This document shows, one piece after another, positions 1 to 64,000 of a stretch of DNA of 64,000 nt. The DNA is taken from the NCBI RefSeq assembly GCF_900177615.1, contig NZ_FXAP01000004.1, forward strand, positions 434,001-498,000, read 5' to 3'. Numbering within the stretch: the first letter of the stretch is position 1; each line of letters opens with the position of its first letter. Both the position numbers and the translations under genes were made by a program. The notes under the pieces are model-generated. The model was not told the origin of the DNA. It searched no databases and saw nothing but the letters and a program-made list of their open reading frames with translations. The DNA is from Plantibacter flavus. GTDB lineage: Bacteria > Actinomycetota > Actinomycetes > Actinomycetales > Microbacteriaceae.

Positions 1-585
1 GGAGATGACCGTCACGGTGTTGCCGAGCACGCTCGACACGGTGTTGGTGAGGACGTTCGCGACGCCGCCGACGTCGTTCTGGAGGCGCGACTGGATGATG
101 CCCGTCTTCGTTCGGGTGAAGAAGCTCAGTTCCATCGCCTGCAGTTGCGAGAACAGCTTGATGCGCAGGGCGCCCATGACACTGTTGCCGACGGTCGCCG
201 TGAGGTAGGTCTGCCAGACCCCGAGCAGGGCGGCGATGATGAACAGCGCCACCATCGCGCCGACGATCTCCGCGAGGGCGACGAGGTTCGGGCTGCCACC
301 GTCGGTCGGGAACAGGCCGACGTCGAACGCCTGCTTGACCAGCAGCGGTGGGAGCACCGCGAGGGCCGCGCCGATGACGACGAGCACCATCGTGAGGATG
401 ATCTTGGCGCGGAAGGGCACGAACAGCGCGACGATGCGCTTGCCCAGGTTCGGGATCCGCGGTGCCTCGGCGTTGAGCGCCTTCTGCGCCGCCATGTCGC
501 CACCGCTGACGCGGCTACCCGCGCGGGGCCCGCCGCCCCCGGGTGCACCGCCGCGTGGCCCGCCCCGTCCGCCGTGCATGCTCAT
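1..585 (-). CDS. ABC exporter, transmembrane domain, 5' part only
   Basis: The first 195 codons of a type I ABC exporter half-transporter (membrane domain followed by an ATPase in this family); the gene runs off the left edge, so no nucleotide-binding domain is visible. After a glycine-rich N-terminus of about 30 residues come two membrane spans (about residues 58-85 and 105-130) and an intracellular loop with the family pattern FFTRTKTG (about residues 154-161) and SRLQNDV. The start ATG at 585 lies 6 nt behind a TAGGGT -10 box, so the message is probably leaderless; an in-frame ATG six bases downstream is the alternative. The substrate cannot be told (drug, lipid or peptide are all possible). 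Confidence 0.85.
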   Translation of the reverse strand, partial: MSMHGGRGGPRGGAPGGGGPRAGSRVSGGDMAAQKALNAEAPRIPNLGKRIVALFVPFRAKIILTMVLVVIGAALAVLPPLLVKQAFDVGLFPTDGGSPNLVALAEIVGAMVALFIIAALLGVWQTYLTATVGNSVMGALRIKLFSQLQAMELSFFTRTKTGIIQSRLQNDVGGVANVLTNTVSSVLGNTVTVIS

Positions 586-591
586 TCCGCC

Positions 592-597
592 ACCCTA
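592..597 (-). promoter_or_regulatory. -10 box of a leaderless promoter (ABC exporter)
   Basis: TAGGGT on the minus strand, 6 nt before the ATG at 585. No convincing -35 box was found, which is usual for such actinobacterial promoters. Confidence 0.55.
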
Positions 598-668
598 TCC
601 CCGCCCACCGTCCTCCCCGCCCCTCTCCCCTCCTCCATCGCCCCGTCCGGTCCCGTCCTTTCTTTCTC

Positions 669-748
669 CCTAACTCAGGAACTCTCCGGCGCGGCGCCCC
701 GTCACGGGCTACCGCCCGCGCGACACGCCGCCCACTTCCTGAGTTAGG
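669..748. repeat. Dispersed palindrome family A, copy 1
   Basis: An 80-bp element with 13-bp perfect inverted ends (CCTAACTCAGGAA at 669-681, TTCCTGAGTTAGG at 736-748) and a GC-rich interior containing CGACACGCC. It sits between the divergent exporter and AbiEi-like genes. Three other copies lie at 1805, 8816 and 20652. It has no coding capacity and no U-tract on either side. Confidence 0.85.
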
Positions 749-850
749 CAAGCCAGGCACGACCCTCCACAGCCCGCGTGTGCGCGACACCTTGCACGAC
801 GGGGGCGCTCGGGTAGGAGGGCGACCAGCCCCGGCGCGCACGATCGGAGG

Positions 851-1768
851 ATGACGATTGCGACGACCTTCCTGGAGCCAGCTCATGGGATCGCCACCGT
901 CCATCAGCTCCGGCGGCTCGGGCACACGAAGGAGACACTTCGGATCTCGGTCGAGACCGGGATGCTGATACGGGTGCGGCGCGGTTGGTACGCGGCGCCG
1001 GACGCGGCGAGTGACCTGGTGAGGGCTGTGCGAGTCGGGGGCCGACTGAGCTGCGTCTCGGCAGCACGTTGGTACGGCTGGGCCGTTCCGTCGACGCCTC
1101 GACTCCATGTCGCGCTACCGCCGAATGCAGCCCGCCTCCGTTCGGCCGATGAGCGGTGGAAACGTCCGCCGGCCGAAGACCGCGACGACGCCGTGCTCCA
1201 CTGGGACGACTGGGCCACAACCCCCACCCGCGGCACCCTCCTCCCGATGCTCGTCGAACCACGGCGACAGGTGATCGGCCACCTGGTCGATTGCCAGCAC
1301 CCTGAGGTCGTCGGGGCGGCTCTGGACTCGTTCACCCACAGAGAACCCGCGCTGTCGACAGCACTCCCCTCCTGGATCGATGCACTTCCGTCGCCACGCG
1401 CCGAGCGGTTACCGCGTGTGGAACCGGGTTGCCACAGTTTTCTCGAGAGCATCGCTCGCATCCGCCTCGAGTCCGCCGGCATTGTCGGCCGTCACCAGGT
1501 CGTCATTCCGGCTGTCGGCCGGGTCGATCAGGTGATCGACGGATGGCTCGTCCTCGAGTGGGATGGCCGTGAGTTCCACGACAATCGCGACGCTCACGAA
1601 GAGGATCGCTGGCGGGACGCCCAGTTGGTCGTGCAGGGGTATCAGGTGTTGAGGTTCACATATCGCATGGTGATGAACGACTGGTACGTCGTCCTGGGTG
1701 CTATCCGGTCGACGTTGGCCGCGGGTCCACTCGGCCCACCTCCACACGTCGCGCAACGCCGCCCCTGA
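851..1768 (+). CDS. AbiEi-type antitoxin domain / DUF559 protein
   Basis: A 305-residue protein with a winged-helix N-terminus like the AbiEi antitoxin domain (about residues 10-60, with the run TKETLRISVETGMLIRVRRG) and a C-terminal DUF559-like region resembling Vsr/restriction-type nuclease folds (about residues 230-285: LVLEWDGREFH, then RW and LRFTY). In type IV toxin-antitoxin systems AbiEi autoregulates the operon and opposes the nucleotidyltransferase AbiEii. No AbiEii gene lies on either side, so this is one of the solitary copies common in actinobacterial chromosomes. Its role is unknown; a DNA-binding nuclease-like function is inference. Confidence 0.8.
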   Translation: MTIATTFLEPAHGIATVHQLRRLGHTKETLRISVETGMLIRVRRGWYAAPDAASDLVRAVRVGGRLSCVSAARWYGWAVPSTPRLHVALPPNAARLRSADERWKRPPAEDRDDAVLHWDDWATTPTRGTLLPMLVEPRRQVIGHLVDCQHPEVVGAALDSFTHREPALSTALPSWIDALPSPRAERLPRVEPGCHSFLESIARIRLESAGIVGRHQVVIPAVGRVDQVIDGWLVLEWDGREFHDNRDAHEEDRWRDAQLVVQGYQVLRFTYRMVMNDWYVVLGAIRSTLAAGPLGPPPHVAQRRP

Positions 1769-1804
1769 TCGATCCAACAGCTGCCCGCCCTGGTTCGAAA
1801 CGTT

Positions 1805-1886
1805 CCCTAACTCAGGAGAGGCGCGGCGTGTCGGGTCTGTCACGCCCCTCTTCGGCGAGGCTCGCCGAGACGCTCCTGAGTTAGGG
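1805..1886. repeat. Dispersed palindrome family A, copy 2
   Basis: An 82-bp element with 14-bp perfect inverted ends (CCCTAACTCAGGAG and CTCCTGAGTTAGGG) and an interior with GGCGTGTCGGG and CACGCC. It lies between the convergent 3' ends of the AbiEi-like gene and the sugar ABC operon. Confidence 0.85.
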
Positions 1887-1924
1887 AGGGAAACAGCACG
1901 AGAAGGGAACGACCCGCAGACGCA

Positions 1925-1960
1925 CGGACGCCCCGGGAGCGTGAGCTCCCGGGGCGTCCG
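1925..1960 (-). terminator. Terminator hairpin of the sugar ABC operon
   Basis: A perfect 16-bp stem (CGGACGCCCCGGGAGC, loop GTGA) 45 bp past the last permease gene. It has no U-tract, as is common in high-GC actinobacteria. Confidence 0.7.
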
Positions 1961-2005
1961 CGCACCGACGACGCTGTCGATCGGAGGATCGAACCGCGTG
2001 TCGGG

Positions 2006-2980
2006 TCAGCCCTTCGTCGAACCGGCCAGGAGCCCGCGGACGAAGTACCGCTGCAGTGCGAAGAACACGACGAGCGGGACGAGGATCGAGATGAACGCGC
2101 CGGCCGTGAGCAGGTGCCATTCGTTGCCACGCGTACCTGTGATCTCCGCCAGCAGCTTCGTGATCGGTGCGACCTCGCCGTCCGCGAAGATGAGCGCGAC
2201 CAGGAGGTCGTTCCACACCCACAGGAACTGGAAGATCGCGAACGACGCGATGGCGGGCATGGTCAGCGGCAGCACGATCCGGAAGAAGATCTGACCGTGA
2301 CCGGCGCCGTCCACGCGTGCCGCTTCGATGACCTCGCCGGGGATCTCCGCGACGAAGTTGTGCAGGAGGAAGATCGCCAGCGGCAGCGCGAACATGGTGT
2401 GGGCGATCCACACCTGGGCGAAGGTGCCGCTCGCGTCCAGTCCCTCGCCGACCTGCAGACCGAAGATGTTCAGGCCACGGGAGAAGGTCGACAGCAGCGG
2501 GACGAGCGCCATCTGGATCGGCACCACCTGCAGCGCGAACACGAGGATGAACAGGAAGTTCTTGCCGCGGAAGTCGATCCACGCGAACGCGTACGCCGCG
2601 AGGCTCGCCACCACCAGCGGGATCAGGGTCGCCGGGACCGCGATGGCGATCGAGTTGACCCACGAGCCCGCCAGGTTCAGCGTCGAGTTGCCGGCCTGCA
2701 GCACCTGCACGTAGTTGTCGATGGTGACCTGGAAGTCGGAGAAGATCGTCCACCAACCAGTGGTCTTCACCTGCTGCTCAGGCCGGAACGAGGAGACGAA
2801 GAGACCGAAGGTCGGGATCGTCCACAGCACCGCGATGACGACGGCCGCGATGGTCGCGCCACGGCTCGTGAGCCGCTTCTTCGTCCGTCGGCTCGCAGCC
2901 TCGATGCCGCGTTCACCCTTCGCGAGCTGGTCCTTCGTGGACTCGTCGATCGGTAGTTCGATCGGCTGCACAGCACTCAT
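2006..2980 (-). CDS. Carbohydrate ABC transporter permease, MalG type
   Basis: A 324-residue inner-membrane subunit of a CUT1 sugar importer. A cytoplasmic N-terminal tail of about 45 residues precedes six predicted membrane spans. The EAA loop that docks with the ATPase is visible near residue 217 (EAARVDGAG, then FRIVLPLTMPA). The start overlaps the stop of the upstream permease by 4 bp (ATGA), so the two are translationally coupled. No ATPase gene is nearby; CUT1 importers in actinobacteria often share an MsiK-type ATPase encoded elsewhere. The sugar is not determinable from sequence. Confidence 0.93.
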   Translation of the reverse strand: MSAVQPIELPIDESTKDQLAKGERGIEAASRRTKKRLTSRGATIAAVVIAVLWTIPTFGLFVSSFRPEQQVKTTGWWTIFSDFQVTIDNYVQVLQAGNSTLNLAGSWVNSIAIAVPATLIPLVVASLAAYAFAWIDFRGKNFLFILVFALQVVPIQMALVPLLSTFSRGLNIFGLQVGEGLDASGTFAQVWIAHTMFALPLAIFLLHNFVAEIPGEVIEAARVDGAGHGQIFFRIVLPLTMPAIASFAIFQFLWVWNDLLVALIFADGEVAPITKLLAEITGTRGNEWHLLTAGAFISILVPLVVFFALQRYFVRGLLAGSTKG

Positions 2981-4110
2981 CGGATCTCCCTCTGCTTCTT
3001 GATCTGCCGTGCGTTGTAGATGACGATCGGCAGCACGAGGATGAACAGGATCACGGCGAATGCCGCACTCCGGCCGTTCTCGAAGTTCTTGAACTGGGTG
3101 TACATCTCATTCGCGATGACCGAGGTGCCGTTGTTGCCGGCGGTCATGGTGCGGACGATGTCGAAGACCTTCAGCGACGCGATGGAGATCGTCGTGACGA
3201 CGACGACCAGCGAGGAGCGGATGCCGGGGACGATGACGTTGGTGAAGCGCTGCCAGCCGTTCGTGCCGTCGAGCTCGGCGGCCTCGATCTGCTCGGTGGG
3301 GACACCCTTGATCGCGGCGGACAGGACGACCATCGCGAACCCGGTCTGCACCCAGATGAGCACGACGATGAGGAACAGCGTGTTCCACGGCTCGTTCTGC
3401 AACCACTGCACCGGGGTGCCGCCGAACCACACGACGATCTGGTTGAGCAGACCGATCTGGGTCGCGCCCGCCTCACGGTAGGCGTAGATGAAACGCCAGA
3501 TGATGGAGGCGCCGACGAAGGAGATCGCCATCGGCATGAAGACGAGGATCTTGAAGTACTTCTCGCCGCGGGACTTGTCGATGAACACGGCGTAGGCGAG
3601 GCCGAAGGCCGTCGACAGCGACGGGACGAGCAGCACCCAGATGATCGTGTTGATCACGGTCCGGATGGCGCTCGGCTGCGTGAACAGCCAGATGAAGTTG
3701 TTCAGCCCGACGAAGTTCTTGCCGGAGGCCGACATGAACGCGGCGATCGTCGTGTTGATCGACGGCAGGATCAGGCCGATCAGCAGCAGCAGGAAGGCCG
3801 GTGCGAGGAAGCCGACGAGCTGGACGAGGTACCCGACGCCCTTCTTGGACCGGTAGTCGAGCAGGAAGAGCACGCCACCCAGGACGGCTGCGACGGCAGC
3901 GGCCCACAGGAACGAGCCGAAGAAGAGGACGACGACGACGGGCACCAGGACGCAGAACGCCAGACGGATGACCGTGTAGAGGGTGCCCTTGCGTGGCGCG
4001 ATGTCCACGAAGAAGAGGAGGAGGGCCACCACCGCGCCGAAGGCGATGACGACGATCGGGATCTGGGCGAGCGGTGGCAGTCCGCCCAACCAGTTGAGGA
4101 AACCTGACAT
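2977..4110 (-). CDS. Carbohydrate ABC transporter permease, MalF type
   Basis: A 377-residue partner permease of the CUT1 sugar importer, with an N-terminal block of three to four hydrophobic spans (within residues 1-130), as in MalF, and six core spans after it. The EAA motif is near residue 273 (EAAELDGTNGW, ending IVPGIRSS). The ATG at 4110 is chosen because AAAGG lies 7 nt upstream; an ATG further upstream (4164) would place the start in a region with no ribosome binding site. It is separated from the binding-protein gene by a strong hairpin, so permease mRNA is probably less abundant than binding-protein mRNA. Confidence 0.92.
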   Translation of the reverse strand: MSGFLNWLGGLPPLAQIPIVVIAFGAVVALLLFFVDIAPRKGTLYTVIRLAFCVLVPVVVVLFFGSFLWAAAVAAVLGGVLFLLDYRSKKGVGYLVQLVGFLAPAFLLLLIGLILPSINTTIAAFMSASGKNFVGLNNFIWLFTQPSAIRTVINTIIWVLLVPSLSTAFGLAYAVFIDKSRGEKYFKILVFMPMAISFVGASIIWRFIYAYREAGATQIGLLNQIVVWFGGTPVQWLQNEPWNTLFLIVVLIWVQTGFAMVVLSAAIKGVPTEQIEAAELDGTNGWQRFTNVIVPGIRSSLVVVVTTISIASLKVFDIVRTMTAGNNGTSVIANEMYTQFKNFENGRSAAFAVILFILVLPIVIYNARQIKKQREIR

Positions 4111-4171
4111 AGCTGGCCTTTCGAGTACGGCGTTGGACCCTGAGTGAACCCTAGGGGGTTCCACTGCCGAG

Positions 4172-4214
4172 GCGGAAGCGCCGGAGGGTGGTGATCACCC
4201 TCCGGCGCTTCCGC
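4172..4214 (-). terminator. Intercistronic hairpin between binding protein and permeases
   Basis: A perfect 19-bp stem with the 5-nt loop GTGAT between the solute-binding-protein stop (4241) and the first permease start (4110). Its position fits partial termination or 3'-end protection that raises binding-protein mRNA over permease mRNA, a known arrangement in binding-protein operons. Confidence 0.75.
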
Positions 4215-4240
4215 TCATGAGCAGCAGTTCCGGATATCGA

Positions 4241-5554
4241 TTACTCGCTGGAGGGCCAGCCGGCTTCGATGTCCTTGAGGACCTGGTCGGTCTCGTCGCC
4301 GTTGATCCAGTTCACGAGGCCCTTCCAGAAGGTTCCGGCGCCGACGGCACCGGGCATCAGGTCGGAGGCGTCGAAGCGGAACGTGGTCTTCTCGTCCTGC
4401 AGGATCTCGATCGCCTGGCTGAGGATCGGCGTCGAGGCGTTCGCCGGGTCGAGGCCGTTGTTGGCGGAGATGACGCCGCCGAGCTTGACCCGCTTGTTCG
4501 CCCACTCAGGGCTCGAGAGGTACTCCTGGACCTTGACGGTGCTCTCGTCGTCGCTGAACGCGCCGACGATCTCGCCACCACCGGTGACAGCGGTCTCGCC
4601 CTCCTTGATGCCGGGGGTCACGAAGGCCCACACGTCACCGTCGGGGGCGACGGTCGCGCCGGCGTCCTCGAGGAAGCCGGAGAAGAACGATGCCTGGTGG
4701 TGCAGTGCGCAGGCGCCGGAGGCGAGCGCCGGAGCGACGTCACCGAACTCGGTCGAGTTGATCGAGGACACGTCGCCGAAGCTCGCGTTCACGTACTCCG
4801 GGTTCTTGAGGATCTCGCCGACCGAGTCGAACGCTTCCTTGATCTTCGGGTCGGTGAACTTGACCTTGTTGGCCACCCAGTCGTCGTAGACGTCCGGGCC
4901 CTGCTGGCGCAGGACGAGGTCTTCGATCCAGTCGGTGCCGGGCCAGCCTGAGGCGTCGCCGGAGCCGAAGCCGGCGCACCAGGGTGCTGCGCCGGTCTTC
5001 TCCTGGATGGTCTTGGTCAGCGTGAGCAGCTCGTCCCAGGTCTTGGGGACCTCGACGCCCCACTCCTTGAACTTGGCCGGCTGGTACCAGACGAGGCCCT
5101 TGACGCTCGCCATGAGCGGAGCGCCGTAGACGGTGTCGTTGACGGTGCCGTAGGCGGCCCAGTCCGTCGACCAGTACTTCTCGATGTTCGCCTTGACGCT
5201 GTCGGGCGCGGGCTTCAGGTAGTCGCGCTTGGCGAGGTCGGCCAGGAGGCCGGGCTGCGGGAAGATCGCGAGGTCGGGCGGGTTACCACCCTGGGCGCGG
5301 ATACCGATCTGCGACTCGAACTCCTTGGAGGACTCGTACTTGATCGTGATGCCGCTGTCCTTCTCGAAGTCGGCCCAGCTCTCCTCGAGCAGCTTCGCCT
5401 CGGTGTCGGCGATCGTCCCGTAGATGGTGACGGTCTTGTCGTCGTCGCCACCGCCGCTGCTGCCCGATCCGCCTGAACAAGCGGTGAGCGCGACGCCCGC
5501 GACGGCCAGGACGGCCAGCGGCAGGGCCGTCCGGCGGGTCCGAATGAAACTCAT
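4241..5554 (-). CDS. Sugar ABC transporter substrate-binding lipoprotein
   Basis: A 437-residue extracellular solute-binding protein of the MalE-like family. It has an arginine-rich lipoprotein signal peptide with the lipobox LTAC, Cys26 being the lipidated residue, followed by a Ser/Gly linker and a full-length binding fold (VTIYGTIADTEAKLLEESW at the start of the mature domain). The ATG at 5554 is preceded by GAGGAGG at ideal spacing. It is the first gene of the importer operon, divergent from a LacI-family regulator, with two LacI-type operator candidates between them. The ligand is unknown; an oligosaccharide is likely from the family. Confidence 0.93.
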   Translation of the reverse strand: MSFIRTRRTALPLAVLAVAGVALTACSGGSGSSGGGDDDKTVTIYGTIADTEAKLLEESWADFEKDSGITIKYESSKEFESQIGIRAQGGNPPDLAIFPQPGLLADLAKRDYLKPAPDSVKANIEKYWSTDWAAYGTVNDTVYGAPLMASVKGLVWYQPAKFKEWGVEVPKTWDELLTLTKTIQEKTGAAPWCAGFGSGDASGWPGTDWIEDLVLRQQGPDVYDDWVANKVKFTDPKIKEAFDSVGEILKNPEYVNASFGDVSSINSTEFGDVAPALASGACALHHQASFFSGFLEDAGATVAPDGDVWAFVTPGIKEGETAVTGGGEIVGAFSDDESTVKVQEYLSSPEWANKRVKLGGVISANNGLDPANASTPILSQAIEILQDEKTTFRFDASDLMPGAVGAGTFWKGLVNWINGDETDQVLKDIEAGWPSSE

Positions 5555-5644
5555 CTGTGTCCTCCTCATTGAGTGCTGCAGGTTCGAACGTCTCCAGGGT
5601 CGAGCCGTTCCGATGATGCACTGGTGCGGAATCGGTCCGGATGC

Positions 5645-5656
5645 GGAACCGTTTCC
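5645..5656. promoter_or_regulatory. Candidate LacI-type operator downstream of the importer promoter
   Basis: GGAACCGTTTCC, a near-palindrome with a central CG as in LacI-family sites. It lies just downstream of the importer -10 box, a roadblock position. Confidence 0.5.
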
Positions 5657-5663
5657 ATGCGTC

Positions 5664-5692
5664 AAAGTACTTCACCCGGCGACAGGATGCAA
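5664..5692 (-). promoter_or_regulatory. Promoter of the sugar ABC operon
   Basis: On the minus strand TTGCAT (5692-5687), a 17-bp spacer, and TACTTT (5669-5664). This is a near-consensus housekeeping promoter reading into the binding-protein gene. Confidence 0.6.
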
Positions 5693-5718
5693 GCACGAGA
5701 ACATAACGAAATAGACAG

Positions 5719-5732
5719 TGAGAGCGCTCCCA
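5719..5732. promoter_or_regulatory. CebR/LacI-type operator
   Basis: TGAGAGCGCTCCCA differs by one base from the palindrome TGGGAGCGCTCCCA recognised by actinobacterial CebR/CelR-like LacI regulators. It lies between the importer promoter and the lacI-family gene. Confidence 0.65.
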
Positions 5733-5763
5733 CCGAAATCACGCGGCCGGACGGACCATTCGT

Positions 5764-5826
5764 GTTCCAGATGTTATGGATCAGTTCCAGTCGGTAGTTC
5801 CAGGTCTGTTCCAGATTCGCTATGGT
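5764..5826 (+). promoter_or_regulatory. Four GTTCCAG repeats and -10 box before the LacI gene
   Basis: GTTCCAG occurs at 5764, 5784, 5797 and 5808, followed by a TATGGT -10 box at 5821-5826 that reads into the regulator gene. The repeats are direct, spaced 20, 13 and 11 bp, and cover the -35 area. They could bind an activator or the regulator itself. Confidence 0.5.
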
Positions 5827-5852
5827 GGTGCTACCCAACGGAGGGAGTCGGC

Positions 5853-6902
5853 ATGAGTGGTGCCATCAGTGATGTCGCGGCCCTCGCCGGCGTCTCGAAA
5901 GCGACGGCCTCGCGAGCGCTCACCGGGCGCGGATACGTGTCGGCCGAGACCCGGGAACGGGTCGTGCAGGCCGCGGCCACGATCGGGTACGTCGCCTCGC
6001 CCATCGCCGCGAGCCTGTCCACTGGACGCACGCTGGCCATCGGCGTCCTCACCTCGTTCCTCAACCGCTGGTACTTCGGTGAGGTCCTGGAAGGCGCCGA
6101 GGGCGCTCTCCGTGCTCGGGGCTACGACTTGACGCTCCACCATCTGCCGCCCGACTCCCCGGAACGCGACCGCATCTTCGACTCGTACCTCACGAACAAG
6201 CGCTTCGACGGCATGATCTCGATCGGGATCGAGGCCTCGCAGGACGAGATCGCGCGCCTGCTCGCCAACCCCCGCCCGCTGGTGTCGATCGGGGGCAACA
6301 TCCGCGGGGCCCACTCCATCAACATCGACGACCAGGCGCTCGGCCGCGAGGCGACGGAGCACCTCATGACGCTCGGGCACACGCGCATCGCCCACATCAC
6401 CGGCCACGACGCCGAACTGCAGACGGACACCGTGCACGGCAGGCGCCTGGCCGGCTACCTGGCGGCGATGGAGGATGCGGGGCTCACCTCCGCCGTGCAC
6501 GTTCTGCCCGCGGTCCACTCGTTGCCGGGCGGGTACGAGGCCGCGGCGCAGTTGCTGCGGGACTCGAGGATCCGTCCGACGGCGGTGTTCGCCTCGACGG
6601 ACGAGGTGGCGATCGGCATCATCATCGCCGCACGACGCCTCGGGATCACCGTTCCGGCGGAGCTGTCGGTCATCGGGATCGACGGGCACTCCTACGCGGA
6701 GATGTTCGCGCTCACCACCTTCGAGCAGGAGCCCCGCGCGCAGGGGCGGCATGCCGTCGAGATCCTCCTCCAAGACCTGGAGGACGAGCAACGCGCGCAG
6801 GCCCCGGACTCCGGGGAGCCGGGCAGCACCGTCTCCGAGGTGCGCTGGCCGACCCGTCTGGTGATCCGGCAGACCACGACGCGCCCCGAGTCCGCCGAGT
6901 AG
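5853..6902 (+). CDS. LacI-family transcriptional regulator
   Basis: A 349-residue LacI/GalR repressor with the helix-turn-helix at residues 5-23 (ISDVAALAGVSKATASRAL) and a periplasmic-binding-protein-like effector domain. The ATG at 5853 is preceded by GGAGGG. It is divergent from the sugar importer and is likely its repressor, released by the imported sugar or a metabolite. The two operator candidates in the 298-bp gap support this; direct binding is inference. Palindrome family C follows its stop and separates it from the convergent MFS gene. Confidence 0.92.
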   Translation: MSGAISDVAALAGVSKATASRALTGRGYVSAETRERVVQAAATIGYVASPIAASLSTGRTLAIGVLTSFLNRWYFGEVLEGAEGALRARGYDLTLHHLPPDSPERDRIFDSYLTNKRFDGMISIGIEASQDEIARLLANPRPLVSIGGNIRGAHSINIDDQALGREATEHLMTLGHTRIAHITGHDAELQTDTVHGRRLAGYLAAMEDAGLTSAVHVLPAVHSLPGGYEAAAQLLRDSRIRPTAVFASTDEVAIGIIIAARRLGITVPAELSVIGIDGHSYAEMFALTTFEQEPRAQGRHAVEILLQDLEDEQRAQAPDSGEPGSTVSEVRWPTRLVIRQTTTRPESAE

Positions 6903-6919
6903 ACACCCCGGCTGCACTC

Positions 6920-7002
6920 CCAGCGCGGTGCGCTGAGCCGAGCGCGCCCCACTGACGTGAGCGCACGCCCCCGGAGGGGAGCGCTCGCGTCAGTGGGGCG
7001 CG
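6920..7002. repeat. Dispersed palindrome family C, site 1
   Basis: Contains the 17-mer CCAGCGCGGTGCGCTGA (6920-6936) also found at 56.9 and 58.8 kb, then 15-bp perfect inverted arms (CGCGCCCCACTGACG at 6943-6957 and its complement at 6988-7002). It lies between convergent genes and may also stop transcription. Confidence 0.75.
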
Positions 7003-7015
7003 GTGAGCGGTCCGA

Positions 7016-8308
7016 TCAGCTCGCGTCGGCTGCGGTGATCGCGATGGCCTCGTCGAGCTCGCTCTCCACCGGACCGTCGACGCGGGCGAGGTGCTTGCGT
7101 CCGAGGACGACGATGAGCACCGCGACGATGAGCGAGCCGGCGGCCACGTAGTAGGGCGCGGCGGGCGAGATGAGCTTCGCGATCTCCGCGGCTGCCGGCG
7201 GCGCGATGGCACCGCCGAGGAACCGGACCGACGAGTACGCCGAGGATGCGACGTTGCTCGGCAGGTCCGTCGCCTCCATGACCGACTCGGTCAGCACCGT
7301 GTTCATGACGCCGAGCAGCAGCCCGCCGACGACGATGCAGACGATGAGGCCGGTGGTGGACTGGACGAGGAGTCCGGCCGCGACGAGGTCCAGTGCCAGC
7401 AACGGCAGGACCAGCTTGATCACGGAGGTGCGACGCATCCGAGCCGTGAGCAGCGGAGCGACGAACACGCTCGTGACCGCCAGCGCGACACCCCAGCCGA
7501 AGAAGGTGAACCCGAGCCCCATCGCATCGAGCCCGAGCGGGAACGGCGAGTACGCGAGGAGCGTGAAGAAGCCGATGTTGTAGAACAGGGCGGCTGCCGC
7601 GAGGGTTCCCAGCGACGGGATCGCCAGCGCTTTGAACGGCGCGGACAGCTTGAGCGGCGCAGGCTTCGGCCCCTCGGTCTTCAGCAGGGTGACGATCGCG
7701 ATGAACCCGACCGCCATGAGCGTCGCGGTGCCGAAGAACGGCCACTTCCAGCCGATGCCGCCGAGGAGACCACCGAGGAGTGGACCGATCGCGATGCCGA
7801 GCCCGAGTGCGGCCTCGTACAGGATGATCGCATTGGCGCGACCGCCAGCTGCCGCTCCGACGATGGTGGCGAGTGCCGTCGAGATGAAGAGCGCGTTGCC
7901 GAGGCCCCAGCCGGCCCGGAAACCGATGACGGCACCGACGGAGTCGGACAGGCCCGCGAGGAGCGCGAACAGGACGACGAGTGCGAGTCCGATGAGGAGC
8001 GTGCGCTTGGCACCGATCCGGCTCGACAGCCAGCTCGTGAACAGCATGGCCACACCGGTGACGAGCAGGTAGCTCGTGAAGAGCATCTCGGCCTGCGTCG
8101 GCGTCGCCTGGAGGTCTTCGGCGATGGCGGGCAGGATCGGGTCGACGAGGCCGATGCCCATGAAGGCGATGACACTCGCGAAGGCGACCGCCCAGACGGC
8201 CTTCGGCTGGTGCAGGATGCCGCCGAGGCCTGCACTGTGGCCGGAGCCGTGGCCGTGGCTCGACGCCGTGGGCGTGGAGGACGTGCGTGCGCTGGTGTCG
8301 GCGCTCAT
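7016..8308 (-). CDS. MFS efflux transporter
   Basis: A 430-residue major facilitator with about 12 predicted membrane spans, preceded by a Ser/Thr/His-rich cytoplasmic tail of about 30 residues. The DHA1-like N-terminal half carries LVDPILPAIAEDLQATPTQ after span 1 and SRIGAKRTLLIG as motif A between spans 2 and 3. The start ATG (8308) overlaps the stop of the upstream MarR gene by 4 bp, so the pair is one translation-coupled unit. Likely an exporter of a toxic compound or drug induced through MarR; the substrate is unknown. Confidence 0.9.
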   Translation of the reverse strand: MSADTSARTSSTPTASSHGHGSGHSAGLGGILHQPKAVWAVAFASVIAFMGIGLVDPILPAIAEDLQATPTQAEMLFTSYLLVTGVAMLFTSWLSSRIGAKRTLLIGLALVVLFALLAGLSDSVGAVIGFRAGWGLGNALFISTALATIVGAAAGGRANAIILYEAALGLGIAIGPLLGGLLGGIGWKWPFFGTATLMAVGFIAIVTLLKTEGPKPAPLKLSAPFKALAIPSLGTLAAAALFYNIGFFTLLAYSPFPLGLDAMGLGFTFFGWGVALAVTSVFVAPLLTARMRRTSVIKLVLPLLALDLVAAGLLVQSTTGLIVCIVVGGLLLGVMNTVLTESVMEATDLPSNVASSAYSSVRFLGGAIAPPAAAEIAKLISPAAPYYVAAGSLIVAVLIVVLGRKHLARVDGPVESELDEAIAITAADAS

Positions 8309-8766
8309 GCCGTCAGCTCCGAGGCGACCTCGACGGCCACGCGGGCCTGGATGATCTCGACCGTCCTGGCGATCGCGGCGAGGTCGTCGTCCTCGAGGTC
8401 GGTGAAGGCAGGCTCCAGGGCGTCGGTGAGCTCGTCGCGCCAGGCGAGGAGGGCGGCCGTCCCCTTGGGGGCGATGGCGATGAGCCACGCGCGGTGGTCG
8501 TCGACGTCGGCGATCCGCTTGATCCAGTCGCGTTCGTCGAGGCTCTGTACGAGCTTCGTCATCGTGGGTTGGGACACCCGGCTCTGGCGGGCCAGTTCGC
8601 CGACCCGGACGGGGCCGACCGTGGTGAGCACGGAGAGCGTGCGCCAGACGGCGGGCGATTCGGAGGATCCGGTGGCCTGGGCGGCAAGGCGAGTGAGCCG
8701 GTGCGACGCCGTGATGAGGTCGCCGAGGATGGTGTGCAGGGGTGAATGCGTACGGTTCTCGGTCAT
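8305..8766 (-). CDS. MarR-family regulator of the MFS exporter
   Basis: A 153-residue MarR/SlyA winged-helix protein. The recognition region is VGELARQSRVSQPTMTKLVQ (about residues 58-77) and the wing follows in RIADVDDHRAWLIAI. It is the first gene of a two-gene operon with the exporter, a typical autoregulated arrangement. A perfect inverted repeat overlaps its promoter. The ATG at 8766 is preferred; an in-frame ATG seven codons upstream would overlap the -10 box. Confidence 0.9.
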   Translation of the reverse strand: MTENRTHSPLHTILGDLITASHRLTRLAAQATGSSESPAVWRTLSVLTTVGPVRVGELARQSRVSQPTMTKLVQSLDERDWIKRIADVDDHRAWLIAIAPKGTAALLAWRDELTDALEPAFTDLEDDDLAAIARTVEIIQARVAVEVASELTA

Positions 8767-8775
8767 GATCCACCC

Positions 8776-8796
8776 AGTATACATAGCCAAGCTATG
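8776..8796 (-). promoter_or_regulatory. MarR operator abutting a TATACT -10 box
   Basis: CATAGCCAAGCTATG (8782-8796) has 6-bp perfect arms around 3 bp. On the minus strand it is followed at once by TATACT (8781-8776), 9 nt before the MarR start. Repressor binding would cover the core promoter. Confidence 0.7.
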
Positions 8797-8815
8797 CACT
8801 GGCCCTGCGCCACTT

Positions 8816-8897
8816 CCCCAACTCAGGAGATCGGCGGCGTGTCGCCCGGCAGCGCCGGGCGCCCGAGGCGACACGCCGCGGTGTTCCTGAGTTGGGG
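8816..8897. repeat. Dispersed palindrome family A, copy 3 (covariant arms)
   Basis: An 82-bp element with arms CCCCAACTCAGGA and TCCTGAGTTGGGG. Both arms differ from the other copies at matching positions (T-A changed to C-G), keeping the pairing. An inner pair, GCGGCGTGTCGCC and GGCGACACGCCGC, extends the stem. Confidence 0.88.
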
Positions 8898-8914
8898 AGG
8901 GAGTGGTCCGAGGG

Positions 8915-9058
8915 TCAGCGCATCCAGGTGGTGAAGGACTGGCCGACCCGCGGATCGGGCGGGCGGGCGTCGCTCGCCCGTTCCGACTCGGTGAAGGCGG
9001 ATGCGAGCTGGGCTCGGATCCAGGTGATGGTTGCACGCCAGCGTGCGTGGGTGTTCAT
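8915..9058 (-). CDS. Small uncharacterised protein (47 aa)
   Basis: A 47-residue reading frame beginning MNTHARWRATITWIRAQL, basic at the start, with a Pro/Arg-rich middle and the end SFTTWMR. I do not recognise it. Support for expression: a TACGGT -10 box at 9089-9084 and GGGAG 11 nt before the ATG. There is no signal peptide, membrane span or cysteine pair. It stands alone on the minus strand downstream of rplL and its terminators, and palindrome copy A3 lies 18 bp after its stop. It could be spurious. Confidence 0.4.
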   Translation of the reverse strand: MNTHARWRATITWIRAQLASAFTESERASDARPPDPRVGQSFTTWMR

Positions 9059-9227
9059 GGTGGTGGGTTCTCCCGATTCGGGCACCGTACCGACGGCCCA
9101 CGCTCACACGGAGCGGGACGACGACGCGGATACCTGCGTGAACCGTCGACGAACGTCGTCGACGGGTGCAGAGCATCCGCGGCCGTGTGGAGTGACGCGA
9201 CGAATCGCAAACCCTCCGGTGAACTGA

Positions 9228-9270
9228 CGGAGGGCACCGCTCCCGAACGAATCGGGGGCGATGCCCTCCG
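9228..9270 (-). terminator. Long hairpin downstream of rplL
   Basis: CGGAGGGCA pairs with TGCCCTCCG, with further pairing inside (CTCCCGA against TCGGGGG). A second hairpin (9333-9356, 10-bp arms GGCGACCGAC and complement, loop CGGA) and a short stem at 9369-9384 lie nearer the rplL stop. The 329-bp stretch 9059-9387 holds only these hairpins and the promoter of the small upstream-facing reading frame. Confidence 0.6.
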
Positions 9271-9332
9271 ATCACGGATGTCTCTGCCGAGTGCATGCAG
9301 CACTCGTCTCAGGAAGATCCGCGATCGTCAGC

Positions 9333-9356
9333 GGCGACCGACCGGAGTCGGTCGCC
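9333..9356 (-). terminator. rplL: Terminator hairpin of rplJ-rplL
   Basis: A perfect 10-bp stem with 4-nt loop CGGA, about 30 bp past the rplL stop. The likely primary terminator, though it lacks a U-tract. Confidence 0.6.
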
Positions 9357-9387
9357 AGCCCAGTGGTTGTCCCCCGCAGGGGACCGA

Positions 9388-9771
9388 CTACTTGAGCGTG
9401 ACGGTGGCGCCGGCAGCCTCGAGGGCTTCCTTCGCCTTGTCAGCGGCTTCCTTGTTGGCGCCTTCGAGGACGGCAGCCGGAGCGCCGTCGACGAGAGCCT
9501 TGGCCTCGCCGAGGCCGAGCGAGGTGAGCTCGCGGACCGTCTTGATGACCTGGATCTTCTTGTCGCCAGCAGCCTCGAGGATGACGTCGAAGTCGGTCTT
9601 CTCTTCGACCTCTTCAACAGCAGCGCCAGCAGCAGCCGGGCCGGCGACGGCGACGGGAGCAGCAGCGGTGACCTCGAAGGTCTCCTCGAACAGCTTGACG
9701 AACTCGCTGAGCTCGATGAGCGTGAGCTCCTTGAACGCGTTGATCAGTTCTTCGTTTGACAGCTTTGCCAT
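9388..9771 (-). CDS. rplL: 50S ribosomal protein L7/L12
   Basis: A 127-residue L7/L12 stalk protein that recruits translation factors to the ribosome. The N-terminal dimerisation domain ([18 protein letters not shown]) is followed by an Ala/Pro/Val-rich hinge (about residues 35-52) and the conserved C-terminal domain (EKTDFDVIL, then [20 protein letters not shown]). It lies 78 bp downstream of rplJ on the same strand, the usual L10-L12 operon. Confidence 0.98.
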
Positions 9772-9849
9772 GATTGTTCTCCTTGTTTCATGCCCTGCAA
9801 CCGCATCACGCGGCGGACAGGTACGGGGTTGATTGTTCGCGGAACCGAA

Positions 9850-10368
9850 TTACTCGGCCGCGGACTCCTGCTTCTCGCGCAGCGCCTCGACCGTGCGAAC
9901 GGCCTTCGAGAGCGGTGCGTTGAAGAGGTAGGCAGCTCCGAACAGCGAGGCCTTGACGGCGCCGGCAAGCTTTGCCAGCAGCACTTCACGGGACTCGAGG
10001 TCGGCGAGCTTGCCGACTTCTTCAGCGGTCAGCGGGTTACCGTCGAAGTAACCGCCCTTGACCACGAGGAGAGGGTTTGCCTTGGCGAAGTCACGAAGAG
10101 CCTTCGCGACGGTGACCGGGTCACCGTGCACGAATGCGATCGCGGACGGACCGGCGAGCTCGTCGTCGAACGACGAGATGCCGGCGTTGTTCGCCGCGAT
10201 CTTGGTCAGCGTGTTCTTCACCACGGCGTAGGTTGCGTCCGCACTGATGCTCTTGCGCAGGGTCTTGAGCTGAGCAACAGTGAGGCCGCGGTACTCGGTC
10301 AGCAGAACGGCGGTCGAGCTCTGGAACTTCTCCGTGAGTTCGGCAACCGAGGCTTCCTTGTTCGCCAT
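9850..10368 (-). CDS. rplJ: 50S ribosomal protein L10
   Basis: A 172-residue L10 that anchors L7/L12 dimers to 23S rRNA. The family start [18 protein letters not shown] and the rRNA-binding region ([15 protein letters not shown], then [12 protein letters not shown]) are clear, and the C-terminal helix ends the protein. The ATG at 10368 follows AAGGAG. The leader upstream carries an attenuator hairpin and probably the L10-L12 binding site for autoregulation. Confidence 0.98.
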
Positions 10369-10588
10369 GGCCACTCCTTTTCGAATCTTGAATGCATGCA
10401 GCGGAGGCCGCACACACCAACCGCCGGGCCGGTGAAGGGTTCGGGCATGAAAAAAGCTCCGGCGCAAGCGCACGGAGCTGGGGAGAGGCGAGCCTCGATC
10501 AGTTCTTCATACACCTGCGCTGGACGTCTCGTCATGAGAACCTTCGACTGTCTCGTTTGCACGCGACAGTGACCGGCGGTCTTTGGTT
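10369..10588 (-). ncRNA. L10 leader (ribosomal protein autoregulatory leader)
   Basis: An untranslated leader of about 220 nt from the predicted start site to rplJ. It contains the conserved-looking stretch AGGTGTATGAAGAACTGATC, resembling the L10-leader kink-turn region, then a U-tailed hairpin at 10479-10450. In the family, the L10(L12)4 complex binds the leader and reduces expression. The Rfam match was recalled, not run. Confidence 0.75.
10450..10479 (-). terminator. Attenuator in the rplJ leader
   Basis: AGCTCCG pairs with CGGAGCT and inner bases also pair (GCGC, GCGC); the stem is followed by six U. This is the only clear U-tailed terminator in the window and it lies upstream of the ATG, so it marks attenuation. 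Confidence 0.85.
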
Positions 10589-10594
10589 TCGATA

Positions 10595-10600
10595 ACCATA
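10595..10600 (-). promoter_or_regulatory. -10 box of the rplJ-rplL promoter
   Basis: TATGGT on the minus strand, placing transcription start near 10588 and giving the full L10 leader. Confidence 0.55.
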
Positions 10601-10688
10601 ACACACCCCCGGCCCCGTTCCGACAGGCGTGCACCGGGCGCTCACGACCCCCCGTCCGGATGTCCGAGGCGACCGGCACCATGGAGCC

Positions 10689-11846
10689 ATGATCCAGACG
10701 CTCGCCATCTCCGGCTACCGGTCCATCCGAGACACCGTGCTGCAGCTGCACGGCCTCGACGTCGTGACCGGCGCGAACGGCACGGGCAAGTCCAACCTCT
10801 ACCGGGCACTCCGACTCCTCGCGAGTGCGGGCGACGGCGATGTCGTCGGATCCCTCGCGCGCGACGGCGGGCTCTCCTCGACGCTCTGGGCCGGCCCTGA
10901 GCACGTGAGTCGGGCCATGGTCGACGGCTCCGTCCCGGTCCAGGGCACGCGCCGCTCGGGTCCGATCAGCCTGCGACTCGGGTTCGCGACGGACACGCTG
11001 GGGTATCTCATCGACCTCGGGATCCCGCAGCCGTCCACGACGCTGTTCGGCCGCGACCCCGAGATCAAGCTGGAGCAGATCTTCGCCGGCGCACTGGCCA
11101 AACCGAGCAGCCTCCTCGTCGACCGACATGGTCCGGCGGTCCGCGTCCGCGACGGGTCGTGGCGTCCGATCGGTCGAACGCTCGGCACCTCGGAGAGCAT
11201 CCTCACCGAGTTCTCGGACGCCGACGCGACGCCCGAGGTCCTCCGCGTGCGCGGCCAGGTGCGCGGCTGGCGGTTCTACGACCAGTTCCGCACCGACCGC
11301 GATGCCCCCGCACGTGCGCCGCAGGTCGGGACGAGGACGCCTGTACTCGGGCACGACGGCGCGGACCTCGCCGCCGCGGTGCAGACGATCATCGAGTCCG
11401 GCGGCCGGGATCGCCTCGACGCCGCCGTCGACGATGCGTTCCCCGGCAGCGTGCTGCGCGTGCGCGCCGACGACGGGGTGTTCCGGCTTGAGCTCGAACA
11501 GCCCGGGATGCTCCGTCCGCTCTCGGCCGGCGAGCTGTCCGACGGCACGCTCCGTTACCTCCTGCTCGTCGCGGCGCTCCTCACCCCTCGCCCGCCCGAG
11601 CTCATGGTGCTGAACGAGCCCGAGACGAGCCTGCACGGCGACCTCCTCCCCCAGCTCGCTCGGCTCATCACCGCGGCGAGCGCCGACACACAGCTCGTGG
11701 TCGTCTCCCACGCCCGCCCGCTCATCGAGGCCATGCTCGAGGCCGGCGAGGTGCACGAGCACCGGCTGGTGAAGCGACTCGGCGAGACGACCGTCGAGGA
11801 TCAGGGCCTGCTGTCGACGCCGCCGTGGGCCTGGCCGTCCCGGTGA
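10689..11846 (+). CDS. AAA/SMC-like ATPase (COG4637 type)
   Basis: A 385-residue predicted ATPase of the RecF/SMC-like AAA_21 group. Walker A is GANGTGKS (residues 28-35), an ABC-like signature appears at LSAGELSDGTLRYLLL (about residue 277) and Walker B reads LMVLNEPETSLH (about residue 305), with Asn in place of the usual Asp; I recall NEPE as the pattern of this subfamily. Residue spacing fits a head domain without long coiled coils. It stands alone with no partner nuclease, so an OLD/Gabija-type defence pair is not supported. Function unknown. Confidence 0.8.
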   Translation: MIQTLAISGYRSIRDTVLQLHGLDVVTGANGTGKSNLYRALRLLASAGDGDVVGSLARDGGLSSTLWAGPEHVSRAMVDGSVPVQGTRRSGPISLRLGFATDTLGYLIDLGIPQPSTTLFGRDPEIKLEQIFAGALAKPSSLLVDRHGPAVRVRDGSWRPIGRTLGTSESILTEFSDADATPEVLRVRGQVRGWRFYDQFRTDRDAPARAPQVGTRTPVLGHDGADLAAAVQTIIESGGRDRLDAAVDDAFPGSVLRVRADDGVFRLELEQPGMLRPLSAGELSDGTLRYLLLVAALLTPRPPELMVLNEPETSLHGDLLPQLARLITAASADTQLVVVSHARPLIEAMLEAGEVHEHRLVKRLGETTVEDQGLLSTPPWAWPSR

Positions 11847-11870
11847 GCGTCCGGCTCCGGTGACCGCCGT

Positions 11871-12305
11871 CTAGGCGCGGTCGGCCTGCTTGCCCAGGTA
11901 GCGGTCCGAACCGTAGCTGAGGATGAAGAACCCGATCAGCTGGAACAGGACGAGTCCGAAGATCCGGAACACCGTGCTCTTGTCGAACTGCTTGCCGATG
12001 TGCCATCCGACGATCCAACCGAACACGATGTTCACGAGCGGGATGAAGTAGAGGATGGTCGCCGCGCCCGTGAAGCCGGCGAGCTTCACGACGACGTACC
12101 AGTTGTAGATCGGGATGATCGCGGTCCAGCCGGAGCGGCCCGACTTCTCGAACATCCCCCAGACGGAGGCGACGAACAGGGCGTAGCCGATGATGCCGCC
12201 GAAGACGTTGGCGGGGGCGTTCATGAACTCGATGGCGGCACGACCGTTGTCGTCCGCGGCGAGCAGGATGGTGTCGATCACGGTGGTGGCGCTCCTTGTC
12301 GTCAT
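11871..12305 (-). CDS. DUF5684 membrane protein
   Basis: A 144-residue protein with four predicted membrane spans and the DUF5684 pattern GWTAIIPIYNWYVVVKLAG (about residues 59-77) and FIPLVNIVFGWIVGWHIGKQF. Such proteins are sometimes mislabelled signal peptidase I; no catalytic Ser/Lys pair is visible. It is convergent with the ATPase gene and followed on the same strand by trpF upstream of it in the window. Function unknown. Confidence 0.8.
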   Translation of the reverse strand: MTTRSATTVIDTILLAADDNGRAAIEFMNAPANVFGGIIGYALFVASVWGMFEKSGRSGWTAIIPIYNWYVVVKLAGFTGAATILYFIPLVNIVFGWIVGWHIGKQFDKSTVFRIFGLVLFQLIGFFILSYGSDRYLGKQADRA

Positions 12306-12381
12306 CGCGGTCGACCGACCGCCTCATCCGACGAATGTAGCGTGCGGGTCACACCCCGGACCAGCGGGGGTCCTCAGACGC

Positions 12382-13002
12382 TCAGACCGCCCGGGCGGTG
12401 CGTGCAGCGTGCACGAACGACCGGATGAGCTCCGGTGACTTCACCCCGCGCGAGGACTCGACCCCGCTGGACACGTCGACCCCCCAGGGGCGGAGCTCCG
12501 CGACGAGGCCCTGGACGTTCTCCGGTGTGAGACCGCCGGCGAGGATCCAGGTGCGGGTGGGTGGGTTCGCCACCAGGGCGATCGTGTCGAAGGTCTTCCC
12601 GGCTCCCGGGTCCGGTGCGTCGAGGAGCAACAGCTCCTCAGCGTAGGCGGCGCGCTCGGCGGCGTTCTCGGAGGCGTAGTGCACCGCCGAGGTCGCCCGG
12701 AGCGTCCGCCACCCCATCGCCTGCAGCTCCTGGAACGCCTCGGGTGGTTCGTCGCCGTGGAGCTGGACGGCCTGCACCCCGGCAGCGCCGGCGATCCGAG
12801 AGACCTCCTCGACGGACTGTCGCCGGAAGACGCCGACGGTCAGCACCGACTCGGGGACGCCGGCGAGCAGCGCCGCGACGCGTTCGGGCTCGACGGTCCG
12901 GGGCGACCCCGGCGCGAACACGAATCCGATCGCGTCGACTCCGGCGTCCACCGCCGCAGCGACATCGGACGCCTCGGACAGACCGCACACCTTCACCCAC
13001 AT
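12382..13002 (-). CDS. trpF: Phosphoribosylanthranilate isomerase
   Basis: A 206-residue TIM-barrel enzyme that converts N-(5-phosphoribosyl)anthranilate to CdRP in tryptophan synthesis. KVCG at residues 4-7 carries the catalytic Cys; VQLHGDE, the DAPDPGAGKTFD phosphate loop and LAGGLTPENV (with the second catalytic Asp in GVDVSSGVE) are all present. It is separated from other trp genes, as is common in actinobacteria where PriA can also do this step. The ATG at 13002 is 7 nt behind TAGCGT, so the message is likely leaderless. Confidence 0.95.
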   Translation of the reverse strand: MWVKVCGLSEASDVAAAVDAGVDAIGFVFAPGSPRTVEPERVAALLAGVPESVLTVGVFRRQSVEEVSRIAGAAGVQAVQLHGDEPPEAFQELQAMGWRTLRATSAVHYASENAAERAAYAEELLLLDAPDPGAGKTFDTIALVANPPTRTWILAGGLTPENVQGLVAELRPWGVDVSSGVESSRGVKSPELIRSFVHAARTARAV

Positions 13003-13009
13003 GGGGACC

Positions 13010-13015
13010 ACGCTA
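13010..13015 (-). promoter_or_regulatory. -10 box of a leaderless promoter (trpF)
   Basis: TAGCGT on the minus strand, 7 nt before the trpF ATG. Confidence 0.55.
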
Positions 13016-13029
13016 CCCGGCCGCACGGA

Positions 13030-14625
13030 TCACTCCGCCGTCGGGACGAGGACGTCCGGGGTGGCGACGGCGGGCAGCTCCACACGGAACACCGTCCGTC
13101 CTGGTGCGCTCTCGCACCTGACCGCGCCGTGGTGCGCGGCCACGACGGCGTGCACGATCGCGAGCCCGAGGCCGGTGCTCCCGGTGGCCCGCGAGCGGGA
13201 GTCGTCACCGCGGACGAAGCGCTCGAAGAGGTTGGGCTGCAGCGCAGGGTCGATGCCGGGGCCGTCGTCCGACACGGTCAGCACGGCGATCTCGCCCGCA
13301 GGACCGCTCTCGACCGCCAGTCCCGTCCGCACGGTCGTCCCGGCGGGCGTGTGGGTCCGGGCGTTGGCCAGCAGGTTGACGATCACCTGTTGCAGCCGGG
13401 ACGCGTCCCCCGTGACGAGGACGGGCTCCTCGGGGAAATCCAGTTCGAACACGTGGTCCGGCCCGGCGACATGGGCGTCGCCGACGGTGTGGATGACGAG
13501 TTCGGTGAGGTCGACGGGTCGCTTCGCGAGTTCGCGTCCCTCGTCCAACCGCGCCAGCAGCAGCAGGTCCTCGACGATCGTGGTCATGCGACCGGCCTCG
13601 GAGCGGATCCGGCCGAGGGAGTGGGTGACGTCCTCCGGCAGCGCGTCCGACTTCCGGGCGGCGAGTTCCGAGTATCCGGCGATGGACGCCAGCGGGGTCC
13701 GGAGTTCGTGGCTCGCGTCCGAGACGAACCGGCGCACCTTGTTCTCGCTCGCCTGCCGGGCGTTCAGGGCGGAGGAGACGTGCCCGAGCATGCGGTTGAT
13801 CGCCGATCCGACGCGTCCGACCTCGGTGCGCGGGTCGGTGTCCGACTCCGGTACCCGGACGGCGAGCGCCACCTCACCGCGGTCGAGGGGCAGCTCGGCG
13901 ACGACCGCGGCCGTCGCGACGACCCGGTCGAGCGGGCGGAGCGAGTACCGCACGATCGCGAACGCGGCCAGCCCGGCGAGCAGCAGGACCACGACGCTCA
14001 TGATCGCGATGAGGGTGACGAGCTGCATGACCGTCGACGCGACCTCGGCGAGCGGAAGCCCGATGATCCTCGTCGCGCCGCTCGCGTCGGTGACGGCGAC
14101 GACGCGGTAGTCGCCGAGGTGCTCCCCGAGGTTGATGGTCGACGGTCGGTCGCCGGCCGACACCGTGAGGATCATGGCGTCCTGACTCTCGGTGCACGGG
14201 ACCGTGCTGCCGTCGGCGTTGAGGTATCCGGCGTTGACGATGGTGCCGTCGACGACGATCGCACCGAGTGCGCCGGGCCCGAGGCCTGGAGCGCCGATGA
14301 AGGCGGGTGGTTCGCGCGTGCCCGAACCGCCGCCGTAGCCGTCCGGGATACCGGAGTCCGGCAGGGAATCCGGCGCGGGGAGTTGACCGTTCCGGCCGTA
14401 GTCGACGATCCGCTCGGCGGCCTTCGTGAGCTGGTTGTCGACGCCCTCGGTGAGCAGGCCGCTCACCGCCACCGCGCTCGCGACACCGACGATGGCGCTG
14501 CCCATGGCGAGGAGCCCGACGACGACGACCATCAGGCGTCGACGGAGCGTCCACGGAGCGCGCTTGGGGTGTGCGGAGCCGGTGGTCGTCGCTGCCGGGT
14601 CGGTGACGGGGGCGCTCGTGGTCAC
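13030..14625 (-). CDS. Sensor histidine kinase
   Basis: A 531-residue membrane kinase: span 1 at about residues 28-50, an extracellular domain of about 140 residues, span 2 near 195-220, HAMP, the phospho-acceptor helix SDASHELRTPL (His near residue 306), the N box NLLANARTHTP, and the G boxes DDGPGID and GSTGLGLAI. The start is a GTG at 14625 overlapping the response-regulator stop (GTGA). The signal is unknown. An FtsX-like ABC exporter is divergent, so the pair may sense a cell-envelope stress or peptide and control that exporter; this is inference. Confidence 0.93.
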   Translation of the reverse strand: MTTSAPVTDPAATTTGSAHPKRAPWTLRRRLMVVVVGLLAMGSAIVGVASAVAVSGLLTEGVDNQLTKAAERIVDYGRNGQLPAPDSLPDSGIPDGYGGGSGTREPPAFIGAPGLGPGALGAIVVDGTIVNAGYLNADGSTVPCTESQDAMILTVSAGDRPSTINLGEHLGDYRVVAVTDASGATRIIGLPLAEVASTVMQLVTLIAIMSVVVLLLAGLAAFAIVRYSLRPLDRVVATAAVVAELPLDRGEVALAVRVPESDTDPRTEVGRVGSAINRMLGHVSSALNARQASENKVRRFVSDASHELRTPLASIAGYSELAARKSDALPEDVTHSLGRIRSEAGRMTTIVEDLLLLARLDEGRELAKRPVDLTELVIHTVGDAHVAGPDHVFELDFPEEPVLVTGDASRLQQVIVNLLANARTHTPAGTTVRTGLAVESGPAGEIAVLTVSDDGPGIDPALQPNLFERFVRGDDSRSRATGSTGLGLAIVHAVVAAHHGAVRCESAPGRTVFRVELPAVATPDVLVPTAE

Positions 14626-15380
14626 GAACCGACCGTCGGGATCTTCAACATGTAGCCGGCGCCGCGCACGGTGTGGATCATGGGCTCGCGCCCGGCGTCG
14701 ATCTTCTTCCGCAGGTAGGAGATGTAGATCTCGACGACGCTCGCACGACCGCCGAAGTCGTAGCTCCACACCCGGTCGAGGATCTGGGCCTTGCTCAGCA
14801 CCCGGCGCGGATTCCGCATGAGGAACCGCAGCAGCTCGAACTCGGTCGCGGTGAGTTCGATGGGCTCGCCGTCGCGCGTCACCTCGTGGCTGTCCTCGTT
14901 GAGCACGAGGTCGCCGACCACGATGTCCGGGCCGGACTCGTCCGCCGCCAGCAGGGTCGAGCGGCGGATGAGCCCGCGCAGCCGGGCGACGACCTCCTCG
15001 AGGCTGAAGGGCTTCGTCACATAGTCGTCGCCGCCGGCGGTGAGGCCGGCGATGCGGTCGTCGAGCGAGTCCTTGGCGGTGAGGAACAGCACGGGGACGT
15101 CGCTCCCCGAGGTCCGCAGGCGGTTCAGCACCTGCAGGCCGTCCAGGTCGGGCAGCATGATGTCGAGCACGATGGCGTCCGGGCGGAAGTCGCGGGCGGT
15201 CGCGAGGGCCTCGCGGCCGTCGGCGGCGGTCCGGATCTCCCAGCCCTCGTAGCGCAGGGCCATCTGCAGGAGGTCCGTGAGCGTCGCTTCGTCGTCGACG
15301 ACGAGCACACGGACGGCGGTGCCGTCGGCCCGTTTGAGTGCGCTTCGCGCGGCACCGGGCGCCTGGGTCGGGATGTTCAC
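14622..15380 (-). CDS. OmpR/PhoB-family response regulator
   Basis: A 252-residue regulator with a receiver domain (VLVVDDE at about residues 25-31, phospho-acceptor Asp73 in VLDIMLPDLDG, the conserved Lys in KPF) and a C-terminal winged helix (ELTATEFELLRFLMRNPRRVL, then VVEIYISYLRKKID and VRGAGYML). It is cotranscribed with the kinase, overlapping it by 4 bp. An N-terminal extension of about 22 residues precedes the receiver; a start further in at a later codon is possible. Confidence 0.95.
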   Translation of the reverse strand: MNIPTQAPGAARSALKRADGTAVRVLVVDDEATLTDLLQMALRYEGWEIRTAADGREALATARDFRPDAIVLDIMLPDLDGLQVLNRLRTSGSDVPVLFLTAKDSLDDRIAGLTAGGDDYVTKPFSLEEVVARLRGLIRRSTLLAADESGPDIVVGDLVLNEDSHEVTRDGEPIELTATEFELLRFLMRNPRRVLSKAQILDRVWSYDFGGRASVVEIYISYLRKKIDAGREPMIHTVRGAGYMLKIPTVGS

Positions 15381-15615
15381 GCATTCAGTATTCGCCTCCG
15401 CCCTATGAGCTGTCTATGAACCGACCAGACGGATGCTGTGCCCTTCCCGAGCCGGCGAAGCGCCCGCAGCGGCCTGGGCCGATTCATAGCGTCGCCGAGG
15501 CGCAGGCCAAGCGAGCGTCCGTAGCGTCCGGTCCAAGTCATCCGCGACGTGCGGATCGTCGGCGTCGCGCAACGGGGACGCCGGCACGTGCACCAGAGCA
15601 GAAGGAAACGCAGAC

Positions 15616-17139
15616 ATGTTCGGAACCTATCTCCGGCGGGAACTCGTCGGTCGTCGCAAACAGACCATCATCATCGCCATCGGGATGGCGCTCGCCATCG
15701 CCCTCGTGATCATCGTCAACTCGGTGGCAGCCGGCGTGAAGACGGCGCAGGCGTCGGTGCTGGAGTCCGTCTACGGGGTCGGAACGGACATCACCGTCAG
15801 TCAGGCCGCCGAGGCGCCGACGGAGGGCGGCGGCCCCGGCCAGAACTTCGACTTCGGCTCGGGCGACGGGTCGACGAGCGACGGCACGACGACCGTCAAC
15901 CAGTCGCGGTTGGAGGCGGCGCGCGGCACCTCGACCTTCGACGCGACGGCGCTCGGCACGATCACCGACGTCGCCAACGTCGAGGCCGCCGCAGCCACCC
16001 TGTCGCTCACGAACACGACCTTCACGGGCGAGCTGCCCGACTTCTCCCAGACGCAGGGATCCGACGGGTCGGCAGGCGTGCCCGGCGGTGACGCGTCCGG
16101 TGCGACCCCGCCGCAGGGCGGTCCCGACGGCGCAGGCGGGAGCTCCTTCGGCGTCGACTCCTTCACGGTCCTCGGGCTCGACCCCTCGGGTGACGCCGTC
16201 GGGCCACTCTCGGCCGTCACTCTCAGCGACGGTCGGTCGCTCGCCGCCGACGACGCGGGCACAGACGTCGCCGTCCTCGACGCCTCCTACGCCACCGAGG
16301 CGGGGATCGGCACCGGCGACACGATCGACATCGCGGGCACCACGTTCAGCGTGGTCGGCACGGTGACCGCCTCCGGGGCCGACGCCACGACCGCGTCGAA
16401 CGTCTACATCCCCCTCGACGTCGCGCAGACCCTCGCAGGCCTCGACGGCCAGGTCAGCGACGTGTACGTGCAGGCCGCCTCGTCGACCGACATCACGCAG
16501 GTGCAGACCGACATCGAGGCAGCCCTGCCGGACGCGACCGTGAGCACCCAGGAGGACCTCGCGTCCACCGTGTCCGGCTCGCTCGCCTCGGCGTCGACGC
16601 TCGTGTCGAACCTCGGCACCTGGCTCTCGATCATCGTGCTCGCCGCCGCCTTCCTCATCGCGATCCTCTTCACGATCTCCGGCGTCACGCGCCGGACCCG
16701 AGAGTTCGGCACGCTCAAGGCGATCGGCTGGAGCGACCGGCGCATCGTCGGCCAGGTCGCCGGTGAGTCCGTCGTGCAGTCGCTCATCGGCGGCGCCGTC
16801 GGTGTCGCGGTCGGCCTCGTCGGCATCCTCGTCGTGAACCTCGTCGCTCCGACGCTCAGCGCGGCGGCGACGACCTCGGCCGGTGGCGGACTCGGCGGCC
16901 CCGGCGGCGCCGCGGGCATGCCGTCGGATGCGGCGGCGGGAGCGGCCGGTGGGTTCGGCGGCGCCCCGGGCGCTGCGGCCGCGACCACCACCGACATCGT
17001 CCTCCAGGCTCCCGTGACCGCGTGGATCATCGTCATCGCCGTTGGTATCGCCATCCTCGGCGGGCTGCTCGCCGGTGCCATCGGCGGGTGGCGCGCCTCA
17101 CGACTGCGCCCGGCCGAGGCGCTCCGTTCCGTCGCCTAG
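15616..17139 (+). CDS. MacB/FtsX-type ABC transporter permease
   Basis: A 507-residue permease: span 1 at about residues 15-40, a large extracellular MacB-like core (about 40-330), and three C-terminal spans. The motif RRTREFGTLKAIGWSDRRI lies in the cytoplasmic loop after span 2, as in FtsX-domain proteins. Two Gly/Ala/Pro-rich inserts stand out, one in the extracellular core (about residues 150-175) and one between spans 3 and 4 (about 420-455). The ATG follows AGAAGGAAA. It is paired with the ATPase gene 90 bp downstream and likely exports or extracts a lipid- or peptide-like compound. Confidence 0.9.
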   Translation: MFGTYLRRELVGRRKQTIIIAIGMALAIALVIIVNSVAAGVKTAQASVLESVYGVGTDITVSQAAEAPTEGGGPGQNFDFGSGDGSTSDGTTTVNQSRLEAARGTSTFDATALGTITDVANVEAAAATLSLTNTTFTGELPDFSQTQGSDGSAGVPGGDASGATPPQGGPDGAGGSSFGVDSFTVLGLDPSGDAVGPLSAVTLSDGRSLAADDAGTDVAVLDASYATEAGIGTGDTIDIAGTTFSVVGTVTASGADATTASNVYIPLDVAQTLAGLDGQVSDVYVQAASSTDITQVQTDIEAALPDATVSTQEDLASTVSGSLASASTLVSNLGTWLSIIVLAAAFLIAILFTISGVTRRTREFGTLKAIGWSDRRIVGQVAGESVVQSLIGGAVGVAVGLVGILVVNLVAPTLSAAATTSAGGGLGGPGGAAGMPSDAAAGAAGGFGGAPGAAAATTTDIVLQAPVTAWIIVIAVGIAILGGLLAGAIGGWRASRLRPAEALRSVA

Positions 17140-17229
17140 ACGACGCACCAGACGCCGTCGGGTGGTCGTCTCCCCCGCGACCACCTGGCGGTCCCACTCC
17201 TCACTCCGACCAGCAGAACGAAGGACCCC

Positions 17230-17910
17230 ATGTACACGATCACCGGCCTCACCAAGCAGTACCGCCAGGCGAAGCGCTCCGTCACGGCGCTCGACGGCGT
17301 CGACCTCGAGATCCCGGACGGACAGCTCGTCGCCATCCAAGGCCCGACCGGCGGCGGCAAGTCGACGCTCCTCCAGATGCTCGGCGCACTGGACCGACCG
17401 ACCTCCGGCAGCATCTCCCTCGCCGGCGACGACCTCTCGACGCTCAGCGAGACGAAGCTCGGCAGGATCCGCGCCACGGAGATCGGCTTCGTGTTCCAAG
17501 GGTTCAACCTCATCCCGACGCTGACGGCTCAGGAGAACGTCGAGATGGCCCTGGTCCCGATCGGCACCCCGCGGGCCGAACGCGAAACCAGGGCTCGGGC
17601 GGCGCTCGCGTCCGTCGGACTCGCGGAGCGGGGTTCGCACCTCCCCGCCGAGCTGTCGGGCGGGCAGCAGCAGCGGGTCGCGATCGCCCGTGCGCTCGTC
17701 AAAGAGCCCGAGGTGCTGCTCGCCGACGAACCGACAGGCAACCTCGACGAGGAGACCCGCGACGAGATCATGGACCTGCTCGAGGGCCTGTGGCGGGACC
17801 GCGGGCTCACGGTCGTGGTGGTGACGCACGACACCGCGGTCGCCAAGCGCGCCGAGCGTCGTCTGCACATCGCGAACGGGAAGCTCAAGGACGTCACGAC
17901 TCGGCGCTGA
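17230..17910 (+). CDS. ABC transporter ATP-binding protein, LolD/MacB type
   Basis: A 226-residue ATPase with Walker A GPTGGGKS (residues 38-45; the usual form is GPSGSGKS), the signature LSGGQQQR, Walker B VLLADEPTG and the switch His in VVVVTHD. It is the motor for the FtsX-type permease upstream. The two-gene unit is divergent from the two-component system, a pairing often seen for envelope-stress or antimicrobial-peptide exporters. A tandem repeat array follows its stop. Confidence 0.95.
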   Translation: MYTITGLTKQYRQAKRSVTALDGVDLEIPDGQLVAIQGPTGGGKSTLLQMLGALDRPTSGSISLAGDDLSTLSETKLGRIRATEIGFVFQGFNLIPTLTAQENVEMALVPIGTPRAERETRARAALASVGLAERGSHLPAELSGGQQQRVAIARALVKEPEVLLADEPTGNLDEETRDEIMDLLEGLWRDRGLTVVVVTHDTAVAKRAERRLHIANGKLKDVTTRR

Positions 17911-17957
17911 CCGGCCCCTCCCCGGCAGGCTCGGGGAGTGGCTCCCATCCGCTCCCC

Positions 17958-18168
17958 GAGCCGCCCCTCCCCGGTCCCTGAGCCATCGCGCTCAGTCATT
18001 GAGCCGCCCCTCCCCGTCTCCGAGCCGCCCCTCCCGGGCCCCTGAGCCGCCCCTCCCCGTCTCCGAGCCGCCCCTCCCGGGCCCCTGAGCCACCCCTCCC
18101 CGGTCCCTGAGCCGCCCCTCCCCGGGTCCCTGATCCGCCCCTCCCCGGTCCCTGAGCCTGTCGAAGGG
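17958..18168. repeat. Tandem array of 21-23 bp units, family B
   Basis: About nine imperfect units of the form GAGCCGCCCCTCCCCGGTCC(CT), ending in a full family-B sequence (GGTCCCTGAGCCTGTCGAAG, about 18147-18166). Two 43-bp blocks (18001-18043 and 18044-18086) are direct duplicates. Read on the minus strand the units share TCAGGGACCGG with the array at 21979. There is no spacer diversity and no coding sense. The rest of the 360-bp gap (17911-18270) holds the downstream MFS promoter. Confidence 0.85.
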
Positions 18169-18195
18169 CCACGGGAATACCGCGCCGTCGTGATT

Positions 18196-18242
18196 GGTTG
18201 ACACTGATCAACTACTTCTCATATAGTTGACGCATATCAACT
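18196..18242 (+). promoter_or_regulatory. MFS promoter with two MarR-type operators
   Basis: TTGACA (18198-18203), an 18-bp spacer and TATAGT (18222-18227) form a strong promoter. Site 1, GGTTGA-N6-TCAACT (18196-18213), covers the -35 box, and site 2, AGTTGA-N6-TCAACT (18225-18242), overlaps the end of the -10 box. The two centres are 29 bp apart. Confidence 0.75.
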
Positions 18243-18270
18243 AGCTGACGTCATCACGATCGCGGAGCCC

Positions 18271-20073
18271 ATGTCACACACCACCTCAACACCCGCCACG
18301 CCCGCTCGCGCGGACAACGGCATGACGCATCGCCAGGTGCTCGAGGCCCTCTCCGGCCTCCTCCTCGGCATGTTCGTGTCGATCCTCGCCGGAACCGTCG
18401 TCTCGACCTCCCTCCCGCGGATCATCTCCGACCTGAACGGCGACCAGACGGCGTTCACCTGGGTCGTCACGGCCACGTTGCTCGCCACCACCGTCTCGAC
18501 GCCCATCTGGGGCAAGTTCGCCGACCTCTTCAACCGCAAGCTGCTCATCCAGCTGGCCCTCGGCGTCTTCGTCCTCGGCTCGGCGCTCGCCGGCTTCTCG
18601 CAGGACACCGGAACGCTCATCGGCTTCCGCGTCCTGCAGGGCCTCGGCGCCGGTGGTCTCACGGCGCTCAGCCAGATCATCATGGCCGACATCATCAGCC
18701 CGCGTGAGCGTGGGCGGTACATGGGCCTCTTCGGCGCGGTCATGGCGGTCGGCACGGTCGGCGGCCCGCTCTTCGGCGGCCTCCTCACCGACTCGCTCGG
18801 CTGGCGCTGGAACTTCTTCGTCGGCGTCCCCTTCGCGATCGCCGCGATCTTCCTCCTGCAGCGCACGCTCCACCTCCCGAAGCGGAACGTGGGCAAGGTC
18901 AAGATCGACTACCTCGGCGCAGCCCTGATCGCCGGCGGCGTCTCGCTGCTGCTCATCTGGGTCACCCTGGCCGGGACGCAGTTCGAGTGGGCGAGCTTCA
19001 CGACGCTCGTCATGGTGGGCATCTCCGTCCTCCTGCTCGCCGCGGCGGTCATCGTCGAGATCAAGGTCGACGAGCCGATCATCCCGATGTCGCTGTTCAA
19101 GAACCGCACCTTCACCCTCGCGGTCGTCGCGAGCATCTCGGTGGGTGTGGCGATGTTCGGCACCTCGGTGTTCCTCAGCCAGTACATGCAGCTGGCGCGT
19201 GGAGCGACGCCGACCGAGTCGGGCCTGCTCACGCTCCCGATGATCGGCGGCCTCCTGATCGCCTCCATCGTGGTCGGGCAGTTCATCTCCCGCTTCGGCC
19301 ACTGGAAGCCGTACCTCATCGTGGGTTCGATCCTCCTCACCGTCGGCCTGTTCCTCATGAGCACGATCCACTACGACTCGAACTACCTGCTCGTCTCCGT
19401 GTACATGTTCGTCCTCGGCGCCGGTGTCGGCATGGTCATGCAGAACCTCGTGCTCGTGGTCCAGAACGACGTCCTGCCGCAGCAGCTGGGGACGGCGAGC
19501 GCGGGAGTCGCGTTCTTCCGCAGCCTCGGCGGCACGATCGGCGTCTCGGTCATGGGCTCGGTGCTCGCGACGAAGGTAACCGACATGCTCTCGGACCGGC
19601 AGGACGACCTGCAGGCGGCCATCGTCGCCCTCGGTGCTCCCGGCGCCAAGATCGCCGAGACGCTCTCGAGCGGCACGATCCCGAAGGTGAGCACGCTGCC
19701 CGAGTCGGTGCGGACCATCATCGAATCCGTCTACGGTGACGCGGTGGCCGACATCTTCCTCGTCGCCGCACCACTCGCGATCCTGACGATCATCGCCGTG
19801 ATCTTCCTGCCGAACAAGAAGCTCGGTTCGAAGAACGCCGTGCAGCGCATGGCCGAGCAGGGCGCCGGGGAGCCGGCCCTCGTCGGTGCGGCCACCGGTT
19901 CCGTCACGACGGCCACCGCGTCCACGTCGACCCAGTCGTTCGCGACCGGTGCGCTCGACGTCGCCGAGGCCATGATCGGTGGCGAGGCGGACACCCGGCT
20001 CGAGCGAGGACGGGACGAGACCGCCGACAGCGGCTCGGAGGCCGAGGCGCACAGCCCCCGCCACGGCCGCTAG
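18271..20073 (+). CDS. MFS drug exporter, DHA2 (EmrB/QacA) type
   Basis: A 600-residue exporter with about 14 predicted membrane spans, the DHA2 number. Family motifs include VSTSLPRIISDLNG after span 1, WGKFADLFNRKLL as motif A, FRVLQGLGAGGL and the antiporter motif C region (MAVGTVGGPLFGGLLTD). A cytoplasmic tail of about 80 residues follows the last span. A strong promoter with two palindromic operators precedes it and a MarR gene follows 17 bp later, so MarR-controlled efflux of a toxic compound is likely. Confidence 0.92.
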   Translation: MSHTTSTPATPARADNGMTHRQVLEALSGLLLGMFVSILAGTVVSTSLPRIISDLNGDQTAFTWVVTATLLATTVSTPIWGKFADLFNRKLLIQLALGVFVLGSALAGFSQDTGTLIGFRVLQGLGAGGLTALSQIIMADIISPRERGRYMGLFGAVMAVGTVGGPLFGGLLTDSLGWRWNFFVGVPFAIAAIFLLQRTLHLPKRNVGKVKIDYLGAALIAGGVSLLLIWVTLAGTQFEWASFTTLVMVGISVLLLAAAVIVEIKVDEPIIPMSLFKNRTFTLAVVASISVGVAMFGTSVFLSQYMQLARGATPTESGLLTLPMIGGLLIASIVVGQFISRFGHWKPYLIVGSILLTVGLFLMSTIHYDSNYLLVSVYMFVLGAGVGMVMQNLVLVVQNDVLPQQLGTASAGVAFFRSLGGTIGVSVMGSVLATKVTDMLSDRQDDLQAAIVALGAPGAKIAETLSSGTIPKVSTLPESVRTIIESVYGDAVADIFLVAAPLAILTIIAVIFLPNKKLGSKNAVQRMAEQGAGEPALVGAATGSVTTATASTSTQSFATGALDVAEAMIGGEADTRLERGRDETADSGSEAEAHSPRHGR

Positions 20074-20077
20074 TCCG

Positions 20078-20083
20078 TACAAT
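20078..20083 (+). promoter_or_regulatory. -10 box of a leaderless promoter (MarR)
   Basis: TACAAT, 7 nt before the ATG at 20091. The MarR gene can thus be transcribed apart from the exporter. Confidence 0.5.
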
Positions 20084-20090
20084 GCGAACG

Positions 20091-20582
20091 ATGTCCATCG
20101 ATCACGACGCCCAGGTTGGGCCGGCCGCTGCCGACGACGCAGCGGCCGGCACCGCGCACGACCTCGCGATCGGTGCCGTGGAGGAGCAGTTCGCCCTGCT
20201 CGTCAACCGCATCCGCAACGGCATCCGCGACCGCGCCGAGCGGATCTCCCCAGGACTCCAGCCGGCCGGCTACAAGCTGCTCAGCATGGTCTCGCGATCC
20301 GGAGCGATCCGCGCCGGTGCCCTGGCCGAGATGCTCGCGACGGACAAGAGCGCGGTGAGCCGCCTCATCCACCAGCTGGAGACGCTCGGCCTCGTGACGA
20401 GGACGCCGGACCCCGAGGACGGCCGTGCGAGCCTCGTGGTCGCGACCGCCGAGGGCGAGCGCCGGATGGAGTCGACACGGGCCAACGACCAGGCGATGCT
20501 CTACCAGCAGCTCTCGTCCTGGGACGAGGCCGAGGTGCGGCGGCTCGCCGAACTCCTCGCGAAGCTCAACGGCGCCCTCTGA
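20091..20582 (+). CDS. MarR-family regulator of the DHA2 exporter
   Basis: A 163-residue MarR protein with a winged helix (AGALAEMLATDKSAVSRLIH as recognition region, then RTPDPEDGRASLVVA as wing). The ATG at 20091 is chosen because a TACAAT -10 box lies 7 nt upstream; the in-frame ATG at 20082 would lie inside that box. Probable ligand-released repressor of the exporter just upstream, acting at the paired TTGA-N6-TCAA sites. Confidence 0.9.
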   Translation: MSIDHDAQVGPAAADDAAAGTAHDLAIGAVEEQFALLVNRIRNGIRDRAERISPGLQPAGYKLLSMVSRSGAIRAGALAEMLATDKSAVSRLIHQLETLGLVTRTPDPEDGRASLVVATAEGERRMESTRANDQAMLYQQLSSWDEAEVRRLAELLAKLNGAL

Positions 20583-20651
20583 CCCGAGTCGCTCCGTCCA
20601 GTGAGCTCCTCACTCCCCTGACACCCCAACCACACCGCCCCATTCTGTTCT

Positions 20652-20733
20652 CCCTAACTCAGGACGCCGTCGGCGTGTCGACGCGGCCCATCGCGGGAGC
20701 CGGGCGACACGCCGGGCGCTTCCTGAGTTAGGG
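20652..20733. repeat. Dispersed palindrome family A, copy 4
   Basis: An 82-bp element with 13-bp perfect arms CCCTAACTCAGGA and TCCTGAGTTAGGG, and inner GGCGTGTCG and CGACACGCC. It lies between the convergent ends of the MarR and epimerase genes. Confidence 0.85.
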
Positions 20734-20750
20734 AGAGAACCACACGCGGG

Positions 20751-21608
20751 TCAGGCCGGGGCGACCGTGTCTCGCCAGCTGTGCTTCGGGTCGTACCCGA
20801 GGACCTCGCGGGCGTGGTCGATCGAGAGCAGCGTGCCGTTGCCGGCGATGTCGCCATGGACGGGGACGTCCGGGAAGACCTCGGCGACGAGCTCGACGTT
20901 GTCGCGCGACATGACCGTGTCGGCCGCGGCGATGATGAACCGGTCGAACCCCGTGGCCTGGTGCTCGAGCGCGAGCCGCACGGCCTGGGCGCCGTCACGG
21001 CCGTCGATGTAGCCCCAGAGGTTCCACTTGCGGAGGGTGGCGTCGGCGTCGAACGACGGGAACGCCGCGTAGTCGGCCTCGTCCATCACGTTGGAGAAGC
21101 GGAGGGCGATGATCTTGAGCTCGGGGTGCCACCGCGTGAGCTCGATCGCGAGCTGCTCCTCGAGGTGCTTCGACAGCGAGTACGTCGACTCGGGTCGGGC
21201 GGCGTAGGCCTCATCGACGGGGATGTAGGGCGGCGGGGTGTCGAACGGCAGCCCGAGGACGGTCTCGCTCGACGCCGTGACGATGTTCGTGATGCCGGCC
21301 TTGATGGCGGCGTTGAACACGTTGTAGGTGCTGAGGATGTTGTTCTGGAAGGTCGCCGTGTTCGTCGAGAGCCCCGGCGCGGGGATGGCGCTCAGGTGGA
21401 CGACCGCGTCGAACCCGTCCGGCGCCTGCTCGTCGACACCGGTGAGGGCGTCGAACACCTGGCCCGCGTCACGCAGGTCGATGCGGACGAAGCCGTCGCC
21501 CCGCTCTCCCGCCTGGTCGAGGTTGATCACCAGGTGACCGTGCTCCCGAAGGTGGCCGACCACTGTTCGCCCGAGCTTGCCCGAGCCTCCCGTCACTGCG
21601 ATTCTCAT
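20751..21608 (-). CDS. NAD-dependent epimerase/dehydratase
   Basis: A 285-residue extended SDR (GalE-like) with the Rossmann loop TGGSGKLGR at the N-terminus, a catalytic Ser region (ASSETVLG) and the Tyr-x-x-x-Lys pair in YSLSKHLEEQ. It probably epimerises, dehydrates or oxidises a sugar; no substrate can be assigned. The ATG at 21608 is favoured because CAGGAT lies 7 nt upstream (leaderless pattern); an ATG three codons earlier (21617) is possible. A family-A palindrome follows its stop. Confidence 0.85.
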   Translation of the reverse strand: MRIAVTGGSGKLGRTVVGHLREHGHLVINLDQAGERGDGFVRIDLRDAGQVFDALTGVDEQAPDGFDAVVHLSAIPAPGLSTNTATFQNNILSTYNVFNAAIKAGITNIVTASSETVLGLPFDTPPPYIPVDEAYAARPESTYSLSKHLEEQLAIELTRWHPELKIIALRFSNVMDEADYAAFPSFDADATLRKWNLWGYIDGRDGAQAVRLALEHQATGFDRFIIAAADTVMSRDNVELVAEVFPDVPVHGDIAGNGTLLSIDHAREVLGYDPKHSWRDTVAPA

Positions 21609-21717
21609 GACGCCCATCCTGGTCCATCAACCCGTGATCGCGTGGACGATTGACAACTCCCCCAGGATCGGGCGACCGAAGCGGAATGGCGGGTCGCCGG
21701 GTCGCGTTGGACGAGGT

Positions 21718-21978
21718 GTGAAGCTCACCCTGTACACCTCCGCGTTCTGCGCCCCCTGCATGCAGGCTCGCGCCGTCCTGGCCGAGGTCCCGGCGCTCGT
21801 GGCCGGCGCCGTCGTCGAGGAGCGCGACGTCGCCTTCCGTTCGGCGGAGGCGGAGGCCGACGACATCCGTTCCACCCCGACGGTCATCATCACGGCCGAC
21901 GACGGCACCGAGGTGTTCCGCGCGACAGGTGCGCCCACGCTCAACCAGGTGCTCGTCGCGGCGGCGAAGGCGTTGTAG
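21718..21978 (+). CDS. Thioredoxin-like protein with a CAPC centre
   Basis: An 86-residue thioredoxin/glutaredoxin-fold protein starting at GTG 21718 (VKLTLYTSAFCAPCMQAR). The redox pair is Cys11-Ala-Pro-Cys14 and a cis-Pro turn appears in IRSTPTVI. It probably acts as a cytoplasmic disulfide reductase. Longer in-frame starts exist but lead into residues unlike the fold. Its stop codon directly abuts the family-B repeat at 21979. Confidence 0.8.
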   Translation: MKLTLYTSAFCAPCMQARAVLAEVPALVAGAVVEERDVAFRSAEAEADDIRSTPTVIITADDGTEVFRATGAPTLNQVLVAAAKAL

Positions 21979-22126
21979 CCCTTCGACAAGCTCAGGGACC
22001 GGAGGAGCAGCTCAGGGACCGGAGGAGCAGCTCAGGGACCGAAGGAGCAGCTCAGGGACCGGAGGAGCAGCTCCAGGACCGCCCTTCGACAAGCTCAGGG
22101 ACCGGGTTCCGAGCTCAGGGACCGGG
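21979..22126. repeat. Family B repeats with a 20-bp tandem array
   Basis: Starts with CCCTTCGACAAGCTCAGGGA (21979), continues as four direct copies of AGCTCAGGGACCGGAGGAGC (from 21990, one base change in copy 3), then a second full family-B copy at 22082 and a partial one. It fills the whole gap between two convergent genes, whose stop codons both touch its ends. Confidence 0.9.
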
Positions 22127-23161
22127 CTACTGGGTGCTGAAGGCCGCGTCGAATGACTGCTCGGGCAGCTTCCAGAGCAGGTTCCTGATGTATCCGACGG
22201 CCTCCTCGGCTCCGTGCAGGCGGTCCATGCCGGCGTCCTCCCACTCGATGGAGATCGGCCCGGCGTAGCCGATGCTCGACAGCGCACGGAAGGCGTCCTC
22301 CCACGGCACGTCGCCGTGACCGGTCGACACGAAGTCCCAGCCGCGTCGCGGGTCGCCCCAGGGCAGGTGCGAGCCGACGATACCGGCGTGACCGGTGGCC
22401 GGCCGGATCCGCGTGTCCTTGCAGTCGACGTGGTAGATCCGGTTCGCGAACTCGACGATGAACCCGACCGGGTCGACGCCCTGCCACATCATGTGCGACG
22501 GGTCCCAGTTGAAACCGAACGCCGGGCGGTGGTCGATCGCCTCGAGGGTGCGGACACTCGTCCAGTAGTCGTACGCGATCTCGGACGGGTGCACCTCGTG
22601 CGCGAAGCGGACGCCTTCGGCGTCGAAGACGTCGAGGATCGGGTTCCAGCGGGTCGCGAAGTCCTCGTAGCCGGCGTCGATGACGGAGGCCGGCACCGGC
22701 GGGAACATCGCGGAGTACTGCCAGATCTTCGACCCGGTGAAGCCGACGACCGTGTCGACGCCGAGCTTGCGCGCGACCCGCGCGGACCGCTTCATGTCCT
22801 CGGCCGCCCGCTGGCGCACCCCCTCCGCGTCGCCGTCGCCCCACGTGTAGTCACGCACGATCGCCTGGTGGCGGAAGTCGATCGGGTCGTCGCACACGGC
22901 CTGGCCCGTGAGATGGTTCGAGATCGCGAAGACCTCCAGCCCGTGCCGGTCGAGGATGTCGAGGCGGGACTGCAGGTAGGCGTCGTCCTCATCCGCGCGC
23001 TTCAGGTCGAGGTGGTCGCCCGAGGCCGCGATCTCGAGGCCGTCGTAGCCCCAGGAGGCGGCGAGACGGGCGACCTCCTCGAAGGGGAGATCGGCCCATT
23101 GTCCGGTGAACAGCGTCACCGGGAGGCGGCTCGCATACCGTTTGTCGGAGGTCTCGGTCAT
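22127..23161 (-). CDS. Sugar phosphate isomerase/epimerase
   Basis: A 344-residue TIM-barrel protein of the AP-endonuclease-2/IolE-like family. Metal-binding strands are visible in GYDGLEIAASGDHLD, FAHEVHPSEI, FGFNWDPSHMMWQG, YHVDCKDTRI and ISIEWEDAGMD. It is the last gene of a four-gene operon in which every pair overlaps by 4 bp (ATGA). With two Gfo/Idh/MocA oxidoreductases and a second isomerase it fits oxidation and isomerisation of a polyol, inositol or 3-keto sugar; the compound is not known. Confidence 0.9.
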   Translation of the reverse strand: MTETSDKRYASRLPVTLFTGQWADLPFEEVARLAASWGYDGLEIAASGDHLDLKRADEDDAYLQSRLDILDRHGLEVFAISNHLTGQAVCDDPIDFRHQAIVRDYTWGDGDAEGVRQRAAEDMKRSARVARKLGVDTVVGFTGSKIWQYSAMFPPVPASVIDAGYEDFATRWNPILDVFDAEGVRFAHEVHPSEIAYDYWTSVRTLEAIDHRPAFGFNWDPSHMMWQGVDPVGFIVEFANRIYHVDCKDTRIRPATGHAGIVGSHLPWGDPRRGWDFVSTGHGDVPWEDAFRALSSIGYAGPISIEWEDAGMDRLHGAEEAVGYIRNLLWKLPEQSFDAAFSTQ

Positions 23162-24276
23162 GCGGTGATCCTCTGCTCGTCGTCGGTGGAGGTGCCGACC
23201 GCTTGCCAGCTGCCGGTTCCGGCCGCGTCCAGGACGGCCTCGGTGATACGCGCGGTGCGGAGTCCGTCGGCGAAGACGGGTAGGCCGTCCGGCGACTGTC
23301 CGGCCATCGCCGCGTAGCTGTCGGCCACGAACGCGTTGAAGGCGTCCTGATAGCCCATCGGGTGCCCGGATGGGACGATGGACAGGCGTGCGGCGTCCGG
23401 ATGCAGCTGGTCGGCATCGCGAGGCAGCACCTGCGTCCCCGACCGACGTCCGAGCCACAGCGTCTCGGGCGCTTCCTGATCGAAGCCGATGCTGAGTTCC
23501 GTCCCGGCGACCTCGAGGTGCAGCCGGTTCTTCCGACCGGGCGCGACCTGCGAGACGAGCAGCGTGCCGATGGCGCCGCCCTCGAGCCGGATGACGACCG
23601 CGGCCGCGTCTTCGGTCGTGACCTCCGGGGTGTTCGCGCGTTCGGCGAAGAAGGTGCGGACCGTCGAACTCAGCTCGGTGATGCGCGCGCCGGTGATGAA
23701 CTCCAGGAGGTCGACGAGGTGCGAACCGATGTCGGCGAAGGCGCGCGAACGACCGCCGGCCGCCGAGTCGACCCGCCAGTTGTCGTCTGCCTGCGCGAGC
23801 AACCAGTCCTGGAGGTACGACCCGCTGATCGTGAGCAGGGTTCCCAGGTCACCGGCGGCGACACGCGCGCGGGCCTCCCGGACGAGCGGGTGGAAGCGGT
23901 ACACGAACGGCACCGTGCCGACGACACCGGCCGCGGCTGCGGCGGTGACGAGACGCTCGGCGGTCGCGGCGTCGGTCGCGAGGGGTTTCTCGCAGACGAC
24001 GTGCTTGCCCGCCGCGATGGCCGCGAGGGCCTGCTCGGCGTGGAGCGCGTTCGGCGTGCAGACGTGCACCACATCGACCGAGTGGTCGACCAGCAGCTCG
24101 TCGAGCGAGCCGTACCCGCGCTCGAACCCGAGGTTCGCGGCGACCTCCCGCGAGCGTTCGGGCGTCGAGGCGACGACACCGACCAGCCTGGCCCCCGCCG
24201 CCCGGGCCGCCCGGCTGTGGACGGTGGCCATGAAGCCACCGCCCACCACCGCGATACCGGGACCGGCCACGGTCAT
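23158..24276 (-). CDS. Gfo/Idh/MocA-family oxidoreductase (third gene of operon)
   Basis: A 372-residue NAD(P)-dependent oxidoreductase. The N-terminal Rossmann fold starts IAVVGGGFMATVHSRA; the catalytic-lysine motif appears as CEKPLA, and the C-terminal domain has a DIGSHLVDLLEF stretch in which the His is the usual catalytic partner. It overlaps both neighbours by 4 bp. Probable role: oxidation of a cyclic polyol or sugar to a keto form within this operon. Confidence 0.92.
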   Translation of the reverse strand: MTVAGPGIAVVGGGFMATVHSRAARAAGARLVGVVASTPERSREVAANLGFERGYGSLDELLVDHSVDVVHVCTPNALHAEQALAAIAAGKHVVCEKPLATDAATAERLVTAAAAAGVVGTVPFVYRFHPLVREARARVAAGDLGTLLTISGSYLQDWLLAQADDNWRVDSAAGGRSRAFADIGSHLVDLLEFITGARITELSSTVRTFFAERANTPEVTTEDAAAVVIRLEGGAIGTLLVSQVAPGRKNRLHLEVAGTELSIGFDQEAPETLWLGRRSGTQVLPRDADQLHPDAARLSIVPSGHPMGYQDAFNAFVADSYAAMAGQSPDGLPVFADGLRTARITEAVLDAAGTGSWQAVGTSTDDEQRITA

Positions 24277-25382
24277 GCTCCGAAGGTGCCGTCCGCCGGC
24301 GTCCACGACTCGGGCAGCGCGGGAGCGAGCTCCACGGTGCTGACGACGTCGACCGAGGTGCGGCTCAGGCCCGACTCGGCCGTCGAGACCATCACGTCGA
24401 GCACGTGGTAGGCGAGTTCTCCGGAGGCGCGCTCGGGGCGACCGGCGCGGATCGCCTGGGCGAGCTCGACCACTCCGGTTCCGCGGCCCTGCGTCGGACC
24501 GGTCGACGGGATCGACTCGGGCTCCTCGCCGCCGCCGTAGACGAGCAGGTCGCCCTCGAAGGTGTTCGGGTCGGGGACGACGAGCGTGCCGGTCGAGCCG
24601 GCGACCTCGAACTGCGTGCGGCCGAGCTTGGAGTCGAAGCTGAAGACGCTCTGCGCGAGCTGGCCGCTCTCGAACTCGAAGAGGGCGCTCACGTGCGTCG
24701 GCACCGTCACGTCGAACGACTGACCGGCGCGCGGGCCGGATCCGATCGTCCGCTGCGGGAAGGCCTGCGAGGCCAGCGCGGTGACGCGGGCGATCGGACC
24801 GAACAGCTGCACGAGCGCCGTGATGTAGTAGGGGCCGATGTCGAAGAGCGGACCGGCGCCGTCCTGGAACAGGAAGTCGGGGTTCGGGTGCCATGACTCC
24901 GGGCCGGGGCTCTGCATGAGGGTCAGCGCGGTGAGGGGCTGGCCGATGCCACCGGCCTCCACGAGTCGCCGGGCGGACTGGATGCCGGCGCCGAGGAAGG
25001 TGTCGGGGGCTGTGGCGACACGGAGCCCCTTCTCGCTCGCGGCGGCCAGCAGGGCCTGCCCGCTCTCACGGTCGAGCGCGAAGGGCTTCTCACTCCACAC
25101 GTGCTTGCCGGCGTCGAGGATCTGCATGGCGACCTCGACGTGGACCTTCGGGATGGTCAGGTTGACGACGATCTCGATCTCGGGGTCGGCCAGGAGTTCG
25201 GCGACGGAGCCGTGGCCGGGCACCCCGTATTTCTCGGCCTGCGTCTTCGCCCGCTCGAGGTCGAGGTCCGCGACGAACCGGACGTCGAGGTCGGGGAAGG
25301 TGACCAGGTTGCTGAGGTACTGGTCGCTGATGACGCCGGCGCCGATGAGCCCGACACCGACCGTTCCGGTGCTGTTGCTCAT
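24273..25382 (-). CDS. Gfo/Idh/MocA-family oxidoreductase (second gene of operon)
   Basis: A 369-residue paralogue of its neighbour with a Rossmann start VGVGLIGAGVISDQYL, the motif SEKPFA and the C-terminal stretch LFDIGPYYITALVQLFG, in which the active-site His of the neighbour (DIGSH) is replaced by Tyr (DIGPYY). Two different oxidoreductases in one operon suggest two successive or interconverting redox steps, as in 3-keto-glycoside pathways; this is inference. Confidence 0.92.
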   Translation of the reverse strand: MSNSTGTVGVGLIGAGVISDQYLSNLVTFPDLDVRFVADLDLERAKTQAEKYGVPGHGSVAELLADPEIEIVVNLTIPKVHVEVAMQILDAGKHVWSEKPFALDRESGQALLAAASEKGLRVATAPDTFLGAGIQSARRLVEAGGIGQPLTALTLMQSPGPESWHPNPDFLFQDGAGPLFDIGPYYITALVQLFGPIARVTALASQAFPQRTIGSGPRAGQSFDVTVPTHVSALFEFESGQLAQSVFSFDSKLGRTQFEVAGSTGTLVVPDPNTFEGDLLVYGGGEEPESIPSTGPTQGRGTGVVELAQAIRAGRPERASGELAYHVLDVMVSTAESGLSRTSVDVVSTVELAPALPESWTPADGTFGA

Positions 25383-26125
25383 GCCTGGACTCCGTTCGTG
25401 GTGAGGTACGTGAAGCTCTGCTCGAGCCCCTGGAAGATGTCGCCGTCGAACGCGTCGAACTCGACGACACGCAGGGCCTGCGGTGCCGCGGCGAGGATGT
25501 CGAGCACCGGGACGACCCCGGCACCCGCGGGCAGCTGCTTCAGCGTGTCGCGGGAGGCGTCGCCGTCCTTGACGTGGATGAAGCGCACGCGATCACCGAT
25601 CGCACCGAGGACGTCGACCGCGCGGCGTCCGCCGACTTCGACCCAGTAGGTGTCGACCTCGAACACGACGGCGGGGTCGGTCAGTGCGGCGAGGTGCTCG
25701 AGCGGGCTGGTGCCCGCCACGTCGCCCTCGAGCTCCCACCAGTGGTTGTGGTAGCCCACCTGGACCCCGTGACCGGCGGCGACCGCCGCCGCGGCGTTCA
25801 GCTCGTCGGCGATCGATGCGACCGTCTCGGCCGTGGCGAAGCGCTCTTCGGCGATGGCGGGATCGATGAGGACCTCCACGCCCTGCTCAGCCGCCGCGCC
25901 GAAAGCCGCCGACAGGTCGATGTCGTCGGCGATGACCTTGCCGTGCGCGCTCGGGGTGGCGAGGCCGGCATCGTGGATGTCCTGCAGGCTGACGCCGGGA
26001 CCGAAGCCGAACGGCTCGGCCTGGCGGAAACCGATCTCGGTCAGGCGCTGCAGCGCTGCGGCACGATCCGCGGTGAGCGGCTCCCGTACCGAGTAGAGCT
26101 GGACAGAGAGTTGGGAAGTCGACAC
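25379..26125 (-). CDS. Sugar phosphate isomerase/epimerase (first gene of operon)
   Basis: A 248-residue TIM-barrel isomerase/epimerase with the family start LSVQLYSVREPL and metal-binding strands in VGYHNHWWELEG, VVFEVDTYWVEVGG and VRFIHVKDGD. The start is a GTG at 26125 preceded by GAGGAG. It leads the operon and lies behind a TTGACC-17-TACCCT promoter whose spacer carries a motif shared with the ROK regulator promoter 0.8 kb away. Confidence 0.9.
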   Translation of the reverse strand: MSTSQLSVQLYSVREPLTADRAAALQRLTEIGFRQAEPFGFGPGVSLQDIHDAGLATPSAHGKVIADDIDLSAAFGAAAEQGVEVLIDPAIAEERFATAETVASIADELNAAAAVAAGHGVQVGYHNHWWELEGDVAGTSPLEHLAALTDPAVVFEVDTYWVEVGGRRAVDVLGAIGDRVRFIHVKDGDASRDTLKQLPAGAGVVPVLDILAAAPQALRVVEFDAFDGDIFQGLEQSFTYLTTNGVQA

Positions 26126-26173
26126 GATGCTCCTCAATGATGATGGTGTCAGGCAGCCGCTGCTGCGAGATCC

Positions 26174-26202
26174 AGGGTAACCACACTTCTGTCGGTGGTC
26201 AA
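26174..26202 (-). promoter_or_regulatory. Promoter of the sugar oxidoreductase operon with ROK-site candidate
   Basis: TTGACC (26202-26197), a 17-bp spacer, TACCCT (26179-26174). The spacer contains CGACAGAAGT (26194-26185), which recurs exactly before the ROK gene. A repressor bound here would block RNA polymerase. Confidence 0.65.
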
Positions 26203-26260
26203 ACAAAAGTCGTCCACCGCTCGCCGCTCCCCGGCGACGAATACCGCAGGAGTCGGAAGC

Positions 26261-26941
26261 GTGGGGGACAATGGAGAGGTGAACTCAGCTCTGCTCTCCC
26301 GGATCGTCGCTGACTCCAGCGACCGCATCTCGTGGTTGCGGGCTCGTTCGCGCGGAATCACCGCGACCGACGTCGCCACCCTCTCGACCCCGGCCTCGAT
26401 CCAGCGGGCGGCCGACGCGAAGCTCGGTGGGACGGGCTTCTCCGGCAACGCCTTCACCGACCACGGACGCGCCCGCGAGCCGGAGATCGCCCGGTGGGTC
26501 GCCGCGACGCACGGGATCAACCCCTCGTCGGCGCTCTTCCGGGCCGAGGTCGAACACCGTCACCTCGCCACCCCGGACGGCATCGCCGTGACCGAGCGCG
26601 GGGCCGTCGTGCTCGCGGAGATCAAGACCACGACGAAGTCCTGGCGCTCGATCCCCCGCAACTACCTGCGTCAGGTGTGGTGGCAGCAGTACGTGATCGG
26701 CGCGGAGCGGACGCTCGTGGTCTGGGAGGAGCACAAGGACTTCGTCCCCATCGACGACGAACCGCTCTGTCGGTGGGTCGAGCGGGACGACGCCGAGATC
26801 GCGAAGCTGGTCGGCCTCGCGAACGCACTCATCGACGAGCTGTACCACCGCACCAATCCAGCCGCCCGGCGCCCGGTCCTCCCGGAGCCCGCGCCCGGCA
26901 CTCGGCCGCTCCGGGAACCCCTGTTGAGCCTCGACTTCTGA
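26261..26941 (+). CDS. YqaJ-like recombinase/exonuclease domain protein
   Basis: A 226-residue protein of the lambda-exonuclease-like YqaJ group. The N-terminal helix carries WLRARSRGITATDVATL, then GRAREPEIARWVA, and the nuclease core shows LATPDGIAV with the Asp, then VLAEIKTTTKSW with the E-x-K pair. GTG 26261 is chosen because AGGAG lies 8 nt upstream; GTG 26279 is the alternative. Family members are mostly phage or plasmid enzymes; here there is no RecT/Beta partner or other phage gene next to it, and it sits between the sugar operon and its likely regulator. Confidence 0.8.
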   Translation: MGDNGEVNSALLSRIVADSSDRISWLRARSRGITATDVATLSTPASIQRAADAKLGGTGFSGNAFTDHGRAREPEIARWVAATHGINPSSALFRAEVEHRHLATPDGIAVTERGAVVLAEIKTTTKSWRSIPRNYLRQVWWQQYVIGAERTLVVWEEHKDFVPIDDEPLCRWVERDDAEIAKLVGLANALIDELYHRTNPAARRPVLPEPAPGTRPLREPLLSLDF

Positions 26942-26947
26942 CGACAA

Positions 26948-26963
26948 GTCGACAGAAGTCGAC
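26948..26963. promoter_or_regulatory. Candidate ROK operator
   Basis: GTCGACAGAAGTCGAC: repeated GTCGAC arms around AGAA, 20 bp before the ROK start codon. It includes CGACAGAAGT, also present in the sugar-operon promoter. Confidence 0.55.
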
Positions 26964-26983
26964 CGAGGTGGTTGACTGTCGCC

Positions 26984-28210
26984 ATGACCGAGCCGCAACG
27001 CCCCTCCCCCGGAGCACCGGGCGCCGGCGACCTCTTCCAACTCTTCCGCGGCGGTGAGGCACGCACGAAGGCGGAGTTGTGCGCCCTGACCGGTCTGGCC
27101 CGCTCCACCGTCTCCCTCCGCATCGACGCCCTCGTGGCCGCGGACCTGCTCCGTCCCGCCGGAGAAGCGGCGTCCTCGGGCGGCCGACCGCCCGCCCGGA
27201 TCGCGTTCAACCCGCTCGCGCGCGTCGTCGTCGCCGTCGACCTCGGGGCGACACACGGGACGGTGGCCGTCACCGACCTGGCCGGGGCGATCCTCACGAC
27301 GAGCCGCGCGGAGCTGCAGATCGCCGCAGGACCGGAGCCCGTCCTCGACTGGGTGGTCGAAGCGGCGTCGGCTCTGCTGGACGCTCCGCACACCTGGGCC
27401 ACACCCCAGCCGCTCGCTCCCCCGGTCATCGGGATCGGGATCGGCCTCCCGGGACCGGTCGAGCACTCCACGGGACGGCCCACCAACCCGCCGATCATGC
27501 CGGGTTGGGACCGGTTCGACGTCCCCGCCTACATCCGACGGACCATCGACGTCCCGGTCCTCGTCGACAACGACGTCAACGTCCTCGCCCTCGGGGAGCA
27601 CGCGATCTCCTGGCCTGACACCGACGACCTCGTCTACGTGAAGGTCTCCACGGGTATCGGCGCCGGCATCATCGCGGGTGGTGAGCTGCAGCGGGGAGCA
27701 CTCGGGGCGGCGGGCGACATCGGACACGTCCAGGTTCCGGTCGGCCGCGACTCACCGCGCCCCGCGGACGACGAGCGCGACCTCGAGGCCATCGCGAGTG
27801 GACCGGCGATCGCGACCGAACTCCGCGCCCACGGGATCCACGCCGTCAGCAGTCGCGACGTCGCAGCGCTCATCCGTGCGGGTGACCGAAAGGCCATCGA
27901 GACCACCCGGCAGGCCGGCCGGGAGATCGGCGAGGTGCTCAGTGTGGTCGTCAACCTGCTGAACCCGACGGTCATCGTGCTCGGCGGGACGATGACCCGG
28001 GCGGGCGGACATCTCCTCACCGGCGTCCGCGAGGTGGTCTACCGTCGGTCGATGCCGCTCGCCACCGGGCACCTCGGTATCGTCACCTCGACGGCTGGCG
28101 AGGAGGCCGGGGTGTTGGGAGCGGCGATCATGGTGCTGCGCGACGCTCTGTCCGCACCGGCGATCGACGCGATGACTCAGCCCCGGGCGCTCGACGCCGC
28201 ATCGACCTGA
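26984..28210 (+). CDS. ROK-family transcriptional regulator
   Basis: A 408-residue NagC/XylR-type ROK protein with an N-terminal winged helix (about residues 22-70: ARTKAELCALTGLARSTVSL) and a sugar-kinase-like domain (VVVAVDLGATHGTVAV, IGIGLPGPVEHSTG, VLVDNDVNVLALGEH, STGIGAGIIAGGEL). The usual ROK zinc motif (GH-x9-C-x-C-G-x2-G-C-x-E) is absent: after GHVQV the cysteines are replaced (VGRDSPRPADDERDLEAIAS). It probably regulates the divergent sugar oxidoreductase operon through the shared CGACAGAAGT motif. Its end overlaps the convergent DUF998 gene by 34 bp. Confidence 0.88.
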   Translation: MTEPQRPSPGAPGAGDLFQLFRGGEARTKAELCALTGLARSTVSLRIDALVAADLLRPAGEAASSGGRPPARIAFNPLARVVVAVDLGATHGTVAVTDLAGAILTTSRAELQIAAGPEPVLDWVVEAASALLDAPHTWATPQPLAPPVIGIGIGLPGPVEHSTGRPTNPPIMPGWDRFDVPAYIRRTIDVPVLVDNDVNVLALGEHAISWPDTDDLVYVKVSTGIGAGIIAGGELQRGALGAAGDIGHVQVPVGRDSPRPADDERDLEAIASGPAIATELRAHGIHAVSSRDVAALIRAGDRKAIETTRQAGREIGEVLSVVVNLLNPTVIVLGGTMTRAGGHLLTGVREVVYRRSMPLATGHLGIVTSTAGEEAGVLGAAIMVLRDALSAPAIDAMTQPRALDAAST

Positions 28211-28950
28211 CGCGCGTCCCCCACTGCGGATCCGGGGCGTCCGACGTCGTCCGTCTTCCCGATGGCGAGTACCTCGGCCAGGCCGTACCCGACGAGCCAG
28301 AGCAGGGCGATGGTCATCGCGGCGAACTCCAACCAACTGCCGACCTGCTGCCCGACCTCGGCGAGCGAGAGCAGGCCGCCGAGACCCGCGATCACCGCGA
28401 CGGCGGACCCGGCGAACCAGGACAGCCGCCGGACGGCGCGCAGCCGCGATCCGAGGGCCGACCCGATCATCGCCAGGCAGGCGAGCGCGAAGCCCAGCAC
28501 CGCGAAGGAGATGTGCACCGCATCCTGGAGCGTGAACAGCGGATTCGACGGGATCGGGCACTCGTACGTGCAGGTCACCCGTGACGCCACGAGGAAGCAC
28601 AGGCTCGACAGTCCGACGAGCAGCCAGGGGACGAGCGGCAGTCCCACCCTCGTGCGGCGCTGACCGGGCTCGCGGGACGGGACGACTCGCTGCAGCGCTA
28701 CGGCGATGCTGAGACCACCGACCGCGACCATGAGCAGCGCCGTGTTGAAGACCGGAGCCGTCACCTCGCCGGTGGCACCGAGGCCGCTCACATAGCTGTT
28801 CTTACCGAGGCTGAGGCGCGCGGCCCAGATCATGGCCGTGGCGACCACGACGAGCACGCCACCGATGGTCGCGAACCCGAGGGCGACGGATCGGCGCCGA
28901 CGTGCGGCCGACGGGCGAGGGATCCGCTGGCCTGATACGGTCCCCGTCAT
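28177..28950 (-). CDS. DUF998 membrane protein
   Basis: A 257-residue integral membrane protein with about six to seven predicted spans and a DUF998-like pattern (ISFAVLGFALACLAMIGSAL, then LRRLSWFAGSA-type loop). It follows the Pr6Pr gene with a 4-bp overlap (ATGA), so the two membrane proteins are made together. No function is known; the C-terminal 25 residues are charged and cytoplasmic. Its 3' end overlaps the ROK gene on the other strand. Confidence 0.75.
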   Translation of the reverse strand: MTGTVSGQRIPRPSAARRRRSVALGFATIGGVLVVVATAMIWAARLSLGKNSYVSGLGATGEVTAPVFNTALLMVAVGGLSIAVALQRVVPSREPGQRRTRVGLPLVPWLLVGLSSLCFLVASRVTCTYECPIPSNPLFTLQDAVHISFAVLGFALACLAMIGSALGSRLRAVRRLSWFAGSAVAVIAGLGGLLSLAEVGQQVGSWLEFAAMTIALLWLVGYGLAEVLAIGKTDDVGRPGSAVGDARQVDAASSARG

Positions 28951-29576
28951 CCGCGGATGAGCCTCGTCCGACTCAACGCGATGACGGCACAGCCCATCAG
29001 GCCGATGAACCCGGCGATGGCGATCATGTACACGATGACGGCCCCGACCCCGCCGGGTTGCGCCGGGTTGAGGAACGGGTAGGGGTACCAGCCCACGATC
29101 GGTCCGCGGATCATCGTGTAGACGGTCCAGACGAGCGGGAACACGATGATCGCCCACACCTGACGCCATTCCAGCCGCGACTTGCCGGGCGTCACGATCC
29201 ACACGAGCACCAGGTAGATCGGGGCGATGAGATGCAACACCTCGTTCGACCAGGCGAGGGTGTGCCCTTGGTCGAGCTTGATACCGCGGAGCAGCAGGTT
29301 GTAGACGACACCGGTGGTGGCCATGTAGGTCACTGCACAGCCGAGGACCAGGTTGTACCAGGCCGGGTCACGCCGCACCCGGAAGCAGAACCAGGCTCCG
29401 ATCAACAGCACGATCGCACTCAGGGCGTTCGACAGGATCGTGAAGTAGCTGAAGAAGTTGACGAGGAAGTCCTCGGGGGCGTCATCGAACGACAGCGTGT
29501 AGACCAGCTGTCCCACGATGGCTGCGATGATCACGCCACCTGCGACGATCCTGATGACTCCGAACAGTGCTCGCAT
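28947..29576 (-). CDS. Pr6Pr-family membrane protein
   Basis: A 209-residue protein with six predicted spans and the Pr6Pr pattern (FSYFTILSNALSAIVLLIG, TYMATTGVVYNLLLRG, EVLHLIAPIYLVLVW, GPIVGWYPYPFLNP). Family members are of unknown function and distantly resemble FAR-17a/AIG1 proteins. The ATG at 29576 lies 6 nt behind TACAGT, indicating a leaderless message. Confidence 0.85.
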   Translation of the reverse strand: MRALFGVIRIVAGGVIIAAIVGQLVYTLSFDDAPEDFLVNFFSYFTILSNALSAIVLLIGAWFCFRVRRDPAWYNLVLGCAVTYMATTGVVYNLLLRGIKLDQGHTLAWSNEVLHLIAPIYLVLVWIVTPGKSRLEWRQVWAIIVFPLVWTVYTMIRGPIVGWYPYPFLNPAQPGGVGAVIVYMIAIAGFIGLMGCAVIALSRTRLIRG

Positions 29577-29582
29577 TGCGCC

Positions 29583-29588
29583 ACTGTA
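29583..29588 (-). promoter_or_regulatory. -10 box of a leaderless promoter (Pr6Pr-DUF998)
   Basis: TACAGT, 6 nt before the ATG at 29576. The remaining gap to 29806 shows no other feature than the ribosome binding site AAGGAG of the next gene. Confidence 0.55.
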
Positions 29589-29806
29589 TCGGAAGCACAC
29601 GCCCTTCGGTCGGAGGTGGGACCGGGCCGCCGTGTCCCCCGAAGAGAGGGAATCGTTTCCAGCCAATTGACACCCCCGTAACAGCGCCGACTCATTCGAC
29701 GGCTTTGATGAGAGCAGAGCCGGACCACGCACCGGAGCGAGACTCGTCGCCGAGCCGACCTCCGCCGGGTGGAGCTTTCGGGGGATGAACGACGAAGGAG
29801 TACTCG

Positions 29807-30835
29807 ATGCGTCAAGGAGCCGGACACTCCTGGTCACTGGTGACAACCGCGGACGCGGTGAAGCCGGCACCGGAGACCATGCGAGCCGCGGTCATCGACG
29901 CCGTCGGCAGCCCCGAGGTCCTCCGGATGGAGACCGTACCGACACCGCGTCCGGTCATGGCGGAGTTCCTCGTGAAGGTCGTCGCGGCCGGCGTGAACCC
30001 GGTCGATGCGAAGACCCGCGCGGGCCGGGGCGTCTCCACCGCCATCACGGCGATGCCCGCCGTCCTCGGGTACGACTTCAGCGGCATCGTGGTCGAGTCA
30101 CCGTTCGCGGCCGCCGGTCTCCTGCCCGGCGACGAGGTCTACGGCATGACCAGCTTCCCGCGGACGGGCGGCAGCTACGCCGAGTACGTCGCGGTGTCCT
30201 CCCTGAGCCTGACGCGGAAGCCGACGACCCTGTCACACGTCGAGGCCGCCGGGGTCCCCCTCGCCGCGCTGACCGCGTGGGGCATGGTCGTCGACGTCGC
30301 GAAGGCCCACGAGGGGCAGCGCATCCTCATCCACGCCGGGAGCGGCGGCGTCGGTCACTTCGCCGTGCAGTTCGCCAGCTACTTCGGCGCGCGGGTGATC
30401 GCCACCGGCTCCGGTCGGAACGTCGGTTGGCTGCGTGAACTCGGCGCCCATCAGGCGGTGGACCACGAGTCGCACCGGTTCGAGGACGTCGTCGACCAGG
30501 TCGACGTCGTGATCGACCTCGTCGGCAACACCGTGGAGGACACGGGGTCGCGTTCCCTGCGAGTCCTCCGCCCCGGCGGGCTCATCATCAACGCGCCGAC
30601 CGGATCCTGGCCGACGCTCGAGGATGAGGCCCGGGCCGCGGGCGTCCGCGCGACGCGGTTCACCGTCGCACCCGACGGCGCCACACTCGACACCATCAGT
30701 CGGCTGCTGGAGTCCGGGGACGTCCGGGTGTTCGTCGACCAGGTGTTCGACCTCGACGCCGTCCGGCAGGCCCACGTGCTCCTCGAAGGCGGTCACTCAC
30801 GCGGCAAGATCGTGCTCAAGGTCGCCGACGGCTGA
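29807..30835 (+). CDS. NADP-dependent quinone oxidoreductase (MDR superfamily)
   Basis: A 342-residue medium-chain dehydrogenase/reductase without zinc ligands. The N-terminal GroES-like domain has GVNPVDAKTRAGRG and VLGYDFSGIVV; the Rossmann domain has ILIHAGSGGVGHFAVQFASYFGARVIAT. It likely reduces quinones or enals with NADPH. The ATG at 29807 follows AAGGAG at 6 nt; this gives about 23 residues before the usual family start (MRAAVIDAVGSPEVL), so the internal ATG at 29879 is a possible alternative. Confidence 0.88.
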   Translation: MRQGAGHSWSLVTTADAVKPAPETMRAAVIDAVGSPEVLRMETVPTPRPVMAEFLVKVVAAGVNPVDAKTRAGRGVSTAITAMPAVLGYDFSGIVVESPFAAAGLLPGDEVYGMTSFPRTGGSYAEYVAVSSLSLTRKPTTLSHVEAAGVPLAALTAWGMVVDVAKAHEGQRILIHAGSGGVGHFAVQFASYFGARVIATGSGRNVGWLRELGAHQAVDHESHRFEDVVDQVDVVIDLVGNTVEDTGSRSLRVLRPGGLIINAPTGSWPTLEDEARAAGVRATRFTVAPDGATLDTISRLLESGDVRVFVDQVFDLDAVRQAHVLLEGGHSRGKIVLKVADG

Positions 30836-30845
30836 ATCCGCTCAG

Positions 30846-30907
30846 CCCTTCGACAAGCTCAGGGACCGGAGGACCGCCCTTCGACAAGCTCAGGGACCGG
30901 AGGACCG
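30846..30907. repeat. Family B, two direct 31-bp copies
   Basis: Two copies of CCCTTCGACAAGCTCAGGGA plus CCGGAGGACCG, starting at 30846 and 30877. The array lies between convergent genes and encodes the last residues and stop codon of the GNAT gene. Confidence 0.9.
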
Positions 30908-31434
30908 ACCTGCTCCATGACGAAGTCGTCGTGCCGTTCGGGTCCGACGAGGAACGTCTTCGTCCCGACGACCGTGAACCCGCTCTTGCCGTAGAACCGG
31001 ATCGCCCTGGCGTTCTGTTGGTTCACCCCGAGCCACACCGACGTGACGCCTCGGGACCGGGCGTCGTCGAGGGTCGCCTCCATGAGTGTGCGCGCTCCGC
31101 CGGCACCGTGGCTCGCGGGGAGCACGTACAGCTTGCTGAGTTCCACCGTCGGGCGGTGCGTGACCGCGGCGAACACGTCGGGGTCGACCGGATCACCGAA
31201 GACGAGCATCGTGTAGCCGATGGCCGTGCTGTCATCGTCGTCGACCAGGAGCCGGAGCGCGCGTCCGGGGTCGGCCAGGTACCCGGCGAACCGGTCGGGG
31301 GTGAAGTGCTCGGCGATGAACGCGTCGATGTGCTGCTGCGCGGTGCCGGGCGGGCAGGCGAGGGCGAAGGTCGCTGCGGCGAGCGTGGCGAGGGTGGCGG
31401 CGTCATCGGCCGTGGCGGTGCGGGTGGAGACCAT
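30859..31434 (-). CDS. GNAT-family N-acetyltransferase with a repeat-encoded tail
   Basis: A 191-residue GNAT enzyme (acetyl-CoA-dependent transfer to an amine; substrate unknown). Strand 4 and the CoA loop are visible in VELSKLYVLPASHGAGGARTLM (loop HGAGGA), and ARAIRFYGKSGFTVVGTKTF is the usual C-terminal GNAT end. The last residues, GPPVPELVEGRSSGP, are encoded by the family-B repeats, which also supply the stop. The ATG at 31434 lies 6 nt behind TACGAT (leaderless); an ATG seven codons upstream is unlikely. Confidence 0.88.
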   Translation of the reverse strand: MVSTRTATADDAATLATLAAATFALACPPGTAQQHIDAFIAEHFTPDRFAGYLADPGRALRLLVDDDDSTAIGYTMLVFGDPVDPDVFAAVTHRPTVELSKLYVLPASHGAGGARTLMEATLDDARSRGVTSVWLGVNQQNARAIRFYGKSGFTVVGTKTFLVGPERHDDFVMEQVGPPVPELVEGRSSGP

Positions 31435-31440
31435 TCCTGC

Positions 31441-31446
31441 ATCGTA
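31441..31446 (-). promoter_or_regulatory. -10 box of a leaderless promoter (GNAT)
   Basis: TACGAT, 6 nt before the ATG at 31434. Confidence 0.55.
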
Positions 31447-31468
31447 CGACGCCACCCCGGCGTACGAC

Positions 31469-31501
31469 GAAGGCCCGGTCGCGTGACGCGACCGGGCCTT
31501 C
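31469..31501 (-). terminator. Terminator of the rplK-rplA operon
   Basis: A perfect stem of 15 bp (GAAGGCCCGGTCGCG, loop TGA) 12 bp past the rplA stop. Confidence 0.75.
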
Positions 31502-31513
31502 GTGCTGGTGAGA

Positions 31514-32203
31514 CTAGATGGAGTTGACGTCCAGCGGGATGCCGGGGCCGAACGTGGTCGACACGGCGCCCTTCTGGATGTAACGGCCCTTCGAGGAGGA
31601 CGGCTTGAGGCGGAGGATCTCCTCGAGCGCGGTGTTGATGTTCTCCTCGAGCTGCGATGCGTCGAACGAGGCCTTGCCGACGACGAAGTGCACGTTGGAG
31701 TGCTTGTCGACGCGGAACTCGATCTTGCCGCCCTTGATGTCGGACACGGCCTTGGCCACGTCCGGCGTCACGGTGCCGGTCTTGGGGTTCGGCATGAGGC
31801 CACGGGGACCGAGGACCTTACCGAGGCGACCGACCTTACCCATGAGCTCCGGGGTGGAGACCGCGGAGTCGAACGAGGTGTAGCCCTCGGCGACCTTCGC
31901 GATGAGCTCGTCGCCGCCGACCTCGTCAGCACCGGCCGCGATCGCGGCCTCTGCTGCCGGGCCCGTCGCGAAGACGATGACGCGGGCGGTCTTGCCAGTG
32001 CCGTGCGGGAGGATGACCGTGCCGCGGACCATCTGGTCAGCCTTGCGCGGGTCGACACCGAGCTTGAGGGCGACCTCGACGGTGCTGTTGAACTTGGCGG
32101 AACCGGTCTCCTTGGCGAGGGCGACGGCCTCGTTCGGGGTGTAGAACTTGTCAGCCTCGATCTTCTCGACTGCGGCCCGGTAGGCCTTCGACTTCTGTGC
32201 CAT
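31514..32203 (-). CDS. rplA: 50S ribosomal protein L1
   Basis: A 229-residue L1, the mobile stalk protein that helps release E-site tRNA. Family signatures include [21 protein letters not shown] near the N-terminus, [13 protein letters not shown] and [14 protein letters not shown] in domain II. It lies downstream of rplK in the conserved order secE-nusG-rplK-rplA. L1 commonly represses its own operon; no leader site was verified here. Confidence 0.98.
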
Positions 32204-32317
32204 GTGCGTTCTCCTATGAGAAATGTGGTCATCTGCGCCTGGCCGGCGCTGCCACGAGTGAAAAAGAAAGGTGCGAGGGTGTGGCCTGGACGGCTCACCC
32301 CGTGCGGTTCGGAAGGA

Positions 32318-32749
32318 CTAGCCCTCGACCGTGATGCCCATGGAGCGGGCGGTGCCGGCGATGATCTTCGCGGCTGCGTCGATGTCGTTCGAGTTCAGGT
32401 CGGGAGCCTTCTGCTCGGCGATCTGACGGACCTGCTCCTTGGTGAGCTTCGCGACCTTGACGGTGTGCGGGGTACCGGAGCCCTTGGCGACGCCGGCGGC
32501 CTTCTTGATGAGCTCCGCTGCGGGCGGGGTCTTCAGGATGAAGGTGAACGAACGGTCCTCGTAGACGGTGATCTCGACGGGGATGACGTTGCCGCGCTGC
32601 GACTCGGTGGCCGCGTTGTACGCCTTGCAGAACTCCATGATGTTGACGCCGTGCTGACCAAGGGCGGGGCCGATGGGGGGAGCAGGGTTTGCGGCGCCGG
32701 CCTGGATCTGCAGCTTGATGAGACCCGTGACCTTCTTCTTCGGTGCCAT
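32318..32749 (-). CDS. rplK: 50S ribosomal protein L11
   Basis: A 143-residue L11 of the GTPase-associated centre. The N-terminal domain shows [24 protein letters not shown] and the C-terminal RNA-binding domain [14 protein letters not shown] with the ending ITVEG. Standard length. It is 93 bp downstream of nusG. Confidence 0.98.
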
Positions 32750-32842
32750 GTTTCTTCCTTCTTCTGGGGTTCGAACGCCATCGGATGATGTGCGCTCTCC
32801 CGCGCGCCCGTCGGGCGGCGGTGGACTGTGGAGCCGTGTGGC

Positions 32843-33799
32843 TTAGAGCTTGGTGACCTGGTCGAAGCTGAGCTCGACCGGCGTCTCGCGCTCGAAGAGG
32901 GAGACGAGCACCGTGAGCTTGCCGCTCTCGGGCTTGATCTCGCTGATGGAGCCGGGGAGACCCGCGAACGAGCCTTCCTTGATCGTGATGGTCTCGCCGA
33001 TCTCGAAGTCGACCTCGGCGGGGATGACCCGCTGCTGCGTGGCGCTGCCCTTGGTGCCGGAGCCCTTGACGGGCGCGGTCTCCTTGACCTCGACGAGCGA
33101 CTTCAACATGTTGAAGGACTCTTCGAAGCGGAGCGGCGTGGGGTTGTGCGCGTTGCCGACGAAGCCGGTGACGCCAGGCGTGTGGCGGACGACCGACCAG
33201 CTGTCCTCGTTGAGGTCCATGCGGACGAGCACGTAGCCGGGGATGCGGACGCGGGTGACCATCTTGCGCTGGCCGTTCTTGATCTCGACCACGTCTTCCA
33301 TGGGGACCTCGACCTGGTAGATGTAGTCCGCGACCTCGAGCGTCGACTTGCGCTGCTCGATGTTGGCCTTCACCTTGCGCTCGAAACCGGCGTAGGAGTG
33401 GATGACGTACCACTTGCCGGGCAGGAAGCGGAGTTCCTTGCGGAACGCGTCGTAGGGGTCCTCCTCGGACTCCTCGGCGGGCTCGGCGTCGGTGGGGTCC
33501 GCTTCTTCTTCGGCGATGGCCTCTGCTGCGGCTTCGACCTCGGCTGCCTCGTCGAGCTCGAGGGCGTCGTCGACGACGGCGTCGGCTTCGGGGTCGACGG
33601 CCTCGGCCATCGCGTCGAGCACGGCGTCGAGGTCGACCTCGGTGTCGCCGGTCTCCTCGACGTGGACGGCGTTGTGCTCAGCGGGGTCGACGGAGTGCTC
33701 GTCGGCCGAGAGCACGTTGCCCTCCTGGGCCTCGTCGTCCTCCGAGGACTGCTCGGCAGCGGTTGCCCAGTCGACGTCGTTCGAGTTTCGCTCAGACAC
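32843..33799 (-). CDS. nusG: Transcription termination/antitermination protein NusG
   Basis: A 318-residue NusG. The NGN domain begins near residue 122 (KWYVIHSYAGFERKVKANIEQR, RIPGYVLVRMDLN, VRHTPGVTGFVG) and the KOW domain follows (FEIGETITIKEGSFAGLPGSI). An acidic, Ala/Glu-rich N-terminal extension of about 120 residues makes it much longer than the 181-residue E. coli protein, as in other actinobacteria. The start is probably GTG 33799 (SERNSNDVDWATAAEQ); an ATG ten codons upstream is an alternative. Confidence 0.95.
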   Translation of the reverse strand: MSERNSNDVDWATAAEQSSEDDEAQEGNVLSADEHSVDPAEHNAVHVEETGDTEVDLDAVLDAMAEAVDPEADAVVDDALELDEAAEVEAAAEAIAEEEADPTDAEPAEESEEDPYDAFRKELRFLPGKWYVIHSYAGFERKVKANIEQRKSTLEVADYIYQVEVPMEDVVEIKNGQRKMVTRVRIPGYVLVRMDLNEDSWSVVRHTPGVTGFVGNAHNPTPLRFEESFNMLKSLVEVKETAPVKGSGTKGSATQQRVIPAEVDFEIGETITIKEGSFAGLPGSISEIKPESGKLTVLVSLFERETPVELSFDQVTKL

Positions 33800-33938
33800 T
33801 GATTTCCATTCCGTTTCTGTTGTGCGCATCGTGGGTGATCCCCGACCGCGGCGCCAGATCCTGGCGCGTGACGACTGCGTCGCCGTCTGTGATTGTGGAA
33901 CCCGGGTGCCGGACCGGAGCACCGGAACCTGAGCGGAA

Positions 33939-34211
33939 CTAGCTCGCGGTACCGAACACCAGCGTGACGACCCAGGCGAAGACGAAGTCGATGCCGTAGA
34001 CGAGCGCCATCATGATGCAGACGAAGACGAGCACCACAGCCGTGTAGCTGAGGAGTTCCTTCCGCGTCGGCGTGACGACCTTCTTGAGTTCCGCGAAGAC
34101 CTGCTTCAGGAACAGGACGATGCCCGAGAAGAAGCCGCGCCGTTCGGCACGGTCCGCCTTCGCCTTGACGACGACGTCCTCGCCGGGCGTGTCGGTACTC
34201 TTCGGGGCCAC
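33939..34211 (-). CDS. secE: Preprotein translocase subunit SecE
   Basis: A 90-residue SecE, the small clamp subunit of the SecYEG channel. The amphipathic helix (FLKQVFAELKKVVTPTRKELL) precedes a single C-terminal membrane span (about residues 55-85). It lies between tRNA-Trp and nusG, the standard location. Confidence 0.96.
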   Translation of the reverse strand: MAPKSTDTPGEDVVVKAKADRAERRGFFSGIVLFLKQVFAELKKVVTPTRKELLSYTAVVLVFVCIMMALVYGIDFVFAWVVTLVFGTAS

Positions 34212-34252
34212 TCGTTACACCTTTCGTGTGCCGGTGCATACGCACCGACTCG

Positions 34253-34325
34253 CAGGGCGGACAGGACTTGAACCTGCAACCTGCGGTTTTGGAGACCGCT
34301 GCTCTACCAATTGAGCCACCGCCCT
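34253..34325 (-). tRNA. tRNA-Trp (CCA)
   Basis: Acceptor stem AGGGCGG pairs with CCGCCCU, discriminator G. The anticodon loop reads CTCCAAA, anticodon CCA. The D arm (GCTCAATTGGTAGAGC) and T arm (GGTTCAAGTCC) are normal, and the CCA end is not encoded. Confidence 0.97.
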
Positions 34326-34473
34326 TCAGTGCTGACGCACCGGAGGGGTCGAAGCTACCCTGACCTCCTGAACGTTGCCTCACCACAGGGGCGAAAACAG
34401 GCGCAGAAAATCATGGCAGATTTCAACTACCTCCATCCAGTGTACGGCACGGTCGCCCGGCTGTAAAACCAGC

Positions 34474-34503
34474 GGTGGGCGCCGCGTGTGCTCAGCGCCC
34501 ACC
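34474..34503. terminator. Hairpin upstream of the DUF805 gene
   Basis: A 9-bp perfect stem GGTGGGCGC/GCGCCCACC with a 12-nt loop. Nothing else is seen between tRNA-Trp and the DUF805 gene except a TAGGGT -10 candidate at 34522-34527. Confidence 0.35.
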
Positions 34504-34568
34504 TCACTCGGCGAGGCCCGCGTAGGGTTGCTGGTTCGAACGCACCACGACTCGACCCAGGGGGACCG

Positions 34569-35123
34569 ATGAGCAACGCCGACGAAGACCCGCAGGCCGC
34601 ACCGGAGACGATCCGGAAGCACGACCACCCGATCCCACCCCGCTTCGCGGATGACAGCCCACTCCCGGGTGCCGGCCCGATCCAGGCGTTCCTCCGGTTC
34701 TGGAAGCGGTATCCGATCTTCACCGGGCGGGCCAGCCGGAGCGAGTTCTGGTGGTGGGTGGTCGTCCACGCCGTCATCGTCACCGCGCTCCTGGTGATCG
34801 GTCGCGGCGTCGACGTCGCGACCGGGGCGACGACCGGGTTCTGGGAGGGTCAGGTGACCGAAGGCCCTGCCTGGGGCGCCCAGAGCATCCTGTCCGGGAT
34901 CTGGGGCCTCGCGACGATCATCCCGGGACTGTCGCTGAACGCGCGCCGCATGCACGACACGGACCACAGCGGCTGGTGGCAGCTCATCAACCTGGTCCCG
35001 ATCTTCGGGTGGTTCTTCTTCATCTGGCTCGCGGCGCAGCCGAGCGACCGGGGCGGTGCCCGCTACGACACGGGGCCGAACCGCGAGGGCGCCCCGATCA
35101 AGCCTGCCGACGCTCCGCAGTGA
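34569..35123 (+). CDS. DUF805 membrane protein
   Basis: A 184-residue protein with a hydrophilic N-terminus of about 45 residues and three to four membrane spans. The DUF805 signature is clear: FTGRASRSEFWWWVVVH (about residues 51-67) and LSLNARRMHDTDHSGWWQLI, followed by a final span and a short tail. The function of the family is unknown. The ATG is preceded by GGGGACCG. Its last 26 bp overlap the convergent LtrA gene. Confidence 0.88.
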   Translation: MSNADEDPQAAPETIRKHDHPIPPRFADDSPLPGAGPIQAFLRFWKRYPIFTGRASRSEFWWWVVVHAVIVTALLVIGRGVDVATGATTGFWEGQVTEGPAWGAQSILSGIWGLATIIPGLSLNARRMHDTDHSGWWQLINLVPIFGWFFFIWLAAQPSDRGGARYDTGPNREGAPIKPADAPQ

Positions 35124-36366
35124 CCCGCCGGTCCGGGAGGACCGTGTCGGCGATCGCGGCGACGACGAGCACCGCCGTGCAGAGGCACCCGAGGACGAGT
35201 TCACCGAGCTGCGGCACGAGGAGCGCGGTGACCCCGCAGGCCGCCAGCATCGCGAGGCCGATGACCGGCGCGAGCGGAACGGCGCGATCGACGACGAACC
35301 GGAACAGCGACAACCCGACGAGATAGAGGGCAGGACCGCCGAGGATCACGACGCCTCCGGCGAGCTCGACGGCGTCCGCCGGTCGGTCGAGGATCTCCTT
35401 GTCCCCCACCGACACGAGCACGATCCCGGCGACGATCACGACGTGGGCGTAGCTGTACCCGTCGCGCGCGATGCGACCGAGACGACCCGGCCCCCGTCGA
35501 CCGGGACGGCCTTCGTCGCGGTCGGCGCGGTCGCCCTCCGCCTCGGCGGCCTCCACCGCTCGGCGCCCCGCCGCCTCCGTGCGGTGGAAGTACAACCACC
35601 ACAGCGCGACCGCGGAGACGAAGGCGCTCAGCATCCCGACGACGCCGGCGACCGAGGTCTCGAGCTCGACGAACGCGAACCCGGTGACGAGCAGCGACTC
35701 GCCGATCGCGATGATGATGAAGAGCGACGCCCGCTCGGAGAGGTGCGCACCGGAGAGCTCCCAGCTCTCGACCTTCGAGGCCCGCACACCCGGCAGCCGG
35801 AATCCGAGGGCCCCGCCGCCGTACTCGATGGCGACGGCGCCGATCCAGAACGCCAGTTGCCAGTCGGCCGGCACCAGCGCGCCGGCGATCCAGAAGACGG
35901 CGGCGAACGCGGTCCAGACGAGGACGCGTGCGAAGCTCAGGGCCACGTCGCGGTCGTGCCGCCAGGTCGCCACGACCATGAACAGCGTCCGGACGAGCTG
36001 GAGCACGACGTAGGCGACGGCGAACGCCAGCGCGCGGTCGGTGAACGACGCCGACACCGACACCGCCGCGACGAACGCCAACAGGCCGAAGCCGATGAGC
36101 GCGAGTCGCACCGCGAGCCGTTCCGGGTCGAGCCAGTTCGTCACCCAGCTCGTGGACACCCAGGACCACCAGAGCGCCAGGATGAGGACGATCGACTCGA
36201 GCGCGGCGGTGACGCTCTGGTCGTCGGCGATGAGCTTGCTCAGCTGGGTGAGCGCGAAGACGAAGACGAGGTCGAAGAACAACTCGACGAATGTGACGCG
36301 CTCGGCGCGTTCACCGGACTCCGGGCGACGGAGATCAGCGACGAGGCCGAATCTGGGGGCGGGCAT
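35098..36366 (-). CDS. Low temperature requirement protein A family membrane protein
   Basis: A 422-residue polytopic protein of the LtrA family with about 11-12 predicted spans and the hallmark VTFVELFFDLVFVFALTQLS (about residues 24-43), then WWSWVSTSWVTNWLDPE and AIGESLLVTGFAF. The family is named from a Listeria cold-sensitive mutant; its molecular function is not known. The ATG at 36366 lies 6 nt behind CAGGAT (leaderless pattern, weaker box). Confidence 0.9.
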   Translation of the reverse strand: MPAPRFGLVADLRRPESGERAERVTFVELFFDLVFVFALTQLSKLIADDQSVTAALESIVLILALWWSWVSTSWVTNWLDPERLAVRLALIGFGLLAFVAAVSVSASFTDRALAFAVAYVVLQLVRTLFMVVATWRHDRDVALSFARVLVWTAFAAVFWIAGALVPADWQLAFWIGAVAIEYGGGALGFRLPGVRASKVESWELSGAHLSERASLFIIIAIGESLLVTGFAFVELETSVAGVVGMLSAFVSAVALWWLYFHRTEAAGRRAVEAAEAEGDRADRDEGRPGRRGPGRLGRIARDGYSYAHVVIVAGIVLVSVGDKEILDRPADAVELAGGVVILGGPALYLVGLSLFRFVVDRAVPLAPVIGLAMLAACGVTALLVPQLGELVLGCLCTAVLVVAAIADTVLPDRRVTAERRQA

Positions 36367-36603
36367 CTTCGTATCCTGGCAGGGTTCCCGGTGCCGACGC
36401 CTCCCCCTCGGATTCGTCGACACCGGGTCGTGGTCGTCGCGAGCTGCGGGGACAGAGCCCGACGACCACCAGGCGAGCGTAGCAACAAGTATTCCAGATG
36501 CACAAGGTCCAGAAGCATCATCGGAATATCGGCGGCCACCGGCGGGTTGCGTCCGAAGGCCGCGTCGTCCGCGTGCCGCACCCCCACGAAAGGCACCACC
36601 CGT

Positions 36604-37677
36604 ATGGATCTCTTCGCCCCCGTCCGACTCGGCGACCTCGAACTCGCCAACCGCGTCGTCATGGCCCCGCTCACCCGCATGCGGTCCGGAGCCGACGGCG
36701 TCCCCGGCGACCTCGTCGCCGAGCACTACAGCCAGCGCGCAGGGCTCGGGCTCATCATCACGGAGGGCACCTACCCGAGCGCCGAGTCTCGCTCCTACCC
36801 GGGCCAGCCCGGCATCGTCACCCCCGAGCAGGTCGAGGGTTGGCGTGGCGTCGCAGAGGCCGTGCACGGAGCAGGCGGGCTCATCGTCATGCAGCTCATG
36901 AACGGTGGCCGCGTCTCGCACACCGACATCACGGGCACCGACCGCATCGTCGCGCCGAGCGCGATCGCCATCGCCGGCGAGGTCCGGACGCCGACGGGCG
37001 CCCAGCCGTACCCCGTCCCGCACGCGCTGAGCACCGAGGAGCTCGACACGGTCCGCGAGGAGTTCGTCCAGGCCGCCCGCAACGCGATCGAGGCAGGGCT
37101 CGACGGCGTCGAGCTCCACGCCGCGAACGGCTACCTGCTGCACCAGTTCCTGTCCCCCGTCTCCAACGTGCGCGACGACCGCGCCGGAGGCAGCCCGGAG
37201 GCTCGCGCGTCGTACGTCGCCGAGGTCGTCGGTGCCGTCGCCGAGGCGGTCGGCGCAGCGCGCGTCGGCATCCGCATCTCCCCGATGAACGGCGCCGGCG
37301 ACACGGCGGAGACCGACGAGGCCGACGTCCGAGCGACCTACGAGGCACTGCTCGACGCCCTGGCACCGCTCGGCCTCGCCTACCTCAGCATCCTCCACGA
37401 GGACCCGGCCGGCGAGCTCGTCCAGGACCTGCGCGGCCACTTCGGCGGCAAGCTCATCGTCAACAGCGGCTTCGGCACCGTCACGACGCGCGACGAGGCG
37501 ATCGCCCTCGTCGAGCACGCGCACGCCGACGCCGTCGCCGTCGGGCGTCTCGCCATCGCGAACCCCGACCTCGTCGAGCGTTGGGCGGGCGAGCACGAGG
37601 AGAACACGCCGAACCCGGCCACCTTCTACGGCCCGGGCGCCGAGGGCTACACCGACTACCCGCGCCTCGCGAGCTGA
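36604..37677 (+). CDS. Old yellow enzyme family oxidoreductase
   Basis: A 357-residue FMN-dependent ene-reductase of the OYE/NemA class. The TIM barrel begins MDLFAPVRLGDLELANRVVMAPLTRMRS; the substrate-binding pair His-Asn is in ELHAANGYLLHQFLSP (H-x-x-N), and the FMN-phosphate region is GKLIVNSGFG and ADAVAVGRLAIANPDLV. The sequence MQLMNGGR has Asn where most relatives have His. AAAGG lies upstream of the ATG. It likely reduces activated alkenes or nitro-esters with NAD(P)H. A family-D palindrome follows the stop. Confidence 0.93.
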   Translation: MDLFAPVRLGDLELANRVVMAPLTRMRSGADGVPGDLVAEHYSQRAGLGLIITEGTYPSAESRSYPGQPGIVTPEQVEGWRGVAEAVHGAGGLIVMQLMNGGRVSHTDITGTDRIVAPSAIAIAGEVRTPTGAQPYPVPHALSTEELDTVREEFVQAARNAIEAGLDGVELHAANGYLLHQFLSPVSNVRDDRAGGSPEARASYVAEVVGAVAEAVGAARVGIRISPMNGAGDTAETDEADVRATYEALLDALAPLGLAYLSILHEDPAGELVQDLRGHFGGKLIVNSGFGTVTTRDEAIALVEHAHADAVAVGRLAIANPDLVERWAGEHEENTPNPATFYGPGAEGYTDYPRLAS

Positions 37678-37683
37678 TCACGC

Positions 37684-37740
37684 TCAGGTGAGGCACCTCG
37701 TCGCTCGACACCTCGTCGGGCGACGAGGTGCCTCACCTCA
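37684..37740. repeat. Dispersed palindrome family D, copy 1
   Basis: Two 20-bp arms, identical at 19 positions (TCAGGTGAGGCACCTCGTCG at 37684-37703 and its near-complement at 37721-37740), around 17 bp. It separates the convergent OYE and ramB genes and includes the ramB stop codon. It may act as a bidirectional terminator. Confidence 0.8.
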
Positions 37741-39240
37741 GTCCGCCCGTGGCGCGTGCGACTCGAGGAACTCGTACACCTCGACGGAGTCGACCCCCGG
37801 GAAGGATCCCGTCGGCAGGGCCGCCAGCAGACTCGTCGGTGTCCGCGCCGCCGGCCAGGCGTTCCCCTCCCACCGCTCGGCGAGCGCCGGTGAGGCCCGA
37901 CGACAGCATCGCTCGTCGGGGCAGTTCGAGGTCGACCGATGCGGTGTCTCGCGTCCGCGGAACCACTTCACGTGCGCGAACGGGACGCCGACGCTGACCG
38001 AGTACTCGCCCTCCTTGGCCTTCTCGATCCGCGAGGTGCACCAGAAGGTGCCGGTGTCCATGTCGGTGTACTGATACCACGGGCTGAAGCGGTCCTCGAC
38101 GTCGAAGACGGTCCTGGCCGTCCAGTTGCGACAGACGAGCGAGCCTTCCACCGCTCCGAGGACGTCGGATGGGAACGTGACCCCGTCGTTCTCGTAGGCC
38201 TTGATGATCGTCCCCGACTCGTGCACCTTCATGAAGTGCACCGGGAGCCCGAGGTGCCTCGTCGCGAGGTTCGTGAAGCGGTGCGCGGCTGTCTCGTACG
38301 ACACCGCGAACGCGTCGCGCAGGTCCTCCATCGAGATGCGCCGGAGCTGTTTCGCCTCGCCGAGGACGCGCACGGCGTCGCGCTCGGGCAGGAGGATGGC
38401 CGCCGTCAGGTAGTTGGTCTCAACGCGCTGCCGCAGAAAGTCCGCGTAGTTTCCCGGCTCTTCGTGCCCGCACAGGTGACTGGCGAACGCCTGCAGGATG
38501 GGGGAACGCGAATCACGGGACATCGAGGGTTCGGTCGGCAGGTAGATCCGACCGTTGCGCCGGTCGGTGACCGAGCGCGTCGAGTGCGGCAGGTCGCCGA
38601 CGTAGTGGAGTGAGAACCCGAGGTGCTGTGCCATCTCGGCGACCGTCTGGTGCGAGACCGGCCCTCCGGTGTAGCCGACGGCGTCGAGCAGCCCCTTCGC
38701 GACGGCCTCGAGATCGGGGAAGTGGTTGTCGGCCGCCCGCATGTCCGCCCGGAGGACCGCGTTGGCCCGGCGCGCCTCCTCCGGCGTCGCCGCGCGCTCC
38801 CGATGCAGGCGGGCGACCTCGTCGTGCAGCGCCAGCACGGTGCGCAGCGTCTCGTCCGCCGTCCCCTTCGAGACGCGGATGGGTGCGATCCCGAGGGCGG
38901 AGAAGACGGGGCCCCGCTGGGCACGCTCGACGGCGATCTCGAGCGCGGCGCGGTCGCTCGGCGGTTCGTCACGGAGCAGGTCGTCGACGGTGGTGTCGAG
39001 GGCCGCGGCGATGACGCGGAGCATCGACAGGCTCGGCTCCCGATGCCCGTTCTCGATCGCCGACGCCTGGGACGGTGCGCGGTCGATCGCCTGCGCGAGC
39101 TCGTCGAGCGTGAGGCCCGCGCGGGACCGGGCATCGCGGATCCGGCGACCGAGGACGAGGGCGTCCGCGTGCGGAGCAGTTCCGTCACCAGGGGTGGCGG
39201 AGGCGGGTGGAGCAGCGGCGGTGCTGGTCATGGTCATCAT
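37738..39240 (-). CDS. ramB: RamB-type regulator of acetate/glyoxylate metabolism
   Basis: A 500-residue XRE-type regulator. The helix-turn-helix is at about residues 31-85 (LTLDELAQAIDRAPSQASAIENG), then an ImmA/IrrE-like domain with a degenerate site (LQAFASHLCGHEEPGNYADF, QRVETNYLTAAILLPE) and a C-terminal DUF2083-like Cys cluster (CRNWTARTVF, FWCTSRIEK, CPDERCC). This is the architecture of RamB/ScfR, which represses the glyoxylate genes in Corynebacterium. The divergent neighbour aceA and then aceB fit that role exactly. The start is uncertain: ATG 39240 or GTG 39246. Confidence 0.9.
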   Translation of the reverse strand: MMTMTSTAAAPPASATPGDGTAPHADALVLGRRIRDARSRAGLTLDELAQAIDRAPSQASAIENGHREPSLSMLRVIAAALDTTVDDLLRDEPPSDRAALEIAVERAQRGPVFSALGIAPIRVSKGTADETLRTVLALHDEVARLHRERAATPEEARRANAVLRADMRAADNHFPDLEAVAKGLLDAVGYTGGPVSHQTVAEMAQHLGFSLHYVGDLPHSTRSVTDRRNGRIYLPTEPSMSRDSRSPILQAFASHLCGHEEPGNYADFLRQRVETNYLTAAILLPERDAVRVLGEAKQLRRISMEDLRDAFAVSYETAAHRFTNLATRHLGLPVHFMKVHESGTIIKAYENDGVTFPSDVLGAVEGSLVCRNWTARTVFDVEDRFSPWYQYTDMDTGTFWCTSRIEKAKEGEYSVSVGVPFAHVKWFRGRETPHRSTSNCPDERCCRRASPALAERWEGNAWPAARTPTSLLAALPTGSFPGVDSVEVYEFLESHAPRAD

Positions 39241-39382
39241 GCTCACACGCCCCGGTTGTTCCGGCAAACAGAAGGTCGGCCGTTCTTCTGTCCACGGATG
39301 ACGTCCGTCGGGGTTGCGGCGAGCGCAGGATCGTTCCCACAGCACGACCCGCCCCACCGACCTCGACACCACAGGAGTCATC

Positions 39383-40729
39383 GTGAGCAACGAAGCCACC
39401 CGACCGACCGACCACCGCACGCCCCTCCGCGCCGGCGACCAGACGCAGACGGCCGAGGAACTGCAGCGCGAGTGGGACACCGACCCGCGCTGGGACGGGG
39501 TCCGCCGCGACTACACCGCCGAGGACGTCGTCCGCCTGCGTGGCGGTGTCCGGGAGGAACCGACGCTCGCCCGCCGAGGCGCGGAGCGCCTGTGGAACCT
39601 CCTCCACACCGAGGAGTGGGTGCCTGCACTCGGTGCGCTGACCGGCAACCAGGCCGTGCAGCAGGTCCGGGCGGGCCTGCAGGCGATCTACCTCTCCGGA
39701 TGGCAGGTCGCCGCCGACGCGAACCTCTCCGGGCAGACCTACCCCGATCAGAGCCTCTACCCGGCGAACTCGGTTCCGGCGGTCGTCCGGCGGATCAACA
39801 ACGCGCTGCTCCGGGCCGAGCAGATCGACTTCGCCGAGCGAGCCGTCGGGGAGACGCCGGGACCCGAGGCGATCGACTGGCTCGCGCCGATCGTCGCCGA
39901 CGCCGAAGCCGGCTTCGGTGGACCGCTCAACGCCTACGAACTCATGGCCGGCATGATCCAGGCCGGCGCCGCGGGCGTCCACTGGGAGGACCAGCTCGCG
40001 GCTGAGAAGAAGTGCGGCCACATGGGCGGCAAGGTGCTGGTGCCGACGAGCCAGCACATCCGGACCCTCAATGCGGCCCGGCTGGCGGCGGACGTCGCCG
40101 GTGTGCCGACCATCGTCATCGCCCGCACCGATGCGCTGGCAGCCACGCTCCTCACGAGCGACATCGACGAGCGCGATCTGCCGTTCCTGAACGGGAACCG
40201 GACCCCGGAGGGCTTCTACGAGGTGGAGAACGGCATCGGTCCGGTGCTCGCGCGCGGCCTCGCCTACGCGGAATACGCCGATCTGCTCTGGGTCGAGTCG
40301 GCGGAACCCGACCTCGACCTCGCCCGGCGGTTCGCCGAGGCCGTCCACGAGCGGTTCCCGGGCAAGCTGCTCGCCTACAACTGCTCGCCGTCGTTCAACT
40401 GGAAGTCGCACCTCGACGATGCGCAGATCGCGTCCTTCCAGCGCGAGCTCGCCGCCATGGGGTACGCGTTCCAGTTCATCACCCTCGCCGGCTTCCACGC
40501 GCTGAACCACTCGATGTTCACCCTGGCGAACGACTACCGGGAGCGGGCGATGAGCGCCTACGTCGACCTCCAGGAAGCCGAGTTCGCCGCAGAGGCCAGC
40601 GGCTACACCGCCACCAAGCACCAGCGGGAAGTCGGTACCGGCTACTTCGACCTGGTCGCGACCGCCCTCAACCCCGGCAGCGCCACCCTCGCCCTCGCCG
40701 GGTCGACCGAGGAACAACAGTTCCACTGA
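39383..40729 (+). CDS. aceA: Isocitrate lyase
   Basis: A 448-residue isocitrate lyase that cleaves isocitrate to glyoxylate and succinate. The catalytic signature KKCGHMGG is present with its Cys, as are [18 protein letters not shown] and YNCSPSFNW. The start is GTG 39383 behind AGGAG; longer in-frame starts have no ribosome binding site. It is divergent from ramB, and the gap contains TTGTTCCGGCAAAC (39256-39269), a possible but unproven RamB site. The gene for malate synthase follows on the same strand. Confidence 0.97.
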
Positions 40730-40746
40730 TGATCCATACCAGCCCC

Positions 40747-40780
40747 GCCCTTCGACAAGCTCAGGGACCGCTCGAAGGGC
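40747..40780. repeat. Family B hairpin between aceA and aceB
   Basis: GCCCTTCGA and TCGAAGGGC flank CAAGCTCAGGGACCGC: a family-B copy that forms a 9-bp stem. It lies inside the aceA-aceB gap and could separate expression of the two genes. Confidence 0.8.
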
Positions 40781-40817
40781 CCATCCGACGCACGACCATC
40801 CGAAACGGAGTCACCCC

Positions 40818-42482
40818 ATGAACACCCTGCTCGCTTCCCCGTCCACGCCCACCACCGCGCCGGTGCCCACGCAGCGCACCGGCCCCGCCATCGAGGTCGT
40901 CGGTCGTCTCGGGGACCGGTACGACGAGATCCTCACCCCGGACGCCCTCGCCTTCCTCGCCGACCTGCACCAGCGGTTCGCGGGTGCACGGCACGACCGC
41001 CTCGCCGAGCGCATGCGCCGACGCTTCGAGATCGGGAACGGCCGCGACCCGCGGTTCCGCGACGACACCGCGGCGATCCGGGAGGACCGCTCCTGGCGCG
41101 TCGCCGGCGCCGGGCCCGGTCTCGAGGACCGCCGGGTCGAGATCACCGGCCCCACCGATCCGAAGATGACGATCAACGCCCTCAACTCCGGCGCGAACGT
41201 CTGGCTCGCCGACCAGGAGGACGCGACGAGCCCGACGTGGGCCAACGTCATCGGCGGTCAGCTCTCGCTGCGCGACGCCGTCCGCAGCGAGCTGACGTTC
41301 ACGAACGAAGCGGGCACGGTGTACCGCGTCACCGCGACGGAGACGCCGACGATCGTCATGCGCCCACGCGGCTGGCACCTCGTGGAGAAGCACCTGCGGT
41401 TCGTCGACCGCTCCGGAGCGGCGATGGCGGCCTCCGGAAGCCTCGTCGACTACGGCCTCTACGTCTTCCACAACGCCCGCCCGCTCATCGACGCCGGCCG
41501 AGGGCCCTACTTCTACCTCCCGAAGTTGGAGTCGAGCGAGGAGGCGCAGCTCTGGGACGACGTCTTCACGTTCACCGAGGAACGCCTGGGTCTCGACCAC
41601 GGCACGATCCGCGCCACCGTGCTCATCGAGACGCTCCCGGCTGCGTTCGAGATGGACGAGATCCTGTACGCGCTCCGCGACCACTGCGCCGGTCTCAACG
41701 CCGGTCGGTGGGACTACATCTTCTCGATCATCAAGAACTACCGGGGGCGCGGTGCCCGGTTCGTCCTGCCCGACCGCAGCGAGGTGACGATGACGGTGCC
41801 GTTCATGCGCGCCTACACCGAGCTCCTCGTGCAGACGTGCCACCGCCGCGGTGCGCACGCGATCGGCGGGATGTCCGCATTCATCCCGAACCGTCGCGAT
41901 CCGGAGGCGACGGCGCGCGCGATAGAGAAGGTCTCAGCCGACAAGCGCCGCGAGGCGGGCGACGGCTTCGACGGGACCTGGGTGGCGCACCCGGACCTCA
42001 TCGAGACCGCCAGGGCCGAGTTCGACGCGGTCCTCGGTGATCGTCCGAACCAGCTCGACCGCCTGCGTGAGGATGTGTCGGTGACGCCGTCGCAGCTCCT
42101 CGACGTCCGCATCGGTCGCGCGGTCACGGACGTCGGTCTCCGCGACAACGTGTCGATCGCCGTCCGCTACCTCGACTCCTGGCTCCGCGGGCTCGGCGCC
42201 GCGGCCATCGACGGACTGATGGAGGACGCGGCGACGGCGGAGATCAGTCGATCGCAGGTCTGGCAGTGGATCCACCAGGACGTCGCGACCGACGACGGCC
42301 GTCCGATCACCCGTGAGCGGGTCGAAGGCCTCCTCGACGAGCTCCTCGCCTCGCTCCCCCGCACCGCGGACGACCGCTTCGACGACGCCGCCGAGCTGTT
42401 CCGCGAGGTGGCACTGCGCGACGAGTTCCCGACCTTCCTCACCGTCCCGGCGTACACGCGGTACCTCGTCGACCCCGCATGA
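40818..42482 (+). CDS. aceB: Malate synthase A
   Basis: A 554-residue malate synthase that condenses glyoxylate with acetyl-CoA. Family landmarks: [10 protein letters not shown]-type motif seen as [13 protein letters not shown], the catalytic-Arg region [42 protein letters not shown] and the catalytic Asp region in [22 protein letters not shown] precedes the ATG. With aceA it completes the glyoxylate shunt for growth on acetate, fatty acids or ethanol, probably under RamB control. Confidence 0.97.
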
Positions 42483-42486
42483 GGAC

Positions 42487-42543
42487 CGAGGTGAGGCACG
42501 TCGTCGTTCCCCGGTGGACCGGGCGACGAGGTGCCTCACCTCG
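42487..42543. repeat. Dispersed palindrome family D, copy 2
   Basis: 20-bp arms (CGAGGTGAGGCACGTCGTCG and CGACGAGGTGCCTCACCTCG, one mismatch) around 17 bp, 5 bp after the aceB stop. It shares AGGTGAGGCAC and CGACGAGGTGCCTCACCT with copy 1 and probably ends aceAB transcription. Confidence 0.8.
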
Positions 42544-42590
42544 CTGTACGCGAGGTCGGACACGCACTGTCCTCTCGACACCGGGTTCGG

Positions 42591-42596
42591 TACGCT
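42591..42596 (+). promoter_or_regulatory. -10 box of a leaderless promoter (aminotransferase)
   Basis: TACGCT, 7 nt before the GTG at 42604. Confidence 0.5.
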
Positions 42597-42603
42597 CGGA
42601 CTC

Positions 42604-43833
42604 GTGCCTGAATCGACTCCCACGCCCCGTCTGTCCACGAAGATCTCAGCGATCGCCGAGTCCGCCACGCTGAAGGTGGACGCGAAGGCGAAGGCGTTGC
42701 AGGCGCAAGGCCGGCCCGTGATCTCCTACGCGGCGGGCGAGCCGGACTTCCCGACGCCCGAGCACATCGTCGAAGCGGCGCTCGTCGCCGCCCGCGACCC
42801 GAAGGCGCACCGGTACACCCCAGCGGCCGGCCTGCCGGACCTCCGTGCCGCCATCGCGGAGAAGACGCTCCGCGACTCCGGTCTCGAGGTCGACCCGAGC
42901 CGCGTCATCGTCACCAACGGCGGCAAGCAGTCGGTGTACGAGGCGTTCCAGGTCTTGCTGAACCCGGGCGACGAGGTCATCGTGCCGACGCCGTTCTGGA
43001 CCACCTACCCCGAGGCCATCGCCCTCGCCGACGGTGTCGCGGTCGACGTCTTCGCCGACGCCTCGCAGAACTACCAGGTCACGGTCGAGCAGCTCGAGGC
43101 GGCTCGCACCCCGCGCACCAAGGTCCTCCTCTTCGTCTCGCCATCGAACCCGACCGGCTCCGTCTACTCCCCCGAGCAGACGAAGGCGATCGGTGAGTGG
43201 GCGCTCGAGCACGGCATCTGGGTGATCTCCGACGAGATCTACCAGAACCTCACCTACTCGGCCGGCGACAGCGGCGAGGCGGTGAAGGCGATCTCCATCG
43301 TCGAGGCGGTCCCCGAGCTCGCCGAGCAGACGCTCCTCGTGAACGGCGTCGCCAAGACGTACGCGATGACGGGCTGGCGCGTCGGGTGGACCGTCGGCCC
43401 GGCGGACGCGATCAAGGCGCTCGGCAACCTCCAGTCGCACCTCTCCGGCAACGTGAACAACATCGCGCAACGCGCGGCGATCGCGGCCCTCACCGGTCCG
43501 CAGGACGCCGCCGAGGCGATGCGTGAGGCGTTCGACCGCCGCCGCAAGCTCATCGTCGGCGAGCTCAACACGATCGATGGCTTCGACACGCCGACCCCAC
43601 AGGGCGCCTTCTACGTCTACCCCGACGTCAGGGCGCTGCTCGGCCGGACGTTCGGCGGGGTGACGCCCAGGACGTCGCTCGAACTCGCCGACCTCATGCT
43701 CGACCAGGCCGAGGTCGCGGCCGTGCCCGGCGAGGCGTTCGGGCCGTCCGGCTACCTGCGCTTCAGCTACGCACTCGGCGACGACCAGCTCCTCGAGGGC
43801 GTCAAGCGTCTCCAGCGCCTGTTCGCGTCCTGA
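42604..43833 (+). CDS. PLP-dependent aminotransferase, AspC type
   Basis: A 409-residue class I aminotransferase. Landmarks: [13 protein letters not shown] near the N-terminus, [39 protein letters not shown] and the PLP-binding Lys in [16 protein letters not shown]. The C-terminal Arg ([10 protein letters not shown]) binds the substrate carboxylate. This gene commonly lies beside murB and tRNA-Trp in actinobacteria and acts as an aspartate aminotransferase. The start is GTG 42604 with a leaderless pattern. Confidence 0.93.
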
Positions 43834-43843
43834 CCCGTGGTCC

Positions 43844-43869
43844 GTCCGCTCGTCTTCAGGCGAGCGGAC
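43844..43869. terminator. Bidirectional terminator hairpin
   Basis: A 9-bp perfect stem GTCCGCTCG/CGAGCGGAC, loop TCTTCAGG, between the convergent aminotransferase and murB genes. Confidence 0.6.
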
Positions 43870-43879
43870 CTCGGCAGCG

Positions 43880-45016
43880 TCAGATCGTGACGCCGACCAC
43901 CACGGGCTCGGGCTGCAGGAGGACACCGAACTCGGCGTGGACGCGCGCCTGCACGAATCGCGCGAGCTCGGCGATCTCGGTGGCGGTCGCCCCGCCCCGG
44001 TTCGTCAGGGCGAGCGTGTGCTTCGTGGAGACCGCAGCGTGCGATCCGGGGAGCGCGAACCCGCGACGGACGCCGGCCCGCTCGATCAGCCAGGCGGCCG
44101 AGAGCTTCGCGAGGCGCTCCACGGGAGCCGGTCTGGGCGGGTTGACGACCTCGCCGAGCGGGAAGACGTACTCGGTGTCGTCGTCGGCCGCCGGGTCGAC
44201 CGGCCACCACGGGGCGTCCCCCGGCAGTGACCGGGCGACGTGCTCCGACACGATCGGGTTCGTGAAGAACGAACCGGCACTGGCGGTGTCGGGGTCGTCG
44301 GGATCGAGCACCATGCCCTTCGACGCCCGGAGTGCGAGCACGGTCGTGCGCACCTGGGCGAGGCGGACCTGCTCGCCGACCTCGACCCCGAGTGCGAAGG
44401 CGAGCTGCTGGTAGGCGATGGGTGCGGCGAGTCCGTCGACACCGACGTCGTCGAGGTCGATGATGATCGCCACGACCACGCCGGAGCGCTCGGGTTCCCC
44501 GCCACCGTGGCGCTTCAGGACCGATGTCCGGTAGCCGAGCCCGAGCTCCGCGGCCGGAACGCGTTCGACGGTCTGCGACTCCTCGTCGAGCAGGTCGACG
44601 GCGACGAGCGACGACACGATCTCCTGCCCGTAGGCGCCGATGTTCTGCACGGGCGCAGCTCCACAGGATCCCGGGATACCGGAGAGCGCCTCGACACCCG
44701 CCCAGCCGTGCTCCACGGTGGAGGCGACGAGCGCGTCCCAGTCCTCACCGGCCTGCACCCGCAGGCGGACGCGACCGGACGGTGCGTCGAGGCGTTCGAT
44801 GCCGCGGTTCGCCGCCCGGATGACGGTCGCGTCGAGAGGCTCGTCGCCGATCAGCAGGTTCGACCCGCCACCGAGCAACAGCCACGGCTGGTCGGTGTTC
44901 CAGGCGTCGAGCACGGCCTCGATCAGCTCGGCCTCGCTCGTGCACTCCACGAAGGCTGCGGCGGGCCCACCCACCCCGAGGGTGGTGAGCTCGCTCAGAC
45001 GGATGGTGTCGGTCAT
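43880..45016 (-). CDS. murB: UDP-N-acetylenolpyruvoylglucosamine reductase
   Basis: A 378-residue MurB, the FAD-dependent reductase that makes UDP-MurNAc for peptidoglycan. FAD-binding motifs are LLGGGSNLLI and GIPGSCGAAPVQNIGAYGQE; the catalytic Ser is in SAGSFFTNPIV and the substrate-binding region in RAGVRRGFALPGSHAAVSTKH. Length and insert fit type I MurB. GGAGGACC precedes ATG 45016. It follows the two MaoC genes 11 bp downstream, an arrangement often kept in Micrococcales. Confidence 0.96.
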   Translation of the reverse strand: MTDTIRLSELTTLGVGGPAAAFVECTSEAELIEAVLDAWNTDQPWLLLGGGSNLLIGDEPLDATVIRAANRGIERLDAPSGRVRLRVQAGEDWDALVASTVEHGWAGVEALSGIPGSCGAAPVQNIGAYGQEIVSSLVAVDLLDEESQTVERVPAAELGLGYRTSVLKRHGGGEPERSGVVVAIIIDLDDVGVDGLAAPIAYQQLAFALGVEVGEQVRLAQVRTTVLALRASKGMVLDPDDPDTASAGSFFTNPIVSEHVARSLPGDAPWWPVDPAADDDTEYVFPLGEVVNPPRPAPVERLAKLSAAWLIERAGVRRGFALPGSHAAVSTKHTLALTNRGGATATEIAELARFVQARVHAEFGVLLQPEPVVVGVTI

Positions 45017-45027
45017 GGTCCTCCGGG

Positions 45028-45459
45028 TCAGGCGAAGCTGACGACGATCTGCGCCTTGCCGAGCACCGTCTGCTCGGCATAGGTGACGGTGAGGTCGACA
45101 CGCGCGGAGCGGGCTTCCTCGTCGACCTTGCCGACCTTGGCGACGATCTGGAGGTCGGCACCGGTCTCGGGATCGACGACGACGGGTCGGGTGAACCGCA
45201 CCTGGTACTCGAGCACCCGACCGGGGTCGCCGATCCAGTCGACCACCGGCTGGGCCGCGATCCCCATCGTCAGCATGCCGTGGGCGAGCACGCCCGGCAG
45301 CCCGACGGAGGCCGCGACATCGTCCCGGTAGTGGATGGGGTTGAAGTCTCCGGAGGCGCCGGCGTACCGCGCGAGGGCGTCGCGCGTCAGGTGGACGGTC
45401 CGCTCCGCGACGACGTCGCCGACAACCGGCATGGTCGGGGTCTGCTGCACGTCGCTCAT
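45028..45459 (-). CDS. MaoC-like dehydratase, catalytic subunit (HadB-like)
   Basis: A 143-residue hot-dog-fold protein with the hydratase motif YAGASGDFNPIHYRDD, in which Asp and His are the catalytic pair. Such subunits dehydrate 3-hydroxyacyl thioesters, as HadB does in mycobacterial FAS-II. It overlaps the upstream partner subunit by 4 bp. A bacterium of this family makes no mycolates, so the actual acyl substrate is open. Confidence 0.9.
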   Translation of the reverse strand: MSDVQQTPTMPVVGDVVAERTVHLTRDALARYAGASGDFNPIHYRDDVAASVGLPGVLAHGMLTMGIAAQPVVDWIGDPGRVLEYQVRFTRPVVVDPETGADLQIVAKVGKVDEEARSARVDLTVTYAEQTVLGKAQIVVSFA

Positions 45460-45905
45460 CCTTCGTCTCCTCGCACCACGAGCGTCGAGGTCGCGGTGAC
45501 CACGGGCTCACCGGTGGCATCGGTCATGACCGAGTCGCACGTCACCATCGAGTGGCCACCCAGGGACTTCACCGCGGTGACGGTCAGCTGCGCGGTGAGC
45601 TCGTCGCCGGCGACGATCGGACGGTGGTGCACGAAGCGCTGGTCGCCGTGGACCACCCGACTGAAGTCGATACCCGCGTCGGGTGCGGCGAGCAGTTGCT
45701 GGAGCGTGTGCTCCTGGACGACGACGGCGAAGGTGGGCGGCGCCACGACGTCGGCGTATCCTGCGGCGCGGGCCGCCTCCGGGTCGAGGTTGATCGGGTT
45801 CGTCGCGAAGACGGCCCGCGAGAACTCGCGGATCTTCTCGCGTCCGACCAGGTACGGGGCGACGGGCGGGAAGACCCGACCGGCGAGCTCTGGGTTCACT
45901 GACAC
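45456..45905 (-). CDS. MaoC-like dehydratase, partner subunit (HadA-like)
   Basis: A 149-residue hot-dog protein of the MaoC N-terminal type (FAS1_DH_region). It has VGREKIREFSRAVFATNPI and VVAPPTFAVVVQEH but lacks the catalytic Asp/His pair, so it should form a heterodimer with the HadB-like subunit next to it. GTG 45905 lies 7 nt behind TAGGCT (leaderless), while GTG 45899 has GGAGGG at good spacing, so either start is possible. Confidence 0.88.
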   Translation of the reverse strand: MSVNPELAGRVFPPVAPYLVGREKIREFSRAVFATNPINLDPEAARAAGYADVVAPPTFAVVVQEHTLQQLLAAPDAGIDFSRVVHGDQRFVHHRPIVAGDELTAQLTVTAVKSLGGHSMVTCDSVMTDATGEPVVTATSTLVVRGDEG

Positions 45906-45912
45906 GCCCTCC

Positions 45913-45918
45913 AGCCTA
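45913..45918 (-). promoter_or_regulatory. -10 box before the MaoC-murB operon
   Basis: TAGGCT, 7 nt before GTG 45905. Confidence 0.5.
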
Positions 45919-46013
45919 CCCGCCGGTTCACGACGGAGGACGTGCACGGCGAGCTGAACCGACCTCGCGGATCCGGACCACGACGCGCCGCAACGGTCCT
46001 GAATCGTGAACGC

Positions 46014-46592
46014 TCAGCGCTTCCCGCCGCCCAGCAGGCCACCGAGGCCGCCGAGGAGATCACCGAGGCCACCACCGCCTGATCCCGACCCGCCGCCGCC
46101 GAGCAGTCCGCCGAGGAGATCGCCGATGCCGCCACCGCCCGTGGTCGATTTCGGCGCCGACTCGGTCGCCTCGCCGGTGGGCTTCGGCGAGAACTGCTTC
46201 GCAAGGAAGCTCAAGACGATCGGTGCCAGGATCGGCAGGACCTTGCCGATGAGCTCCGGGCTGATGCCGCCGGCCGCTGCCGGCTGCGACGATCCGAGTG
46301 CTGCGACGACCTCGGGCTTCTTCGCACCGAAGACGTTGTCGACAATCTTCTCCCCGTCGTCCGTGTCGACGTCGTCGAGTGTCACGCCGCCGTCGACGAG
46401 CGACGATCCGTGCCGTTCGACGGCCTGCTCGATCGATGTCGCTCCCCCGTCCTTGGCGTTGGCCTCGAGGCCGCCGACGAGCGCGGGAAGCGCCTGCTTC
46501 ACCGCCGCCTCCGCGGTCGCGCTGTCGACGCCCAGCTTCTTCGCGATGTCGCCGATCGGCAGGGTCCCCAAGATGTCGTCCAGGCTGGTCAT
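46014..46592 (-). CDS. DUF937 protein with a glycine-rich tail
   Basis: A 192-residue protein with a DUF937 domain (about residues 1-130: LDDILGTLPIGDIAKKLGVD, then AVKQALPALVGGLEANA and LAPIVLSFLAKQF) and a low-complexity C-terminus of repeated Leu-Leu-Gly-Gly-Leu units (about 150-190). The domain is all-helical and of unknown function. GGAGGGGAA precedes the ATG. It is a single gene. Confidence 0.85.
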   Translation of the reverse strand: MTSLDDILGTLPIGDIAKKLGVDSATAEAAVKQALPALVGGLEANAKDGGATSIEQAVERHGSSLVDGGVTLDDVDTDDGEKIVDNVFGAKKPEVVAALGSSQPAAAGGISPELIGKVLPILAPIVLSFLAKQFSPKPTGEATESAPKSTTGGGGIGDLLGGLLGGGGSGSGGGGLGDLLGGLGGLLGGGKR

Positions 46593-46691
46593 GCTGTTCC
46601 CCTCCGAGGCCGCCCCGGTGGCGGAACTCTCGGCCAGAGGCTAGCGCCGCCCCGGCTGCGACACCAGGGGTGGTGCTGGGGCGTGGACCGG

Positions 46692-47489
46692 CTACGGACG
46701 TTTGAGCGCCTGGAACACCATGCGGATGGCGATGACCACGAGGAACGCGGCGAAGAGCAGGTTGCCGACGAACGGCGGGACGACCGACGCGACGATGGCG
46801 CCGAGGGCCGTGGTCGTGCAGGCAGCGATGCCGATGATCGCTGCGCCCGTCAGGTCGACGTTGCCTCGCCGGACGTTGCCGATGGTGCCGGAGATCGCGG
46901 TCGGCACCATCATGAGCAACGAGGTGCCCTTGGCGATGAGGTCGCTCGCACCGAACAGCAGGATGAGCATCGGTACGACGACGACCCCGCCGCCGATGCC
47001 GAGCAGCCCCGACAGGACGCCGGTGAGGAAGCCGAGCACGATGAGGCCGATGATCGAGCCGACGTGCAGATCGATCTCGGCCGTACGAGACGGGACGATC
47101 AGGAACAGCGACACCACCACGACGAGCAGGAAGCCGATGAAGCCCCACTGGAGCGCCTTCTTGGGGAGCTTGGAGAGGAGATAGCTGCCGAGTTGTGCGC
47201 CGCCGATCGCACCGATCGCCAGCAGGATCGCCGCCACCCAGTCGACGGTCCCGTTCACCGCGTAGGACACGACGCCGACGAGCGAGGTCGGGACGATCGC
47301 GGCCAGGGAGGTCCCCGCGGCGAGCCGCTGTCCGAAGCCGAGGAGGAAGACGACGGCCGGGACGATGAGGATGCCTCCGCCGACCCCGAACAGCCCGGAG
47401 AGGAATCCGGCGGTCAGTCCGATGCCGATCAGCCAGGCGATGCCCGACGGGGAGCGGACCGGACGGCCGATCGGGTCGTTCCCGCTCAC
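46692..47489 (-). CDS. TauE/SafE family sulfite or anion exporter
   Basis: A 265-residue membrane protein with eight predicted spans in two homologous halves, each carrying the Gly-rich motif (GLFGVGGGILIVPAVV and GLLGIGGGVVVVPMLI). The family exports sulfite, sulfoacetate or other anions. The GTG start (47489) overlaps the stop of the phosphatase gene (GTGA), so the two are cotranscribed. The substrate is unknown. Confidence 0.9.
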   Translation of the reverse strand: MSGNDPIGRPVRSPSGIAWLIGIGLTAGFLSGLFGVGGGILIVPAVVFLLGFGQRLAAGTSLAAIVPTSLVGVVSYAVNGTVDWVAAILLAIGAIGGAQLGSYLLSKLPKKALQWGFIGFLLVVVVSLFLIVPSRTAEIDLHVGSIIGLIVLGFLTGVLSGLLGIGGGVVVVPMLILLFGASDLIAKGTSLLMMVPTAISGTIGNVRRGNVDLTGAAIIGIAACTTTALGAIVASVVPPFVGNLLFAAFLVVIAIRMVFQALKRP

Positions 47490-48076
47490 TGCGCGCTGGA
47501 ACCGGAGAGCGCCGTCTCGAGCGAGGGCGTCGTGCGAGCGGTCCCGGCGTCCAGGAGCGACCAACCGCTTTCGGTCGCCTCGATGACCGACACGGAGCAG
47601 TTCTCCAGCGGCGGGACCGTCGTACCGGAGAGGTGGCTCAGGGTGAGGCGGATGAGCGTGCCGTGGCTCACGACGAGGACGTTCCGCCCGGGGTAGTCGC
47701 GTGCGATGGCCTCGATGCCGCGGAGTCCGCGTTCGATGACCGACTCCTCGGTCTCGAGGTTCGGGTACTGGTGGTCGGGCCAGTTCTCGACGACCATCTG
47801 CGCCGTCGCGCCCTCGGCGTCGCCGTAGTGGCGCTCGACGACGTCGGTGTACGTGGGGCCGAGCTCGAGACCCAGCGCGTCCGCGATGATCTGCGCGGTC
47901 TCGCGTGCGCGCCCCAGTGGGGAGCTGACGACGACGTCCCAGGTGCCGGTGAGCCGAGGGGCGACCGTCGCCGCCTGCTCCCGCCCGGTGTCGTTCAGGG
48001 GGATGTCCGTCGTGCCCTGCAGCCGTCGTTCGAAGTTCCAGGCGGTCTGTCCGTGACGGATGAGGGCGATGGTCAT
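47486..48076 (-). CDS. Histidine phosphatase family protein
   Basis: A 196-residue phosphoglycerate-mutase-like phosphatase. The catalytic His is in LIRHGQTAWN (residues 6-15), Arg and Glu follow in SSPLGRARETAQII and VVERHYGDAEG, and the second His in VVSHGTLIRL. It may be a metabolite phosphatase (for example of the CobC/GpmB class). The ATG at 48076 is 6 nt behind TAGGCT with GGAGAC between them. Confidence 0.92.
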   Translation of the reverse strand: MTIALIRHGQTAWNFERRLQGTTDIPLNDTGREQAATVAPRLTGTWDVVVSSPLGRARETAQIIADALGLELGPTYTDVVERHYGDAEGATAQMVVENWPDHQYPNLETEESVIERGLRGIEAIARDYPGRNVLVVSHGTLIRLTLSHLSGTTVPPLENCSVSVIEATESGWSLLDAGTARTTPSLETALSGSSAQ

Positions 48077-48082
48077 GTCTCC

Positions 48083-48088
48083 AGCCTA
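48083..48088 (-). promoter_or_regulatory. -10 box of a leaderless promoter (phosphatase-TauE)
   Basis: TAGGCT, 6 nt before the ATG at 48076. Confidence 0.5.
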
Positions 48089-48177
48089 ACCGGCGTCGCT
48101 GGTGCCCTCTCCGATGCGGGCGCATACTGTGAGCGCACGATCGACGCCGATCCTGCGTGGACGATCGAGGAGACGTC

Positions 48178-48585
48178 ATGGTGACCGGAACCGGTTCGAA
48201 GGAATCACCCTGGGAGCTCTCGACGGCTCCCGGCAGCTCGGCCTACACGATGTACCGGGACGATGAGGGGACTCCCCCGGCCCTCGTTTGCCGCGTGGGC
48301 TCGACGACGTTGAGCTATCGAGCGAGTGCGGTCGACGACCTGCACGCCTGGCTGGTCGAGCGGGCGGACTGGGTGCCACTCGGCGCCGCCGACGAGCAGA
48401 AGGAGCCGGCCGCCGGTTCGGTCGAGGCGTGGGGGCGTTCCGAGGACAACCCGGTCGGCGGCTGGTACGGCCTCCGCAAGGGGTTCCGTGGACGCTTCGG
48501 CATGTACCTCCCGCCACTGCTCGAGGCGCTCGGCCTCGCGGAGCTGACCCACGACGCACGGAACAACCGCATCAGGGCGCGCTGA
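48178..48585 (+). CDS. Conserved protein of unknown function (135 aa)
   Basis: A 135-residue cytoplasmic protein with the pattern GSKESPWELSTAPGSSAYTM, then PALVCRVGSTTLSY, VDDLHAWLVERADWVPLGAADE and GGWYGLRKGFRGRFGMYLPP. I recognise the pattern from a widespread uncharacterised bacterial family (possibly DUF6855; not certain). Histidine and aromatic residues are conserved-looking but no catalytic motif is evident. GAGGAGACGTC precedes the ATG. It stands alone. Confidence 0.75.
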   Translation: MVTGTGSKESPWELSTAPGSSAYTMYRDDEGTPPALVCRVGSTTLSYRASAVDDLHAWLVERADWVPLGAADEQKEPAAGSVEAWGRSEDNPVGGWYGLRKGFRGRFGMYLPPLLEALGLAELTHDARNNRIRAR

Positions 48586-48609
48586 CGGGCTGGTCCCACC
48601 GACTCGGCT

Positions 48610-48903
48610 TCAGTCCTCGGTTGCCCATCGGATCCGGATGGGGCCGCGGACCGTCGCGCGATCGACCGCCTCGTCGCCCTGCGTGATCCGCACCCGCCCC
48701 TCGTCCACCAGGCGCCAGGCGACCCGGCGGGTGTCGTCCATCAGCGCTCGCCAGTCGTCGCCGCCGACGGCTCGCGCCACGTCGGACGGGCAGATGGAGG
48801 AGGTCGCGGCCCGCTTCCCCAGCAGGTCGAGCATCGTCGACTCCAGGAGGTCGTCGTCGACGGCTGCCGCAGGCTGCGGGTCCGGTGCGGCTTCGTCGGT
48901 CAT
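48610..48903 (-). CDS. DUF3253 protein
   Basis: A 97-residue protein matching the DUF3253 winged-helix-like pattern: SSICPSDVARAVGGDDWRAL, then RRVAWRLVDEGRVRITQGDE and GPIRIRW at the end. The function of the family is unknown. ATG 48903 is 6 nt behind CATACT. Confidence 0.85.
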   Translation of the reverse strand: MTDEAAPDPQPAAAVDDDLLESTMLDLLGKRAATSSICPSDVARAVGGDDWRALMDDTRRVAWRLVDEGRVRITQGDEAVDRATVRGPIRIRWATED

Positions 48904-48909
48904 GGTCCC

Positions 48910-48915
48910 AGTATG
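48910..48915 (-). promoter_or_regulatory. -10 box of a leaderless promoter (DUF3253)
   Basis: CATACT, 6 nt before the ATG at 48903. Confidence 0.45.
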
Positions 48916-48924
48916 CGCGCGCCG

Positions 48925-49353
48925 CTACGCGAGGTCGGCGTGCTGGGCCAGGTCCTCATGCTGCGCGACGAACGCCCGGGCCAGGCGCTTCGTGACGCCG
49001 AGTTCCGCGACGAGATGCTCGAGGTCCGGTGCCCAACGCGCGATGGCCCGGAACTCGTCGAGGTCGATGAGGTTCGACGCGGCGAAGCGGTCGGCCTGCA
49101 CCTCGTGCTTCGGCCTGTCGTCCTCGTGGCCGAGCACGCAGTGCGCGATGCCGTGGGCGAGGGCGTTCCGCCGGTGGACGGACCGGAGCGACTCCTGGAT
49201 GACGATCGTGTGCGCGGACGGCAGCCAGCGCTCATGGGAGACCCGCAGGGGCCGGAAGATCACCGCGAGACCGAGCTCCTCCGCGTGCGCATACGGGTCG
49301 TAGGCGCGCCCGCGCTCACGGGGCTTCCGGCTCGGGTTGCTCCAGTTCTCCAT
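48925..49353 (-). CDS. ImmA/IrrE-like protein with a degenerate metal site
   Basis: A 142-residue protein with the phage ImmA/IrrE layout: YDPYAHAEELGLAVIFRPL at the start, IVIQESLRSVHRRNALAHGIAH in the middle and LGHEDDRPKHEVQADRFAA after it. The zinc motif HExxH reads HGIAH: the catalytic Glu is Gly, so proteolysis is doubtful. In mobile elements ImmA cleaves the XRE repressor during induction; here the XRE gene lies upstream and overlaps by 38 bp. It may now act as a non-catalytic partner of the repressor, or be decaying. ATG 49353 is the best start. Confidence 0.78.
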   Translation of the reverse strand: MENWSNPSRKPRERGRAYDPYAHAEELGLAVIFRPLRVSHERWLPSAHTIVIQESLRSVHRRNALAHGIAHCVLGHEDDRPKHEVQADRFAASNLIDLDEFRAIARWAPDLEHLVAELGVTKRLARAFVAQHEDLAQHADLA

Positions 49354-49759
49354 CGGTGATTGCCGCCCCACGTTCCCCCTCCAACTGCTCCGTCGTCCAC
49401 GACGCAGCTTCCCTCTGCCGGCGTCTGCGATCCAGCTCGTCATTCGTAGCAGTGGTGTCCGACACGGGAGCCACGCGCTCGTCGTCGCTCGCTTGCAGTT
49501 CGGCCTCGATCCGACTCATCCCCCCGACCGCTTGCAGGGCGTCGGCCAGGAGGCGCACCGGATCGGCGCCGGTCGCCGCGCAGAGCGTGACGAACGTCGG
49601 GCCACTGATCTCGCTGCGACCGGCGAGGACACGTTGCAGGGTCGTCGGACTCATCCCCGTCGCCTCAGCCAGGGCGCGCTGATTCATGCGTCGCCGCTTG
49701 TAGGCGGCGACGAGTTCGTCCGCCAACGCCTGATTGACCATCGCCTCTGCTGCGTTCAC
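49316..49759 (-). CDS. XRE-family repressor
   Basis: A 147-residue protein with an XRE helix-turn-helix at about residues 11-70 (MNQRALAEATGMSPTTLQRVLAGRSEISG) and an acidic, charged C-terminal tail that could meet the ImmA-like partner. The start is GTG 49759, 6 nt behind TACGAT, so the message is leaderless as for many phage repressors. It is divergent from the holin-like gene; two 11-bp direct repeats 21 bp apart lie between them. Probable repressor of the lysis-like genes. Confidence 0.85.
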   Translation of the reverse strand: MNAAEAMVNQALADELVAAYKRRRMNQRALAEATGMSPTTLQRVLAGRSEISGPTFVTLCAATGADPVRLLADALQAVGGMSRIEAELQASDDERVAPVSDTTATNDELDRRRRQREAASWTTEQLEGERGAAITDGELEQPEPEAP

Positions 49760-49765
49760 GTTCCG

Positions 49766-49805
49766 ATCGTAGCCAGAAACCCTGTCGTGAACGGCAGAAA
49801 ACCTG
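49766..49805. promoter_or_regulatory. XRE promoter and candidate operator pair
   Basis: TACGAT (49771-49766, minus strand) is the XRE -10 box. CAGAAACCCTG (49774-49784) and CAGAAAACCTG (49795-49805) are direct repeats exactly 21 bp apart, two helical turns. A TATAGT box at 49818-49823 reads toward the holin-like gene. Confidence 0.55.
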
Positions 49806-49913
49806 CCTCCTGCGCTCTATAGTGTCACCTCCGACCTGAATGATGCCAGATCAGACAACTTCTGGAAACCATCCAGGTCGTCCATCACCACCCACGACGC
49901 CTGAGGAGGCACT

Positions 49914-50282
49914 ATGACCGAACACCGGACATCACCGGAACCAGCGACACCACCACCCGTCCCGTTTCCGGCACAGCGGATCATCCGCACCGTGATCCAG
50001 ACGACGGCGGCCGTGATCTTGAGCTCGGCGGCCTGCGTCACGACTGCGAGCATCATCGCGCCACAGCTCCTGGAGGCGATTCGGGAACTCCTCCCGGACG
50101 ACGTCTACGCCTGGGCGGCGGCGGCCGTGGCCACGACGGCGGCGATCGCCGCAGCACTGGCCCGGATCATGGCGATCCCCGGCGTGAACGGGTTCCTGAC
50201 CAGACTGAGCGCAGGCTCGACACCTCGCCATGCTCGACTCGATTCGGATGCTGAATCTGCCTCTGAAGAAAGAATTTCATGA
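49914..50282 (+). CDS. Holin-like small membrane protein
   Basis: A 122-residue protein with a Pro/Thr-rich N-terminus, two predicted membrane spans (about residues 27-52 and 66-86) and a charged C-terminus rich in Ser/Asp/Glu. Layout and phrases such as RIIRTVIQTTAAVI and RIMAIPGVNGFL resemble actinophage holins. AGGAGG precedes the ATG. Two M23 peptidases that lack signal peptides follow on the same strand, so it could provide their route across the membrane. Holin assignment is by architecture, not proof. Confidence 0.65.
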   Translation: MTEHRTSPEPATPPPVPFPAQRIIRTVIQTTAAVILSSAACVTTASIIAPQLLEAIRELLPDDVYAWAAAAVATTAAIAAALARIMAIPGVNGFLTRLSAGSTPRHARLDSDAESASEERIS

Positions 50283-50395
50283 TGAATAGGCAAATTGAAC
50301 TGGACAAAACGACGAGATCGTCGTAGAGTCTCTCTCGAACACACGTTCGAATTTCGGAGGACACTTCCTCCACGAAACAACAGATTGGAGGCAGA

Positions 50396-51046
50396 GTGGC
50401 GCTCAACAACTACGTGCTGAACGGCCCGTCCACGGTGATCGCGGACGACAACCGCGACCCCTACGTGTCCTGGCAGAACCACCTCGACCGGACCGGCCGA
50501 GGCGGGGTCGACCTCGTCGCCGCTGTGGGCACCCCGGTGCTCGCACCCACGCCCGGAACCATGAACTGGGTTCCGAACGACGGATCAGCGGGCAACTCGT
50601 GCCGCTTCAACCATGACCAGAACCCCGGATGGGCCGATGTGTTCTCGCACCTCGACCGATACGTCGGGAGCAACGGTCAGCACTTCAACCAGGGCGACAT
50701 CATCGCCTATTCGGGCAACACGGGAGGCGTGCCTCAGCACCTCCACCGTCACCTGCTCGACCCCTCTGGCAGCCGCCAGAACCCGTGGAGCTACTTCGGC
50801 TCCGCGAACCCATCCACAAACACAGGAGAACAACTCGTGAAGATCATCCGTCAGGGACAGTCCGGCTACGTCTGGCAGGGCAAGCAGACCTTCGGCGCCA
50901 TGGCGCTCGTCGGCCCCGGCTACGTCCGCTACATCCCCGCACCGGCCGTCTACGACGCCCTGGTGCCGACCTACGGCTCGTTCGTGAACCTCACGGGCGA
51001 CCAGTTCTACACCACCATCCGGGAGCTCACGTCGAACCAGGCGTAG
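50396..51046 (+). CDS. M23-like peptidase with an altered zinc site, endolysin-like
   Basis: A 216-residue protein with an M23 (LytM) domain at about residues 15-140 and a C-terminal region of about 70 residues (QSGYVWQGKQTFGAMALVGP onward) of a phage-like type. The M23 His-x-Gly-x-Asp motif reads RGGVD (the first zinc His is Arg), while DVFSHLD and HLHRH keep other ligands; activity is doubtful. There is no signal peptide. GTG 50396 follows TTGGAGG. The region just upstream (50280-50395) is clearly AT-richer than the rest, suggesting transfer. Confidence 0.72.
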   Translation: MALNNYVLNGPSTVIADDNRDPYVSWQNHLDRTGRGGVDLVAAVGTPVLAPTPGTMNWVPNDGSAGNSCRFNHDQNPGWADVFSHLDRYVGSNGQHFNQGDIIAYSGNTGGVPQHLHRHLLDPSGSRQNPWSYFGSANPSTNTGEQLVKIIRQGQSGYVWQGKQTFGAMALVGPGYVRYIPAPAVYDALVPTYGSFVNLTGDQFYTTIRELTSNQA

Positions 51047-51094
51047 CGCACCGGTGACCTCGAGTCACCACTGACCGGCAACGGAGAACGGCCT

Positions 51095-51117
51095 CCGAGC
51101 AGACCGTAACTGCTCGG
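51095..51117 (+). terminator. Terminator after the first M23 gene
   Basis: CCGAGCAG, loop ACCGTAA, CTGCTCGG, then GGG. The 18 bases CCGAGCAGACCGTAACTG recur exactly after the second M23 gene. Confidence 0.65.
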
Positions 51118-51149
51118 GGGCCCACCCTCCGCGCCAGGAAAGGAGCCAC

Positions 51150-51839
51150 ATGGTCCTCCGCTATCAACACCCGTTCCCGCAGATGGATCTGGCCGACGGC
51201 TGGGGTTCGATGGCAGGAGGACGATCCCAACCGCACCGCGGGTTGGACTACCAGCCCGGCGCCGATGCCGCGATCCCGGCGGTCGCAGCCGGCGTCGTCT
51301 CCGCCAACCGCTGGAGCGACGCGCTCGGCAACGTCCTGGTCATCGCCCACCCCGACGGCATGTACTCGGGCTACTGCCACCTGGCGGCCGCCTCACCGCA
51401 CCAGGTCGGTGCGGCGATCGTCCGCGGTGAACCCGTCGGCGTCGTCGGGAACACCGGGTCCGCTTCCAGCGGAGCCCATCTGCATCTCACCATCACCTTC
51501 ACCGCGGACGGCACATGGAACAACGCCGACATCGGAGTCACGACCGATCCGTATCCGTTCATCAACGCTCGCCTGAACGGCGACGACCCGGGACACCCAT
51601 TCAAGGAGTCAGACATGCCCAAGATCATCAGCGTGCCGGCCGGCACCATCGCGCTCGTCACCGAGACCTTCGGGACGAAGTACACCTCGCCCGACGGCGG
51701 GCAGGGGTTCTCCATCGCCGCGAACACGCAGGCCTACGGTCAGGTCAGCGGCTTGACCGAAGACCAGGTCACCACGCTGGTCGCGGAGGCGAACGCACGA
51801 GGTCAGCATTTCGCCGAACTCGTCGCGGGGCTGCGGTAG
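51150..51839 (+). CDS. M23 peptidase, endolysin-like
   Basis: A 229-residue protein with an intact M23 zinc site: PHRGLDYQ (His and Asp), GYCHLAAAS and SGAHLHLTIT (H-x-H). Domain at about residues 1-145; a C-terminal region of about 75 residues (MPKIISVPAGTIALVTETFG onward) resembles the appended domain of its neighbour in position only. No signal peptide is present. AAAGGAG precedes the ATG. It probably cuts cross-links in peptidoglycan and needs lysis or the holin-like protein to reach them. Confidence 0.8.
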   Translation: MVLRYQHPFPQMDLADGWGSMAGGRSQPHRGLDYQPGADAAIPAVAAGVVSANRWSDALGNVLVIAHPDGMYSGYCHLAAASPHQVGAAIVRGEPVGVVGNTGSASSGAHLHLTITFTADGTWNNADIGVTTDPYPFINARLNGDDPGHPFKESDMPKIISVPAGTIALVTETFGTKYTSPDGGQGFSIAANTQAYGQVSGLTEDQVTTLVAEANARGQHFAELVAGLR

Positions 51840-51851
51840 CCGCACGGGCGT

Positions 51852-51894
51852 GAGGAAGCCCCCGAGCAGACCGTAACTGTTCGGGGGCTTCCTC
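51852..51894 (+). terminator. Terminator after the second M23 gene
   Basis: An 18-bp stem (GAGGAAGCCCCCGAGCAG and complement, one mismatch) with loop ACCGTAA. The loop and left arm equal those of the terminator after the first M23 gene, so the gene-plus-terminator unit may be a duplication. Confidence 0.75.
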
Positions 51895-51940
51895 CATTCT
51901 GCACCGTGCACGCCCGGAGCACAGCGTGCAAGCTCGATAC

Positions 51941-52642
51941 TCAGGCGAACTGCGCGTAGAACGCGTCAGGGTCGTGGGCGAGCGAGGCCTTGACCATGGC
52001 ACTCCACTCATCGACGACGACCTCGGAAGCGCCGGACGCGACGCCGTCGAGGCTGGCCCGTGCGACGTCCGCCGGGTCGACCATGGGGCCGTCGTAGCCG
52101 GCCATGATGTCGGTGTCGGCGGCCCCGAGGTGGAGCCCCTGCACCGTGACACCCTTCGGCGCGAGTTCCAGACGGACCGCGTTCGTCATGTTCCACTCCG
52201 CCGCCTTGGCCGCGGCGTATCCGCCGGAGCCGGGATGGGCGAACCAGCTCAGGGCGGAGAGCACGTTGACGATCGTCCCTCCACCGTTCGCTTCGATCAC
52301 CGGCGCGAACGCACGCACCATGGCGAGGTTGCCCCAATAGTGCGTGTCCATCTCCCGCCGAGCGTTCGCGAGGTCGTCGGTCAGCATCGAGCCCTGTGTC
52401 GCGATCCCGGCGTTGTTGACGAGCAACGTGACGTCGGTCGCGATCTCGGCCGCCGCAGCGACGGACGCCTGATCGGTGATGTCGAGTTGCAGCACCTCCA
52501 CGCCCGGGATGTCGACGAGTTCCGGGCGCCGCGCGGTGGCGTACACCTTCGACGCGCCGCGCTCGAGCAGTTGCACGACGAACCGGCGGCCGATGCCCCG
52601 GTTCGAGCCGGTGACGAGTGCGACGGATCCTGCGATGTCCAT
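51941..52642 (-). CDS. Short-chain dehydrogenase/reductase
   Basis: A 233-residue classical SDR. The cofactor loop is VTGSNRGIGR (residues 10-19), LVNNAGIA follows, and the catalytic set Ser (NVLSALSWF), Tyr (GGYAAAKAAEW) and Lys is present. GGAATC precedes ATG 52642. It is divergent from a MerR gene, and its promoter carries a dyad in an overlong 20-bp spacer, the hallmark of MerR-activated promoters. The substrate is unknown. Confidence 0.92.
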   Translation of the reverse strand: MDIAGSVALVTGSNRGIGRRFVVQLLERGASKVYATARRPELVDIPGVEVLQLDITDQASVAAAAEIATDVTLLVNNAGIATQGSMLTDDLANARREMDTHYWGNLAMVRAFAPVIEANGGGTIVNVLSALSWFAHPGSGGYAAAKAAEWNMTNAVRLELAPKGVTVQGLHLGAADTDIMAGYDGPMVDPADVARASLDGVASGASEVVVDEWSAMVKASLAHDPDAFYAQFA

Positions 52643-52684
52643 GATTCCCTTCCGCGTGCGGGGCGATCCCGCAGCAGCCTGGTT

Positions 52685-52716
52685 AGGCTAAGACCTCACA
52701 TCAATGTCAGGTGCAA
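52685..52716 (-). promoter_or_regulatory. MerR-type promoter of the SDR gene
   Basis: On the minus strand TTGCAC (52716-52711), a 20-bp spacer and TAGCCT (52690-52685). The dyad CCTCACATCAATGTCAGG (52694-52711) fills the spacer, with 7 of 8 arm bases paired. Confidence 0.75.
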
Positions 52717-52734
52717 GCCAGGAACGGAAGCTCG

Positions 52735-53133
52735 ATGCGCATCGGAGATCTCGCGGCTCGGACCGGGGTGAGCGTCCGCTCGCTCCGGTACTACGAGGAG
52801 CAAGGACTCCTCACCGCCACCCGCACGACGAGCGGCCAGCGGACCTACGAACGAGCAGCAGTGGAACGCGTCGAACTCGTGCAGCAACTCTTCGCCGCAG
52901 GTCTGCCGAGCCGCACGATCGTCCAGCTGCTCCCCTGCGTCGATGCGGGCGTCGCGACGCCGGAGTCGCTCGCGCTGCTCCGGACCGAACGTGACCGCAT
53001 CACCGCGCAGATGGCCGACCTCGAAGCAGCACGCGCCCGTTTGGAAGCGGTCATCGACATCACCCTCCACCCGACGCCGGAGCACTGCCCCGCGCTGCGC
53101 GACGAGCTTCCGGCCGAGCTGGACGCCGCCTGA
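52735..53133 (+). CDS. MerR-family regulator
   Basis: A 132-residue MerR protein with the N-terminal winged helix (MRIGDLAARTGVSVRSLRYYEEQGLL, residues 1-25) and a dimerising coiled coil (about 80-115). There is one Cys mid-protein (LLPCVDAG) and one near the end (PEHCPALRDEL), which is not the metal-binding pattern of MerR or CueR. Organic-ligand sensing is more likely. GGAACGGA precedes ATG 52735. It probably activates the divergent SDR gene. Confidence 0.9.
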   Translation: MRIGDLAARTGVSVRSLRYYEEQGLLTATRTTSGQRTYERAAVERVELVQQLFAAGLPSRTIVQLLPCVDAGVATPESLALLRTERDRITAQMADLEAARARLEAVIDITLHPTPEHCPALRDELPAELDAA

Positions 53134-53276
53134 CGCCATCCGGCACAACTCCGGCATGGTCGGCCCATCGCAGCTACCATGACCTCGTCGGAGGTCGAGG
53201 ACAGAACCGGTCGCTCGCCTTCGCGGCAGTCGAGTCGGGCACGCCTGAGCCCGACTCCCGATCCGGGGGGTCAGCG

Positions 53277-53855
53277 ATGAGTGAACCAGTGAAGCAGAGC
53301 CCAGCGAAGCAGGGCCAAGCGACCGCGACCGAATCGGTCGCCGCCCAGGCGGCCCGCACCCGGCTCGAGGAGCGCGTGGCGGGCATCGAATCGATCCTGA
53401 TCTCGGTCCCGATGCTGCTCCTCGAGATCGCCCTCATCCTCTCGCTGTTCGTCCCCTACGCGACCCAGACGAAGACGGATGAGGACCCCGAGTCCTTCAA
53501 CCTGTTCTTCTTCCTCGCGGGATTCGCCGATCGTGACGACGACGGCGACCCGGAGGCCGCCTCGATCCTGTTCGCGAGCGCGTTCCTGGTGCTCATCGTC
53601 GTGATCATCGGCACGATCTGCACCGCGCCGACGCTCGCGGGCAAGCGCATCTCGTCCCGGGCGGGAGCGACCGCTGTGACCTTCATCATCGTGCTCATCC
53701 TCGGCAACATCGGCGCCTGGATGGTCATGCTGATGGGGGTCTACGCCGACTCGCCCTGGACCATCGGCCCGGCGCTGCCACTCCTCAACCTCGGCACCCT
53801 GCTCGCGGCGATGATCGCCTTCATGCCCGGCTACCGTCGCATCTGGGAGCGATGA
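53277..53855 (+). CDS. Membrane protein of unknown function (192 aa)
   Basis: A hydrophilic N-terminus of about 35 residues precedes four predicted membrane spans (about 42-62, 95-118, 128-152, 162-182). An acidic loop (TDEDPESF, DRDDDGDPEA) lies between spans 1 and 2. I do not recognise a family. The start at 53277 follows a run of six G. It is a single gene between the MerR gene and the next small protein gene. Confidence 0.7.
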   Translation: MSEPVKQSPAKQGQATATESVAAQAARTRLEERVAGIESILISVPMLLLEIALILSLFVPYATQTKTDEDPESFNLFFFLAGFADRDDDGDPEAASILFASAFLVLIVVIIGTICTAPTLAGKRISSRAGATAVTFIIVLILGNIGAWMVMLMGVYADSPWTIGPALPLLNLGTLLAAMIAFMPGYRRIWER

Positions 53856-53925
53856 CTGTTCGAGGCCAATCTGCGATGGGGAGCACTGCCCATCCGACGA
53901 TGGGCGCGTACTCTCACCGCGTTGC

Positions 53926-53931
53926 CATACT
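53926..53931 (+). promoter_or_regulatory. -10 box of a leaderless promoter
   Basis: CATACT, 6 nt before the GTG at 53938. Confidence 0.5.
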
Positions 53932-53937
53932 GAGTCC

Positions 53938-54489
53938 GTGAGTGGAACCGAAGATGCACCGGCAGGCGTGCTCGAGGACTATCAGTGGGCCGTCGAGGCC
54001 GAGCTGCAGAACACCCCGTTCATCGTCACCCGCCTCCCCGACGGGTTCCAGGTCGGATACGACCTCGCGGACGCCCGCTGGTGGAACGTCCTGCAGCTGA
54101 ACGAGGTGTCCGACAGCATCACCTACACCGTGCGGGTCGACGAACGACGGCGGCGGTTCAGCATCACCGACAAACTCAAGCGGATGAGCTGGTCGGCTGG
54201 TGTCTCCGGCTTCGTGCCGCGCCTCTCCTGGTCGTTCTCCTGGCAGTCCGGCCGGGTCCGATACGCCAGGGTCATCATGCTCGGGACCTCCCCCGGCGGG
54301 TTCGAGATCGCGTTCAGTCCCGAGAACGAACGCGCGCGCATCAAGGAGATCGGCGAGGAACTCGGTCTGCGCCCCCGCATGAGCCCCCACGTCCGCATCG
54401 GGCTCTGGGCGGCGGCCGCTGGCGTCGCGATCGGCCTGATCGTGCCCGCCATCGTCATGCTGAGTCTCTCCCTCACTGGGAACCATTGA
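53938..54489 (+). CDS. Hypothetical protein with a C-terminal anchor (183 aa)
   Basis: A 183-residue protein with a soluble, aromatic-rich N-terminal part (about residues 1-150, with WWNVLQLNEVSDSITYTV and SWSFSWQSGRVRYARVIM) and one C-terminal membrane span (about 156-180). It is likely a tail-anchored cytoplasmic domain. I do not recognise a family. GTG 53938 has a CATACT -10 box 6 nt upstream. A DUF3592 gene follows 36 bp later on the same strand. Confidence 0.65.
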   Translation: MSGTEDAPAGVLEDYQWAVEAELQNTPFIVTRLPDGFQVGYDLADARWWNVLQLNEVSDSITYTVRVDERRRRFSITDKLKRMSWSAGVSGFVPRLSWSFSWQSGRVRYARVIMLGTSPGGFEIAFSPENERARIKEIGEELGLRPRMSPHVRIGLWAAAAGVAIGLIVPAIVMLSLSLTGNH

Positions 54490-54525
54490 TGCAGGAGCTT
54501 CGAATCGGGACGGTGCGCACTGGTG

Positions 54526-55011
54526 ATGGCACGGAAACGCGCGACAGGCGACACACGGGGCTTCCTGCACAGCAGGGTGTTCCAGACGGTGGCGATCGCC
54601 CTGATGCTGTTGGCCGGTCCGGTGGCCGTGGTCGTCGGTTCCTTCATGATGGCTGCCGACAGCGACCTGTTGCAGAACGGGGAGCGGACGAGTGGGACGG
54701 TCACCGAGGTCGATGACGGGAGGAACGCGTCGGACCACCGGTTCAGGACCGACTATCTGGCGCCCGACGGTTCGCCACAGCGCGTCTGGGCGGACTGGCC
54801 CCTCGACGGCAAACCCGCCGTCGGCGACGTCGTCACCGTGATCTATCGAGCGGACGACCCCGGCACGGCGGTGCTCGAGGGCTATGACGGGCCGGGGACC
54901 TCGGTCGTCGGAATCGGTGTCGTACTGACCGGCGTGAGTCTCCTGATCGGCACCGCGATGCTCGTCGGCGTCCTGCTCCGTGCGGGGCGGGGACCCGAGC
55001 CGAAGGACTGA
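54526..55011 (+). CDS. DUF3592-type membrane protein
   Basis: A 161-residue protein with two membrane spans (about residues 20-42 and 130-152) flanking an extracytoplasmic beta-rich domain (GTVTEVDDGRN, HRFRTDYLAPDG, PAVGDVVTVIYRADDPGTAVL), the DUF3592 layout. The function is unknown. It is probably transcribed with the gene upstream. GTG 54523 is an alternative start one codon earlier; no ribosome binding site is convincing. Confidence 0.75.
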   Translation: MARKRATGDTRGFLHSRVFQTVAIALMLLAGPVAVVVGSFMMAADSDLLQNGERTSGTVTEVDDGRNASDHRFRTDYLAPDGSPQRVWADWPLDGKPAVGDVVTVIYRADDPGTAVLEGYDGPGTSVVGIGVVLTGVSLLIGTAMLVGVLLRAGRGPEPKD

Positions 55012-55043
55012 CGGCACCGAGACGAGCGGCCGGGAAACGCAAC

Positions 55044-55063
55044 AGGCCCGGTATCCCGGGCCT
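55044..55063 (-). terminator. Terminator of the tRNA-Thr/tRNA-Met unit
   Basis: AGGCCCGG-TAT-CCCGGGCCT (8-9 bp stem), 5 bp past the 3' end of tRNA-Met, between it and the convergent DUF3592 gene. Confidence 0.65.
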
Positions 55064-55067
55064 TGCG

Positions 55068-55141
55068 TAGCAGGAGAGAGATTCGAACTCTCGACCTCAC
55101 GATTATGAGTCGTGCGCTCTCACCAACTGAGCTACCCTGCC
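55068..55141 (-). tRNA. tRNA-Met (CAT, elongator)
   Basis: Anticodon stem-loop ACGACTCATAATCGT gives anticodon CAU. The acceptor GGCAGGG pairs with TCCTGCT with G-U pairs at both ends, discriminator A. The D arm (GCTCAGTTGGTGAGAGC) is the actinobacterial elongator type and not the initiator type. CCA is not encoded. Confidence 0.93.
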
Positions 55142-55183
55142 ACGTCTCTCCGTATGCCGGCGAGAGCAGTGACGGAGAGAACG

Positions 55184-55255
<72 letters not shown>

Positions 55256-55335
55256 GCGAACCAAACCGCTCACGCGGAAATGGCACCAGTAGAGACTAGC
55301 ATCCCGCGAGGGGTGCTTCGTACACCGGATCGGGA

Positions 55336-56274
55336 TCAGTTCGCGGCGAAGGTGTCCGCGGCGTGGACGACCTTCTGCAGGTACGACGCGGCCCCGTTGT
55401 ACGAGCCGATCGCCGCGATCCAGTCGGCTTCGACGCGGAGGTCCCGGCCACCATGGCACAGGTAGTGCGCTGCGGCGAGCGCCGCGTCGTCGATCTGCTG
55501 CGGGTCCGCGACACCGTCGCCGTTCCCGTCCGCTCCCCACCGTTGCCAGGTGGACGGGATGAACTGCATCGGCCCGACCGCGCGGTCCCATCTGGCGTCG
55601 CCGTCGAAGGCACCACGGTCCGTGTCGGTGACGGCGTCGAACTCGGTGCCGGTGAGCGCCGGGCCGACGATGGGCGGAACGGCCCGACCGGCGTCGTCGA
55701 GTGCACCGCCGAAGATCGTGCCGTGCCCGGACTCGACGCTGCCGAGCGCGGCCAGCGTGTTCCAGGCGATCCCGCAGCCCGGTTGGCTCTCGGCGACGGC
55801 GAGCGCCGCACCGGCATAGGCGACCATCGCCCGCTCGGGGATGCCGAGGCGGAGCGCCGTGGCCGTCGCCCAGGCACGGTCCACCCGGTCGGTGATGGCC
55901 GCCGGCGCCGTGCCGGCCGAGCCGAGTGCCGGGATCCCGGGTCCCTCGACGGCAGCATGTGGCGCGGTTCCGAGGGTCGAGTCCCGTGCTTCCGCTCGAC
56001 TGATGAGCTCCGGTCCCCAGACGACCGCTGCCACGATGACGGCGAGACCGACGATCGCGACCGCCCCGCCGGCGACGAGCCATCCCACCCGGATGCTCGA
56101 CAGCCGGTTCCGGCGCGTCGGCGCGGTCAGACGTCGGGAGCGGTTGCGCGCGCTGGTCGGTCGGGACCGCGGCTTCCGCGTCGAGCGGGTGGTGCTGGTC
56201 GTGCGTCGTCCGGGCGCAGCGGTCTTGCGTCGTGCGGGCCGGCGCGCGCCACGCCCCTTCGCCGATGTCCCCAC
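55336..56274 (-). CDS. Lytic murein transglycosylase, MltB/SLT-2 type
   Basis: A 312-residue protein with a very basic cytoplasmic N-terminus (about 60 residues of Arg/Thr/Ser), one membrane anchor (about 63-90) and an extracellular transglycosylase domain. The catalytic Glu is in LGSVESGHGTIFG; RAVGPMQFIPSTWQRWG, DGNGDGVADPQQIDDAALAAA and GSYNGAASYLQKV complete the SLT-2 pattern. It cleaves peptidoglycan glycan strands to anhydro-MurNAc ends during wall turnover. GTG 56274 is 6 nt behind TACGGT (leaderless). Confidence 0.92.
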   Translation of the reverse strand: MGTSAKGRGARRPARRKTAAPGRRTTSTTRSTRKPRSRPTSARNRSRRLTAPTRRNRLSSIRVGWLVAGGAVAIVGLAVIVAAVVWGPELISRAEARDSTLGTAPHAAVEGPGIPALGSAGTAPAAITDRVDRAWATATALRLGIPERAMVAYAGAALAVAESQPGCGIAWNTLAALGSVESGHGTIFGGALDDAGRAVPPIVGPALTGTEFDAVTDTDRGAFDGDARWDRAVGPMQFIPSTWQRWGADGNGDGVADPQQIDDAALAAAHYLCHGGRDLRVEADWIAAIGSYNGAASYLQKVVHAADTFAAN

Positions 56275-56280
56275 CGATCC

Positions 56281-56286
56281 ACCGTA
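56281..56286 (-). promoter_or_regulatory. -10 box of a leaderless promoter (transglycosylase)
   Basis: TACGGT, 6 nt before the GTG at 56274. Confidence 0.55.
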
Positions 56287-56347
56287 GCCCGGCGCTGGTG
56301 TCGGCGCGGTGCGCCCACGCGAGCCGGGTCAGCGATGCGCCGCGGGC

Positions 56348-56725
56348 TCAGCGCTCCGAAGCGGCCTTCGCAGCCTGCTTGGCCTGGCGCTTCGCCCGAA
56401 GGTCTTTCGCGACGGCGACACCCTTCTTGGCGGCGGCGTTCGCCTTCGTGCTGGCCTGCTTCGCACCCTCGAACTCCGAGGCGAGGACGGCGAGCCCGCC
56501 GACGGCGATCAGTGCGCCCGGTCCGGGGAGCGGGATCAGAGCCACGCCAAGCGCCACGGTGCCACCGCCGACGACTCCGACACCCGCCCGGTACACCCGG
56601 TTCGCGGTCGGATTCCGACGGATGATGCCACGCGTCGTGCGGGCCGCTGATCCGGCGATGCCTCCCGCCTGCGCGGCGACGCGCTTCGCCGTGCTGCGGG
56701 CCGAGCCGTCCGATTCCGTGGTCAT
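56348..56725 (-). CDS. PGPGW-family membrane protein
   Basis: A 125-residue protein with one or two membrane spans (about residues 44-82) around the motif LIPLPGPGALIAVGGLAVLA, then EFEGAKQ, typical of the PGPGW/TIGR02611 group. The C-terminus is an Ala/Lys-rich helix. The function is unknown. ATG 56725 is 6 nt behind TAGAGT (leaderless). Confidence 0.8.
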   Translation of the reverse strand: MTTESDGSARSTAKRVAAQAGGIAGSAARTTRGIIRRNPTANRVYRAGVGVVGGGTVALGVALIPLPGPGALIAVGGLAVLASEFEGAKQASTKANAAAKKGVAVAKDLRAKRQAKQAAKAASER

Positions 56726-56731
56726 GTCCCC

Positions 56732-56737
56732 ACTCTA
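56732..56737 (-). promoter_or_regulatory. -10 box of a leaderless promoter (PGPGW)
   Basis: TAGAGT, 6 nt before the ATG at 56725. Confidence 0.55.
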
Positions 56738-56810
56738 AGCAGGACGGGCGGGTCGGTGGCCGGGAATCCGGTCAGAATCGACGCGGTTCCCGTGTGACCG
56801 AACCGGCGTG

Positions 56811-56895
56811 AGTGCGGGGTGCCAGCGCGACCGCACCCCTCCGGAGCGCCGCGCTCGCCGCCATGCACCGCACTCGTGTCAGCGCACCGCGCTGG
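56811..56895. repeat. Dispersed palindrome family C, site 2
   Basis: Ends in GTCAGCGCACCGCGCTGG (56878-56895), the same 18-mer that closes site 3. A central CACCCCTCCGGAG resembles the core of the other sites, but the left arm is degenerate. It lies between divergent genes. Confidence 0.65.
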
Positions 56896-56931
56896 CCAGT
56901 CCACGAGCGGCGACGGCCCCCGTGAATGGCC

Positions 56932-56937
56932 TAGGGT
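56932..56937 (+). promoter_or_regulatory. -10 box of a leaderless promoter (alpha-glucosidase)
   Basis: TAGGGT, 6 nt before the ATG at 56944. Confidence 0.55.
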
Positions 56938-56943
56938 AGCGAC

Positions 56944-58728
56944 ATGGACTCCGCCCTCCCGACCACGTCGGCGACCGCAGCTCAGCACGCCTCCCCCGCA
57001 GGAGGCTCCACCCCCGGTTCGGAGTGGTGGCGCTCCGCCGTCATCTACCAGATCTACCCGCGATCCTTCGCGGACGCGAACGGCGACGGCCTCGGCGACC
57101 TCCCCGGGATCACCTCCCGCCTCGGCGCCCTGCAGGAGCTCGGCGTCGACGCCATCTGGCTGTCCCCCTTCATGACGAGCCCGCAGAAGGACGCCGGCTA
57201 CGACGTCGCCGACTACTGCGACGTCGACCCCATCTTCGGCACGCTCGCCGACTTCGACGCGATGACCGCAGCCGCGCACGCTGCCGGCATCCGCGTCATC
57301 GTCGACCTCGTCCCCAACCACTCCTCGAGCGCCCACCGCTGGTTCCAGGAAGCCCTCGCGGCCGGCCCCGGCTCGGCGGAGCGCGCGCGATACATGTTCC
57401 GCGACGGGAAGGGCAAGCACGGTGAGATCGCCCCCAACAACTGGGAGTCCGTCTTCGGCGGTCCGGCCTGGACACGCGTCACCGAGGCCGACGGCACGCC
57501 TGGCCAGTGGTACCTGCACATCTTCGATTCCTCGCAGCCCGACTTCGACTGGACGAACCCGTGGGTCCGCGAGCAGTTCCGCGACATCCTCCGGTTCTGG
57601 CTCGACCGCGGCGTCGACGGGTTCCGCGTCGACGTGGCGCACGGCATGATCAAGGCCGACGGCCTGCCCGACTACACCCCGCCGGCCGAGGGCGGCAGCA
57701 TGGGTGGCGCCTCGGCGGGCGTCGCACTCGAACCCGGCATCAGCACCGGGCCCGCCTCGTGGCCGGAGACGGCACCGTACTGGGGTCAGGACGGCGTGCA
57801 CGAGATCTACCGCGACTGGCACGAGCTCCTCGCGACCTACGACGGCGACCGGGTGCTGTGCGCCGAGGCCTGGGTCGACCCGCTCGACAAGATGGCGCTG
57901 TGGGTGCGTCCAGACGAGATGCAGCAGGCGTTCAACTTCCCGTATCTCGAGACCCCGTGGAACGCCGCGGACCTCAAGACGGTCATCGGCGAGTCGCTGC
58001 GGGCGTTCGCGCAGGTCGGCGCTCCGAGCACGTGGGTGCTGTCCAACCACGACGTCGTCCGCCACGCGTCCCGTCTCGCGCTCACGGAGGAGAACCCCCA
58101 GGGCTACGGTGTCGGTCCGAACACCCCCGGCCAGCCCGATCGGGCACTCGGGCTGCAGCGGGCCAGGGCGGCGACCGCCCTCATGCTGAGTCTGCCCGGT
58201 GGGGCGTACCTCTACCAGGGCGAGGAGCTCGGGCTCCCCGAGGTCATCGACCTGCCGGATGACGCCCGACAGGACCCGACGTGGTTCCGCACGAACCACG
58301 AGCGGTACGGCCGCGACGGCTGCCGCGTGCCGATCCCGTGGGAGGCCGGGCACCCCGCATACGGCTTCAACACGACCGGTGCGTCCTGGCTGCCGCAGCC
58401 CGACGACTGGAACGACTACTCGCGCGACGCACAGGCCGGCATCCCCGGTTCGACGCTGGAGCTGTACCGCACGCTGCTCCGCCTGCGCCGCGAGCACACG
58501 CTGGGACTCGGTTCGATCGCCTGGATCGAGGGGGCTCCCGAGACCATCCTCGCGCTGACCAACGGTGCGGTCACGGTCGTCGCGAACACCGGTGCCGACG
58601 ACATCGCCGTGCCCTCGTCGCTCGCGGACTCGGCAGTGCTCGTCGCGAGCGGACCCTTCGACGGCAGCACCATCCACGGCGACACGACGGTCTGGTTCAC
58701 GACGCCCTCGACCCTGCCCGTCGCCTGA
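56944..58728 (+). CDS. GH13 alpha-glucosidase
   Basis: A 594-residue family GH13 enzyme of the oligo-1,6-glucosidase/alpha-glucosidase subfamily. Landmarks: WWRSAVIYQIYPRSFAD at the barrel start, VIVDLVPNHSS, the nucleophile Asp in DGFRVDVAHG, the acid Glu in CAEAWVD and the stabilising Asp in SNHDVVRH. There is no signal peptide, so it acts inside the cell, likely on imported malto- or isomalto-oligosaccharides or trehalose-related sugars. It is a single gene, convergent with treZ. Confidence 0.94.
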   Translation: MDSALPTTSATAAQHASPAGGSTPGSEWWRSAVIYQIYPRSFADANGDGLGDLPGITSRLGALQELGVDAIWLSPFMTSPQKDAGYDVADYCDVDPIFGTLADFDAMTAAAHAAGIRVIVDLVPNHSSSAHRWFQEALAAGPGSAERARYMFRDGKGKHGEIAPNNWESVFGGPAWTRVTEADGTPGQWYLHIFDSSQPDFDWTNPWVREQFRDILRFWLDRGVDGFRVDVAHGMIKADGLPDYTPPAEGGSMGGASAGVALEPGISTGPASWPETAPYWGQDGVHEIYRDWHELLATYDGDRVLCAEAWVDPLDKMALWVRPDEMQQAFNFPYLETPWNAADLKTVIGESLRAFAQVGAPSTWVLSNHDVVRHASRLALTEENPQGYGVGPNTPGQPDRALGLQRARAATALMLSLPGGAYLYQGEELGLPEVIDLPDDARQDPTWFRTNHERYGRDGCRVPIPWEAGHPAYGFNTTGASWLPQPDDWNDYSRDAQAGIPGSTLELYRTLLRLRREHTLGLGSIAWIEGAPETILALTNGAVTVVANTGADDIAVPSSLADSAVLVASGPFDGSTIHGDTTVWFTTPSTLPVA

Positions 58729-58749
58729 GTCACTCCGTCGGCCGGTTGC

Positions 58750-58914
58750 CCAGCGCGGTGCGCTGACGTGACCGCGGGCGATTCGGTGCCGGCGCGGTGC
58801 GCTGACGCGAGCGCGCCGGAATCGGCCCCGCCGCGGGGCGTGCGCGTGAGCGCGCCCCTCCGGAGGGGCGCGCTCACGCCGGAGACCCGCGCTCGCGTCA
58901 GCGCACCGCGCTGG
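58750..58914. repeat. Dispersed palindrome family C, site 3, with a 36-bp perfect palindrome
   Basis: Outer arms of 18 bp (CCAGCGCGGTGCGCTGAC at 58750-58767, complement at 58897-58914) and a loopless 36-bp perfect palindrome at the centre (58844-58879, axis CTCCGGAG). A further partial copy of the arm starts at 58791. It fills nearly the whole 203-bp gap between the convergent alpha-glucosidase and treZ genes. Confidence 0.88.
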
Positions 58915-58931
58915 CCCAAGGGCAGGGCAGG

Positions 58932-60716
58932 TCAGTGGTGGAGGATCGCGACCGCGTGGGGGCCGAGCCGGAGGGAACCGTCCGTCGTGACGACCTCACC
59001 GAAGCTGTCGAGGAGTTCGCCGACCCGCAGCGCGAGCTCGACGGGTTCCGTCCCGAAGTTGACCGCGAGGGTGGCCGAGCCACGACGCAGGACGAACGAG
59101 CCGGTCGCCTCATCGACGATCGCCGTGGTGTCGGCGAACGCCGGATCGGTGAACGCCGGGACCGTGCGTCGCAGCTCGATGACCCGTCGGTACCAGGTCA
59201 GCAGCGTCGCGTGCCGTCCACCGGATCGCTCCGACCAGTCGAGCACCGACCGACGGTAGGTCTCAGGATCCTGCGGATCCGGCACGTCGGCCTCGTTCCA
59301 ACCCATCCGCGCGAACTCGGCGATCCGGCCCTTCGCCGTCGCCTCACCGAGCTCGGGTTCCGGGTGCGAGGTGAAGAACTGCCAGGGCGTCGAGGCGGCC
59401 CACTCCTCCCCCATGAACAGCATCGGGGTGAACGGTCCGAGCAGCGTGACCGCGGCGGCGATGGCGAGCTGCCCGTCGTCGAGCGTCGCGGCCAGCCGGT
59501 CGCCCGTCGCCCGGTTCCCGATCTGGTCGTGGTTCTGGTCGGACACGACGAGTCGCCAGCTCGGCGTCCGTTCGAGGTCGATGCGGCGGCCGTGGTGGCG
59601 CTTGCGGAAGCTCGACCAGGTGCCGTTGTGGAAGAACCCCTCCTCCATGACCTTGCCGAGCGCACCGAGCGGGGCGAAGTCGGCGTAGTAGCCGGACACC
59701 TCGCCGGTGAGCGCCACGTGCAGTGCGTGGTGGAAGTCGTCGCTCCACTGCGCGTCGAGACCGTACCCGCCAGCGCCGCCGGGACCCCGGGGCGTGATGA
59801 GCTTCGGGTCGTTCAGATCCGACTCCGCGATGAGCGTGAACGGTCGGTCGAGGTCGGCGCTGAGCGCGTCCACCGCGGCGTCGAGTTCCTCGAGGAGGTG
59901 GATCGCACGGGTGTCGTGCAGGGCGTGGACCGCATCGAGGCGCAGGCCGTCGACGCCATACTCCTCGAACCACAGCAGCGCGCTGTCGATGATGTACCGA
60001 CGCACCTCGTCGGAGTCCGGCCCGTCGAGGTTGAGGCTGTCGCCCCAGGTGTTCCCGGCACCGTCCGCGAGGTAGGGACCGAAGCGGGGCAGGACGTTGC
60101 CGGAGGGACCGAGGTGGTTGTACACGACGTCCTGGATGACGGCGAGCCCGCGCTCGTGGCACGCGGCGACGAAGCGACGGTAGCCGTCCGGTCCGCCGTA
60201 GGCCTCGTGGACCGCCGACCAGAAGACGCCGTCGTAGCCCCAGTTCCAGACACCGTTGAACGCGTTGACCGGCAGGATCTCGACGGCGTCGACACCCAGC
60301 TCGACCAGCTCGTCGAGGCGTTCGATCGCCCCGTCGAAGGTCGCCGTCTCGGTGAACGTCCCGATGTGGAGTTCGTAGAGAACGGCACCGATGAGCGAGC
60401 GCCCCCGCCAGCCGGTCCCGTCGCACGGCACGGGGTCGGATGCGACGACGCGTGACGGGCCGTGGACGCCCTCCGGCTGCCGACGCGAGCGGGGATCAGC
60501 GAACGGACCCTCACCGTCGACGAGGTAGCGGTAGTCGCTGTCGACGACCGCCGCACGTGGCTCGGCACCGTCGAGCGCGATCCACCACCCCTCCGCGACG
60601 TCGCGGTCCATCGGGTGCTGCTCACCGTCCAGGACGAGGTCGACGCGCTGGGCCTCGGGTGCCCAGACGCGGAACCCGTCAGCCGGACTCGTGGTGCTGG
60701 TCGTCATCGTGCTCAC
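58932..60716 (-). CDS. treZ: Malto-oligosyltrehalose trehalohydrolase
   Basis: A 594-residue GH13 enzyme that releases trehalose from maltooligosyl-trehalose, the second step of the TreY-TreZ pathway. An N-terminal CBM48-like domain (FRVWAPEAQRVDLVLDG) precedes the barrel: YELHIGTFTETATFDGAI, the nucleophile in VDGLRLDAVHAL, the acid Glu in LIAESDLNDP and the Asp in SDQNHDQIGNR. ATG 60716 overlaps the treY stop by 4 bp. Confidence 0.96.
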   Translation of the reverse strand: MSTMTTSTTSPADGFRVWAPEAQRVDLVLDGEQHPMDRDVAEGWWIALDGAEPRAAVVDSDYRYLVDGEGPFADPRSRRQPEGVHGPSRVVASDPVPCDGTGWRGRSLIGAVLYELHIGTFTETATFDGAIERLDELVELGVDAVEILPVNAFNGVWNWGYDGVFWSAVHEAYGGPDGYRRFVAACHERGLAVIQDVVYNHLGPSGNVLPRFGPYLADGAGNTWGDSLNLDGPDSDEVRRYIIDSALLWFEEYGVDGLRLDAVHALHDTRAIHLLEELDAAVDALSADLDRPFTLIAESDLNDPKLITPRGPGGAGGYGLDAQWSDDFHHALHVALTGEVSGYYADFAPLGALGKVMEEGFFHNGTWSSFRKRHHGRRIDLERTPSWRLVVSDQNHDQIGNRATGDRLAATLDDGQLAIAAAVTLLGPFTPMLFMGEEWAASTPWQFFTSHPEPELGEATAKGRIAEFARMGWNEADVPDPQDPETYRRSVLDWSERSGGRHATLLTWYRRVIELRRTVPAFTDPAFADTTAIVDEATGSFVLRRGSATLAVNFGTEPVELALRVGELLDSFGEVVTTDGSLRLGPHAVAILHH

Positions 60717-63063
60717 TCCTCGCTCGCGGCCTCGGCCGCATCGTCGGGCCGCGTCAGGACGGCGACGGGATACTGCTCCAGCAGCGCCGCGAGACGGACC
60801 TCGCCGCCCTGCAACTCACGGCCGGTCAGCACGTCGACGAGCCGGCCCTCCGGCAGGGTGACCGTGGTCGACTTCCAACCGCCATGCTCCGCGAGCCGGA
60901 GCGAGAGCCGGGTCGCGACCGTGGTCACTCCACCGCGTGAGAACGCGACGACGTGGTCGGCGGCCGGTCCGTCCGCCCCGATGGGGGTGTACTCGGCGAA
61001 CCGGGTCGGGTGCTCCCGTCGCAGGCGGAGGAGTCGGCTGGTCACGAGGAGTTTCGCCGCTCCGTCGGCGTCGACCGGCGGTAGCCAACCCTCGTCGAGA
61101 CGGGCGAGCACCGCGCGACGCTCGGCGTAGTCGACGGAGCGACGGTTGTCGGGGTCCACGAGCGATCGGTCCCAGAGCTCGCTGCCCTGGTACACGTCCG
61201 GCACGCCCGGCATCGTCAGCTGGATCGCCTTGGCGACCAGACTGTTCGACCATCCGGCCGCCTCGACGTCCGCGACGGCGTCGAGCAGCGCGGCGTTCGC
61301 ACGACGGCTGTCGTACAGTCCGTCGACCGCCGCATGCAGAGCGGCCTCGAACGTCTCGTCCGGTGCGGTCCAGGTGGTCGAGTCGCCGGCCTCGCGGGCG
61401 GCCTTCTCGACGTAGGCGTGCAGTCGCTCGCGCTCGATCGGCCACGCACCGACGGCCGCCTGCCAGACCAGCTGCTCGAGCTGCCGGTCGGGGAAGCCGT
61501 TCGAGGTGTGGAGGGCGACGGCGTGCTCCGCCCACCGGTCCGCGACCTCACTCAGGGCGTCGATGCGGGCACGGACGTCCTCGCTGCGCTTCGTGTCGTG
61601 CGTGCTGAGCGTCGTCATCGAGGACGGCCACTCCGCCTGCCGCCGTGCCTGACGGTGGTGGAACTCGGCGACGCTGATGTCGGTCTCGGCGGGGTCGCCG
61701 CCGACCTCGGTCAGCGAGGTCAGCGCCGTGTAGCGGTAGAACGCGGTGTCCTCGACGCCCTTCGCCATCACCATGCCCGAGGTCTGCTGGAACCGCGCGG
61801 CGAGCGGATCGGTCGCACTGCGCAGGCGCGGAGCCAGCGCGGCGAAGGCGTCGGCGAGCTCCGGCCGCCGGGTCTCCGCCTCGTCGAGCGCGGCGTCCAG
61901 GTACTCGTCGCCGAGCGGCAGGTAGGAACGGTAGACGGGGAACGCGGTCAGGATCTCGGCGAGCGCGTCGACGGCGTCCGGCACCTCGGGGACGAGCCTC
62001 GCGAGGCGTCGGACCTCGGAACCGAGGATCCCGTCGGCGATGCCCCGCTTCGTGGTGTGCACGAGGTCGTCCCAGGCTTCGCGTGTGAGCTCGACCCCCG
62101 CGAGCTGGCCGAGCGTGGGCAGACCGGTCGGGTCGACGAGCACCCGGTCGACGTCGCCCAGGGCGTCGTAGCCGGTGGTGCCGAGCGTGGCCCACTCGGC
62201 CGGGAGGTCCTCTTCGCCCTCGAGGATCTTCTCCACCCAGATGGGTGCGCCACCGATGCGCTCGGACAGTCGATCGAGGTAGGCACCGGGGTCGAGGAGT
62301 CCGTCCGGGTGGTCCACGCGGATCCCGTCGGCGAGGCCGTCGTCGAACCAGCGACCGATCTCGACGTGCGAGCCGTCGAAGACCGCCGGGTCCTCGACCC
62401 GGATCGCTGCGAGCGTGTTGACGGCGAAGAACCGTCGGTAGTTCAGCTCGCTGTCGGCGCGGCGCCAGTTGACGAGTTCGTAGTGCTGCCGGTCGTGCAC
62501 CTCGCGCGGGCTCGCGTCGTCGTCGGCCGTCCCGGGGGCGATGGGGAGTCGGTGGTCGAAGTAGCGCAGTTCGCCGTCCTCGATGCTGAGGTCGTCGAGC
62601 GCACTGCGGCCGTCCTCGTCGTCGCCGAGGATCGGGACGCGGATCCGACCGTCGCCGGCCTCCCAGTCGACGTCGAACGCGGCCGCGTGCTCTGCATCCC
62701 GACCGTGCTGGAGCAGGTCCCACCACCAGGCGTTCTCGACCGGTGTCGCGACGCCCATGTGGTTCGGGACGGTGTCGATGAGGACGCCGAGGCCGGCCGC
62801 ATGGGCTGCTTCGGCGAGCGCCGTGAGCCCGTCGGCACCGCCGCGCTCCGGGTCGACCTCGGTGTGGTCGACGACGTCGTAGCCGTGGGTGGATCCGGGT
62901 TCCGCACGGAGGATCGGCGACAGGTAGACCCAGTCGGCGCCGAGAGCTTGGAGGTAGTCGACGAGCGCCGCGGCGTCCTGGAGCCGGAAGTCCGCGGTCA
63001 GCTGGAGACGGTAGGTCGAGACGGGCACGGTGGAACGCTGTGGCCCGCCGCCGGACGCGGTGG

Positions 63064-63067
<4 letters not shown>
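60713..63067 (-). CDS. treY: Malto-oligosyltrehalose synthase
   Basis: A 784-residue GH13 intramolecular transglucosylase that turns the reducing end of a maltodextrin into a trehalose unit. Landmarks: STYRLQLTADFRLQDA at the N-terminus, GVLIDTVPNHMG, the nucleophile region DGIRVDHPDGLLDP, the Glu in IWVEKILEGEEDLP and STHDTKRSEDVRAR. It lies between glgX and treZ with 4-bp overlaps on both sides, so the three enzymes are made as one unit that converts glycogen to trehalose. Confidence 0.97.

Positions 63068-64000
<933 letters not shown>

Follow-up and report, generated by a model that had tools for sequence, protein, structure and literature searches.

A putative damage-induced lysin island of phage ancestry in Plantibacter

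The 64-kb stretch of DNA analysed here (the window) comes from Plantibacter, a plant-associated, soil-dwelling bacterium, and contains a 3 kb island in which an ImmA/IrrE-like M78 gene and an XRE gene are oriented divergently to a holin-like gene with two spans and a pair of M23 genes lacking signal peptides. All five genes were found where the original prediction, which had claimed this divergent layout, placed them, with Pfam and PHROG matches to bear them out. Its claim that no phage structural genes lie in the window also held: a PHROG scan of the 56 other open reading frames returned no head, tail, terminase or integrase gene among the families listed (25 of 41). The island itself has no integrase, replication or packaging gene, the locus has no tail or head genes of the kind expected for a tailocin or gene transfer agent, and there is no extra gene, and thus no adjoining immunity gene, between the M23 genes or before the SDR gene. 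A search of the genus with PF10145 as tail-gene detector gave zero matches, although this detector is insensitive and misses the known tape measure gene of a prophage (L075), so that we give its zero no weight. The genome holds no second copy of the island, no match was found to plasmids, and no attachment-site repeats are obvious at the island ends.

The reverse-strand arm consists of the ImmA/IrrE-like gene (48925–49353, likely ATG start at 49353; Pfam M78, E = 1.5e-11) and the XRE/Cro repressor gene (49316–49759; HTH_3, 5e-8; PHROG 4583, 6e-10), which overlap by 38 nt as the XRE and M78 genes of ImmR/ImmA switches do. Alignment with 15 relatives showed that ImmA retains the zinc ligands and carries Gly in place of the HEXXH glutamate. 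The resulting HGIAH, found in all four island-bearing species (see below), departs from the HEXXH of ImmR/ImmA switches; phage relatives have either HG (L279–L282) or HE (L284 and L285). The C-terminal tail of XRE is conserved, and a TACGAT −10-like site, read by eye, immediately precedes its GTG start, in agreement with the proposal that this gene is leaderless. Between the XRE and holin genes lie two tandem sites, CAGAAANCCTG (49774–49784 and 49795–49805), spaced 21 bp apart, which occur nowhere else in the 64-kb window (expectation 0.02) and are kept in the four species; we infer that they are putative operators. PADLOC models gave weak similarity to ImmA and XRE and to nothing else.

On the forward strand, the holin-like gene (49914–50282; PHROG 4316, E = 1.9e-14) encodes a small protein with two hydrophobic spans, and TATAGT at 49818–49823, picked out by eye and kept in the four species, is a candidate −10 element of its promoter. 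In Curtobacterium phage Barebow the endolysin gene is followed by a homologue, and 48 of 80 viral contigs have a lysin within 3 kb. The holin identity is thus predicted from family and synteny, PHROG 4316 itself being labelled as of unknown function. The spacer that follows (50280–50395) is indeed AT-richer: its GC content is 46.9%, a level as low as that of just 0.1% of 113-bp windows, whereas the whole window has 69.2%. Rather than the mark of acquisition originally suggested, it appears to be a conserved promoter/operator. It contains a sigma-70-like promoter, TGGACA-17-TAGAGT (50301–50329, forward strand; one found, 0.2 expected) and, directly downstream of the −10, a perfect 16-bp LexA/SOS box, TCGAACACACGTTCGA (50335–50350). 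This box is invariant at 16/16 positions in the four species (61/76 outside it) and is one of six matching sites in the 4.3 Mb genome, whose own lexA and recA are preceded by related boxes. It agrees with these host boxes and with the Streptomyces LexA motif, tCGAAC-N4-GNNCGa (PMC9380542). With an SOS box at the promoter, as in members of a LexA regulon, the M23 genes appear to be wired to the DNA-damage response. No comparable box was found beside the lysin genes of the other islands and prophages checked. Two of the other exact SOS-box matches (L068 and L069) are probably due to chance: their centres deviate from RNRY, and each falls within or close to an unrelated coding region. The palindrome ACGACGA-GA-TCGTCGT, present in the window, was dropped as a promoter operator because it is unconserved in sister species.

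Downstream of this promoter, M23a (50396–51046; Pfam M23, 1.1e-13) and M23b (51150–51839; 7.6e-19), both on the forward strand, each encode an M23 endopeptidase, with metal ligands in the catalytic domain, followed by a C-terminal domain. Neither has a strongly hydrophobic stretch in its first 60 residues, as would be expected for the signal peptide of a secreted bacteriolysin. The first His of M23a is offset, likewise in its phage relatives. The catalytic part of M23b was modelled at about 90 pLDDT, with the lysostaphin catalytic domain as the closest solved fold. Every Plantibacter M23 gene has a Shine-Dalgarno sequence and start codon at the catalytic/C-terminal boundary, the in-frame internal arrangement of two-polypeptide endolysins. 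In M23a this is AGGAG/GTG, its only in-frame start with a Shine-Dalgarno sequence, and in M23b AAGGAG/ATG; the predicted second products (50837–51046 and 51615–51839, forward strand) would comprise the C-terminal domain alone. These domains gave no match at E<0.01 to sequenced phages and their structure models are of low confidence, so that we describe them as putative wall-binding domains by position and analogy. Hairpins follow M23a (51090–51122; folding z = −5.4) and M23b (51852–51894; z = −6.9) on the same strand, are 94% identical to each other and probably act as terminators, although both lack a T-tract and the M23a hairpin fails the T-tract rule. The original prediction had not mentioned the LexA box, the internal starts, the paired hairpins or the missing ImmA glutamate.

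Every part of the island has phage relatives. M23a shares 58% identity with a phage lysin encoded on an IMG/VR contig (L198), and the C-terminal domain of M23b recurs (51%) in a prophage lysin (L146), joined there to a catalytic domain of unrelated sequence. Relatives of ImmA in viral contigs are 53–63% identical and mostly adjoin an integrase, which is absent from the island; a 36% identical relative of XRE adjoins ImmA in viral contig L280. Single-sequence scans of IMG/VR gave matches for M23a, the holin and ImmA, and none for M23b and XRE. Taken together, these relationships suggest that M23a, the holin and XRE-ImmA derive from genes of temperate actinophages.

The check proposed originally, for conserved co-occurrence in the absence of phage genes, placed the island at the same site, between host genes, in four of seven Plantibacter species (G000, G001, G002 and G006), with common island proteins 86–100% identical. 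Two species (G004 and G005) have no island and their flanking genes are about 85 bp apart, while G003 keeps only a scar left by one deletion; the M23b hairpin survives in this scar as in the four species. Another genus (G023) has an analogous but separate island, and G103 has partial ones. Values of dN/dS, calculated by the simple NG86 method from few comparisons among the four island-bearing species, were 0.03–0.11 for ImmA, 0–0.20 for XRE, 0.11–0.15 for the holin and 0.12–0.25 for M23b, similar to neighbouring genes; by this measure (0–0.25) purifying selection acts on the common genes. The M23 genes themselves are polymorphic, two or three per genome, with cassettes exchanged between the conserved promoter and hairpin. 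M23b is 86–93% identical among sister species, whereas no close counterpart of M23a, a swapped-in cassette, was found at the same position. The first-position cassettes of G001, G002 and G006 share N-terminal catalytic domains that are 84–94% identical, while their C-termini do not match one another at E<0.01. Such swapping would favour a targeting or antagonistic role for the C-terminal domains, and the repeated exchange of lysin genes at a fixed site suggests bacterial takeover of phage killing tools.

We postulate that the locus is probably a stand-alone, host-maintained lysin island, domesticated from phage genes and induced by DNA damage. LexA would keep the M23 operon off, and XRE, through its two tandem operators, would silence the holin and itself. 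Upon damage, removal of LexA would allow full-length M23 enzymes to build up in the cytoplasm, along with separate C-terminal domains arising from the internal starts. XRE would also be relieved, with ImmA either working although the usual catalytic glutamate is gone or serving simply as a partner, and the holin would then open the membrane and lyse the cell. Given that there are no signal peptides and no immunity gene, release of the M23 enzymes would need holin action; once freed, and aimed by strain-specific wall-binding domains, they could attack neighbours, in an overall logic that is colicin-like and assembled from phage lysis genes. Counting against this reading are the lack of an immunity gene and of signal peptides, the small number of island-bearing species behind the selection estimates, the hairpins lacking a T-tract and the missing HEXXH glutamate of ImmA, which bears on how XRE is relieved. 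As to the use of a lysin island, antagonism is the leading candidate at somewhat under an even chance, self-lysis as such (vesicles, eDNA) a plausible second, phage-triggered suicide rather unlikely and any other use unlikely.

Could the island instead be an inert, decaying prophage remnant, its immunity and lysis ends kept by chance? Its phage homologues, the loss of the integrase that neighbours ImmA in phages and the single deletion in G003 would all fit. Yet in the four island-bearing species the open reading frames are intact, the LexA box is invariant, dN/dS is low and cassette exchange continues. Purifying selection on the common genes leads us to reject simple decay there; the originally suggested remnant has its counterpart in the G003 scar only, and we regard it as quite unlikely overall. 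The other original suggestion, a domesticated lysis cassette, gains support from the shared site, purifying selection, the LexA-box promoter and the absence of surrounding phage genes. Domestication for self-lysis only, with damaged cells releasing vesicles, DNA or public goods and no targeted killing, has precedents in the damage-induced lysis and vesicle release by the maltocin endolysin of Stenotrophomonas (PMC13393414) and in the domesticated DLP12 lysis operon of E. coli, which affects vesicles (PMC7918800). It offers no obvious need for two or three lysins, or for sister species to couple a single catalytic domain to C-terminal domains unrelated to one another, and we hold it possible but doubtful.

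An anti-phage suicide or immunity island, with XRE conferring repressor immunity and the damage trigger lysing infected cells early, would draw on the XRE-ImmA pairs that close phage relatives carry in their lysogeny region and on the control of CBASS by the ImmRA-like pair CapH/CapP (PMC10233336). With weak PADLOC similarity, no defence genes and C-terminal swapping left unexplained, this seems improbable. The compact divergent switch and operon of phage-like genes might also suggest a small mobile element or phage satellite, a very remote prospect for a locus that is single-copy, always at the same site, unmatched in plasmids and devoid of integrase, replication and packaging genes. Returning to the domesticated lysin island, we tentatively propose a more specific form: a polymorphic, LexA-controlled Gram-positive lysin weapon, that is, a colicin-like locus in which swapped C-terminal domains, also made separately, re-aim a conserved M23 domain, similar islands having arisen independently in other Microbacteriaceae.

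Lysis genes outside prophages are usually written off as debris, whereas selection, a host-type DNA-damage promoter and C-terminal exchange indicate that this island has retained a function. If confirmed, it would offer a testable 3 kb example of how phage lysins become weapons induced by damage or devices for altruistic lysis, together with natural chimeras revealing the points at which wall-binding specificity is exchangeable. The conserved glutamate-less ImmA makes proteolysis-free working of this switch family testable.

Among known systems, two-polypeptide endolysins have an internal translation start at the catalytic/C-terminal boundary (PMC9430671); the phage M23 members share with the island a signal-less M23 catalytic domain, a variable C-terminal part and the boundary ribosome binding site and start, while the island lies outside a phage, has a LexA box at its promoter and carries two or three tandem genes in exchanged cassettes. 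LysL, a prophage lysin of Lactococcus lactis LAC460, kills other strains and has a binding domain that does not bind the producer (PMC11219366). The island lysins are likewise prophage-derived by our reading, and their C-terminal domains could similarly spare the producer and kill relatives, although LysL is prophage-encoded with two N-terminal catalytic domains and its killing has been shown, whereas for the island killing is a prediction. The DLP12 operon of E. coli K-12 (PMC7918800) resembles it in that the host retains lysis genes and puts them to use although phage function is gone, but is a Gram-negative holin/endolysin/spannin set inside a defective prophage for which M23 lysins and exchanged cassettes are not reported. 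ImmR/ImmA of ICEBs1 and relatives (PMC10233336) also pairs an XRE repressor gene with an adjoining metalloprotease-like gene; the island differs in having HGIAH for HEXXH, a lysis operon as target and no integrase or transfer genes. Zoocin A and lysostaphin, which rank among the closest matches by solved fold and by sequence, similarly combine an M23 endopeptidase with a separate targeting domain. Both are secreted via signal peptides and protected by immunity genes, neither of which the island has. Colicin-type loci encode a LexA-controlled toxic protein and a lysis protein. The island would resemble them in LexA control and in its toxic and lysis proteins, but it is Gram-positive, has no immunity gene and has a putative separate holin repressor, and its effector would be the lysin.

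The genome holding the window (Plantibacter, 4.30 Mb in 11 contigs) carries all five genes of the layout put forward in the original prediction: an ImmA/IrrE-like M78 gene (48925–49353) and an XRE gene (49316–49759) on the minus strand, and a two-span holin-like gene (49914–50282) with two M23 endopeptidase genes, M23a (50396–51046) and M23b (51150–51839), on the plus strand. A hydrophobic N-terminus is absent from both M23 proteins, in line with the predicted lack of signal peptides. Host genes lie on either side, a DUF3253 and a phosphoglycerate-mutase-like gene to the left and a short-chain dehydrogenase and a MerR-like gene to the right. The claim that the window lacks integrase, capsid, tail and terminase genes is supported: the PHROGs matches of the 56 other window ORFs include none of the head, tail, terminase or integrase families among the 25 of 41 families listed. 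We consider a maintained, damage-linked lysin island moderately probable. Its location, the selection on it, the box at its promoter and the exchange of its cassettes are read from sequence, and every functional step is one that we infer.

Among seven Plantibacter species genomes, the island occupies the same site in four (the window's own, G000; G001; G002, strain VKM Ac-1784; and G006, ME-Dv--P-122b), which answers the proposed search for the module in other genomes without phage genes. Identity to the proteins of the window genome is 93–100% for XRE and ImmA, 88–94% for the holin and 86–93% for M23b. A fifth species, G003, has an island scar in which M23b codon 110 is joined directly to ImmA codon 104; G004 and G005 lack the island, and their flanking genes are ~85 bp apart and more diverged. 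Pairwise dN/dS by the simple NG86 method is 0.03–0.11 for ImmA, 0–0.20 for XRE, 0.11–0.15 for the holin and 0.12–0.25 for M23b, resembling that of neighbouring genes. These low values contradict, in the four island-bearing species, the suggestion of a decaying remnant.

DNA homology to the sister islands ends at ~50370, 5' of the first M23 gene, and returns at a hairpin near 51091. This break indicates that M23a is, by sequence, a cassette swapped in between the promoter and the hairpin, both of them conserved. At the first position, the remaining island species have an M23b-like gene instead, and ME-Dv--P-122b (G006) has one additional M23b-like gene. Compared across G001, G002 and G006, the first-position cassettes have catalytic parts that are 84–94% identical and C-terminal parts with no mutual similarity at E<0.01. 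At the catalytic/C-terminal boundary of every M23 gene in Plantibacter lies an in-frame start codon preceded by a Shine-Dalgarno sequence, in most genes the sole such start; genes with an internal start of this kind are common in phages of Gram-positive bacteria (PMC9430671). The M23b C-terminal domain recurs in a prophage lysin (L146; 51% identical), on an unrelated catalytic domain and likewise preceded by AAGGAG...ATG, and in G103 (L197; 61% identical). Structure models of the C-terminal domains were of low confidence. Each M23 gene is followed by one of two near-identical hairpins (51091–51121 and 51858–51888) with the loop ACCGTAA. Both hairpins lack a T-tract, and their core recurs in the islands of the sister species and in the scar of G003.

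The spacer at 50280–50395 is AT-richer, as predicted (46.9% GC), and contains a sigma-70-like promoter, TGGACA-17-TAGAGT (50301–50329; one found, 0.2 expected), followed by a 16-bp palindrome, TCGAACACACGTTCGA (50335–50350). All four species share this palindrome without a change, whereas 61 of the 76 surrounding columns are invariant. The pattern TCGAACNNNNGTTCGA has only six sites in the genome and its reversed control none; TCGAACAGATGTTTGT lies upstream of the genome's own lexA and TAGAACGGATGTTCGA upstream of recA. Because of this invariance and rarity, the lexA and recA boxes, and the Streptomyces LexA motif tCGAAC-N4-GNNCGa (PMC9380542), we read TCGAACACACGTTCGA as a predicted LexA box. 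Two copies of CAGAAANCCTG, 21 bp apart, lie between the XRE and holin genes and are retained in all four species; the 64-kb window has no others (0.02 expected). We take these copies as probable XRE operators. Elsewhere in this genome, on contigs C3 and C10, two genes for small proteins without a Pfam match (L084:3385-3660(-), 91 aa; L087:3380-3703(-), 107 aa) each have a perfect LexA-type box 3–4 bp 5' of the likely start codon; look-alikes in L075, L079 and L080 adjoin tail or lysis genes of prophages.

In the mechanism that we consider most likely, DNA damage would relieve LexA repression, so that M23 proteins and separate C-terminal domains would accumulate, and relief of XRE would let the holin open the membrane, with cell lysis freeing the M23 enzymes. 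We lean slightly towards an antagonistic, bacteriocin-like use, because C-terminal domains are swapped on a nearly constant catalytic domain; such lysin use has a precedent (PMC11219366), although the island lacks both a signal peptide and an immunity gene, which counts against it. Self-lysis alone, or the release of vesicles (PMC13393414, PMC7918800), is nearly as likely.

A 43-kb viral contig (L198) encodes a lysin that shares 58% identity with M23a; its gene adjoins those for a GH25-like lysin and for small membrane proteins. Members of the holin family occur on 80 viral contigs, at least 48 of which have a lysin gene ≤3 kb away. In Curtobacterium phage Barebow the holin-family gene lies directly 3' of the endolysin gene, and the homologues of most other genomes are located in prophages. 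A siphoprophage of the window genome (L075; G000:C10:335000-354000), with portal, head protease, capsid, tape measure and M23 lysin, includes a holin-family member. Its lysin resembles M23a and its holin the island holin, and a prophage of this type is also present in G003 (L076), the species with the island lost. ImmA is 53–63% identical to viral-contig proteins, whose genes are preceded by an XRE gene (clearest in L280 and L285) and adjoined by an integrase gene, unlike the island, where the integrase is missing.

G023, from a different genus of the family, has an island between host genes (L112, 9795–13939). There XRE-ImmA diverges from a pair of small HTH genes, an M23 gene, another lysin-like gene, and genes for a membrane/coil protein and a holin. 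In G103, XRE-ImmA diverges from an HTH and an M23 gene (L195, 7758–10130), and a holin/M23 island lies at a separate place (L197). No SOS box with ≤1 mismatch occurs in the G023 or G103 islands. Related M23 domains bear Tat-like signal peptides in G266 and G083. Given these islands and signal-peptide enzymes, Microbacteriaceae seem, by sequence comparison, to have captured phage lysins on more than one occasion. Enzymes that resemble M23b and bear a Tat-like signal peptide were seen at L189:5812-9500, beside an M23a homologue, at L190:8648-10246 and at L191:8561-9349, the last retaining a phage-type C-terminal domain and internal start. In two other genera (L112:9795-14962 and L113:3562-14361), XRE-ImmA and lysis genes adjoin a dCTP deaminase gene, with tail-spike-like genes in between in L113.

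In ImmA of all four island species, HGIAH replaces the M78-family HEXXH, with both zinc histidines and the downstream Glu retained. The same Glu-to-Gly change is found in viral contigs L279, L280 (HGVGH), L281 and L282, and HE is kept in L284 and L285; the Gly-bearing branch of phage ImmA-like proteins among L279–L285 has an adjoining integrase gene and, where seen, an XRE gene. Island ImmA is probably functional because it is under purifying selection, and XRE proteolysis via the usual chemistry appears doubtful. The missing HEXXH, the motif expected of ImmA in an ImmR/ImmA switch, lowers the case for such a switch in the four species, but not the case that the pair regulates the holin.
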